Below, piece after piece: positions 1 through 34,138 of a DNA stretch of 34,138 nucleotides. The stretch spans positions 1 through 34,138 of the IMG/VR virus record IMGVR_UViG_3300031651_000011; one strand, given 5' to 3'. The translations under genes were made by a program, and so were the position numbers. Within the stretch, counting starts at the first letter, position 1. The number at the start of each line of letters is the position of its first letter. This DNA comes from a virus. The notes beneath the pieces were generated by a model. It was given only the letters and a program-made list of their open reading frames with translations. It made no database searches and was not told the DNA's origin.

Positions 1-109
1 TCGACCTGCAATGCAGTCTATAAAGCCCCCTGAAGCGAGGCTGTTGCTGCCTATCTAATGTGAGGGCTTTGGGACGGCCACCTAATCTTCCTGCTTCTTG
101 CTTATTCAT
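1..109 (-). CDS. Partial small phage protein, N-terminus only
   Basis: An open frame begins with ATG at 109, inside the last codons of the ASCH-like gene, and runs off the left edge with no stop over 36 codons. An AGGA stands just upstream of the ATG. The visible start is basic and glycine-rich (MNKQEAGRLGGRPKALTL), the style of many short phage proteins. No domain is recognisable, and the C-terminus lies outside the window. The overlapping start is the main support. Confidence 0.4.
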   Translation of the reverse strand, partial: MNKQEAGRLGGRPKALTLDRQQQPRFRGLYRLHCRS

Positions 110-770
110 GTCCTGAAAATTCATTCGTAAATTCAAACTTATATCTAAACACCCAGGGATTACTTTCCCAGGGGTAATCTTTGTTGATGGAGTTCCAAAG
201 CCTCATAAAATTCACTCGATTCACATGAATATGATGTTCCCAATTCTCGTTAGGTTTCATTCTTTGAAGCGTTAACCCCTCTTGGCTAATATCAGTTTGC
301 CCTATCTCCTGCAATCTCTCTGCCCTGACATCTGTTATCACAATAAAGTAGCGGGCTGCCCATTCGGGCATAAAGAGAGGGTTAAGCCAATCTGTGCCTA
401 TTTCGTATCCATCCAGCTTGTAGCACATTGCTACAGGTAAGCCATCAGGCTTGCGCCTGAAGCTACCATCTGCAATTGCCTTATCTTTCCAAGGGTCTTT
501 TTCAGCAAGGCTGACATATTCAAATGCCTCTTTGATATAGACAGTCTCGCCTACTTGGTAGCGGGGCTTTAGCACGAATGCTTCAATCAAGTCGCTATAT
601 TCCGAACGCCCTTTAAGTTCCCACCAGTTATCCCTCTTGCTAAAATGAACCCAGGTTCGCTCATATGACATGGCGATTTTATTTGCTAGTTTGTTTACCC
701 TTCTAGTCTGTGTTTTCCTGCCCTCAATGATGGCTTGTATTGATTCAGGCCTAAATAAGATTCCTTTCAT
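102..770 (-). CDS. ASCH/PUA-like phage protein
   Basis: This 222-residue protein opens with MKGILFRPESIQAIIEGRKTQ followed by TRRV. That opening is typical of a widespread phage family with an ASCH-like fold (PUA-related, presumed nucleic-acid binding). A second segment around residues 70-90 has a YQVGETVYIKEAFEY stretch, which fits the strand that carries the conserved G-x-x-hydrophobic core of that fold. The start at 770 has a good AAGGAG site. It follows the DUF5658-like gene closely and overlaps the next frame. The molecular function of this phage family is not established; the fold assignment is from motif resemblance only. Confidence 0.6.
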   Translation of the reverse strand: MKGILFRPESIQAIIEGRKTQTRRVNKLANKIAMSYERTWVHFSKRDNWWELKGRSEYSDLIEAFVLKPRYQVGETVYIKEAFEYVSLAEKDPWKDKAIADGSFRRKPDGLPVAMCYKLDGYEIGTDWLNPLFMPEWAARYFIVITDVRAERLQEIGQTDISQEGLTLQRMKPNENWEHHIHVNRVNFMRLWNSINKDYPWESNPWVFRYKFEFTNEFSGHE

Positions 771-779
771 ATACTCTCC

Positions 780-1100
780 TTATATTCCCTGCACCAGTCC
801 CATTCCGTTAAATATGCAAATCCCGGTCATAACTCCAATCAGGATTAGGAATATCCTGTTTATCTGCTGGTAATATCTGTCGGCTACTAGCAAAAGCAGC
901 GAAGCAAAGGCCAGTGTCGCCCCGATCTTGACCAGCCAAAATACCCAACTAACTTCGCATGCAAGAACTTGCCTCATAATCGGGTTTAGTTCGTATCCCC
1001 CCCTGGTAAATAGGGCTAGGGTGAATATGCCATCAATCACATTCAGGGCAACAAAGACAATCGCCAGCTTGATGTTCTCTAACTTCCTTATAGCTTCCAT
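780..1100 (-). CDS. DUF5658-like small membrane protein (copy 1)
   Basis: The product has about 106 residues and three predicted membrane segments: roughly residues 12-32 (with the motif LNVIDGIFT), 52-73 and 80-103. A GGYELNP motif lies in the loop after the first segment. It resembles DUF5658 membrane proteins, whose function is unknown. The ATG at 1100 is chosen over a TTG at 1109 because the resulting start (MEAIRKLENIKLA) aligns with the paralogue at 2797-3126 (METIRKIKNL). It overlaps the end of the YopX-like gene by a few bases, so the two are probably co-translated. Confidence 0.7.
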   Translation of the reverse strand: MEAIRKLENIKLAIVFVALNVIDGIFTLALFTRGGYELNPIMRQVLACEVSWVFWLVKIGATLAFASLLLLVADRYYQQINRIFLILIGVMTGICIFNGMGLVQGI

Positions 1101-1105
1101 TGCTT

Positions 1106-1474
1106 TCAATTTTCCAATAGTTCGGGGTTCTCATAGATGTTGCCGATGATTTCACACATTTCAGTGACAACAATATCTAAGGGATACCAACGAGCTGTTA
1201 TATCTGAATAGTGAATTTTATCTACACCCCTATCCCTAAAACCTCTACCAACACGACTAAATGTATGGACTATATCCCCCTCATAAATCTCCTTGCCGTT
1301 CTTGTCGTGGAGTCCTGTCCACTCAACAAGCTCTAAGTTTCCTTCTTTTGTTATTAGTTCACCCTCACGTGTACGAACGGCTATTATTTCTCCATCCTCG
1401 CTACTTACAAGGGATACAATATCCAGCCATCTTCTAGTTAGCTTATCCCACGCTCTAAACTTAATCTCTCTCAT
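1106..1474 (-). CDS. YopX-family phage protein
   Basis: The product has 122 residues. It begins MREIKFRAWDKLTRRW, continues with a W-T-G-L-H-D-K-N-G-K-E-I-Y-E-G-D-I-V block in the middle, and ends with an IIGNIYENPELL block. These are the three signature segments of the YopX domain, found in many phages of Gram-positive and other bacteria and of unknown biochemical role. The ATG at 1474 has an AAGGAGAT site about nine bases upstream. A further upstream in-frame ATG at 1531 would add 19 residues not seen in the family. It lies in the accessory operon read leftward from the promoter near 2240. Confidence 0.9.
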   Translation of the reverse strand: MREIKFRAWDKLTRRWLDIVSLVSSEDGEIIAVRTREGELITKEGNLELVEWTGLHDKNGKEIYEGDIVHTFSRVGRGFRDRGVDKIHYSDITARWYPLDIVVTEMCEIIGNIYENPELLEN

Positions 1475-1535
1475 TTCTTTAATCTCCTTATCCTCCCTAG
1501 TAATTCCACACAAAACCTTTTTAATCCCCATAAAT

Positions 1536-1832
1536 CTATTGTGCTGTAGTATTTCTGGACAAATTAAGCGATTTCTGGCGACCTCGCCTTAATTGGTTTG
1601 CTAATCTTTCCCTTTGCTCAGGCGATAACTTCCGGGGAACTCGCGGCAGAGGGATTCTGCTTTTAGCGATGTGATATTCCTTGCCACCATAGCCATTATT
1701 CATAGTAGGCTTCAGCCCTAGCTTGTCTTCTAAGTGCTTTTGCCAACGCTTGTTGTAGGTAAATATCACCGCATCGGCAGGGGTTTCATCGAAGCTAATC
1801 AAGGTTTCGCATTCTTCATTGCTTAGTTGCAT
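1536..1832 (-). CDS. Phage protein of unknown function
   Basis: This is a 98-residue soluble protein. The N-terminal half is acidic (LSNEECETLISFDETPADAV), and the C-terminal third is strongly basic (PRVPRKLSPEQRERLANQLR), which suggests nucleic-acid contact. The start at 1832 is preceded by GGAGGG at good spacing; an in-frame ATG at 1874 lacks this and would overlap more of the preceding gene. It overlaps the recombinase-like fragment by 17 bases, indicating translational coupling. No family was recognised. Confidence 0.65.
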   Translation of the reverse strand: MQLSNEECETLISFDETPADAVIFTYNKRWQKHLEDKLGLKPTMNNGYGGKEYHIAKSRIPLPRVPRKLSPEQRERLANQLRRGRQKSLNLSRNTTAQ

Positions 1833-2055
1833 TTTCAAATACCCTCCCTGGCGTATGCTTATGATGTATCGCAATCACATCTTCAGTTAAAAGCGGAGTG
1901 TAGTAATTAGCTGTTGTAGTGATATTGCTGTGTCCTAGAATAAGGGATAAACTCTTGAGGTCTCCGCCATCTTTTAGGTGGAACACGCCGTTCGTTATTT
2001 CATGGCTTAATTGTAGAACATGGGGAACTAAGATTAGGCGTCTCGGTTCATTCAT
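1816..2055 (-). pseudogene. Stand-alone tyrosine recombinase C-terminal fragment
   Basis: The frame encodes 79 residues that match only the end of a phage integrase. There is a degenerate H-x-x-R-like helix (VLQLSHEITNGVFHL), then GDLKSLSLILGHSNITTTANYY, which is the classic box with the second conserved histidine and the catalytic tyrosine, and a short tail. The arginine that normally precedes the first histidine is missing, and the whole core-binding domain and box I are absent. The start at 2055 has a strong GGGAGGG site. It may be a remnant of a lost integrase or a repurposed domain. No other part of an integrase gene was found in the window. Confidence 0.65.
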
Positions 2056-2212
2056 TCCCGTTCCCTCCCTTTTTTTGCCTTGCTCGCCAGATGACCATTG
2101 ATACGGCACTGGTAGTCATTTTGAACATTCGGGCGATGGCTATATGCCGCCACCCCTTATCAGCAAGTTCCAATATCTTTTTGTTCCGTTCTGTCTTTGT
2201 CCTGTTAGCCAT
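2048..2212 (-). CDS. Small helix-turn-helix DNA-binding protein
   Basis: This 54-residue basic protein has a homeodomain-like HTH at about residues 10-45: NKKILELADKGW, then IAIARMFKMTTSAVSMVIWR as the second and recognition helices. It is the first gene after a good sigma70-type promoter (2230-2258), and the leader is only about ten bases with no clear ribosome site. Its stop overlaps the start of the recombinase fragment. By position it is a candidate regulator of the divergent promoter region 2213-2358, possibly autoregulatory. This role is inferred from location and fold only. Confidence 0.7.
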   Translation of the reverse strand: MANRTKTERNKKILELADKGWRHIAIARMFKMTTSAVSMVIWRARQKKGGNGNE

Positions 2213-2229
2213 TTCTTACTTTTGATAAC

Positions 2230-2258
2230 ATTTTATAACACCCCTAAAATCTTGTCAA
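2230..2258 (-). promoter_or_regulatory. Sigma70-type promoter, leftward
   Basis: On the minus strand, TTGACA (2253-2258) is followed after 17 bases by TAAAAT (2230-2235). The -35 is perfect and the -10 matches at five of six positions. Transcription would begin near 2223, giving a leader of about ten bases before the HTH gene. A direct repeat ATAACA-TTTT-ATAACA overlaps the -10. Confidence 0.65.
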
Positions 2259-2261
2259 GTC

Positions 2262-2306
2262 CCCCTTAGCTTTGGGGTGAAATTTCTTTTTGAGAAAATT
2301 TTCAAA
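2262..2306. promoter_or_regulatory. Two imperfect palindromes between divergent promoters (operator candidates)
   Basis: The first palindrome (2262-2277) has CCCC and GGGG arms around AGCT, with two mismatched positions per half. The second (2289-2306) is TTTGA-G-AAAATTTT-CAAA. Both lie between the -35 boxes of the leftward and rightward promoters, where a regulator could control both. The HTH protein encoded next door is the obvious candidate ligand; this is inference. Confidence 0.35.
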
Positions 2307-2313
2307 TAGGAAC

Positions 2314-2341
2314 TTGACATTTTGGGGAAAGGAATTAGAAT
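2314..2341 (+). promoter_or_regulatory. Sigma70-type promoter, rightward
   Basis: TTGACA (2314-2319) and TAGAAT (2336-2341) are separated by 16 bases. Transcription would start near 2348, so the GGGAGG ribosome site (2348-2353) would sit at the very 5' end of the mRNA, just ahead of the ATG at 2359. It drives the only plus-strand gene of the accessory region. Confidence 0.65.
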
Positions 2342-2358
2342 AATAGTGGGAGGCTGAA

Positions 2359-2811
2359 ATGAAGAAGGCTGGGATAATTATCGGCATTGTAGTAGCTATA
2401 GTTCTTGTCATTTGGCTTGTTCCCTTGAAGGAAGTGGCTTATGCGAATCCTACGCCTCTAAATTTTGAGGCAAGTAATTATACTCGAACAGACACTGTTG
2501 AGGTATATCGGCAAGTAGGTTCGTGTGGGTGTAATCGAGAATTAGTAGAAGTGGCGGTTCAGGTAGCTTGCGTTAATGTGACAAACACAGACGATATTGC
2601 CGGGGATTTTACCGTTATATTTTCTGGATTTACTCCTATATTTGCTTACTACTCCCTAGCAGTAAAGCTAAGCTTAAATGTCACTGAGCAAGGGGTCGCT
2701 GAATGTTCAACTGAATCCCTTGATAATTGGAGCTATGAGGTTATACCTGACATAAAAGAAACTCAATATAAGAAAGTAACCTTGCTCGATTACCTGTTAC
2801 ACTACAGATAA
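2359..2811 (+). CDS. Membrane-anchored extracytoplasmic protein, candidate lysogenic-conversion gene
   Basis: This 150-residue protein has one N-terminal membrane helix (about residues 5-22, after MKKAG) and no obvious signal-peptidase site, so the remainder is probably displayed outside the membrane. The outer part is beta-rich, with four cysteines (two in SCGCN, one in VACVNV, one in AECSTE) and a C-terminal motif KKVTLLDYLLHY. It is transcribed against all neighbouring genes from its own promoter, which is typical of a moron. Its last codons overlap the convergent DUF5658-like gene by 15 bases. No enzymatic domain was recognised. Confidence 0.75.
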   Translation: MKKAGIIIGIVVAIVLVIWLVPLKEVAYANPTPLNFEASNYTRTDTVEVYRQVGSCGCNRELVEVAVQVACVNVTNTDDIAGDFTVIFSGFTPIFAYYSLAVKLSLNVTEQGVAECSTESLDNWSYEVIPDIKETQYKKVTLLDYLLHYR

Positions 2812-3126
2812 TAGTCCCGCCAAATTAAACAGGCAAACTCCTAGAGCTACAATTATTAAGACAATGAATACCTTGCCCATCTGTCGGGGATAGATACTTG
2901 CCAAGAAGAGAAGTGCTGCGATGAGGATTAGTATTCTGCCTAATTTGAACCCCCAATATGCCAATGCTGATTGTTGTCTTAATACGATTCTTGTTAGAGG
3001 ATTTAGCTCATAGCCACCTTCGCCTGCCAATACCCATGTGAGAATTCCATCTATTATATTTAAACCAGCAAAAATGGCTGCTAGTTTAATGCATTGTAAA
3101 TTCTTAATCTTTCGTATCGTTTCCAT
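2797..3126 (-). CDS. DUF5658-like small membrane protein (copy 2)
   Basis: This 109-residue protein has three hydrophobic segments (about 12-32, 55-77 and 84-107). LNIIDGILT lies in the first and GGYELNPLTR in the following loop. It is clearly paralogous to 780-1100 over its full length. It lies alone between the late-operon terminator and the convergent plus-strand gene, with its own TTGACA box 30 bases upstream. The predicted transcript would be nearly leaderless. The function of the family is unknown. Confidence 0.75.
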   Translation of the reverse strand: METIRKIKNLQCIKLAAIFAGLNIIDGILTWVLAGEGGYELNPLTRIVLRQQSALAYWGFKLGRILILIAALLFLASIYPRQMGKVFIVLIIVALGVCLFNLAGLLSVV

Positions 3127-3133
3127 TCAATTA

Positions 3134-3162
3134 AGAGTATGAATTCTTTATCAGTTTGTCAA
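3134..3162 (-). promoter_or_regulatory. Weak sigma70-type promoter for the DUF5658-like gene
   Basis: TTGACA (3157-3162) is followed after 17 bases by TACTCT (3134-3139), a poor -10. An alternative -10, CATACT, gives a 15-base spacer. The start site would be close to 3127, immediately before the ATG at 3126. It lies just downstream of the late terminator, so the gene would need such a promoter. Confidence 0.45.
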
Positions 3163-3171
3163 CTCCAAAAT

Positions 3172-3201
3172 AAAAAAGTTCCCCCTCCATCAAGGAGAGG
3201 G
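3172..3201 (-). terminator. Rho-independent terminator ending the late operon
   Basis: On the minus strand, CCCTCTCC pairs with GGAGGGGG around a five-base loop (TTGAT). This is an 8-bp stem with one G-U pair, followed two or three bases later by a run of six T. It is the first strong terminator after the tail genes. Confidence 0.85.
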
Positions 3202-3306
3202 TTATTTACTGTAAAATCTGAGGCTAAAATCTCTTCCGAGTATAAAGACACGCAAAAAGAATTTCGTCCTCATAATTCATTGTAATTATAAGGGTTTCAG
3301 CACCGA

Positions 3307-3492
3307 TTAGGGGATTTCTGCGGGCTTCTCAGGGCTTAATTCTTCCTCTGCAAGAGCCATTGTTTCAAGGTCTTTTGTTAGCTCGCTGAAAACATGATGG
3401 ATAGTTCTGTGTGGAATCCCGTCATGCCTCATGTCGAGCATGATTTGACGGAGTTGGCCGACATATTTGTCAACCAGGTTCGGGTTGTCCAT
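3307..3492 (-). CDS. Small phage protein, last gene of the late operon
   Basis: This 61-residue protein is mostly helical, with a polar N-terminal half (VDKYVGQLRQIMLDMRHDG) and an acidic, proline-rich tail. Its start overlaps the end of the coiled-coil gene by 23 bases, so it is probably translated with it. No family was recognised. The region from its stop to the terminator at 3201 contains only an 18-codon frame without a ribosome site. Confidence 0.6.
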   Translation of the reverse strand: MDNPNLVDKYVGQLRQIMLDMRHDGIPHRTIHHVFSELTKDLETMALAEEELSPEKPAEIP

Positions 3493-3646
3493 CTTTTTCG
3501 GCTAACTCCTCTAGAACTTCAATACGCCCTAGTAGCTTATTGGCCTGTGCTGCCAGCAATTCTCGCCTTTGCCCGAGAGCTTTGAGTTCATTCATGACTT
3601 GCTGCTGCATCTTCTTTGCCTCTGCTAGTTCCTTTGAAATTTCCAT
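3470..3646 (-). CDS. Small coiled-coil protein
   Basis: This 58-residue protein is almost entirely heptad-patterned charged helix (MEISKELAEAKKMQQQVMNE, continuing to the EELAEKDG end). The ATG at 3646 is preceded by GGAGGG and starts eight bases after the previous stop. An in-frame ATG at 3694 would overlap the tail gene and lacks a site. It could be a tail or chaperone subunit; no membrane segment is present, so a spanin role is unlikely. Confidence 0.65.
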   Translation of the reverse strand: MEISKELAEAKKMQQQVMNELKALGQRRELLAAQANKLLGRIEVLEELAEKDGQPEPG

Positions 3647-3653
3647 GTCCCTC

Positions 3654-4556
3654 CTATGCTGGTGTGCCTTCAAAACATCGCTCGGCACCATCATCGCCTA
3701 TGTAACAGTAATGAGTCCCATACATCGGCGCTTTCGTATTTATTGATATTTGGCTCGGGAGTTTTCCGGTAAGTCCGGTTAGAGTTCCTTCTATCCTGCG
3801 AACACCCCCTGCGTGGTCAGTATAGTATTGATAAACACCGTCTACCCATGCAAAGGTATCGCTTGCTACACCACTGACAAGAGTTCCTTCCTTTAATCGC
3901 TTATCTCTATAGTGGTCAAGGTAAGCAAACTTAGTTCCTTCCACCCAGATATAACCAGTGAATACAGGGTCATTTATTCTCAGGTAGGCAGTGCCAAAAA
4001 TGACACAGAATTGAGTATCCCAACCAGGAAAGTTTACATTTATATCCCTGCTTGGTCTTATCCCAAACGGTGTTATGCCACCAGCGTTTATAGCTGCAAT
4101 GCCAACATCATTCAAAGGGATATATCTATAATTAGTAGGCAAATCAACTGGGATATAAAGACTTCCAACAATCGTGCCACAATCACCTAAATATCCATAG
4201 TCTGCCTCTACAGCAGGCCTATGTATATCAGGACAGAGAACAATGTTAATCGTGTCTGCTATTTTCGTCAGTGCGATGTTCTGACAATATGTAAGCTCAA
4301 CCCAAATACCTGCATTCTCTATCTCTAGTGTTGGACTTAGACCTGTAGTGTCAAAGAATATGACATTACGGATTAAATTGACCCTATCAGTTCCAGATGT
4401 GATTGCATAATAGGATATGTCTGTGCCTTCTAAGACATCTTGACTATCATCAGCACATTCTTCAGCCCAAGCTATATCACCATCAGTCCCAGGGGTTGAG
4501 GTAGCAGCTCCCAGGCGATACCTTCCTTGACTACTAGCTACAGGGTAATTAGGCAT
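3654..4556 (-). CDS. Tail appendage or receptor-binding protein candidate
   Basis: This 300-residue beta-rich protein has many Gly, Thr, Tyr and Asp residues and several cysteines. It opens MPNYPVASSQGRYRLGAATS. The middle (residues about 45-205) has alternating hydrophobic strands like a jelly-roll or beta-sandwich. The final part holds short repeats ending in GDDGAERCFEG. It follows the tail-tip protein after eight bases with an AGGAG start and lies among fibre genes, which supports a structural role. No enzyme motif was seen, and the exact particle position is unknown. Confidence 0.55.
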   Translation of the reverse strand: MPNYPVASSQGRYRLGAATSTPGTDGDIAWAEECADDSQDVLEGTDISYYAITSGTDRVNLIRNVIFFDTTGLSPTLEIENAGIWVELTYCQNIALTKIADTINIVLCPDIHRPAVEADYGYLGDCGTIVGSLYIPVDLPTNYRYIPLNDVGIAAINAGGITPFGIRPSRDINVNFPGWDTQFCVIFGTAYLRINDPVFTGYIWVEGTKFAYLDHYRDKRLKEGTLVSGVASDTFAWVDGVYQYYTDHAGGVRRIEGTLTGLTGKLPSQISINTKAPMYGTHYCYIGDDGAERCFEGTPA

Positions 4557-4564
4557 TTTTCTCC

Positions 4565-6652
4565 TTAGTCATACATGTCCTCGCCGTCTGGGATTTTGAG
4601 CCGTGAGGCAAAGTAGCCTCCCTCGTATTGATAGTCTATGCTGCCTAAGCTAAAGTAATCATCTATACTAGGGAGTATATCTCCTATAGTAGCAATCCCA
4701 CCTAAAGCACTTAAAATGAGTTTGCGCCCAGTATAAGCACCTATTTGAAAGTTATCACCAACTATTGATGTGCCTATTGCCCCTATAAAATCCCCATCGC
4801 TATTAACAATACGAAGAGGGTCCAGATGCCCCTTTACGGTAAGCCTGCTCTTATCAATCTTTACTTTCTCTTCCCCAGCATAGAAGCATCCGTCTGTCCC
4901 TATGTAAACCTGAACAGGCGTACCAGCCTCGTAGTCTTCCTTGGTCGCAAAGGTTCTGAAGGCGTTAATACCCTCACCGCCGTAGAGTGCTATACCATAG
5001 GTAGCATCTATGACTACACCAGTTTCCTCATACCACAATCCGTCTTTGACTGTCTTGGAGAGGAGGATATTACCTGCTGAAATAGAAGTGGCCAGAACCA
5101 GCCCATAAGTCCCCACTTGAACTTGGTCTAAGAGGACTAAACCATCGGCTGTTAATGACATGCTCTTTACTTCCCTGAAAATCGTAGCCCTGTTATACTC
5201 TGCGATTTCTTCTGCCGTTAGTTCATCCCACGAGGAGCCGTTCCATATCATTATGGGGTTGGGTATATAATTAGTGTCAATCCAAAAATCACCTTCCTCT
5301 GGCGAACTTGGTGCGGTATCGGATTTTGTTAATTTATGCTGTGCCTCTCCGGGCAGTCTAATGGTATAAACTATATTCTCTTGCAAATAAAGGCCTGTAG
5401 CATCCAACTGCATTGACCTTTGCCTTATGTAAATCTCTGGCCCGTCCTTTATGTCATCGAGATAGGCATATAAAGTTCCCACCCGCAGCCGCGAGAAATA
5501 GTTATCAATATCGGTGTAGGTTTCCAGTTCGTTGAGCATCGCTTGATAATGAAGCAGGTCGAACCAGTTACCAAAGCCGAATGTCATTTTCCACTTATCT
5601 CCGCCGAATCTTCGGTGGATATAACCGACATTTCCTGTCCGTGCATCTCCCTGTCTTGAATCAGTTACCTTCACATAATCGAAAACCTCGCTGCCGACAT
5701 TTATTGGAACTTCAGCCTGCCCTCTGGAACAGCCCATTTCAGCCTTTGATAGCAATGCCTCCGCTATGTCGTCACCCTGGCCATCGCTTTCCAGTCGAGC
5801 TTCAACAAACTTCGTTTTCTTTACTTTTGCAGGCAGAGAATCATAGTCGTCAGTCTGGGCTTCGCCCTGGTAAAAGGGTTCATCATCGGAACGGCTTTGA
5901 ACTACTACTCTGTTCGGAATCACAAGGGTATTTCGATATGCCTTGTTGAAGAAGTTATGATAACCTTTCCCAAGCGCATATTCGGAGTCGTAGGTTGTCC
6001 CCGTAGTTATAGGTTTAAGAATATGAATCTTCCCATCGGCCTCGAATCTAGCAACATTGGAAGTATAGTCGAGTAATTTTCTTATGGCAGCTAGGCGATT
6101 CCCGCCAGTGTAGATTCTGAAGCCGTCCGCAGGCTCATAGGTATCCGCTAAATCGTCATAGCCATCGTCCCAGACTACCTCAAAGGCCGTGCAGTGGGTG
6201 AACGGCGCTAATGTAGCCCCTGCAATATCTTCTACCAAATCTTTAACTTTTTCATCGGCGTCCGATTCGGGTATGTAATTCTCGCTCGCCTCATCTTGCG
6301 CCATCAGGTTAGGCGTACCTTCAAGAAAAAGCGTACATGTTAAATCATTGGGTTCAGAATTGAATTGCTGGTCTATGACAGAAAGTGGAGCAGTTGCCGA
6401 ATACTCACTGCCAAAACCATAGGAGATAACGGCATCATATCCCCTTAAGTCTATGTCATCGAGCTCATGGTCTCTGTTATGTAGGACAATCTTGGCCCGG
6501 TGAGAATACATCTCCTCATCATGCTCAGAGGGCAGTATCCTGTCTTTTTCATAAGTGTAACTGCTTTCCCCCTTTGTGAGCACAACCTTGCATAGTGGGT
6601 TTAGAAACCCTCCCTGCTGTGCTGCCTTTAGCGTATCTGAAATAGTCCTCAT
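4565..6652 (-). CDS. Large tail tip/fibre protein
   Basis: This 695-residue protein's first 370 residues look like a tail hub or tip module of mixed alpha and beta character. At about residues 438-465 it has the fibre linker SDTAPSSPEEGDFWIDT, followed by an IMIWNGSSW motif, common in phage fibre proteins. The last 230 residues are glycine-rich beta repeats ending with a SIDDYFSLGS segment and YFASRLK, like the C-terminal segment of many tail fibres. The start overlaps the preceding gene by four bases. It probably connects the tail to receptor-binding parts, by resemblance only. Confidence 0.7.
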   Translation of the reverse strand: MRTISDTLKAAQQGGFLNPLCKVVLTKGESSYTYEKDRILPSEHDEEMYSHRAKIVLHNRDHELDDIDLRGYDAVISYGFGSEYSATAPLSVIDQQFNSEPNDLTCTLFLEGTPNLMAQDEASENYIPESDADEKVKDLVEDIAGATLAPFTHCTAFEVVWDDGYDDLADTYEPADGFRIYTGGNRLAAIRKLLDYTSNVARFEADGKIHILKPITTGTTYDSEYALGKGYHNFFNKAYRNTLVIPNRVVVQSRSDDEPFYQGEAQTDDYDSLPAKVKKTKFVEARLESDGQGDDIAEALLSKAEMGCSRGQAEVPINVGSEVFDYVKVTDSRQGDARTGNVGYIHRRFGGDKWKMTFGFGNWFDLLHYQAMLNELETYTDIDNYFSRLRVGTLYAYLDDIKDGPEIYIRQRSMQLDATGLYLQENIVYTIRLPGEAQHKLTKSDTAPSSPEEGDFWIDTNYIPNPIMIWNGSSWDELTAEEIAEYNRATIFREVKSMSLTADGLVLLDQVQVGTYGLVLATSISAGNILLSKTVKDGLWYEETGVVIDATYGIALYGGEGINAFRTFATKEDYEAGTPVQVYIGTDGCFYAGEEKVKIDKSRLTVKGHLDPLRIVNSDGDFIGAIGTSIVGDNFQIGAYTGRKLILSALGGIATIGDILPSIDDYFSLGSIDYQYEGGYFASRLKIPDGEDMYD

Positions 6653-6978
6653 TTTACTTCAAAGGCAAAGCTCTGGGGCGATATGATTGCATCTGCCCCT
6701 GAGCCGTCTATGACAAGAATCTCGCCTCTCCACTGCCCTTCAGCCATCGGGTCAGCAGTCTCTCCCTTGTGATAAAAATACTCGTAAATCCCAGTTGTGC
6801 TGTCGTATTGCGTCATTGCCTCTTCGCCAACAATGACCTCGCCATCAGGATCAATGATAGAGACCTTGGCAGCCGTTGGGTCAACAAGTGCCTTATTCTC
6901 ATCATAGACAAGGGCTAGAACCCAGACTGTAGCCTTGTCGGGAAATACTATTACTTGAACAATTCCTTCTAAAGCCAT
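6649..6978 (-). CDS. Small beta-sandwich (Ig-like) virion protein
   Basis: This 109-residue beta protein has the pattern of extracellular carbohydrate or polymer-binding modules: a segment on material properties (DPDGEVIV), then YDSTTGIYEYFYH and EGQWRGEILVIDG. That T-G-x-Y-x-Y...G-x-W order recurs in the proteins at 7216-7791, 7852-8436 and 8505-8846. It overlaps the tail-tip start by four bases (ATGA), so they are translationally linked. It is probably a decoration or tail accessory subunit. Confidence 0.6.
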   Translation of the reverse strand: MALEGIVQVIVFPDKATVWVLALVYDENKALVDPTAAKVSIIDPDGEVIVGEEAMTQYDSTTGIYEYFYHKGETADPMAEGQWRGEILVIDGSGADAIISPQSFAFEVK

Positions 6979-6979
6979 A

Positions 6980-7204
6980 TTAACCTCCCGTGGTAAGGGT
7001 TCGGATTTTTCTTTTCTGCGTGGTAACTACATCTATATTTCGATTCTGCGCAGTAACAGTGCTTATGCTTCTATATTGTGCTGTAATAACCTTGATAGAG
7101 AGTATCCTTCCTCCAAACTCGCCACTACTTAGCCAATTAAATATGCAACCTAGAGTCAAACTCTGTGCACCGTGCCACGGATAGACTTGCCAATCTATAA
7201 TCAT
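6980..7204 (-). CDS. Small protein with four decapeptide repeats
   Basis: This 74-residue protein has a hydrophobic N-terminal half (residues 1-34, WQVYPWHGAQSLTLG) followed by exactly four 10-residue repeats (residues 35-74) of consensus R-x-I-x-x-V-T-x-Q-x, for example RSISTVTAQN and RNIDVVTTQK. The alternating hydrophobic and Thr/Gln pattern suggests a short beta-stack or solenoid. It lies one base upstream of the Ig-like gene and has a GAGG site. No family was recognised; a structural role is inferred from position. Confidence 0.6.
   Translation of the reverse strand: MIIDWQVYPWHGAQSLTLGCIFNWLSSGEFGGRILSIKVITAQYRSISTVTAQNRNIDVVTTQKRKIRTLTTGG
6983..7102 (-). repeat. 30-bp coding repeats (four units)
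   Basis: Four degenerate 30-bp units encode the decapeptide repeats of the 74-residue protein. The units have diverged at the DNA level but keep frame and length. Confidence 0.6.
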
Positions 7205-7215
7205 TACTCATTCCT

Positions 7216-7791
7216 CTAAGTCGAAGTAATTATGGTTATGGTTCTCTGGTCGCAGTCGGTTTCCGTGAACTTCAGCGCTATCACGTCAGCGTTCATTTCC
7301 GCCTGGGTGAAACTTATCTTATAAACGCCTGAACCGACCTCGCTGACTGAGTTCTCTGTATTGGCGAAAGCCGCACCATCCTTTGATATTTGTGAGGTGA
7401 TAGTCTTGCCTGTCGCTGGAGTGATATGATCAGCCGACAATACCATTAAGAACTCAAAGTTATTTAGGGCGACATTCTTGGATATGCCGGATGGTAACAA
7501 GTCAGTTTTGGCCTTTATAGCTGTCAAGCTGGCTTCCAACGCCAATTCCTTGACTCTGAATACTCCGCTGGCCTTAGATACATCATTCTCAAGGAATAAG
7601 CCTGTCCAAGTCCCAGCGCTGGTGAAGTCGAAGTCGAGATAGTACAATCCCAGCTCAATCTCAGTGAAGGTCTGAAGATCGCTCTTGACATTCGTTGGAC
7701 TCCATAGATAGCCAGTAACCGTCTTTCCAATGCCGAATGCCTCAGCTCTGTAGATTATCCTGTTAATGCCCGTAGTATAAAGCTCTGCCAT
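7216..7791 (-). CDS. Two-domain beta-sandwich virion protein
   Basis: This 191-residue protein's N-terminal half (about 1-80) is a beta module with IELGLYYLDFDFTSAGTWTG, the same pattern as the neighbouring Ig-like proteins. A short helix links it to a C-terminal half (about 110-190) whose SQISKDGAAFANTENSVSEV and FTQAEMNADVIALKF segments are homologous to the 113-residue protein at 8505-8846. It is one of a row of small, mutually related genes between fibre and tail-tip genes. It is probably a modular tail or decoration protein. Confidence 0.65.
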   Translation of the reverse strand: MAELYTTGINRIIYRAEAFGIGKTVTGYLWSPTNVKSDLQTFTEIELGLYYLDFDFTSAGTWTGLFLENDVSKASGVFRVKELALEASLTAIKAKTDLLPSGISKNVALNNFEFLMVLSADHITPATGKTITSQISKDGAAFANTENSVSEVGSGVYKISFTQAEMNADVIALKFTETDCDQRTITIITST

Positions 7792-7805
7792 TTTTCATCC
7801 TTCAA

Positions 7806-7845
7806 GATACAGAGAGGAGATTGCTTCTCCTCTCCCCCCTGTATC
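7806..7845 (-). promoter_or_regulatory. Intercistronic hairpin without U-tract
   Basis: A 7-bp outer stem (GATACAG/CTGTATC) and an 8-bp inner stem (AGAGGAGA/TCTCCTCT) enclose a five-base loop, with a five-cytosine bulge (7834-7838) on one side. No T-run follows, so it looks more like an mRNA processing or stability element than a terminator. Confidence 0.5.
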
Positions 7846-7851
7846 CTTCTG

Positions 7852-8436
7852 TTACCCTACCATCGCTGGCGAAGCTATGGCGTCCACAGCGTCTTTAATC
7901 GCTCCCAGGCCATCGGTTCCATTGCTGAGGTCAGTCTGGATTCCATCTACGACGGTATCTATGGTCTCAATCTCACCATCTATAGTATCGATCTTACCGT
8001 CTACAGCTGCCACATCAGTCACAATGCCATCTGCGACACCATCCAGGGTATCAATTTTACCATCAACAGCCGCTATGTCAGTCACAATGCCGTCTACGAC
8101 AGTATCAACTGTATCAACTTTGCCGTCTACCGTGGCCAAGGTATCACCAATAGAGTCCACATCGTGACCGGCTACGGCAAAAGCCTTGACTGCATCGCCG
8201 TTGCTGTCGGTAGTGTTCCTCATTACGACAATCCACTCACCCTCGGCATCTGGTGTAAAGGTAGCGTAGTATCTTCCCGTAGCAGCGATCTCGGTCATCT
8301 CTGCTATAGATTTTGCCTCGTCCAGTGCGTGCGCCTCATCATATACATCCATCGTGACGGTCTTGCCAGTTGCCTTGTTAACCGCCTGATAGGTTACTAT
8401 GATTGCTACTCCGCTTTTATAAATTCCTGCTGCCAT
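7852..8436 (-). CDS. Beta-sandwich protein with coiled-coil repeat stalk
   Basis: This 194-residue protein begins with a beta module (residues 1-95) containing AATGRYYATFTPDAEGEWIV, the motif shared with its neighbours. It continues as a repeat region (103-172) built of two 21-residue units starting VDGK and one of 28 residues, all multiples of seven with I/V/L in heptad positions. This predicts a coiled-coil, probably trimeric, stalk. It ends with a short alanine-rich helix. A fibre or stalk subunit of the tail is likely. The start has an AAAGGAGG site. Confidence 0.65.
   Translation of the reverse strand: MAAGIYKSGVAIIVTYQAVNKATGKTVTMDVYDEAHALDEAKSIAEMTEIAATGRYYATFTPDAEGEWIVVMRNTTDSNGDAVKAFAVAGHDVDSIGDTLATVDGKVDTVDTVVDGIVTDIAAVDGKIDTLDGVADGIVTDVAAVDGKIDTIDGEIETIDTVVDGIQTDLSNGTDGLGAIKDAVDAIASPAMVG
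7921..8130 (-). repeat. 63-bp coding tandem repeats
   Basis: Two 63-bp units and one 84-bp unit encode VDGK-x-D-T-heptad modules. The repeats are similar enough at the DNA level to allow expansion or contraction by slippage while keeping the reading frame. Confidence 0.65.
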
Positions 8437-8504
8437 TGTTTTGTTGCCTCCTTTTTAGATTTTAGTTGCTCCTTGTCGTTTCAATATCTCTTCATACTTC
8501 CCTC

Positions 8505-8846
8505 CTATCCCTTCTGGGCATCGGGATTAGCCCTAATATCCCCTGCTTCCTCTGGATAAAGGACTATAGGGGTCGTCTTAGCTCCGCTCGTTGAGGTCTT
8601 TACTATAATCGCTACGGTATCGGCGTTCATCTCGGTTGCCGTGAGGTCGAGATAATACATCCCGCTAGACGTAGCTATCTCCGTGGCCTCGTTATCGCAA
8701 TCGGCGAATGTCCCGCCATCTTTGCTGATTTCGGAGTCAAGACCTGCCGCTGCGGTCACTAAATCTCCATCAGCATCCAGGATAGGGAATGTCACTCGAT
8801 AAGCTACTCCTTTATGTGGTATCGGTTTAGCATCACTTGAAGCCAT
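8505..8846 (-). CDS. Small beta-sandwich virion protein
   Basis: This 113-residue single-domain protein's segments SEISKDGGTFADCDNEATEI, SGMYYLDLTATEMNADTVAI and the final strand match the C-terminal domain of the 191-residue protein at 7216-7791. It therefore represents that domain as a separate gene. It lies between the jelly-roll fibre protein and the stalk protein. A decoration or adaptor role in the tail is inferred from position. Confidence 0.65.
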   Translation of the reverse strand: MASSDAKPIPHKGVAYRVTFPILDADGDLVTAAAGLDSEISKDGGTFADCDNEATEIATSSGMYYLDLTATEMNADTVAIIVKTSTSGAKTTPIVLYPEEAGDIRANPDAQKG

Positions 8847-8849
8847 ATA

Positions 8850-9728
8850 TCACCATCCTTTTCCTATTCTTTGTGCTCCTATTGGCAAGATAGAACCTCC
8901 CCATCGCCGCATAGTAGGTTGCCCTATTAGGGTCGTAAAATATGCGGATTCAGTCCACTCGCTCTCGCCAGCACTATTCTTAGCCTGAGTCTGGAACTCG
9001 TATTCTGTTCCAGGTTCTAAATCGACTAAATCCTCATGGTATTCACTGTCTGTTACCAGGGTGTTCTGCCATTCAGTTGTTGTCCATTCAAGTACATAAT
9101 AGGTATATTTATATGTTGCATCCCAAGTTTCGTATTCCTCAAAACCGTATGCGGTTGAATATTCACTTACATATTCATCACTTTTCACCGACTCTTCGTT
9201 ATAGAAACGTACTCGTAACCGATTGTCTCCATCCCCGCCATAGAATTCAGCAAAAATTCTTACCTCTTCGTTAACATAGGTGGCTGAATCAAATTCAACT
9301 TCATAATAAGTAAAACTGGTATTTATACTGGAGGCATCCAATGTTTTACTAGCAATAATGCTATCGTCTGAGACTTTCCTAATTCTAAAATAGGCATCAC
9401 CAGTGGGATTCCCAACCTTTTGAAGAGTGAATCCCAATTTGGTGACAAAGCGATTAGTTATAGTTAGGCGTTGTCCAATCCTGTGGACATATACTCCATC
9501 AATATGCCCATAGCCATCATAATCAAGTTGTTGTTCAATTAGCTCTTCAATCGGACTCCACCTGAACCTGGCCTCACAGGATTCGCCGCCATCATCTGAA
9601 ATCTTCCCATTGATTCGGGCTGCTGTCGCTTCTAAGTTACTGGCAGCTTGCGGGATAGCAGTAGGGACTATCTCTTCATCAAAGGCTACTTCATCAAAGA
9701 CACATAAATCAAAAACTGCTTGAGCCAT
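8850..9728 (-). CDS. Fibronectin-III protein with inserted jelly-roll domain
   Basis: This 292-residue protein appears to carry an FnIII domain split in two: residues about 25-58 (PQAASNLEATAARI, EARFRW) and about 213-267 (DLEPGTEYEFQTQAKNSAGE, EWTESAYFTT). Between them lies an independent beta-rich domain (about 64-212) with KLGFTLQKVGNPTGDAYFRI and a run of tyrosine- and aspartate-rich strands, resembling carbohydrate-binding jelly-rolls. A role in binding the host surface is likely. The last 25 residues (GGSILPIGAQRIGKGW) form an extension. Confidence 0.65.
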   Translation of the reverse strand: MAQAVFDLCVFDEVAFDEEIVPTAIPQAASNLEATAARINGKISDDGGESCEARFRWSPIEELIEQQLDYDGYGHIDGVYVHRIGQRLTITNRFVTKLGFTLQKVGNPTGDAYFRIRKVSDDSIIASKTLDASSINTSFTYYEVEFDSATYVNEEVRIFAEFYGGDGDNRLRVRFYNEESVKSDEYVSEYSTAYGFEEYETWDATYKYTYYVLEWTTTEWQNTLVTDSEYHEDLVDLEPGTEYEFQTQAKNSAGESEWTESAYFTTLIGQPTMRRWGGSILPIGAQRIGKGW

Positions 9729-9762
9729 TTACCTTCCTTCTTAGAGGACATTGGTTCTCCTA

Positions 9763-10740
9763 CTATGTATCTGCATATTCAGCATGACCTATAACAGCAC
9801 TCCAGGTAGCAACATCAGTACTATTTCTAAAGTGCATACACATCTTCTGAGATATAACAGGAATCCAGAATTGCATTGCCTGTCCTGAATTAGCAGCATA
9901 GGCTCCGACTACACATAATTTGCCGTAGTCGAGTGCTTCATAGGGATGCCACCAAGCGTCCCTCGTAGTCCCACCAGGATCGCCACTATTATCAACTAAT
10001 TTACCATTGATTAATATGGCTGCCCAGGTAGCAGGAACACTGGCGCTAAGGTCTACATCAAACATGCCAACAAAGGCATTAATCTGCGACTGAGTGGTGA
10101 GGTTGTCGCCATCAGCCCAATCATCAGTGCTAGATTCGGTGGTAATGGTGTTAGTATCAAGGTTCACTGATACTACCTTACGGGAATTGCCACGAGTGGT
10201 ATTGCGAAGAACTATCCTGCCCCAATAGCCCGCTCCAGCTTGAAGGCCATTAAAGAAAGATTCATTGGCTTCACCATCATATACGACTGAGGTTGCTGTT
10301 GGAGCTCCATTAATTAGAGCTGTAAAAGGCCCTGTTCGACTATGCTCTATCTGTAGAATAGCATTAGAAATAGGAGTTAGAATCATATTGAGCAACCTAG
10401 CCGATGAGGGACCGAAATCCTGGCTAAGGTGAGTTTTGTCTATCCCACCATCCAGTACATCCTGAATCTCTTCAATTATCCCAGCCGTAATCCTTAATTT
10501 GACTGCCTTGCCTTCAGCATGAGCAGCAGCATCCGTTCCTTCTTCGTGTCTACTAACTGTCAGGACATCCCCAGTCCGTGATGTGCATTTAGCTATCTCA
10601 GTTTCGCAGGTGACAGGAAAGTCCCCTGAATCAGGGAACAACGCTCCCTCGCCTGTGGCTAGAGTCCATTCGGTATCATCTTCATCTACGCCACTGGCTA
10701 ATGAGGATATTGCTCTATTTGCTACTTTTAGAAATGCCAT
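9763..10740 (-). CDS. Tail fibre protein
   Basis: This 325-residue protein's first 90 residues match a common phage fibre N-terminal module: DEDDTEWTLATGEGALFP, GDFPVTCETEIAKCTSRTGD and SRHEEGTDAAAHAEGKAV. A helical linker (TAGIIEEIQDVL) follows. The C-terminal 200 residues are beta-rich and end in WHPYEALDYGKLCVVGAY and IPVISQKMCMHFRNST, presumably the receptor-facing head. The start has an AGGAGG site. It lies directly after the adaptor, the usual place for a fibre attached to a short tail. Confidence 0.7.
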   Translation of the reverse strand: MAFLKVANRAISSLASGVDEDDTEWTLATGEGALFPDSGDFPVTCETEIAKCTSRTGDVLTVSRHEEGTDAAAHAEGKAVKLRITAGIIEEIQDVLDGGIDKTHLSQDFGPSSARLLNMILTPISNAILQIEHSRTGPFTALINGAPTATSVVYDGEANESFFNGLQAGAGYWGRIVLRNTTRGNSRKVVSVNLDTNTITTESSTDDWADGDNLTTQSQINAFVGMFDVDLSASVPATWAAILINGKLVDNSGDPGGTTRDAWWHPYEALDYGKLCVVGAYAANSGQAMQFWIPVISQKMCMHFRNSTDVATWSAVIGHAEYADT

Positions 10741-10831
10741 GTTTGCCTCCTAGGTCTTAGCCACCTTCAAACTTAGCGTTATTCCCGTGTTCATCTTTGC
10801 CTCGCTTTGCCTTCTGCCATTTCCCAATTCC

Positions 10832-11425
10832 TTAGTAATACTTCCAGCCTTTCGCTGGAGTGATTGAATCGAGTCCTTTCTGATAAATTGCGTAGTGTTC
10901 ACTTGCCCAGTCGTGATACCATTTCACTGTGTTGGGTAGTATCTGTTTACGCATCTCCCCACCAAGCCATGAACGGGCTGTATAAGCCACAGCACCCTTG
11001 ATTAAGACATCTTCCAGTGTTGAATCTAGTGTAGATGCCGATTCAGTCAGTGTGTGAACCTTATGGCAATATAAATAGATGTCCTCACCCGAAGTTGGAG
11101 CACTACCTGTATTCAGCGTGAGGGTGTTCCCGAAGATGCTAAAATCATGTATGTAGTCAGGTGGATTTTCCCCCGTGGGATACTCTACTTTCTCCACCTT
11201 ATCTCCAATTAAGTCCTCGATGTCGCTAAGGTCTATCTCTATTGTGCCATCGCTTTCTACAGTCTCTCTCACTTCATAAGGGCAAACCCCAGAGACTTCA
11301 ATAAGTGCTTGGTCAATATGAATATCAAGCTCATCCTCGGCAAATTCATAATCTGTCCCCGAGACAAACTCATCTTTGAGTATTTGCCTGACCGTCTGCC
11401 TGATTGCGCTAAGATTCCTTACCAT
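10832..11425 (-). CDS. Head-tail adaptor protein
   Basis: This 197-residue protein has the build of short-tail phage adaptors: a helical N-terminus (residues 1-50) in which FVSGTDYEFAEDELDIHIDQ contains the typical Y-x-F-x-D-x-E-L followed by a long helix, a central beta insertion (about 55-125) and a C-terminal helical bundle (about 130-197) starting VLIKGAVAYTARSWL. Such proteins bind the portal after DNA packaging and form the tail attachment ring. Its position shortly after the coat cassette and before the fibres supports this. Confidence 0.7.
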   Translation of the reverse strand: MVRNLSAIRQTVRQILKDEFVSGTDYEFAEDELDIHIDQALIEVSGVCPYEVRETVESDGTIEIDLSDIEDLIGDKVEKVEYPTGENPPDYIHDFSIFGNTLTLNTGSAPTSGEDIYLYCHKVHTLTESASTLDSTLEDVLIKGAVAYTARSWLGGEMRKQILPNTVKWYHDWASEHYAIYQKGLDSITPAKGWKYY

Positions 11426-11432
11426 CGTTTAC

Positions 11433-11606
11433 CTACTTCTTTACCGGCTGAAGGCAGTAATCCTTTAACTGCTCCTCAGTCATTGAGTTCGCCATGTCAA
11501 TGACAGCCTTTTTGTTCTTGACGCTTTTTATGGCACTTTCGCCATGACGCTTATAGCCTAGAGCCATGCACGACATAGTTTTTTGCGCTTCGCTCGTACT
11601 AGGCAT
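11433..11606 (-). CDS. Small DUF3008-like phage protein
   Basis: This 57-residue protein begins MPSTSEAQKTMSCMALGYKR and ends NSMTEEQLKDYC. The S-x-x-Q at the start and M-T-E-x-Q-L-K-D-Y at the end are the signature ends of DUF3008-like small phage proteins. The ATG at 11606 has an AGGAGG site at nine bases; the ATG at 11612 is too close to it. It is tightly placed between the HNH gene (opposite strand) and the adaptor. The function is unknown. Confidence 0.75.
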   Translation of the reverse strand: MPSTSEAQKTMSCMALGYKRHGESAIKSVKNKKAVIDMANSMTEEQLKDYCLQPVKK

Positions 11607-11641
11607 TTGCATTTCCCTCCTTGCTGGTATATCATTAAGAT

Positions 11642-12196
11642 ATGAGGAAATTAGAATTCAAACCATGTCGAATATGTGGTGCCCCTGTTAAACCGAAATT
11701 ACGAAACGACCGAAAAGCCTTTTGGTATCCTCGACAATGCGAGAACTGCAAAGGCAAACCTCGTAATTTGGCTCTTTATAGGCAACACATTAGTGAAGCC
11801 ATGTCTGGTAAGTCTAATCCCCGTTATAAGCCAATTGGCACTAAACGCATCGCCTTGAGAGGTGGAATCCCTTACTACGAGATTAAGATTGCCGAGCCCC
11901 ATGTTTGGCAATATGAACATCGCTTAGTCATGGAGAGGAGTTTAGGCCGTTCATTAAATAGGTATGAGATTGTCCACCATAAAGACGGAAATGGCTTAAA
12001 TAACAATCCAGATAACCTCCAAATAGTTAGTACTGCCACTCATAACCAACTTCACCTTAAGAACTTAAAGTGGTCTCACAGATTTGATAAATGTCGGCGT
12101 TGCAATTCCACTGAAAATCCCCATATCTGCCATGGTTTATGCCAGCGATGCTATTCATACTTGCGTGCTCACAATGAACTTGACCAGTGGAGATAG
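11642..12196 (+). CDS. HNH homing-type endonuclease
   Basis: This 184-residue protein has an N-terminal zinc knuckle (C9-x-x-C12 and C33-x-x-C36), an HNH core at residues about 90-138 (EHRLVMERSLGR, then VHHKDGNGLNNNPDNLQIV with H112, H113 and Asn122/Asn126, and a final His near 134-138) and a C-terminal cysteine cluster (C151, C154, C163, C167, C170). It is the only plus-strand gene inside the late operon, inserted between the methyltransferase and the DUF3008-like gene. This is the usual signature of a free-standing homing endonuclease. It has a weak ribosome site; a TTGCAT/TATCAT pair just upstream might serve as its promoter. Confidence 0.85.
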   Translation: MRKLEFKPCRICGAPVKPKLRNDRKAFWYPRQCENCKGKPRNLALYRQHISEAMSGKSNPRYKPIGTKRIALRGGIPYYEIKIAEPHVWQYEHRLVMERSLGRSLNRYEIVHHKDGNGLNNNPDNLQIVSTATHNQLHLKNLKWSHRFDKCRRCNSTENPHICHGLCQRCYSYLRAHNELDQWR

Positions 12197-12217
12197 CCTC
12201 GCTTTCAGCAGGCATAT

Positions 12218-12937
12218 TTACCTCCTTTTACATAAAACGTATAAATGTGTACTCAGATAATAGAGATGCTCGCAGTCTCTAGTTATGCGGTCTATCTCCA
12301 TGAAGTCTTGAAGTAGCCTCTCTTGAACTTCAATAGACTTGAAAAGCACTATTCCGTTGAGAAGATAGGGAATGTCCCCTTTCTTCTTGATTACATCAAA
12401 CCCCTGGGTCTCTAATTCGTCCAGGAATGACGGGGGCGTATAGCCCCGAACATGGATTACGCCGTCAATATACCCTCCTAAGCCGTTTGGTGTCGTTATA
12501 AGCAGATGGCCTTCGGGCTTTAATACCCTCTTAATCTCTTGAAATGTCGCATCCGCATCAGGCACATGCTCAATCACTTCCCTGCAAATAACAACATTGA
12601 AGGTTTGTTCCTTGAAAGGCAGTTGGGCAGCATCGGCCCCTATAATCTTTTTCTCAGGCTGTGCGATGAGGTCTGTCCTGACAATTCTCCCGTTGATTGA
12701 CTCAAGCAATTCATCTTCCACCCACTCCCTTGAGCCAATGGACAGAACATCTTTCCCCTCGCACAAATCGCCCAGCATCTCAAGGCAGATGCGGTTGCGG
12801 TTATGGCAATACCACAAGTCGGTCTGGTAAGAGGGCCTTTTGGTATTTGCCCAGCTTTTCTCACTGGCTTTGGCGTAGCTGGTATAGAGTTCCCGGGTAT
12901 CGCCCGTTTCCCTAAACCTATCTGCGACTTCTTGCAT
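12218..12937 (-). CDS. SAM-dependent methyltransferase (class I)
   Basis: The product has 239 residues and a Rossmann methyltransferase fold: motif I-like VLSIGSREW (about residues 64-72, with one glycine lost), an acidic post-I position, IIGADAAQLPFKEQTFNVVI (motifs II-III), EVIEHVPDADATFQEIKRVL and LLITTPNGLGG. This resembles the methyltransferase_11 and ubiE-like small-molecule or sugar methyltransferases rather than DNA enzymes. The ATG at 12937 has an AAAGG site and lies inside the end of the glycosyltransferase gene, so the pair is co-translated. It may methylate a sugar that the glycosyltransferase adds. Confidence 0.8.
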   Translation of the reverse strand: MQEVADRFRETGDTRELYTSYAKASEKSWANTKRPSYQTDLWYCHNRNRICLEMLGDLCEGKDVLSIGSREWVEDELLESINGRIVRTDLIAQPEKKIIGADAAQLPFKEQTFNVVICREVIEHVPDADATFQEIKRVLKPEGHLLITTPNGLGGYIDGVIHVRGYTPPSFLDELETQGFDVIKKKGDIPYLLNGIVLFKSIEVQERLLQDFMEIDRITRDCEHLYYLSTHLYVLCKRR

Positions 12938-14108
12938 ATTCACCTTTCCTTTTAGGCTTTTTCCTGGGCGCCTGTATCATCTTCTCGATTTCCGCAATGA
13001 CAGGTTTCCAGTATTTCTCCACCACAACGGGTATGTCGTATTCCAGTGCCTTTTCCCTGGCTGCTATCTTTCTCTCTGCCAGCTTGCCCGTCTTCTTTTC
13101 CTGGTAAGCCTCCTCTAGATACTCCACGATTTCGTCAGGGTCGGCCCTTCCTTCCCAGGACGATTGCTCGTCAAATTCGGGTATCATTCTCTTGAGGATC
13201 CATCCCCCGCCACATAGTTCAGGCTGTGCCGTGTTATTGGAAACAATGACGGGGACTCCCGCCGATTCCGCTTCTATGGTCGGTATGCCGAATCCCTCGC
13301 CCTTTGAGTTGCTTAAATAGACATCGAGCGAGTTATACATATTGTTCATGGTAAGGGAAGAAATGCCTGTCAGCTTCATCTCCACCATGGAGGGGAAGCG
13401 AGTCACGTCTTGTATCATTAGATTTTCCCGCAACGCCTGAAGATTACGCCCTCTTGATTCTGAAGGGTCTGTGTGGCAATACATCATCACATCATCGTGA
13501 TATTTCTTGAATTTGCTTAATGCGAGAAAGGCAGATGTCCAGTCCTTTCTTTCGCGGACATTCGTGCCTACTTTGCCTATGACGAACTTATCAGTCCAGC
13601 CTACATTTTCCCTCTGTATCTTGCGTATCTCCAAGTTTGGATAATAGGCATTGCAGTCAATCATGTGGGGAACATAGAAGCAATCGATTTTGAGTCGCTT
13701 CATTTCCTTTTCCCCAAACTGAGACATGGCGATTGTCTTGTAAATCCCAGGGTGGTTTTTGAGCACGCTATAAACCCCCGGTGGCATCGGTTCGTGGTCA
13801 ATCGGCGTCCAGGGGAACCATTTGCAGTTTTCTGATTGCATCCCCATAATCCACACGTCAATCAATGTGATTAGACAATCAGCCTTGAAATGATTGTAAA
13901 TCCTCTCTGCCCATGTTGCACCATAGTCACCCCCGGGGTTGGGATAAATAGGTATGTCGTTCCAGTAAATAATGCCACCCTCTAAACCATAGTAGGCAAA
14001 GATGGCCACCTGATGCCCAAGCCCCCGTAGTTCAAGTGCTAGTTGTGCTGGCTGCACTCCATATCCAGTGTTGCAGAATGGGCTATTGCCTGTGAGTAGA
14101 ATACGCAT
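12918..14108 (-). CDS. Glycosyltransferase, GT4-like
   Basis: The product has 396 residues. The N-terminal half opens with RILLTGNSPFCNTGYGVQ, a nucleotide-sugar-type Rossmann start. The C-terminal half contains KFVIGKVGTNVRERKDW and the retaining-GT motif E-G-F-G-I-P-T-I-E (E-x7-E, about residues 271-279), then AGVPVIVSNN. It is downstream of the coat gene in the same transcription unit, separated by a strong hairpin (14127-14150), and is coupled to a methyltransferase. Glycosylation of the coat or another virion protein is a reasonable inference; the donor sugar cannot be read from sequence. The C-terminal 25 residues are very basic. Confidence 0.85.
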   Translation of the reverse strand: MRILLTGNSPFCNTGYGVQPAQLALELRGLGHQVAIFAYYGLEGGIIYWNDIPIYPNPGGDYGATWAERIYNHFKADCLITLIDVWIMGMQSENCKWFPWTPIDHEPMPPGVYSVLKNHPGIYKTIAMSQFGEKEMKRLKIDCFYVPHMIDCNAYYPNLEIRKIQRENVGWTDKFVIGKVGTNVRERKDWTSAFLALSKFKKYHDDVMMYCHTDPSESRGRNLQALRENLMIQDVTRFPSMVEMKLTGISSLTMNNMYNSLDVYLSNSKGEGFGIPTIEAESAGVPVIVSNNTAQPELCGGGWILKRMIPEFDEQSSWEGRADPDEIVEYLEEAYQEKKTGKLAERKIAAREKALEYDIPVVVEKYWKPVIAEIEKMIQAPRKKPKRKGEYARSRR

Positions 14109-14126
14109 AAAACCTCCCTGTAACTT

Positions 14127-14150
14127 GAAGGGGGGATTCCTCCCCCCTTC
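14127..14150 (-). promoter_or_regulatory. Strong hairpin between coat and glycosyltransferase genes
   Basis: A perfect 10-bp stem (GAAGGGGGGA/TCCCCCCTTC) has a four-base loop. On the minus strand no T-run follows. It may limit transcription into the glycosyltransferase pair or protect the 3' end of the abundant coat mRNA. Confidence 0.55.
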
Positions 14151-14173
14151 TCATATTTTCCGCAGCCGGCCTA

Positions 14174-15286
14174 TCAGTCACAAAGTCTGGCTGCTAGTTC
14201 CTTGTCCAGAGTTTTCACTCCGAAGAGGATGTCTACCGAGATGCGGTTTGCCTTCGCAACGGTATCACCGTCTAGAGCTACACGGCAGGATATGCCCTTG
14301 TAGCTCTGAGTGCTACAGTTGACTCCGCCGATATAAGGTTCGAGTGGGGCGGAAACAACAGCAAAGGCGTGTTTGTGGAAGGCCAGGTTCACCTTGCCAG
14401 CACTCTGGAAGGTAACAACGGCATTATCAAGCAATGCAGCATCAAGAGCTGGGGTGAAGGTGATGTCAATTTCAGCAGTTGCATCGGCTAGGACAGTGCT
14501 ACCGGTTACGATAAGATAGCCTCTGTCACTACCCACTACCTTGAAAACGTCGCCAGCGGCGATAGCGCCTACTGTTCCACCTGCATCGAGGGTCGCAGCC
14601 GTAGCGCCGGCAGTAGCAGCTCCCTTAAATGCCAGAGTATCGTCATTGGAGTTGCTTGCCCAGGTCGGCACATTCTGAGACATGTAGTAGTCTGCGCCTA
14701 GTACCCGCCCAATACGATACTCATCAATGGTGAGCGACTTGCCCCTCTTATCAGCGTGAAGTATCGCATCAAGTGCAGCGTATTTCGCCTGAGTAATAGG
14801 ATGCAGGACAACCCTTCTTTCGGTAATAGGGCATTTCTGAATGTCCAGTTGTGCCATCAGGTTAGCCAGGTCGCTTATGGCAGGTGTGCCAGCAACCGGT
14901 GTGTGGCCCGCTACAGTCTTGTAGATTTCGCTGAAGATGACCTCATCCACATTCTGAGCGTGTTCGCGCATCATCGGCTGCAACACTTGTTCTGAAAAGC
15001 TCACTAAATCAAGCGACATCTCCTGTGAGGTTATGTGCGCCGTGATGTCGTAAAACTTGTCCAGAATAACCTGGACACTTGACTCGACTATTTCCTGGGC
15101 AGCAACGGTGGTCGAGAAGGCGGTTGCGTCAAATGTCGCTGGCTTGCGGATGGTAACAGTTGCCCCTACCTTTTTGAACTCCTTTGAGATGTCCCGGTGG
15201 CAAAGGTTAGCCATGACCATTTCGTTCTCCAGAACCAACAGAGCTTCTTTAGCTATGATGTCTGAAGTTAATAGAGTTTGCGTCAT
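14174..15286 (-). CDS. Major capsid protein, P22 gp5-type
   Basis: This 370-residue protein's N-terminus (TQTLLTSDIIAKEALLVLEN, NLCHRDISKEFKKVGATVTI, RKPATF) matches the P22-type coat family, followed by the E-loop and VQVILDKFYDITAHITSQEM spine region. A Gly/Ala/Thr-rich beta insertion at about residues 222-295 would be the inserted (I) domain typical of this coat type. The C-terminus ends with the last P-domain strands (VSAPLEPYIGG and RISVDILFGVKTL). It forms the HK97-fold shell. It follows the scaffold by 12 bases with a strong AGGAGGG site, as expected for the most abundant protein. Confidence 0.9.
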   Translation of the reverse strand: MTQTLLTSDIIAKEALLVLENEMVMANLCHRDISKEFKKVGATVTIRKPATFDATAFSTTVAAQEIVESSVQVILDKFYDITAHITSQEMSLDLVSFSEQVLQPMMREHAQNVDEVIFSEIYKTVAGHTPVAGTPAISDLANLMAQLDIQKCPITERRVVLHPITQAKYAALDAILHADKRGKSLTIDEYRIGRVLGADYYMSQNVPTWASNSNDDTLAFKGAATAGATAATLDAGGTVGAIAAGDVFKVVGSDRGYLIVTGSTVLADATAEIDITFTPALDAALLDNAVVTFQSAGKVNLAFHKHAFAVVSAPLEPYIGGVNCSTQSYKGISCRVALDGDTVAKANRISVDILFGVKTLDKELAARLCD

Positions 15287-15298
15287 TTTTTATCCCTC

Positions 15299-16039
15299 CT
15301 ATAATGGGAATTTGTCTGGTTCTTCCTTTTTCCTTGTGGCAGCGTAGTCCTCCATTGACTGCTTCCCTCGCTGCTCAAGGGTAGGTGTTCCATGAGAACT
15401 GCCAGTCGTCGGCACAGGTATAGGAGTCACTTTCTCGCCTTCAACTTCGCCCCCTGGTGGTCGTTCACCCGTTGGCTTCAGTCGTTTGGCGAGTGCTTTG
15501 GCTTGCTCAACAGTTGTCAGGTTAAGTTCCTTAACACCATCTTTGAGCGTCTGTGGGTTAATTTCAGCTTCCGCCGCAATCTCCCATAGGCTCATTTCCA
15601 TTTGGTGTTGCTCGGCTGCCTTAACCGTCTCTGCGTGCTCAGCCTCTTTGCGAGTAATCTCAGCCTCCCGTCTATCAAGCTCCTTCTTTTTGGTGCTCAG
15701 GTCAGCTAATTGGTCTCTGTATGACTTCTTAGCTTGAAGTTCCCTGAGCTTGTCGGGGTCCCCCGTGGCTGCCTCCAGTTCCGCTTCGTCTATCCGCTTT
15801 TGCATTTCGTTGATTTCCGCTTTGGTTGCGTCAATCTCCTGTTGCTGGGCTTCAATACTAGCTTTCTGGTCGGCTAATGACTTGGCGTCCCTGCCAGCTT
15901 TGGCGAGAGCATCGCTTACCCGCTCTTGAAACTCCTTCTCTGTGTAAGTCTTGGCTTCCTTCGGTGAAGTTCCCTTTTCCTCAGAAGAAGGCTGTCCATT
16001 TTCCTGAAGAGTGTCCTCCTGATTTTCAGTTCCGTCCAT
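15299..16039 (-). CDS. Capsid scaffolding protein
   Basis: This 246-residue protein is highly charged, with a disordered acidic N-terminus (1-30), a long coiled coil (about 35-150: AKAGRDAKSLADQKASIEAQ through ITRKEAEHAETVKAAEQHQM), a short helical domain (about 155-190, ALAKRLKPTGER) and a C-terminal tail ending KKEEPDKFPL. This composition, and its place immediately before the coat gene, is characteristic of scaffolds, which guide shell assembly and then leave. It has a strong AGGAGG site. Confidence 0.85.
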   Translation of the reverse strand: MDGTENQEDTLQENGQPSSEEKGTSPKEAKTYTEKEFQERVSDALAKAGRDAKSLADQKASIEAQQQEIDATKAEINEMQKRIDEAELEAATGDPDKLRELQAKKSYRDQLADLSTKKKELDRREAEITRKEAEHAETVKAAEQHQMEMSLWEIAAEAEINPQTLKDGVKELNLTTVEQAKALAKRLKPTGERPPGGEVEGEKVTPIPVPTTGSSHGTPTLEQRGKQSMEDYAATRKKEEPDKFPL

Positions 16040-16061
16040 TTGAACCTCCTAAATAGAAAAT

Positions 16062-16115
16062 GCCTCAGAATGTAAAAGATTTTCTGAGGCTAGTGCCACC
16101 CTTTAAGGCGGTGGC
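16062..16115 (-). promoter_or_regulatory. Two tandem hairpins ahead of the scaffold gene
   Basis: Hairpin A (16062-16090) has a perfect 9-bp stem GCCTCAGAA/TTCTGAGGC and an 11-base loop. Hairpin B (16095-16115) has a 6-bp stem GCCACC/GGTGGC. Both are transcribed upstream of the scaffold ribosome site. Hairpin A is followed by ATTTTC, a weak T-run. They could be an attenuator or an RNA-processing site that separates the scaffold-coat message from the upstream operon. Confidence 0.5.
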
Positions 16116-16133
16116 TTTCCCAACGACCCTAAG

Positions 16134-16475
16134 TTATGGGATTAAGTTCTCTAGCTTAAATACCAATTCCTCAGTAGTCTCATATATCTCGCCCTCAGAT
16201 ACAAAGCGATACCGTGCATTTTTTTCCAATCGGGATAGCAGTAGATGTATCGCCTCATGTTTGGCACTCTGTTTAATATCCTTAAACACCTTATCTTTCT
16301 TAGGGAGCTTGCTATTGAGACTTACTGTGGCTACCATACCGCCCAGATTAGCGTTAATCTCAGCGAAATGCTCCTCCAATGGCTCATATTTGAAGTAAAC
16401 CTTCCAACCAGTTAGCCCGAATAATTGTTGATACCGCTTAAATTCCTCTTGGAATAAAGCAAAATCTTCATTCAC
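16134..16475 (-). CDS. Small HExxH metallopeptidase-like protein
   Basis: This 113-residue protein has an HEAIH zinc-binding motif at H73-E74...H77. An acidic helix (EGEIYETTEELVFKLENL) about 15-25 residues later could supply the third ligand. The N-terminal half has strand-turn patterns like SprT- or DUF45-type minimal peptidases (GWKVYFKYEPLEEHFAEINA, ATVSLNS). Located just before the scaffold, it could be a virion-assembly protease. It overlaps the small basic gene by four bases. Activity is not proven by sequence. Confidence 0.65.
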   Translation of the reverse strand: MNEDFALFQEEFKRYQQLFGLTGWKVYFKYEPLEEHFAEINANLGGMVATVSLNSKLPKKDKVFKDIKQSAKHEAIHLLLSRLEKNARYRFVSEGEIYETTEELVFKLENLIP

Positions 16476-16582
16476 CTTCGGTTACTTCCTTTCCCCACAG
16501 ATCTCGGTTTATTGCATCCACCTCTGTTTTTATTAGCCCTGACTCCTCTGCCAGAGCTATCTCTTTTAGGTACGCCTTTCAT
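16472..16582 (-). CDS. Very small Gly/Arg-rich basic protein
   Basis: This 36-residue protein begins MKGVPKRDSSGRGVRANKNR and has a high Arg/Gly/Lys content. The ATG at 16582 has GGAGGG three bases upstream, and the gene lies between the giant protein's stop (16602) and the peptidase start, which it overlaps by four bases (ATGA). Likely translated; function unknown. A longer frame from 16672 would run into the giant gene and is rejected. Confidence 0.6.
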   Translation of the reverse strand: MKGVPKRDSSGRGVRANKNRGGCNKPRSVGKGSNRR

Positions 16583-16601
16583 AAACCCTCCTGAATTACA
16601 C

Positions 16602-19600
16602 CTATCTAGGCCAATATGCCAGAAACTCCTCTGGGTGATGCGAGTATATATCCCTAGTTGCATCACTAGCAAAACTATACTGTTTGGCCCAAACTAGCCA
16701 TGCATCCAATTCGGGATGCTGGATTCTAAAAGTTATCCTTTCTTGACCTTCATGCTTGGTATAATAAGTCTGGTACAGATTGAAAACCTCCCTTGTCGGC
16801 ACTTTGCTGAAGTCTCGTTCTTGCCAAAGTCTCATCGTGACCATAGTGTCATAGAAGTCCATATTTTCAATTAAGTACCAATCGTCGTCATACCAGCCTG
16901 TTTTCGAGTAATCCACGCCCTCTTTCTTCCTTACGCCGTAATAACCAACATAGGTGTTAACTAGGTTTTCGGGTATGTCCTTTTTAAGTGCCTCTTTCGT
17001 GTAGTATGCCACTCCGAAACTGGTCATCCCCTTGGTATCAAATAACATCGCTTCCCTCTTATTACCCCGTGCTGTGTCATCCGCAATATAAAGGGGAGAT
17101 GCCTTGTCGTCGTAAGCGTCATATTCGTCGAATTTGTCCCCATACTGGACATCGAGTCTGAGAATAGGCTCATTCCAGTCCGAACCATCATCTGTTAATA
17201 ATTTGTTGTCAAGTGCCCACTGGTGGACTCCTTTGTTGTCTATCAGCCACAGTTTAACCTCGGCACTGTTAGCCCCGTATTCGTCAACTTTTTGACCTCG
17301 CTCTACCCAGCCCTCAACTATTTCATCTGGCGTTGGATTTTCTTTAGTTCCCTCACTCAAAGCTTCAATCCGCCTTACGTCGTCCTTGAAATCAGGGTTA
17401 TCGGCATACAATCTCTGAATGGCTATATCCCTTGCCGTAAGCCCATCAGGACCCTTAAATGTGTCATCTAGATATTGTGGCGAGTCCTTATCAGAATAAC
17501 TGTCCATAAGGTCAAATAGTTTTCTATTCTTAACCTTCAACTCAAGAGCTTCAATCGGACTATCTATTGGCTCTCTCCCCAAGAACTCAAGGAGGTCATT
17601 GTCTTTAGCCAGTATTAATTGAACTTCCCAGCTATTCCAGCCATATTCCTCACCCATCTCACCATACTTAAAGTAGTTTTCTACAGACCCTTCAGGTGGT
17701 AGAGTCATTGATGGTATGGCATCAGTAGGTATATCTAGCGTCTCAAGCAACCCCTTAAATTGATTGTAGGCTTCAAGGGTGAGGAGCTTTGCCTTTCCAG
17801 CTAAAGCTAGTCGAGCGTTACCTATCGGGTTAGCTTTCAGCCACTCGTCTCTGGGGTTAATCTTTAACTCAGGATGGATATCGAGGAAAGCATCCTTTGT
17901 TAATAATTCGTTTTCTAGATATTTGACAAGTAACTCATATTGTTGTCTACTTACATTCCCCAGGTAGGCTTTAGGATAGAGTGCGTCAAATTCTTTTAAT
18001 TGGGCAAGGCTGGTTATTCTTTCTCTGGCCTTCCACTGCTGATAATAATTGATTATGGTATCGTCATTGTCTTCCGTGTTTATTTGATAGAGTGCAATGT
18101 TCGGGAGTATATCAGCCTGGGAGCGGGCTATTTCATATTCAGCCCACGCCTTGCTTTCCTTTGATGCGTTAGGGTTATCCAGAATATCCTGTGGCAAGAC
18201 ATTACTATAAACATTCCCAATATCCCTGAACCAATCAATAGTGGTGTAGAGGTTCAACTCCCGTTCCGATAATGGTTTATCTTCTTGCCCCTCCTTGACT
18301 TCGCCAAGTTTCAAGTTCAGGTCTTCCACCTTCTGCTCTGCATTTTTGGCTGGGGGTTGTAATGCCCACTGGCTGAAGAGGAAATCCTTTATGTTAATAT
18401 CTTCTCCCTCTTGCAGCTTTGTCCTGATACCTTTTTCAACCTGAACAAAATACGGGGTAGGCAATCCGGTTATCTGCCCGGCCGCTTTGGCTAAATACTC
18501 TACAAGAGCCGCTACATCATCGAGGCTTATATCTTTATAAGGGTCTTGCCCCTGACTTATTAACTTCTTGGCTTTGAGGAAGATATTTCTCAGGTCATCC
18601 GCAGTCTGTGCAACTGGACTGACCTGGTAATCAAAGGGCTCATTGGTCAGCCATCCCCATATAGATTGAACCATCTGCCCGCCAATCAGAATAAAGTTCA
18701 AGGGACCAAGTATCCCAGCCCTGGCCTGTCTTTCAGGCTTCCACTGGAAGGCATCGGCAATATACTGAAACATCATAGGCAGAACTACCCACGCCAAAAG
18801 GATAGTCCCGGCTGCCTTTGCTCTGCTCCCCCTACCATATTTGAAGTTGCGTAAATTGTCCCCAATCAGTCTGAAGTATTTGTTCGGCTGGTTCTGGAAC
18901 ATAGTCATTAGCTTGAGCCATGATCCACCATTCTGAATAGCCGATAGAGTATCAATACCAAAACTAGGCTGTGTTCTATTTGTGAGGTCTTCGGCAGTGG
19001 CTATAGCTTCAGCCTGTGAGAGTCCTTTATTTAGCCCATCTCTATATTTAGCCCACATGCCTTGAGTAACTGCGAAGGTGTCACCAAACCTAATTTGAAG
19101 CATAAACCAGTTTTTTATGCTTCCCCGACCAGCTATTTCTTTGTTTCCATGCTGCGCAAGAGCAGCCGCAATATCTCGTTCAAAACCCGCCTGTATCCTA
19201 GCCCTGAATCCCTCAGAGTTCTTATAGAGGAACTTAAAATGGGCAATCGGTGAAGTCCAGAAATCCGCAATACCGGAGACAAAACCTGTCACGCCCATCT
19301 CTTGGTCGGAAACATAGGCGAATAGAGATGGTATCTGCTTCAATGCAATAACCGGCTTAATAGCCAGGATTGACCTGGTAAAGTTCCTCCTGAGCCAATC
19401 AGCAACCCTGTTAGTAGCCGCCGTCTCAATGCCACCCCTTGCCATTTGGTTCATAAACTTATCAATTAACTGAACGATACCCTGCCCGTGATACTGCTCT
19501 ATCGCCTGTTTTATCTCTGTATTGCCAAAGACACGGCGCATATCCCTCATGGTGATAGCCCATGCCTTGAAGTGCTCCATCTGTTCTATGTGGTTTGAGA

Positions 19601-22600
19601 GTATCTGCGTAGCTCCGTTGAACTTGAGAGGTCTTATGTTTCTCTGCCTTGCCTTCAGACTACCATTGAGAACCGAGGCATATTGAGCGGCATCCTGAAA
19701 GGTCAAAATACTCTCCGTTATATCGGCCTCAAAATCCCGCCTGATAGGTGAATATCGGGGGTTATGGGGCACATCTACATTGTAGAGTTCCTGATATATC
19801 GGGTTTATTGTGTTGTAATAATCCTCATAGAACTGGAAGAACACATCTACCAGCTTCTTTTCTTCGGCAGTCAAGTTGTTCTCTATAGCGTTCCTGACCT
19901 CCATTGACCAGCCCATGCCGGTAGTGAAGGTGTTATCAAGAGTCCGGTCTTGCATCTGCATATATTTAGCAAGCATCTCATTCCTGGTCATCTTGATAGT
20001 AATTGTAGTAGCTCCAGGGTGATTAGCGACATACTCGGCAGTGAGTTCAAAGGTGCCGAGATTAACTTCCTCATCAAGTCCATTAAGAACCTCATTGATA
20101 GCACGCCCACCCTTGACCCCGAATACTTCACCAACCGCATCCTTAACCTTGCTATAGGCTTCCTTAGTTCCGATGAACTGCCTATTGGTTGCGCGGTGAA
20201 CCTGAGATACGAATGTGCTAATAACGCTTTGATAGGGTTTGGAGGTAGTGTCAAACTTGCTTAGTTTGTCAGCCAGATTATCTATACCATACTGCCAGTT
20301 GACAAAGGTATCTAACCACCCGGGCTTGGCTGCCAGTCCCTTCCTTGGTACGGCCCCGATGCCTGTCTTTAATCCCTTCCCGCCAGTAAGTATATTAGAA
20401 ATGTCTGCGCTAACAGTCTTGATTTCCTCGGTAGCAATCTCCTGCTTTGCCTGTCGCTCAGACCTCCCTATAGCTTCAAGAGACTTGATATAATTCAGTA
20501 GGTTAGCCAACTCCTCTGAGGACATACCATCTATGCCAGCGAAGTTAAGAGCTTCATTGGCTTTGAACATTTCCTCATAAGATAACTCCCCTGATTCGTA
20601 TGCCCTGATGTTCGTGACAATCTTCTCCCTGGCGGTATCCCTATCAAGTTCCAGGTTGTGATTGAGAACATCAAGTAATCTCTGTGTCTCAGGCGTGAAC
20701 TTACCTTTAAGGATATGGTCTTTGATTTTCGCTCTTGCTTCCTTGAGCTCCGTTCTAACTTCAGCCTTGAGAACTTTCTGGGCATTGCTTTCGGCAAACT
20801 CCATAACTCTTGTCATCAATGCCGTCAACTGTGCATCCGTCTTAACTTTGGCAACCGCAGTTATGAACTTACCCCTAGCATCCATCGGGAGGTTCACTTT
20901 GACAAACTTAGCCAATGCAGCCTTAGTGTCATCGGCAGTCTTCCGTTTGCTCCACCATTCCTGATACATCCCGCCAAGTCCCTCTAATTGCCGTCTGGTA
21001 CTGACCTCTATCGGCTCAACTGGTGCCTCTACGCCTGCCTCTGGCATCCCAGCTTCAGTTGTGGGAACACCCGCTGCTTTCTCAGGATGGAAAACTACAA
21101 CCTCATCTCCCTTTTCAATTATGTTTCTGGCTATGAGTCCATCATAGCCTCGACTTTCAAGATAATCCCTAGCTGCTCTGGCAGCCAGTTCGTCAGCTTC
21201 TTCTACTGTCTTGCCTTCTCTGATTGCCTGTTCCCTTGCAGGTCTGGTCGTCTCATTCCAGAAGGCTTCAGCTTCCTGTTGAGTGTTTATAACAAATGGG
21301 TTTTTGAGGTTGACAGTCGTAACCTCTTTCCCGTCATAAGTCTCTGCGTATTCTTGGCTGGTAGTATAGTAAGTTCCCTTACCAAATAAGCCCTCATCTA
21401 CTGCCTCACCGCCAACTTTATAACCTCGATAAACAGTAGCGGCATATTCTTGACCTGTGGCAATCTCAGGCATACCCCTTTTAGCCATCTCTCTCGTTAT
21501 CTCTATCTCTTGTAGAACATCCTCCGCCAATTCTGGCATGACAACTTCCATGCTTGGCCGAGTTAATTCAGGATGTTCCTCATAGTATTCTTCTTGTGCT
21601 GCCTCAATAGCCTTAGAGAGTTCCGCTTCGCCTTCGGGAGTCTTGGCTAGCTCATTGGCAGCCTGGACCTGAGCTTGCTGCTTAGTGAGTCCTGCTTTCT
21701 CAAAATCGCTTACCAGCTTGTCATACTGTGTACCTGTTTCCTCTGATAAGCTGGTTCGGAATGTCCTGAACGACGCTCTGCCACCAATAACCATGAAAGG
21801 CAAAGAAGCTATCAGGCCCTGAATATAGGCATGACTTACGCCATCTAAAATAGATACTGTTTCGTCATAATGTTTGAGAATAGCGTTATGAACTGCCTGG
21901 GTAATTGCCTCTTCCAAGCCCTCGATATTAGGGATAACGGCTGCCGTGATAGCAGCTTTAGCAAGTCGGCTGGCTGTCCCTCTGAGGAGTGTATTCCACA
22001 TCGGCTGAACCGCCGTCTTTACTGGTTTGAATACAAGTCCTATGAAGGGCAAGTCTGAAACTGTCTCGATACCACCAGCCGCGAGGCCATAAATTGAACC
22101 CCACTTTGCAGCTTCCTCAAATGGTATTCCCTGCTTCACTAATTCTTCTGTCATACTGGCAGCTTCAGGAGCACCAGCAACTAATAAGCCAGCAGGCACA
22201 CCAACAAAAGGAGTAGCTACGGCTGATACCGCTATTATCGTTCCCATAGTAGCAGCCGTATAAGCAAGGCTACTAGTAATGGAATACGCATAGTAGCCAG
22301 GGTCTTTGAATAATTCCGTATGCTCAAATGGACTTTCTAAATACAAGGGCTTCGGCGTAAGTTCAGGGTGTTCCTGAATCCAAGCATCATTTTCTTGCAT
22401 AAGTTGCAAAAAATGGTTTACCTGTTCTTCTTTAATAACTTTAATTTCCTCCTGCCGTTGCTCAATAGCCGTAGGTTCAAAAGTAGCGGCCTCATACCAT
22501 GCACGGCTACCAGGAAGCAAACCAGGGGCTGTTTCAGTAGGCACTTGCTGAGGATATGGGATAGGTTCTGTAAGAGTAGCAGGCAAAACAGAGGTAAATG

Positions 22601-23453
22601 CCATCTTTAGCCCATGAATAAAACTCACAGCACCAGCATAGAGAGGGTCTAAGATGTTATCCTTAATCCAGCTTTCAGGTGCGTATTCTGGCACAACTGT
22701 CGGAGCGAATAATTCCTGTATGTCAGCATCGGTAAGATGCACAGCATTTCCCTCTGCATCTTCAAATTCCAGTGTCTTGAGAAATGCCACCATATCCTCA
22801 GTCGGCCCAATTTCCCGTATATCGGCAAGGAATCCTTCAGGATTGGCTGCCATATAATCCAAGACCTCCTGAATATCCTGCTCGGGAAACACCGCACCGA
22901 ATACTTGCTCAGTCTCTAGTTGCTGTCTCTCTCTTAAATCCACCCAGCCTTTGACATCTAAAGCGCCGCCAGCTTGCTGATACTCTTCGTAAAGGCGTTG
23001 TCCTTCTTCGGTTAAATCCTTTATGCTCAAAGCTCGTGTAGTAGCCTCTAAGCCCCCTGTTGGTACACCCAGAAGCGCCTCCATGTCAGCCCTGCTGTAT
23101 TGCTCCCCTGATGGTGCTATGTAAAGGTCATTCTCTGTTATCTCCCACTTTTGCGGGGTAATAATGCTAGAGGTATAACCCCCATTTCCTTCTGTTGGAC
23201 TCATCTTCAGCATCCAGCCTTCGTCTAAGCGCAATCCCATCTCCGCAGCTTCATACGAAGTAAAGAACAATGGCTGTGTCGGAAAAGCAGTCGTTAGCCT
23301 TCTCTGCGCGATAGTCTCTGTAAGCTGGGGATATAGCTCCCTCATGTCCTTCAGGGAAGTCCCATATTGAGACAAAAGACGTTCTATCTCTAGCTGCTTT
23401 GTCTGCCCGTATTTCTTTAGTAATTCCCCTTCGTTTAGCGTAAATCCGTTCAT
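16602..23453 (-). CDS. Giant polyvalent virion protein with ADP-ribosyltransferase-like domain
   Basis: This 2283-residue protein lies between portal and scaffold, the place of large ejected virion proteins. Residues 1-300 are helical. A hydrophobic, glycine/alanine-rich stretch at about 388-600 could cross membranes (segments near 394-430, 445-470 and 500-545). About 671-792 resemble an ADP-ribosyltransferase: YRGYKVGG, then GKGTYYTTSQEYAETYDGKE, NPFVINT, SRGYDGLIARN and VVVFHPEKAAG. Long coiled helices follow (about 830-1080). Another membrane-like segment lies at about 1546-1602 (TILLAWVVLPMMFQYIADAF). The last 350 residues contain degenerate repeats of the EYGxNS-xEVxLxL type (about 1926-1959 and 2048-2082). 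It probably enters the cell with the DNA. Confidence 0.8.
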   Translation of the reverse strand: MNGFTLNEGELLKKYGQTKQLEIERLLSQYGTSLKDMRELYPQLTETIAQRRLTTAFPTQPLFFTSYEAAEMGLRLDEGWMLKMSPTEGNGGYTSSIITPQKWEITENDLYIAPSGEQYSRADMEALLGVPTGGLEATTRALSIKDLTEEGQRLYEEYQQAGGALDVKGWVDLRERQQLETEQVFGAVFPEQDIQEVLDYMAANPEGFLADIREIGPTEDMVAFLKTLEFEDAEGNAVHLTDADIQELFAPTVVPEYAPESWIKDNILDPLYAGAVSFIHGLKMAFTSVLPATLTEPIPYPQQVPTETAPGLLPGSRAWYEAATFEPTAIEQRQEEIKVIKEEQVNHFLQLMQENDAWIQEHPELTPKPLYLESPFEHTELFKDPGYYAYSITSSLAYTAATMGTIIAVSAVATPFVGVPAGLLVAGAPEAASMTEELVKQGIPFEEAAKWGSIYGLAAGGIETVSDLPFIGLVFKPVKTAVQPMWNTLLRGTASRLAKAAITAAVIPNIEGLEEAITQAVHNAILKHYDETVSILDGVSHAYIQGLIASLPFMVIGGRASFRTFRTSLSEETGTQYDKLVSDFEKAGLTKQQAQVQAANELAKTPEGEAELSKAIEAAQEEYYEEHPELTRPSMEVVMPELAEDVLQEIEITREMAKRGMPEIATGQEYAATVYRGYKVGGEAVDEGLFGKGTYYTTSQEYAETYDGKEVTTVNLKNPFVINTQQEAEAFWNETTRPAREQAIREGKTVEEADELAARAARDYLESRGYDGLIARNIIEKGDEVVVFHPEKAAGVPTTEAGMPEAGVEAPVEPIEVSTRRQLEGLGGMYQEWWSKRKTADDTKAALAKFVKVNLPMDARGKFITAVAKVKTDAQLTALMTRVMEFAESNAQKVLKAEVRTELKEARAKIKDHILKGKFTPETQRLLDVLNHNLELDRDTAREKIVTNIRAYESGELSYEEMFKANEALNFAGIDGMSSEELANLLNYIKSLEAIGRSERQAKQEIATEEIKTVSADISNILTGGKGLKTGIGAVPRKGLAAKPGWLDTFVNWQYGIDNLADKLSKFDTTSKPYQSVISTFVSQVHRATNRQFIGTKEAYSKVKDAVGEVFGVKGGRAINEVLNGLDEEVNLGTFELTAEYVANHPGATTITIKMTRNEMLAKYMQMQDRTLDNTFTTGMGWSMEVRNAIENNLTAEEKKLVDVFFQFYEDYYNTINPIYQELYNVDVPHNPRYSPIRRDFEADITESILTFQDAAQYASVLNGSLKARQRNIRPLKFNGATQILSNHIEQMEHFKAWAITMRDMRRVFGNTEIKQAIEQYHGQGIVQLIDKFMNQMARGGIETAATNRVADWLRRNFTRSILAIKPVIALKQIPSLFAYVSDQEMGVTGFVSGIADFWTSPIAHFKFLYKNSEGFRARIQAGFERDIAAALAQHGNKEIAGRGSIKNWFMLQIRFGDTFAVTQGMWAKYRDGLNKGLSQAEAIATAEDLTNRTQPSFGIDTLSAIQNGGSWLKLMTMFQNQPNKYFRLIGDNLRNFKYGRGSRAKAAGTILLAWVVLPMMFQYIADAFQWKPERQARAGILGPLNFILIGGQMVQSIWGWLTNEPFDYQVSPVAQTADDLRNIFLKAKKLISQGQDPYKDISLDDVAALVEYLAKAAGQITGLPTPYFVQVEKGIRTKLQEGEDINIKDFLFSQWALQPPAKNAEQKVEDLNLKLGEVKEGQEDKPLSERELNLYTTIDWFRDIGNVYSNVLPQDILDNPNASKESKAWAEYEIARSQADILPNIALYQINTEDNDDTIINYYQQWKARERITSLAQLKEFDALYPKAYLGNVSRQQYELLVKYLENELLTKDAFLDIHPELKINPRDEWLKANPIGNARLALAGKAKLLTLEAYNQFKGLLETLDIPTDAIPSMTLPPEGSVENYFKYGEMGEEYGWNSWEVQLILAKDNDLLEFLGREPIDSPIEALELKVKNRKLFDLMDSYSDKDSPQYLDDTFKGPDGLTARDIAIQRLYADNPDFKDDVRRIEALSEGTKENPTPDEIVEGWVERGQKVDEYGANSAEVKLWLIDNKGVHQWALDNKLLTDDGSDWNEPILRLDVQYGDKFDEYDAYDDKASPLYIADDTARGNKREAMLFDTKGMTSFGVAYYTKEALKKDIPENLVNTYVGYYGVRKKEGVDYSKTGWYDDDWYLIENMDFYDTMVTMRLWQERDFSKVPTREVFNLYQTYYTKHEGQERITFRIQHPELDAWLVWAKQYSFASDATRDIYSHHPEEFLAYWPR

Positions 23454-23593
23454 TAACCAACACCTTTACGAAATAAGATATGCCAGCAAAGCCTCCACCT
23501 TGCTGAGAGTGGCCACTGCTTCACTGCATTAACATATTCAAGAAAGTTCAATTTGCTATATTTTCTTATCTTCTTAGATACTCTTCCATTCAT
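23453..23593 (-). CDS. Small basic phage protein between portal module and polyvalent gene
   Basis: This 46-residue protein (MNGRVSKKIRKYSKLNFLEY, then a WPLSARWRLCWHILFRK segment) has a C-terminal amphipathic basic segment. The ATG at 23593 overlaps the stop of the upstream gene (ATGA), and its own stop overlaps the polyvalent gene's start (TAATG), so all three are coupled. An AGGA stands upstream. Its small size explains why it could be missed. The function is unknown; the WRLCWHILFRK segment could bind membrane or another virion protein. Confidence 0.75.
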   Translation of the reverse strand: MNGRVSKKIRKYSKLNFLEYVNAVKQWPLSARWRLCWHILFRKGVG

Positions 23594-23772
23594 TCCTGTT
23601 TCTCAGCGTTAAGTTTCCCTAGCTTTCCACCAGTTCGTAGCATCTCTAAAAAGTTCGGTCTGGTTGGCTTGGCTTTGTTCCCCTCAATACCCTCATTCCC
23701 CCTGGCAGCATCGAGCACCATCTGGTCAAGGTCTTTTACAGTAAATTCAAAGTCAATCTCATCTTTACTCAT
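23590..23772 (-). CDS. Small phage protein downstream of the portal
   Basis: This 60-residue hydrophilic protein has an acidic N-terminal half (MSKDEIDFEFTVKDLDQMVL) and a basic C-terminal half (KPTRPNFLEMLRTGGKLGKL). Its start overlaps the end of the portal gene by eight bases. The function is unknown. Its position between portal and polyvalent protein suggests a minor structural or chaperone role. Confidence 0.65.
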   Translation of the reverse strand: MSKDEIDFEFTVKDLDQMVLDAARGNEGIEGNKAKPTRPNFLEMLRTGGKLGKLNAEKQE

Positions 23773-25534
23773 ATTCAGCCTCCTCGTTAGCTTCTTCTGG
23801 CCCTGTAGCCCTACTTAGCATTGATGGTCTTTCTGCGATTTTGCCTGTGCTAGCAGCTTGAGCACCGCCACCGCCTTCATTGGTCAACGGGAGCTGGGGC
23901 TTACTTTGAGCCTCAGCTTGAACTTCGGGGAAACGATTAGCTTCCAACTGGCTCAACTGCCCCATAGCGTTCCGTTGCCTGATGATAGTCCTTAATCTCT
24001 GTGCCAGCAGGTAAGCCTCAATCTTGTTTTGAATACTCGGCTTTTCCCCCTGCTTTACAGGTTCGAGTAATTTCCTTGCTGTGTCATAAAGGAACACTAC
24101 CTCGTCCACTCTCTTAGCTAGTTCGTATGTAAACTTCAACTCTTCGCCATCAGGGTCTTTATCATGTAAATACTCCCGTCTTATAGTGTCTCTACTGTAG
24201 AAGGCGATTGCATCCTTGGCGATGGAGAAGTTAGCTACCTTCTCCTCAGCCGATTCAGTGAAAAACCGATACTCAATCGTGTAGTCACCTTCCAGGTCCC
24301 CGGGGTTATACTCGTTCTCGCTGCCCTTCTGCCCTACGATTATGGGCTGGCCTAGCTGTATGACTTGGTTAATGAGCATCCGGCTAAGAGCTTGGTAAAA
24401 TACTGCCTTCGTATTCACTCGGGGTAGGAATATGTCGTTTCGTGAACCCAAGAGCTTAGCCATTGCCAGCGATGAAAGTGGGAATTGTAATGTGCCGTAG
24501 TCAATCGCTGCTAGGCTTCCACGCTGTAAATCGGACTCCAGGATGGAGTAAAACAAGGTCGTAGCTCTCTTTATGTCGCTAATCGGCATTGCCTTGAAGC
24601 CTCCACCCTTCTCTACGTCAAGAACAACCCTTTGCTTGTAAGGTGATTCCTTTGGCTTCTTGGGCTTGGAAGCCTCAAGTTGCAGGGCAGCAAATAGCGA
24701 ATTGACATTGATTGTCTGCAAGATAGTTGCGGTCTTGTTCTTTTCCGTCCATAGCTCACGATTACCCCAGAGTATGCTTTCGCCCTTGTGCTCTACTGCA
24801 TCTTTGCTGTAGAACATGGAGCCAGCGTGGACGATTGAATAGACAAAAGGTGGGTATTTATAGGTGTTAGGTTGCCTTCGGGCTATCTGCTTTTCTATGA
24901 ATACGATATTCTCTTCGGAGTTCCACAGGTCAACGACCTCATTCTCACTTCCCGATATAGTAGGCAGTGTGTCGCCAGGCTTGCTATATTCCCGCTCCAG
25001 TTCCTCTTTAGTCTGAGTAAACCAAGGAGCTCCCCAAACAATTCCCTCTTCGCCCAACTCTGGGGCAAAGAATCGGGTATCTAGGGGAGTAACATCAGGG
25101 ATAAGCACTTTGTCCTCGCCTATCCTTAGACAAGGACGGGCAGCCACATGACCTCGAATCATTATCTGCTCATCTATAAAAGCTCCTAAGCCCCATATAC
25201 CCCTGTTCTCAAGCAACTCGTCTATCATGTAGTAGACATCGGAAAGGAATTGCTCAATCAAAGTTGTCTGCTTGTCTGTTAATTTATGCCCTTTAATGAC
25301 TGCCTGCATGGTCGCCCCGCCAAGTATGGATATTGCTTTCACGGCGTAGAGCAGGCAATCGTTCATCGTAACATTGGCGACATCTGGCATTTCCTCACTG
25401 GGCTTGTCCAGCCTCATCATCTTATAGGGCTTCAGGAAGTAAAGAGCCTCGTCTACGTCCTGCCGGTCATATATAGGCTTTAGTGTTCCCCGCTTATTGT
25501 CAAATGCCTTGTATTCTGTATCTTGCTCTGCCAT
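23765..25534 (-). CDS. Portal protein
   Basis: This 589-residue protein has the expected size and layout of a short-tail-phage portal. A wing region (about 50-330) includes DEQIMIRGHVAARPCLRIGE and a tyrosine-rich stretch before SIVHAGSMFYSKDAVEHK. A stem/crown region follows (about 340-520, GSLAAIDYGTLQFPLSSLAM, LYDTARKLLEPVKQGEK). A disordered, glutamine- and glutamate-rich tail ends the protein. It lies two genes downstream of the large terminase and upstream of the polyvalent protein and scaffold. Portals form the dodecameric DNA channel of the capsid vertex. Confidence 0.8.
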   Translation of the reverse strand: MAEQDTEYKAFDNKRGTLKPIYDRQDVDEALYFLKPYKMMRLDKPSEEMPDVANVTMNDCLLYAVKAISILGGATMQAVIKGHKLTDKQTTLIEQFLSDVYYMIDELLENRGIWGLGAFIDEQIMIRGHVAARPCLRIGEDKVLIPDVTPLDTRFFAPELGEEGIVWGAPWFTQTKEELEREYSKPGDTLPTISGSENEVVDLWNSEENIVFIEKQIARRQPNTYKYPPFVYSIVHAGSMFYSKDAVEHKGESILWGNRELWTEKNKTATILQTINVNSLFAALQLEASKPKKPKESPYKQRVVLDVEKGGGFKAMPISDIKRATTLFYSILESDLQRGSLAAIDYGTLQFPLSSLAMAKLLGSRNDIFLPRVNTKAVFYQALSRMLINQVIQLGQPIIVGQKGSENEYNPGDLEGDYTIEYRFFTESAEEKVANFSIAKDAIAFYSRDTIRREYLHDKDPDGEELKFTYELAKRVDEVVFLYDTARKLLEPVKQGEKPSIQNKIEAYLLAQRLRTIIRQRNAMGQLSQLEANRFPEVQAEAQSKPQLPLTNEGGGGAQAASTGKIAERPSMLSRATGPEEANEEAEYE

Positions 25535-25543
25535 AGTTACTCC

Positions 25544-25771
25544 TTAGTTGTGCCCGTTCTTGGCTTTGAGCCAAGTAAATAGCTCCGATAATACCTTCGT
25601 ATTCTCCTCCACGGCATCGTTATAGTTCGTGATAAACCCAGTGAGTCTATCTTCCATGAACATTCTGTCCTGGCGCATCTGATTAACAAGATGCCTATAT
25701 GCCAGAAACATAATGACTGTGAGAACTCCCGCCACACCCCCAATACTGCCTATGTACTCAATGATGCCCAT
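25544..25771 (-). CDS. Small membrane protein with coiled coil (possible holin-like protein)
   Basis: This 75-residue protein has one membrane helix at about residues 6-25 (SIGGVAGVLTVIMFLAYRHL) and a charged coiled-coil region after it (MRQDRMFMEDRLTGFITNYN to LKAKNG). This resembles XhlA/holin-like small proteins, although packaging-associated membrane proteins are also possible. It has an AAGGAGG site and is placed between terminase and portal. A different frame in the same place (25537-25743) lacks a ribosome site and is not called. Confidence 0.6.
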   Translation of the reverse strand: MGIIEYIGSIGGVAGVLTVIMFLAYRHLVNQMRQDRMFMEDRLTGFITNYNDAVEENTKVLSELFTWLKAKNGHN

Positions 25772-25781
25772 ATTGCCCTCC

Positions 25782-27074
25782 TTAGTATTGCCAGGCCTCC
25801 GCCTCTCCCTTATCCACTACCCTGTCTGGCTCGTCCAGGTCTGCTATGATGTAGCGTTCTGCTGCCATCAGGTGATAATGCGATTCGTTCTCTATCTCAT
25901 CGGTGGGCTGGTATCTGTCATCCAGCTTTCGGGAAAATGATTGCTTCTCGTCCAGGTAGCCCAATAGGTCTTTGAACACCATAATCCTGTTGAGCTTGTG
26001 CCAAGCGAAAACCTTAGCTATTTGAGTCTCTACCTTGCGGTTCATCTCCGGTGGTTCGCTTATCGCCCAGCCGTGAGCATCATAAGCCTGCCTGATTTCC
26101 TCTTCCTGGTGGCTTCCCCCCACTCTCTTCACCACGGTATAGCCTTCAGTGATTCTCTTAAACTCAGCTACATTTTCAGCTACTGACTTACCTGGCCCCG
26201 GGCGATATTCATGGAAAGCCCACAGAAGTCCAGTCCCCGGGTCCTCAGCGAAGAAGATTGCAGCGGGGTTGGCAGCGCCGAAGTCGTGCCCTACATAGAT
26301 TAGCCAGTTTTTAGGTATCTCGAAGCTCCCCTTTAAGCAGTGCTGGGGGTTAAACGAGGAGTAGATAAGCCCTTCGGGTTTATCGTATCTCCCGCGGTAG
26401 AGCATATTGAATTTCCATGAAGGAAGCCTTGATCGGACTCTCTCAAATTCAGTCTTCGGGAAAGCTGGGTTCATTGTGGAGTCGAATATGATTACATCGT
26501 AATCAGGATCGCCAGCTTCCCACAAGTCAAAAACCTCAGTCTTAAACCAGCCCAGACAATAAAGCGAGGTAGTGAACAGAGTCCTTCCCTGGTAAATAGA
26601 AAGACGCCTCTGCACGGCCTCCCAAGTATCCCGCCTGAACTGTTTTTGCCCTGGTTCATCAAGCCAGGCTCCCTTAGCCGTGGCAGACTCCAGAGACTCA
26701 GGGTTTGTTGCACTGCCGAATATCACCCTGGTCTTGCCGTCATGGAAGGTGAAAGCCTTTTTATAATCCGAGTAAGTACCCAGGTGGAGCAGGTCAACAA
26801 ATAGAGTCAGGAACTCAGGCAGCATCTTCAGCTCTAGCAGAGGGAAGGTAGAAGTTACGGCTAGATAGTCCCCAGACCCGCAGTTCTTGATTTCCCGATA
26901 CAGCCAGTCTGGTCCAAAAACAGTCTTACCCCCCTGTGTGCCAGCCTGCATAGCGATGAACCTTTTAATGCTCTGCCATGTCTTAGACTGCCCAGGGTGG
27001 AAGTTCAGATGTATATCGTTGCCTATGATTTCCCGGTAGACGGGTCTATCTTCCTGGGCTACTGCCTGAGCCAT
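25782..27074 (-). CDS. terL: Terminase large subunit
   Basis: This 430-residue DNA-packaging motor has a Walker A G45-T-Q-G-G-K-T51, Walker B/catalytic Glu in ATAKGAWLDEPGQKQFRRD (D139-E140), and a nuclease domain starting with the RNase-H-like D264 in YVGHDFGAANPAAIFF. It uses ATP to push DNA into the prohead and cuts the concatemer. The start overlaps the small subunit by 29 bases and is preceded by GAGGAG. The length is on the short side for the family, but all key motifs are present. Confidence 0.9.
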   Translation of the reverse strand: MAQAVAQEDRPVYREIIGNDIHLNFHPGQSKTWQSIKRFIAMQAGTQGGKTVFGPDWLYREIKNCGSGDYLAVTSTFPLLELKMLPEFLTLFVDLLHLGTYSDYKKAFTFHDGKTRVIFGSATNPESLESATAKGAWLDEPGQKQFRRDTWEAVQRRLSIYQGRTLFTTSLYCLGWFKTEVFDLWEAGDPDYDVIIFDSTMNPAFPKTEFERVRSRLPSWKFNMLYRGRYDKPEGLIYSSFNPQHCLKGSFEIPKNWLIYVGHDFGAANPAAIFFAEDPGTGLLWAFHEYRPGPGKSVAENVAEFKRITEGYTVVKRVGGSHQEEEIRQAYDAHGWAISEPPEMNRKVETQIAKVFAWHKLNRIMVFKDLLGYLDEKQSFSRKLDDRYQPTDEIENESHYHLMAAERYIIADLDEPDRVVDKGEAEAWQY

Positions 27075-27411
27075 TATTCTCCTCTGTTACATGAGCCACT
27101 ATCTTTTCGACTACGATTGGCATGTTCGGGTCTCCACCTATAGGCTGAGTAACCTTGCCCTCTGTGCGCTCAAATAGTAAGCTAAGGTCGCCTGAGTTCT
27201 TCAGTGCTCGTTTTGCTAGATTCTTAGCCAGGTAATAAGCTAAGGATTTGTCTTCTGCTAGTAGCTCCCTCAGAGCCTCGCTGACATACTTTATGTTAGG
27301 TGGTCTCCCCTTCGGGTTGCCCGATTGCCCTGGCTTAAAACCATGCTCCTTGATGTTTGCCAGGGAGTTCGGATGCTTGCCCTTAGCATATTTAGATTTC
27401 CGTTTCGCCAT
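27046..27411 (-). CDS. Terminase small subunit-like protein (DUF5681-like)
   Basis: This 121-residue protein contains GFKPGQSGNPKGRPPNIKYV near residues 24-43, a signature of DUF5681 proteins that often precede the large terminase and are regarded as small-subunit candidates. Helices around 44-85 (EALRELLAEDKSLAYYLAKN) could form the DNA-recognition part. The final 30 residues overlap the large subunit gene. The start at 27411 has a GAGG site and lies inside a 25-codon frame. Confidence 0.75.
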   Translation of the reverse strand: MAKRKSKYAKGKHPNSLANIKEHGFKPGQSGNPKGRPPNIKYVSEALRELLAEDKSLAYYLAKNLAKRALKNSGDLSLLFERTEGKVTQPIGGDPNMPIVVEKIVAHVTEENNGSGSSPGR

Positions 27412-27469
27412 CTTGTTCCTCTAAAGTCGTCGAGTCCTCAGTCCATGTAAAGTTATCGTCAAATTCCAT
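27392..27469 (-). CDS. Possible 25-codon acidic leader peptide
   Basis: An ATG at 27469 with a GAGGT site gives MEFDDNFTWTEDSTTLEEQD and five more residues, ending inside the terminase small-subunit gene. It may be a real small peptide or a translational-coupling element that opens the downstream start. The very short length leaves this uncertain. Confidence 0.3.
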   Translation of the reverse strand: MEFDDNFTWTEDSTTLEEQDGETEI

Positions 27470-27651
27470 CTTTTACCTCAGGACACTCAGCATGAACACG
27501 CCGAATGTCCAAGATTCTGTCGCCGGCCACGACAATAGGCTTCTGCTCTATGTAATACGGAGACTGAGCCTTAATCGGTTGTCCACATTTAGAACACTTG
27601 AATTCGTAATTGCTTCGATATATTCTAGGTTCGTCTTTTAGGCTCCTTCAT
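27459..27651 (-). pseudogene. Small zinc-ribbon gene with an apparent frameshift
   Basis: The ATG at 27651 overlaps the upstream stop as ATGA and has AGGAG at good spacing. Its frame stops after eight codons. Skipping one A in the AAAA run near codon 5-6 joins it to an open frame of about 55 codons reading SNYEFKCSKCGQPIKAQSPY, continuing through ILDIRRVHAECPEVKDGI with further Cys and His ligands. That frame has no other standard start. The CxxC...C pattern predicts a zinc ribbon. Either a one-base insertion killed or corrupted the gene, or the frame is reached by programmed slippage. Confidence 0.6.
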
Positions 27652-27911
27652 ATTACCGCTCCTATTATCCAAGCTATCATGCCTGTTACCAAGATAATGA
27701 AAGATGCAAATCCAGGGACTCGCCCTATGTTGTAGTAGTGATGTTCCTTCCTCAGAGACTTCAATAAGTTCTCATCGTCATTTCCTCCATCCCAAGGCTC
27801 ATACCTAGCCTTCCGTATGCAAAAGCCATCACTAAACCCCTCAATTAGAGCGTGCCACTCCTGGTGAGTATCCAGGAAGGTAGAAGGCTTAATGCCTTTC
27901 AGGAAGCCCAT
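27648..27911 (-). CDS. Small protein with C-terminal membrane segment
   Basis: This 87-residue protein's hydrophilic N-terminal two-thirds has many aromatic and acidic residues (DTHQEWHALIEGFSDGFCIR, EHHYYNIGRVP). A membrane helix lies at about residues 68-87 (FASFIILVTGMIAWIIGAVI). It overlaps the holin-like gene by one base, suggesting a lysis- or membrane-related pair. No family was recognised. Confidence 0.6.
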   Translation of the reverse strand: MGFLKGIKPSTFLDTHQEWHALIEGFSDGFCIRKARYEPWDGGNDDENLLKSLRKEHHYYNIGRVPGFASFIILVTGMIAWIIGAVI

Positions 27912-28114
27912 TAGTCTTGCTCCTTCTTCTCCTTGATGTGCTGGACCGTCCTGTCACCAAACCACCACAGGATGCAGGTAGCAGCCAGGCCCAGGAACCA
28001 TTGAGGAGCAGCAATTCCCTCAACCACAACCTGGGCAATTACGGCAGCAAAGATTATTGTAACTGCCGGTCTGACTATTGCTCGGAATATCTCTACTATT
28101 GGGTTTGTGTTCAT
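27911..28114 (-). CDS. Holin-like protein (3TM-holin type)
   Basis: The product has 67 residues. FRAIVRPAVTIIFAAVIAQV and PQWFLGLAATCILWWFGDRT match the layout of the three-segment phage holin family (PF11351-like): an R-A-x-x-R-P entry to the first helix and an F-W-F-G-D/E-R end. The ATG at 28114 has GAGGG at five bases; the GTG at 28120 directly abuts it and is not used. It sits near the beginning of the late operon. It would form the membrane lesion of lysis, but no endolysin was identified nearby. Confidence 0.65.
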   Translation of the reverse strand: MNTNPIVEIFRAIVRPAVTIIFAAVIAQVVVEGIAAPQWFLGLAATCILWWFGDRTVQHIKEKKEQD

Positions 28115-28126
28115 GTACACCCTCTA

Positions 28127-28234
28127 TTATCTACGCCTGCTTCGGCTTGACCTGTGATGGCGAATATGACGATAGGTATGCCGTTCTATACTACGCCATG
28201 CGTCGATGATGAAACATAATGGTGGGCTGCTCAT
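28127..28234 (-). CDS. 35-residue basic peptide, first gene after the late terminator
   Basis: The ATG at 28234 has a strong GGAGGT site, placed about 15 bases after the terminator T-run. The product (MSSPPLCFIIDAWRSIERHT, then a His/Arg/Ser-rich tail) has no recognised family. The good ribosome site and tight spacing to the holin-like gene (13 bases) support translation. Its place suggests that it opens the late operon. Confidence 0.55.
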   Translation of the reverse strand: MSSPPLCFIIDAWRSIERHTYRHIRHHRSSRSRRR

Positions 28235-28252
28235 GTTTACCTCCCTAAATGC

Positions 28253-28273
28253 AAAAACCACCCGAAAGGGCGG
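28253..28273 (-). terminator. Rho-independent terminator between tRNA and late genes
   Basis: On the minus strand, CCGCCC-TTTC-GGGTGG forms a 6-bp stem with one G-U pair, followed by five T. It is 15 bases after the tRNA 3' end and just before the ribosome site of the first late gene. Late transcription from the upstream promoter would therefore need readthrough or antitermination. Confidence 0.8.
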
Positions 28274-28287
28274 CTCATTTAATTGCT

Positions 28288-28363
28288 TGGTGGCGGGCCT
28301 GGGAGTCGAACCCAGTCCTCAAGTTAATGGGACTTGCGACTTAACCGCTTTGTCCTGCCCGCT
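28288..28363 (-). tRNA. Atypical tRNA, CAT anticodon (Met-like), CCA encoded
   Basis: It is exactly 76 nt with CCA encoded. The acceptor pairs GCGGGC with GCCCGC but has A1-C72 unpaired. The D arm is GAC/GTC with A14, G18-G19 and A21. The anticodon stem is CAAGT/ACTTG (perfect), with loop CCCATTA. The T arm is CTGGG-TTCGACT-CCCAG (perfect). Departures from the norm are A8 for U8, C33 for U33, T37 and a short variable loop. The anticodon would read CAU. A1-C72 and A11-T24 recall initiator tRNAs, but the three G-C pairs of an initiator anticodon stem are missing. It could be functional, degenerate or a structural mimic. Confidence 0.7.
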
Positions 28364-28383
28364 ACAGAGTAATAATTTTGCAG

Positions 28384-28486
28384 CGATTTACCAAACCGAT
28401 TTACAGATTCCCGACACGGCGATTTTGGTAATAATATTACCACGATTTCGACACGATTTTGTGACGAAAATGTGACGATTTTGGCT
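28384..28486. repeat. CGATTT repeat array with 11-bp phasing
   Basis: CGATTT-type units begin at 28384, 28397, 28420, 28443, 28454, 28465 (as CGAAAA) and 28476. The last four are exact 11-mers in tandem of consensus ACGATTTTGTG, and the earlier gaps are 23, 23 and 13 bases. A perfect 15-bp palindrome GGTAATAATATTACC lies at 28427-28441 between units. The regular spacing puts the sites on one DNA face, as for an iteron or operator array. Confidence 0.75.
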
Positions 28487-28500
28487 CTAAAATGACTTGA

Positions 28501-28554
28501 GGGCATACTAAATGCCCACTTTGTCAAGATACCATTAAGTATAAAGTTTGTCAA
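28501..28554 (-). promoter_or_regulatory. Late-type promoter with downstream palindrome
   Basis: TTGACA (28549-28554) is followed after 17 bases by TATCTT (28526-28531). A second TTGACA at 28522-28527 overlaps the -10. Immediately downstream lies the perfect 6-bp inverted repeat GGGCAT-5 nt-ATGCCC (28501-28517), where a repressor or activator could bind. The promoter points to the repeat array, the tRNA and the late genes. Confidence 0.6.
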
Positions 28555-29035
28555 GTTTTTGCGAAAACTGTTGTTTTTCGCCAGTTTTTGACGCATCCCA
28601 AACCTCTCTCTTCCACCGGCTAAAGTCTATCCGCTTCCGTTTCTTTCCCTTGAGATACATCAGGATCGCCCGGGCTCCATCGCTCAGGTTACTAAGAGTC
28701 CTGCCATCCTCGACCTGGGTGATGAGGAGCTCCCCCTTGTTGTCCACAGTTTCGAGCCTAGCCTCTATCTCGGCAATCGCTATGCCCGCTTTGACAAAGT
28801 AAGCCTCTGAGTGAAGCTGTTTTGATTCGCCTGATTCCTCATGCCTTGTCACCCAATCCCCAGCCCTGAATATATCGGCGTGGTCTAGAATCCAGAGGAT
28901 TTGTCGCGGGCACCAGCGTATCTCCCCGTAGTGATACCATTCTTTTTCCGCTTTTTTCCCATTTTCAGTATACGAATACCATTTGCCAGGGCAGCCCTTC
29001 CAGCGTTTACACTTTCGGCAGTCAAGCTCAGCCAC
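28535..29035 (-). CDS. Cysteine-rich protein, candidate late regulator (Q-like position)
   Basis: This 166-residue protein's N-terminus has a C6-x-x-C9-x5-C15 cluster and a further Cys near 42 (EIRWCPRQILWILDHADIFR), suggesting a zinc-binding fold. The middle is acidic and helical; the C-terminus is basic (YLKGKKRKRIDFSRWKREVW). It starts with GTG at 29035, preceded by AGGGAG, overlapping the preceding gene. It lies immediately upstream of a promoter, a tRNA and a terminator preceding the late operon, the position of Q-type antiterminators. There is no recognised sequence match to Q; the role is inferred. Confidence 0.6.
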   Translation of the reverse strand: MAELDCRKCKRWKGCPGKWYSYTENGKKAEKEWYHYGEIRWCPRQILWILDHADIFRAGDWVTRHEESGESKQLHSEAYFVKAGIAIAEIEARLETVDNKGELLITQVEDGRTLSNLSDGARAILMYLKGKKRKRIDFSRWKREVWDASKTGEKQQFSQKLDKLYT

Positions 29036-29222
29036 GCCCCATTCTCCCTTGAGGCTTCTGGCGCATGAGCTTATCTATCTCTTCGAGGCTTTCGAGCTTC
29101 CCCTGGACTTCAATAGCCTGCTTCTTGCTCCCCGGTGGTTTGAAGAAGATGCCGAGCTCCTTTCTGCAATAACGAGCCAGGTTCCTCTTGCTCTGTATTG
29201 ATAGGCCTTCCCAGAGTGCCAT
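29028..29222 (-). CDS. Small helical phage protein
   Basis: This 64-residue protein begins with MALWEGLSIQSKRNLARYCR, a helix with a DNA-binding look. It continues with KPPGSKKQAIEVQGKLESLE and ends in a basic tail. The ATG at 29222 has AGGAGGGGG eight bases upstream and overlaps the LuxR-type gene's stop (TGATG). It also overlaps the cysteine-rich gene by eight bases, so the three are one translational unit. The function is unknown. Confidence 0.65.
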   Translation of the reverse strand: MALWEGLSIQSKRNLARYCRKELGIFFKPPGSKKQAIEVQGKLESLEEIDKLMRQKPQGRMGRG

Positions 29223-29455
29223 CAGAACCACCCCCTCCTCAGAGCGTAGGAAGTGGCCTGAACTCTGTTACGAACTCCTAACTTCTGGTAGATATGCTGG
29301 ACATGATTTTTGACTGTCTGATGCCCTATTCCCATGTGGCAGGCGATTTCCTTGTTCTGCCAGCCCCGGCACATGTAGCGCAGAACCTCAGTTTCCCTTC
29401 TGGTGAGTGGCTTCCGTCTTATCCCCAGGATTCGCTCTAATAGCTCTTTAATCAT
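29222..29455 (-). CDS. LuxR/GerE-type HTH regulator
   Basis: This 77-residue protein is almost entirely a GerE-type HTH (residues about 16-77): LTRRETEVLRYMCRGWQNKE, IACHMGIGHQTVKNHVQHIY, QKLGVRNRVQA. It has no receiver or sensor domain. It starts seven bases after the T-run of a strong terminator with no ribosome site visible, so expression probably depends on readthrough or on unusual initiation. It leads the gene trio before the late control region and may regulate that promoter; this is inference. Confidence 0.8.
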   Translation of the reverse strand: MIKELLERILGIRRKPLTRRETEVLRYMCRGWQNKEIACHMGIGHQTVKNHVQHIYQKLGVRNRVQATSYALRRGWF

Positions 29456-29461
29456 CGTAAT

Positions 29462-29525
29462 AAAAAAAGAGGCGAACCCCCAGGTTTCCCCGGTTTCCCC
29501 GGTTTCCCCTGGTAAAGCTCGCCTC
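29462..29525 (-). terminator. Long terminator with internal 9-bp repeats
   Basis: On the minus strand, GAGGCGA pairs with TCGCCTC, followed by seven T. The loop contains an inner CCAGG/CCTGG pairing and three consecutive GGGGAAACC-type units. It lies between the early module and the LuxR-type gene. The repeats in the apical part are not needed for termination and may bind a protein or RNA. Confidence 0.8.
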
Positions 29526-29546
29526 GGTTGTTCCGTCAGCGCTTAG

Positions 29547-29735
29547 TTAGCTTTTAATCTTCTTGCTCTCGATAACCTTTTCCATCTCTACTCTACTAAT
29601 TTTACCATGTTCAACATGAGTGGTAAAAATTATCTGTCCAAACTCTATCTCTTCGGCTCGGATAATCTTGATTACTTCCCATTCCTGGGGAGTCAGCTTA
29701 CAGTCTATGAGCTCCACGCCGGCCATTGTTTTCAT
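29547..29735 (-). CDS. Small phage protein, last early gene
   Basis: This 62-residue protein (MKTMAGVELIDCKLTPQEWE, ending VIESKKIKS) is a mixed alpha/beta small protein. The ATG at 29735 has GAAGG seven bases upstream; an in-frame ATG at 29765 adds ten residues without a site. It lies 33 bases after the methyltransferase stop. No family was recognised. Confidence 0.55.
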   Translation of the reverse strand: MKTMAGVELIDCKLTPQEWEVIKIIRAEEIEFGQIIFTTHVEHGKISRVEMEKVIESKKIKS

Positions 29736-29768
29736 TGTAGCACCTTCGGCAAGTCTTTCTGTCATGGC

Positions 29769-30275
29769 TTATATCAATAGCTTTGTTTCCTTCTTCAGCC
29801 AAGATAATACTCGGACTGTATGAAAGCCCCCTGGTAGTAACAGCCACAACTTCTCCCGATTAAACCCACTTACCATAGGAGCGCAAATATCGAGCCATAA
29901 GATATTGTCAATATTTTCTTGGAAGTATGCTTTTAATGCCCTGCGAAAAGTAACATCAGAGGCAATACAGCCCGACAACCCATAGCCTTTTAGCTTCGTG
30001 CCTACCCGGGTAATGTTATAGGGCGGGTCTAAAACTACCCAATCCCAATGTCTCTTGTCTGTCTTGATAAAGTCCTTAACATCACAGTTCAGTGTAGCAT
30101 TATTGTGTTCAATGTCTACTCGTTCATTGCCTATCAGGCTTGAACCGCTGAAAAGGTGAAGCACCATGCCGGCAATATGAGACTCTATAATACCCTGAAC
30201 AGTTTTGGTGAACGCCCCAGGGTAAGAGGAATTATTAAACCCCATCCCCAAGACTTCAAATTCAAATCTTCTCAT
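29769..30275 (-). CDS. DNA methyltransferase (DPPY type)
   Basis: This 168-residue protein has the catalytic motif D83-P-P-Y86 in WVVLDPPYNITR, typical of N6-adenine or N4-cytosine methyltransferases. Motif I-like VLHLFSGSSLIGNERVDIEH lies before it, and LWLLLPGGFHTVRVLSWLKK closes the fold. It is short and has no target-recognition domain, so it is a minimal phage enzyme. Its ATG overlaps the nuclease gene's stop (ATGA). It may modify phage DNA to resist host restriction; target sequence unknown. Confidence 0.8.
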   Translation of the reverse strand: MRRFEFEVLGMGFNNSSYPGAFTKTVQGIIESHIAGMVLHLFSGSSLIGNERVDIEHNNATLNCDVKDFIKTDKRHWDWVVLDPPYNITRVGTKLKGYGLSGCIASDVTFRRALKAYFQENIDNILWLDICAPMVSGFNREKLWLLLPGGFHTVRVLSWLKKETKLLI

Positions 30276-30583
30276 ATCCTCAGAATCTCAGCGATCCCCT
30301 CAATGTCCCCAGGGCGCCACAGGTAAACCTCGGCACCACAGGCTTTCAGGTCGTCAAAGGTTTCCTGCTGCTCCGGGGTCATTTTCCCCTTCTCGCTCTT
30401 GAGTTCTGCAAAAATCACCCGCTTTTGTTCCCTATTCGTCAGTAATAAGTCTAGCGTGCCCTTCGGGGAATGTATTGATGTCCAGGTGAATCGGAAACGC
30501 CAGTGGTATATCTTACAGAGATCCCGGACCCACTCCCTCAGGTCTCGCTCGGTGACGGGGATGCGGTTAATCTGCCTTTGCAT
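30272..30583 (-). CDS. VRR-NUC domain endonuclease
   Basis: This 103-residue protein has the PD-(D/E)xK core: SPKGTLDLLLTN (Asp near 45), VIFAELKSEKGKMTPEQQET (Glu-x-Lys near 60-62) and AEVYLWRPGDIEGIAEIL. This is the classic VRR-NUC layout. Phage VRR-NUC proteins cut branched or flap DNA in replication and recombination. The ATG at 30583 is five bases from an AGGGG site; GTG and ATG codons at 30589 and 30586 are alternatives. It overlaps the preceding gene. Confidence 0.85.
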   Translation of the reverse strand: MQRQINRIPVTERDLREWVRDLCKIYHWRFRFTWTSIHSPKGTLDLLLTNREQKRVIFAELKSEKGKMTPEQQETFDDLKACGAEVYLWRPGDIEGIAEILRI

Positions 30584-31049
30584 CATCACCCCTTGGTAAT
30601 TGAAGATTATGGTCTAGCATGGCTTGATAAAGTGTTTTACCCTGGCCTGTTTCCATATAAGGTAAGAATATCTGGTCAATAGTCACCATTTCGGCCTCTA
30701 GGATTGCCACTTGAGCCCGGACCCAATCTTTAAGTATTCTCCAGGCCACCCTACTTGCTTGTTCCTTTATCTTGACCTTTCGCTGCTCCTGGTATTTCGT
30801 GTCCCATGGCCTACGATTAGAGGATGCCAGTTGTTTAAGAAGGACTGCTTCAACTTTGCCCATGTTAGCGGGAAGACGAAAGGGAGTATCCCCGTAAGGC
30901 GTGGTGATGATAAATGCCAATCCCACCGGCTGGTTATCCTGGTAGTCCATCAGAATATGCGTGGCGCCATGAGCCACTAATATGCCCTGAATTTCGCCAA
31001 TAGACTTCAAGGCCGCTACTGTCGTAGTGTAATTAGCTATCTTGGTCAC
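30567..31049 (-). CDS. Conserved-type phage protein in the replication module
   Basis: This 160-residue protein starts with GTG at 31049, overlapping the upstream stop as GTGA, with a GAAGGGG site. The frame continues 48 codons upstream, but only in the alternative frame of the preceding gene. The N-terminal half has mixed beta strands (ILMDYQDNQPVGLAFIITTP, TPFRLPANMGKVEAVLLKQL). The C-terminal half is a long amphipathic helix (VAWRILKDWVRAQVAILEAE) ending FLPYME. It may be a single-stranded-DNA or replication accessory protein; no firm family was identified. Confidence 0.65.
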   Translation of the reverse strand: MTKIANYTTTVAALKSIGEIQGILVAHGATHILMDYQDNQPVGLAFIITTPYGDTPFRLPANMGKVEAVLLKQLASSNRRPWDTKYQEQRKVKIKEQASRVAWRILKDWVRAQVAILEAEMVTIDQIFLPYMETGQGKTLYQAMLDHNLQLPRGDDAKAD

Positions 31050-31279
31050 TTCTTGCCCCCCTTCTTCTGAGGCTTCAGCCACCGCAGCAGCCCTTCCAGG
31101 AATGACACGGGGAGCTTCTGCCCGCCGTCCAGGATGCTCTCCTTGTCCAATTCCCGATTGAACCCCGCTCCTACTCCGATGTAGGCTTTCCATTCCCCAG
31201 TGAGCTCGTCTTCCCCGACTATGATGCCGACTGTCCCCCCGCGCATGTCGCTAAACCAGTAATCAGCTAGAACCTTCAT
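31046..31279 (-). CDS. Small beta-rich phage protein
   Basis: This 77-residue protein (MKVLADYWFSDMRGGTVGII, then GEWKAYIGVGAGFNRELDKE) has an N-terminal beta-strand pattern and a C-terminal basic lysine-rich helix (LLRWLKPQKKGGKK). A GGAGG site stands before the ATG at 31279, which lies in the last codons of the upstream gene. The function is unknown. The overlaps with both neighbours indicate an operon. Confidence 0.6.
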   Translation of the reverse strand: MKVLADYWFSDMRGGTVGIIVGEDELTGEWKAYIGVGAGFNRELDKESILDGGQKLPVSFLEGLLRWLKPQKKGGKK

Positions 31280-31775
31280 GCTTTACCTCCTCCAGATATT
31301 TGGATTTGAGGGATTGATAAGACTTATTCCGAGTAATGTCCCAACCGAACCAGCCGTTTATAGACCACCTTTCTAGTGTCTCAAATATCTCCCCTATCCT
31401 CTGCTGGATAATAGGCTCATAGAGAGCTTTGCAAACCTTCATAACCCGTTCCGCTTGTCCTCCTGGTATCATGTTCTCGGTTTCAGCTAGCGTATGCACG
31501 ATATTACGATACAGATTATTCTCCCAATCATCGCTCAATTCTAGTGGTTCGCCTCCCAGCGTTTTGATTAGAGGCTCATAATAAGCTACATCGGCTTGAG
31601 TTAATTCATAAACTTTGTTGCATAGGCTCATTAGCTTGCTGTTAATATCAGCTATATATTCAGAGTCATAATTGGTTTGTTGCCTGCACCATGAGTGAAC
31701 CTCAAAATAATTCCGTAGCATTTGAACGTACCCATATAGTCCTCTTATTTGTTCACTCAATACATCTGGTTTCAT
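31263..31775 (-). CDS. Helical phage protein of unknown function
   Basis: This 170-residue protein is almost all alpha-helical, tyrosine- and asparagine-rich at the start (IRGLYGYVQMLRNYFEVHSW), with RIGEIFETLERWSINGWFGW and DITRNKSYQSLKSKYLEEVK near the end. It lies between the DnaD-like gene and the small beta gene. It could serve as a replication partner such as a helicase loader, but no motif supports this; function open. Confidence 0.6.
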   Translation of the reverse strand: MKPDVLSEQIRGLYGYVQMLRNYFEVHSWCRQQTNYDSEYIADINSKLMSLCNKVYELTQADVAYYEPLIKTLGGEPLELSDDWENNLYRNIVHTLAETENMIPGGQAERVMKVCKALYEPIIQQRIGEIFETLERWSINGWFGWDITRNKSYQSLKSKYLEEVKHEGSS

Positions 31776-31809
31776 TTCAATCCTCCTTTCGCTGTTCTTT
31801 CATTGCCTA

Positions 31810-32520
31810 TCAGTGGGAGATAGGTTTGCCTGCCTTCTTACCATATTTCGACCAATGCTTCAGGATGCCCCCGATATATCCCCAATCAGGATGATTGGCC
31901 CGGCACGCTTCTCTAATCGCATCAACAACCCACCAGGGAGAGTATCGCCCACAGGCAATCTTTATTTCTTCTTCTACATCTTCTGAGACAGTGGCTCCGA
32001 GCAAAATGTTTTCCTGATAAAACTCTATTGCTTTTTTTATTTTACTTTCTGAGTTAAAAGACTGAACTAAACTTTCTTCTTGTTTAGTTTCTTCTTTATC
32101 TTTAACTTTATCTTTAGTTTTATCTTTAACTTTAACTTGTGTTAGACCTACTCCGTCTTTACTCCGTCCTAACTCTGGAGTAAAAGGTGGGATTTGCGAT
32201 GCACTTTCCTTATCTTTTCGCAATCCTGGCTGATGTTTTTCAAAGTTTTTCATCAATAAATAGTGCCCACCGGGCGCCGAATAACGCAAAATTAAGCCCT
32301 GGTGTTCCAGTTCCACCAGATATTTTTCAATGGTTTGGGCTTTCATTGAGCGCCGGGGGAAGACAATACTTTTCACAGTTTGAGCATCACCATACATGCG
32401 TCCTTCGCAATCGAGATGCGTTATAAGCCAGGTAAATAACAGCCTAACTGTATCGCTCGACAGAGCGTCTACCTTCTCGTCCAGGCTGATAGCCTTGCTT
32501 ACAAATCTACCGCGAGCCAT
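31810..32520 (-). CDS. DnaD-like replication initiation protein
   Basis: The product has 236 residues. The N-terminal domain (about 1-95) is a winged helix: LDEKVDALSSDTVRLLFTWL, FPRRSMKAQTIEKYLVELEH, GLILRYSAPGGHYLLMKNF. A charged linker of lysine-aspartate repeats (about 125-150) precedes a C-terminal DnaD-like domain (about 160-232): YQENILLGATVSEDVEEEI and PDWGYIGGILKHWSKYGK. This domain order matches phage replisome organisers. The linker is encoded by a short TTTATCTTT-type repeat. It probably binds the origin and recruits the helicase. Confidence 0.75.
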   Translation of the reverse strand: MARGRFVSKAISLDEKVDALSSDTVRLLFTWLITHLDCEGRMYGDAQTVKSIVFPRRSMKAQTIEKYLVELEHQGLILRYSAPGGHYLLMKNFEKHQPGLRKDKESASQIPPFTPELGRSKDGVGLTQVKVKDKTKDKVKDKEETKQEESLVQSFNSESKIKKAIEFYQENILLGATVSEDVEEEIKIACGRYSPWWVVDAIREACRANHPDWGYIGGILKHWSKYGKKAGKPISH

Positions 32521-32526
32521 TATCTC

Positions 32527-32673
32527 TCATTTCCTCGCCTCATCCCGGAGTCGCTTTGCCTCTTCGTTTGCCCACCTTCTTATCTTGTCCGTTGTCTTTC
32601 GCGGAACTCCGAGCTCGTCTAATCGCGAAGCAATCTCGCGAATCCGCTTTATATCTGCTTTTGTTTTAGCCAT
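32527..32673 (-). CDS. Small basic helical protein upstream of the replication gene
   Basis: This 48-residue protein (AKTKADIKRIREIASRLDEL, then a KTTDKIRRWANEEAKRLRDE segment) forms two amphipathic helices and could bind DNA or a partner. The ATG at 32673 has AGGAG at good spacing. A longer frame starting at 32781 would pass through the hairpin 32713-32735 and is not supported by a ribosome site. Confidence 0.6.
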   Translation of the reverse strand: MAKTKADIKRIREIASRLDELGVPRKTTDKIRRWANEEAKRLRDEARK

Positions 32674-32712
32674 TCGGCATCTCCTGTCATAATTACCCCC
32701 TATAAAGTGATA

Positions 32713-32735
32713 GCGGGGGTCGGTCAGGCCCCCGC
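32713..32735. promoter_or_regulatory. GC-rich hairpin in a 220-base gene-free stretch
   Basis: GCGGGGG (32713-32719) and CCCCCGC (32729-32735) form a 7-bp perfect stem with a nine-base loop. No T-run follows in either direction. It lies about 40 bases before the 48-residue gene and could control its translation or transcription. The rest of 32674-32893 shows no convincing minus-strand gene. Confidence 0.45.
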
Positions 32736-32893
32736 CACCTATATGAAAGGAGTGAGAAGTATGAAGATAGTTAATAGTCATTCCTATACTCTCTATAACG
32801 CCTTTAGCTTACTCCGCTATTCCCTTAATGGCCTCGTCCTCTTACCGATACTCGTCAGCACCAGGGGCCATCCCTCAGCGAAGGCGTTAAGTC

Positions 32894-33151
32894 TTAGCTC
32901 TCTACGGTTGCCGGCTCTTTTGCCTCTTCCAGTGGCAGCTTTTGTTGAGGGCTGGTGAAGGTCACATCGACATGGTGGCCAGCCCGGAGAGTGTACATCA
33001 CATCATCCATCTTGCCAGGCGGACCGACAAACTCTATCGTCACCGAGGTAACGATATCGCGGTCAATGACCTCTCCCTTCTTAGTTTCCTCGACAATCTT
33101 ACTCTTGACCTCTAGCTTTTCTGTCTGGACTTTTACTTCGACTTTAGCCAT
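32894..33151 (-). CDS. Small beta-strand phage protein
   Basis: This 85-residue protein's strongly charged N-terminal half (AKVEVKVQTEKLEVKSKIVE) is followed by SVTIEFVGPPGKMDDVMYTL, a two-strand/helix element, and GHHVDVTFTSPQ. The strong AAAGGAGG site supports the start. It might be a small scaffold for replication proteins, but no family assignment is possible from sequence alone. Confidence 0.65.
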   Translation of the reverse strand: MAKVEVKVQTEKLEVKSKIVEETKKGEVIDRDIVTSVTIEFVGPPGKMDDVMYTLRAGHHVDVTFTSPQQKLPLEEAKEPATVES

Positions 33152-33188
33152 GTGTTTCCTCCTTTACTAACTTATTCTGCATAGAATT

Positions 33189-33401
33189 TCAGCTTGCTTT
33201 CTCCAAGAATGAATTGTGGTATGTTGTGTGTGAATTAGGACTACCCCCTACTGTGCTTACGCGTGTACATTTTCTATCTCTGCTGTAGCCGACAACGATA
33301 AATACCTTTTAGCTTGCAGTGTTCTGCAAACTACCACCAGCAGGATATAGCCTCTCAAGCGCCTCTCTAGTTAATCTAACTTTACTACCTTTCTGAAACA
33401 T
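33189..33401 (-). pseudogene. Small KOW/SH3-like gene split by an in-frame TAA
   Basis: An ATG at 33401 with a perfect AGGAGGT site opens a frame of 30 codons (MFQKGSKVRLTREALERLYP, then AGGSLQNTAS) ending in TAA at 33309-33311. In the same frame 39 further sense codons continue the same fold (KVFIVVGYSRDRKCTRVSTV to NSFLEKAS) to a TGA at 33189-33191. Read through, the 70-residue product resembles small SH3/KOW-like phage proteins, which have KVRLTREALE at the start and a C-terminal HxSFLE motif (here HNSFLE). The start lies inside the end of the MBL gene. A nonsense mutation is most likely; readthrough or a sequencing error are alternatives. Confidence 0.65.
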
Positions 33402-34092
33402 AAGTACCTCCTACATAAACCGGTTTGCCTGTTATTTCCTGCACCTTTCGCTTGAACATATCTGCGTCAGAGTTGTTATCGCTCAGGTGGAGCAGATGTA
33501 TTTCTTTGACCTTGCTCAAGTCATTTGCCCGGAGCATCCCAACTAACGTCTCTAGGCTCATGTGGTCCTGGAGAATCGACCGCCTTAGCTCTGATGAAGG
33601 GGTGTTATCCTTGAGCAGAGGCGAGCTGTAATTCGCCTCAATCATAAGGTGCGTTAGCCCTTCAAATCTGTGGGCAATATAAGCCGTATCAGTGGCGAAA
33701 AGAAGTTTCTCGTGGAATTGGTCAGCCATTAGGAAACCGAGGGGCTCAGCAGCGCCGTGATGCAACTGGAAGGGTTTTATCGCCCAGGTGCCGATATGGA
33801 ATTGCGTCAGTGCCTCAATGATATGTAACCTATGCCCCTGTAGTTTAAGGGCCTCAGCAGTCCCGCGGCTCATATAACAATCTATGCCCGCCCTCATAAC
33901 CTCATGCGCTGCCTTTGCGTGGTCTTGATGTTCGTGTGAGATAAGGCAGCCGGCCAGCAGGGATACTTCAAAGTTTAAGCCTTGCTGAATAAGGCGAAAT
34001 GGAATACCGGCCTCCAGGAGCAACGGCGTTTTGCCGTCGCTCACAAAGTAAGCGTTACCACTGCTCCCGGAAGCCAGTATTTTTATCTCCAT
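33385..34092 (-). CDS. MBL-fold metallohydrolase (YycJ/WalJ-like)
   Basis: The product has 235 residues with the metallo-beta-lactamase core: opening MEIKILASGSSGNAYFVSDG, the zinc motif H53-E-H55-x-D57-H58 (ISHEHQDHAKAAHEV), a further His near 114-115 in FQLHHGAAEPLGFL, an Asp in LLFATDTAYIAHR and LLHLSDNNSDADMF near the end. This pattern matches the small nuclease-like MBL proteins of the YycJ/WalJ group, also found in phage replication and recombination modules. It sits at the head of the window's early genes, preceded by the stop of an upstream gene. The DNA substrate is unproven. Confidence 0.85.
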   Translation of the reverse strand: MEIKILASGSSGNAYFVSDGKTPLLLEAGIPFRLIQQGLNFEVSLLAGCLISHEHQDHAKAAHEVMRAGIDCYMSRGTAEALKLQGHRLHIIEALTQFHIGTWAIKPFQLHHGAAEPLGFLMADQFHEKLLFATDTAYIAHRFEGLTHLMIEANYSSPLLKDNTPSSELRRSILQDHMSLETLVGMLRANDLSKVKEIHLLHLSDNNSDADMFKRKVQEITGKPVYVGGTYVSER

Positions 34093-34093
34093 C

Positions 34094-34138
34094 TCAGAAT
34101 TCCATAACCTCTTGCGAACACCGTTTAGCCTTGCAGAA
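34094..34138 (-). CDS. C-terminal end of an upstream gene
   Basis: A frame enters from the right edge and stops with TGA at 34094-34096, one base before the MBL start. The last 14 residues, FCKAKRCSQEVMEF, have a Cys-x-Cys-like cluster reminiscent of the end of DUF2800 or Cas4/RecB-type nucleases. The short length makes this only a hint. Confidence 0.4.
   Translation of the reverse strand, partial: FCKAKRCSQEVMEF

Follow-up and report, generated by a model that had tools for sequence, protein, structure and literature searches.

In bacteriophage lambda, the gene of the late regulator Q ends beside the pR' promoter, which has a TTGACx-N17 form, and the terminator tR' stands before the late genes. 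Q circuits carry a -10-like element in the initially transcribed region that causes a sigma-dependent pause (PMC6606751), and in lambda this pause lies at +16/17. A second, -35-like element is reported to be needed for Q recruitment in lambda and to be missing from the late promoters of the other lambdoid phages (PMC6606751). Lambda Q, the Q proteins of phages 21 and 82 (21Q and 82Q) and AlpA of Pseudomonas aeruginosa seem to work by a common mechanism although their sequences are not similar, and more such regulators are expected; 82Q has no solved structure (PMC9371919). AlpA is a small regulator that bypasses an intrinsic terminator just past its target promoter (PMC9371919). A structured RNA element can also act on termination, as described for the put RNA of phage HK022, which works on early genes and needs no protein (PMC9378689). 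The locus described here is probably a late-gene control region working like lambda Q/pR'/tR', a reading that we hold with moderate confidence.

The DNA analysed is a viral record of 34 kb, referred to as the window, in which the annotated genes lie on the minus strand, as do the elements of the control region. Replication-type genes come first, among them a DnaD-like gene (31810-32520) and a VRR-NUC gene (30272-30589), with a methyltransferase gene (29769-30275) grouped with them. They are followed by a LuxR-type HTH gene (29222-29455), by the gene of a small protein, p67 (29028-29231), and by the GTG-started gene of a 166-aa protein with cysteines at C6, C9, C15 and C42 (28535-29035), whose start is overlapped by p67. 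This four-cysteine protein is the candidate late regulator, and its gene occupies the end of the early operon. Beyond the promoter and terminator region, the first late ribosome site (AGGGAGG and ATG 28234; 28232-28246) opens a 35-aa Arg-rich ORF reaching to about 28127. The late operon then starts with a 69-aa membrane-type protein, an 87-aa protein, a DUF5681 protein and the terminase large subunit (25782-28120), and head and tail genes lie further on. Two tandem repeats were noted elsewhere in the window, namely a short CCCCGGTTT repeat (x3.4) at 29479-29509 and a TCTTTA-type repeat (x7.7) at 32093-32138 within the DnaD-like gene.

As in lambda, the regulator gene ends beside a promoter. 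The -35 hexamer TTGACA (28549-28554) lies within the last codons of the gene and is separated by a spacer of 17 from the -10 hexamer TATCTT (28526-28531), which has an extended TG. A second, -35-like TTGACA (28522-28527) follows 27 nt after the first and overlaps the -10. In lambda pR' (sequence from J02459), two copies of TTGACT stand 28 apart, at locus positions 753 and 781, and the second also overlaps the -10, in the same register as the second TTGACA of the phages studied here. Protein and pattern scans of IMG/VR recovered about 20 further contigs from uncultured phages, referred to by L numbers, with regulator homologues of 39-94% pairwise identity; the same kinds of scan found none in GTDB genome contigs or INPHARED phages. 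L026 served as the reference of the regulator alignment (A5). A contig matched by the hairpin pattern, L006, looks unrelated.

Single-promoter scans by themselves are hardly above chance (3 found where 2.1 would be expected); conservation of the promoter across relatives is far above it. With a promoter defined as TTGACA, 16-18 nt and TAnnnT, between 60 nt before and 300 nt after the stop codon, 17 of 21 regulator-gene ends carry one; among 238 other ORF ends of these contigs, taken as controls, 2 do. The full set of promoter, hairpin at the transcript start and terminator is present at 13 of the 21 and at none of the 238 controls. The 21 members are related and are not independent events, yet their proteins diverge to about 40% identity, and their promoters, spacers and hairpins differ. 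TG precedes the -10 in 11 of 18 promoters. The second TTGACA stands 27-28 nt from the first in 10 of 18 (28 in most relatives) and 31 nt away in two more; several members lack it, as do late promoters of lambdoid phages other than lambda (PMC6606751). The TGA stop codon of the regulator gene forms part of the -35 hexamer in six contigs (L013, L017, L025, L026, L032, L035). In L014 and L027 the promoter is found 0.9-1 kb further down, past inserted genes, and in L033 and L037 the cassette is absent. L005 has kept it though the genes that follow differ. The conserved cassette consists of the four-cysteine gene, a sigma70-type promoter, a 5' hairpin, one or more terminators and the late ribosome site. 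All of the parts named by the sequence-only reading (regulator gene, promoter, repeat array, tRNA and a terminator before the late ribosome site) could be located in the window, and the order that it proposed, from regulator gene through promoter and terminator to late operon, is strongly supported by the relatives and the control counts. The array and the tRNA, which it had taken as parts of the switch, are optional inserts missing from most relatives.

The initially transcribed region differs from that of lambda in having a hairpin within the first 20 nt and no recognisable equivalent of the -10-like element. No lambda-type -10-like hexamer was seen by eye at +1 to +6, where AGTGGG or a similar sequence occurs instead. 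In the window the hairpin GGGCAT(ttagt)ATGCCC (28501-28517) starts at about +3, and 15 of the 17 members examined have it starting at +0 to +6. The 3' arm, TAYGCC, is nearly invariant and the 5' arm covaries to match it, giving the pairs GGGCGT/ACGCCC, GGGCAT/ATGCCC, GGCGTA/TACGCC, GGGGC/GCCCC and GGCA/TGCC. The consensus of the elemental pause is TAYG with a G ten bases back (PMC7876045). In most relatives this combination is located at +13 to +18, near the lambda pause; the window itself matches imperfectly, with C rather than G at -10 of the consensus.

The window terminator, GAGCCGCCC(TTTC)GGGTGGTTT TTG (28255-28276), has 9 pairs followed by TTTTTG and ends 8-10 nt before AGGGAGG. Leaders of the relatives vary in length and in the number of terminators, and the distance from the start is often only 50-60 nt, which is unlike lambda. 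L003, L010 and L013 have a single terminator, located 10-15 nt past the hairpin with the ribosome site about 10 nt further on, and L005 has a similarly formed one with a shorter T run that was missed by the scan. Two terminators stand in tandem in L016, L017 and L025, several are mixed with other hairpins in L023 and L035, and in L015 a weak terminator (T1) is followed by a tRNA and a second terminator (T2). The scan found no simple terminator in L032 and L026. The terminase large subunit is encoded downstream in the window and in 11 relatives, with differing TerL families. Since several leaders carry two or more terminators, control of read-through is the likeliest logic of the region, and it is difficult to see why terminators would be stacked right ahead of essential late genes if read-through were not regulated. 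Weak promoter-like matches deeper in the late operon of several members count against a Q-type reading.

The four cysteines are conserved in 20 of 21 regulator homologues, the sole aligned exception being that of L033, which has no cysteines. Profile searches found no match for the family in Pfam, PHROGs, NCBIfam or PDB. Alignment with lambda Q failed (hhalign probability 0.5%), and the regulator profile did not recover PDB entries 7ubm and 4mo1, though lambda Q itself finds both. Two AlphaFold models were compared with PDB and one with BFVD, without a credible match; the second, of the L026 member (pLDDT 77.7), is helical, with the cysteine-rich segment predicted at the N-terminus and helices following at 72-84, 88-98, 108-117 and 127-149. 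Profile and Foldseek searches for a relationship to 21Q, 82Q or AlpA gave no PDB match, with the limit that a single-chain model of pLDDT 78 may let a polymerase-bound form escape. The general logic is shared with 21Q and 82Q; in contrast to those systems, no sequence or fold match and no common binding repeat in the spacer were found. The spacers between -35 and -10 hold no binding-site-like motif common across members and resemble one another only in the extended -10 TG. For AlpA, a binding element is known and the protein carries a C-terminal helix-turn-helix; in these phages neither was found. The earlier suggestion of a different regulator family agrees with these searches, whereas a zinc site as a tie to lambda Q is unsupported. 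Membership of the Q family itself is unsupported, with both the sequence comparison and the search for a -10-like element negative.

Between hairpin and terminator, the window carries two inserts. One is an AAATCG array at 11-nt spacing with a palindrome, TAATATTATTA / TAATATTATTACC (28364-28487); 11-nt-spaced ACGATTTT units occur at 28442-28494. Six copies of AAATCG lie within 120 nt in the window, against at most 2 per 120 nt in relatives other than L002. The array, iteron-like in appearance, is better conserved between window and L002 (99.2% over 124 nt) than the regulator gene (92%) or the adjoining tRNA (84%). It was rejected as a shared operator, being present only in these two. The other insert is a tRNA with a CAU anticodon (28288-28363), with A11:U24, A8, C33 and an encoded CCA. 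It can be drawn as a full cloverleaf whose sole mismatch is A1.C72; because the isolated strand adopts another fold at its free-energy minimum, the cloverleaf rests on covarying relatives and not on energy. ARAGORN made no call for the window copy and called the orthologues in L002 (763-836) and L044 (665-739) tRNA-Met(CAU); a further related tRNA lies at about 5777-5851 of L015. All four share CAU, the 1:72 mismatch, A11:U24, A8 and an AGGA variable loop, with C33 noted in the window copy. Bacterial initiator tRNA is marked by a 1:72 mismatch, A11:U24, a CAU anticodon and three G:C pairs in the anticodon stem. The three G:C pairs are absent from all four tRNAs and the other three features are present, so that by sequence the tRNA is initiator-like in part and could be charged with Met or be of the Ile2 type. 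Phage tRNAs that evade tRNA-cutting defences have been described (PMC10264068), and one may speculate that the CAU tRNA is one of them. The window and L002 have both array and tRNA, L015 has the tRNA but no array, and in L044 the tRNA is on a contig fragment in which the cassette was not found.

Rfam searches of the window leader and eight relatives found no riboswitch and no T-box, and the tRNA alone reached the gathering score. Right after the CAU tRNA of L044, at about 740-890, is a second tRNA-like sequence with additional sequence between its halves, which may be an interrupted tRNA. Other leaders contain different strongly folded RNAs (L014 3985-4180, L023 5800-6130, L026 5500-5570, L029 5535-5670 and L035 2360-2620), and the several that were scanned had no Rfam match. 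Pieces of leader RNA are common to L014/L035, L023/L035, L023/L026 and L026/L035. The leader seems to be a hot spot for RNA inserts.

The window tRNA ends 11 nt before the terminator, as is usual for a tRNA transcription unit, and the promoter, tRNA and terminator might form an ordinary unit of this kind that lies by chance ahead of the late genes. This is highly improbable, as promoter, hairpin and terminator are present without any tRNA in most relatives, and L003, L005, L010, L013, L016-L019 and L025 refute it as a whole explanation. RNA alone, or host factors, might alternatively bring about antitermination, the 5' hairpin being put- or nut-like and the four-cysteine protein having some other role. 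The hairpin stem and the following TCAAGTCATTTTAG are indeed identical between L015 and L003/L010, despite a different promoter in L015 and a regulator only about 40% identical to that of the window. The hairpin sequence is not conserved in other members, however; Rfam recognised no known element, and a constitutive element yields no switch. We regard control by RNA without the protein as quite improbable. Unlike put, the site comes with a conserved protein gene.

Two further explanations assign the proteins other roles. The four-cysteine protein could be a DNA-binding activator or repressor acting at TTGACAA direct repeats, with the terminator leaking a fixed fraction, which would suit a small protein that is helical in the model, and also the two TTGACAA copies that most members carry at a fixed distance. 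Those copies fall on the -35 and on the -35-like element of lambda type, and a pure activator does not explain why terminators are kept, doubled and multiplied before late genes, making this reading possible though unlikely. It is also rather unlikely that p67 is the antiterminator in place of the four-cysteine protein, or that both act in one complex. Nearly all relatives encode a homologue of p67, an orphan with no family match, upstream of the regulator, and p67 is a possible partner of the regulator; it often lies at a greater distance from the promoter (L026, L018) and is less well conserved. The LuxR-type HTH gene was rejected as late regulator, being present in only 4 of 22 contigs tested.

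The region likely works like a Q switch, and antitermination itself is what we infer from its arrangement. In such a switch, the promoter would fire constitutively and polymerase would halt transiently about 15 nt in, then terminate after a leader of 60-300 nt. As the 166-aa protein accumulates, it would load on polymerase at the promoter-proximal site, perhaps with p67, and the loaded polymerase would pass the terminators and transcribe the terminase, head and tail genes. The array and CAU tRNA of the window leader would be made both before and after the switch. Put forward more tentatively, it is possible that an unrelated family has independently taken the Q job, with the -35-like element kept, an elemental pause some 15 nt into the transcript, within the 5' hairpin, replacing the sigma-dependent -10-like pause, and the leader docking extra RNA genes such as the initiator-like tRNA.

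The compact 60-nt leader of some relatives makes a Q-like switch easy to test. Such a switch predicts that polymerase pauses at TAY|G, near +15/16, and that read-through depends on the protein. If true, the four-cysteine family would be another Q-type regulator, found in uncultured phages by anatomy alone.

Follow-up and report, generated by a model that had tools for sequence, protein, structure and literature searches.

Phage SPP1 has two replication origins with direct repeats, oriL and oriR; its initiator gp38 binds repeats within gene 38 itself at oriL and also binds oriR (PMC6316719). The ParR/parC system of plasmid R1 is built on direct repeats stepped by 11 bp, of which ParR requires two or more (PMC9426499). 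The PHO box, in which PhoB binds tandem 7+4 bp repeats, has the consensus CTGTCAT recurring at 11 bp (PMC3131613). Late leaders of lambdoid phages (phage L and P22-like phages; lambda pR'-tR') consist of a promoter, a short leader and a terminator before the late genes, with an optional tRNA; in phage L, two tRNA genes start 46 bp from the start of the late mRNA (PMC8022706).

The locus described here lies in the window, a stretch of 34,138 nucleotides comprising positions 1 to 34,138 of IMG/VR virus record IMGVR_UViG_3300031651_000011. The predicted architecture surrounding it has the lambdoid elements listed above and resembles a lambdoid late promoter region in its sequence pattern. This phage differs from the lambdoid model in lacking a recognised Q-type antiterminator homologue. 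We know of no repeat array comparable to this one in a lambdoid late leader.

Leader anatomy and tRNA gene

The genes around the array were all on the minus strand. Read on that strand, the order was cysteine-rich gene, promoter, 5' hairpin, array, tRNA-Met(CAT) gene, terminator and terminase genes; between the terminator and TerS/TerL lay two small genes whose products seem, by inspection, to have transmembrane segments. The array thereby sits in the non-coding, untranslated leader of the late operon, directly before the tRNA gene. The promoter and the terminator, which enclose the array and the tRNA-Met gene, and the tRNA gene itself were all overlooked by the earlier note. The features were as follows:

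28255..28276, minus strand: intrinsic terminator closing the leader, also found in relatives
28288..28363, minus strand: tRNA-Met(CAT)-like gene, with intact homologues in the related records L007 and L145
28364..28483, no strand assigned: accessory module of about 115 bp with the array, between AGAGCCA and the tRNA gene
28384..28486, no strand assigned: array of seven units, ending in four spaced at exactly 11 bp
28426..28442, no strand assigned: 17-bp palindrome TGGTAATAATATTACCA, between two units
28501..28517, minus strand: 5' leader hairpin GGGCATTTAGTATGCCC, altered and mostly paired in relatives
28526..28554, minus strand: TTGACA-17-TATCTT, a sigma-70-like promoter that overlaps the cysteine-rich gene at its 3' end
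28535..29035, minus strand: cysteine-rich protein with invariant C6, C9, C15 and C42, the last gene before the late promoter
31810..32520, minus strand: replication initiation protein or DnaD-like helicase loader, from family matches

The late leader as a whole (28255-28554) was conserved across the phage family in its promoter, hairpin and terminator, an arrangement resembling lambda pR'-tR'. A TTGACA-17/18-TAnnnT promoter was present in every leader read except that of L190, the L146 leader being judged by eye. Covariation of the hairpin among relatives was weak.

Neither ARAGORN nor Rfam (gathering thresholds) called the window tRNA; ARAGORN did call its homologues in L007 and L145. Position 33 of the window tRNA is C, not T, which probably explains the missed call. 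Stem changes relative to L007 were paired, and with C33 this leaves the gene as either a case of recent decay or a variant. Among close relatives the tRNA-Met(CAT)-like gene was gained, lost, truncated or moved.

Units, spacing and palindrome of the array

Exact copies of CGATTT occurred at 28384, 28397, 28420, 28443, 28454 and 28476 (steps of 13, 23, 23, 11 and 22). With a seventh unit at 28465, the steps were 13, 23, 23, 11, 11 and 11. Seven CGATTT-type units had been proposed earlier: their positions hold and six are exact, while the unit at 28465 reads CGAAAA, so that one of the four tandem 11-mers lacks CGATTT. Six exact copies within 98 bp exceeded any hexamer cluster in shuffled sequence. 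In 300 dinucleotide-preserving shuffles the largest cluster of any hexamer per 103 bp was four, against the six observed, and the largest cluster of CGATTT was three. The repeat cluster is real and far above chance.

The units were spaced with a period of 11.0-11.5 bp, and the resultant of 0.94 at 11.5 bp was equalled by 0.3% of random placements when any period of 9-13 bp was allowed. At 10.5 bp, the period of relaxed B-DNA, the resultant was 0.34, no better than random. The description of the array as helically phased is thus borne out at 11.5 bp and not at 10.5 bp. Bent DNA from phased A-tracts was rejected; predicted curvature, computed with wedge parameters, fell between the 80th and 95th percentiles for arcs of 60-100 bp.

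The palindrome, previously given as 15 bp, does lie between units and is 17 bp long. Apart from TGGTAATAATATTACCA, no palindrome of the window had arms of 7 or more; shuffled windows averaged one with arms of 8 or more, so that TGGTAATAATATTACCA stands out only through its position inside the array. The nonamer TAATATTAC fell on the plus strand within the palindrome itself, and in L007 a changed centre base placed it on the opposite strand. The earlier opinion that TAATATTAC is a chance match is supported. An origin of the circular ssDNA virus type was rejected, as TAATATTAC was not in the loop of a stem-loop and its strand was not kept in L007. No HUH Rep gene was found among the window proteins searched, a scan that left out the large structural proteins. 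Nicking by a Rep protein is disfavoured, and the nonamer probably matches by chance.

Distribution and conservation among relatives

Relatives were gathered through the TerL, TerS, LuxR-type and cysteine-rich proteins and through the leader motif, giving 15 readable distinct leaders, the window's included. The array and the tRNA occurred together in two of the 15 (the window and L007). The L145 leader had the tRNA without the array (AGAGCCATTTCTACATAGCGGG), and the twelve further leaders had neither the array nor an intact tRNA at that place: in L005 the tRNA was truncated, in L003 it was located elsewhere, and in the remaining leaders the leader motif or hairpin was followed directly by the terminator, with the array absent. 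The tRNA-only leader of L145 and the array-free leaders identify the array as an accessory module between AGAGCCA and the tRNA.

Over 28364-28486 the window and L007 (a 4.5-kb record) were identical at 122 of 123 positions, the sole change being the palindrome centre base. Elsewhere identity was 463/501 in the cysteine-rich gene (92%), 63/73 in the tRNA (86%) and 29/43 in the promoter segment. The array was more conserved than the cysteine-rich gene (p = 0.0016) and also exceeded the tRNA. A search for the array in related phages, suggested in the earlier note, therefore found it kept in L007 and absent from the other relatives read. With the array in only two genomes, such high identity may reflect constraint or recent recombination alike. 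Blastn of 28200-29500 against the phage collection gave no match, and 400 Chloroflexota genomes searched at the DNA level yielded one weak 37-bp match and no array. TerL relatives at 49% identity were present in four of these 400 genomes, from the sole phylum searched, and a Chloroflexota host is tentatively proposed.

The clean pattern of presence and absence, with the array known from two phages only, would also be expected of an inert insertion left behind, functionless, by a small mobile or recombined element, and AGAGCC-like sequence flanks the array and tRNA cassette on both sides. Set against this are conservation above that of adjacent coding DNA and of the tRNA, the lack of any copy of the array elsewhere in the window, and an exact 24-base array core whose sole match in the viral collection was L007. 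We regard an inert remnant as unlikely. An attP site was rejected: about 26 kb separate the integrase fragment from this locus, and the tRNA has its full length.

A cos- or pac-type packaging site bound by the terminase small subunit was also considered, since terminase sites can be repeated and terS lies about 1 kb from the array (by inspection). However, the window and L007 share the array with TerL proteins only 29% identical, and the array was absent from L009, with TerS/TerL of the L007 type, and from L002 and L006, with TerL of the window type. A packaging role is highly improbable.

The array lies within the predicted transcript, is strongly conserved, and belongs to a leader (28364-28520) that folds better than its shuffles (z -2.9). 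It could on these grounds be an RNA-level element that, through a protein or its own structure, controls tRNA processing or termination. Yet the array by itself folds little better than its shuffles (z -1.7), the plus strand does equally well (z -2.0), an RNA fold would not be expected to show a regular 11-bp period, and L145 keeps its tRNA without the array. Folding this modest, and equal on both strands, favours DNA over RNA as the level at which the symmetry is read, and we consider control at the RNA level improbable.

Replication origin and partition

The earlier note had offered an iteron origin among its options. Such an origin would be bound by the phage DnaD-like initiator (31810-32520) and might be a second origin like SPP1 oriR. 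As in SPP1, direct repeats accompany a phage-encoded replication initiator within the window. The repeats have lower G+C than their surroundings (array 38%, window 46%, with 3.6% of 120-bp stretches lower), a possible sign of an A+T-rich unwinding element. CGATTT at 11-bp steps occurred at 28 viral loci and 51 genome loci, in unrelated contexts. The control at 10-bp steps gave 25 loci in the viral collection, about as many, and the 11-bp pattern alone therefore identifies nothing. Within initiator-like genes the counts were 7/28 at 11 bp and 0/25 in the 10-bp control, a contrast that is suggestive and does not fit the present case, since the repeats in the initiator gene of the window are different ones. 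The seven loci (L016, L021, L022, L024, L032, L033 and L037) were in unrelated phages and may be in-gene iterons.

The window's initiator gene contains no CGATTT; it has GTTAAAGATAAA-type repeats at approximately 32093-32161. Initiator genes of relatives carried their own repeats, often different ones, at the same place, an arrangement like that of the in-gene SPP1 oriL. SPP1 gp38, in contrast, binds both of its origins. The array was missing from relatives with the same kind of initiator, which counts against the iteron proposal, and the cumulative GC skew, a check put forward earlier, showed no turn at the array. The separate in-gene repeats, the lack of CGATTT in the initiator gene and the GC skew make an origin at the array improbable, and the in-gene repeats at 32093-32161 are more likely to be the origin. 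Of 35 records, none showed a Phage_rep_org_N domain. In L104 (11664-12720) the first initiator ORF joined a window-type initiator start to HNH-nuclease-like sequence, as read from its translation, and was followed by a separate initiator gene.

A partition or silencing site, either a ParR/parC-type centromere or the site of a xenogeneic silencer, would serve plasmid-like or quiescent maintenance. The array has direct repeats stepped at 11 bp, as R1 parC does, and the integrase of this phage is reduced to a 97-aa fragment. Unlike parC, the array has irregular steps of 13 and 23 and a palindrome in its midst. No ParM, ParR, TubZ or ParB-type genes were recognised among the early-region proteins searched, leaving the partition option of the first reading without its linked ParR/ParM, and the array was absent from relatives. 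Partition or silencing is very unlikely. The tyrosine recombinase at 1816-2109 is the 97-aa C-terminal fragment, and the L009 and L004 records have full integrase domains.

Candidate binding proteins

Two neighbouring proteins had been named earlier as possible binders at an operator. The LuxR-type protein (29222-29455) was approximately 90% identical in phages without the array, a failure of co-occurrence that disfavours it. The cysteine-rich protein is disfavoured in the same role, being present in nine of nine relatives examined. It matched no known family, and a weak structure model (pLDDT 64) matched nothing. By position only, it is a candidate late activator; it occupies the position of a late antiterminator. 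The nine relatives compared yielded no counterpart of a DNA-methyltransferase-like gene (29769-30275).

The PHO box shares with the array four tandem 11-bp steps, an A/T-rich spacer and GTCACA. It was rejected because the array's consensus score was at background: the best site scored 10/14, and chance sites elsewhere in the window reached 11/14.

Discussion

Our best reading, held tentatively, is that the array is an accessory, cooperative protein-binding (operator-like) module in the DNA of the late leader, with the units as candidate sites. Leader anatomy, significance of the repeat cluster, conservation and accessory nature are observed features of the locus; the binder and any effect on transcription we infer. 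A putative DNA-binding protein, encoded by phage or host, would bind the CGATTT units cooperatively, and the central palindrome may serve it as a dimer or nucleation site. From the predicted start of transcription, the complex would lie about 35-140 bp downstream, where, as a roadblock or switch, it could govern how the leader, the tRNA and the late operon are transcribed. A palindrome whose centre base is free to vary is consistent with dyad recognition, and the array is clearly absent from L145 and others that retain the predicted promoter and terminator. Against an operator, activators do not usually have their sites downstream.

Because close relatives lack it, the array looks like an add-on protein-binding site and not a replication origin. 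The earlier idea of a protein-assembly site agrees with the anatomy and with conservation in L007, even as several of the candidates named under it are disfavoured. It is doubtful, though conceivable, that the array is a phage regulatory module of a kind not described before, stepped at 11 bp around a central palindrome and inserted downstream of a pR'-like late promoter, where it would form a nucleoprotein gate on transcription of the tRNA and late genes.

If the operator-like reading is true, the array ceases to be a misleading candidate for the replication origin, for which the initiator gene is the more probable place. The late leader of this uncultured phage family would then be a site that gains and loses regulatory repeats and a tRNA gene, and leaders with the array, with the tRNA only, or with neither would form a natural comparison set.
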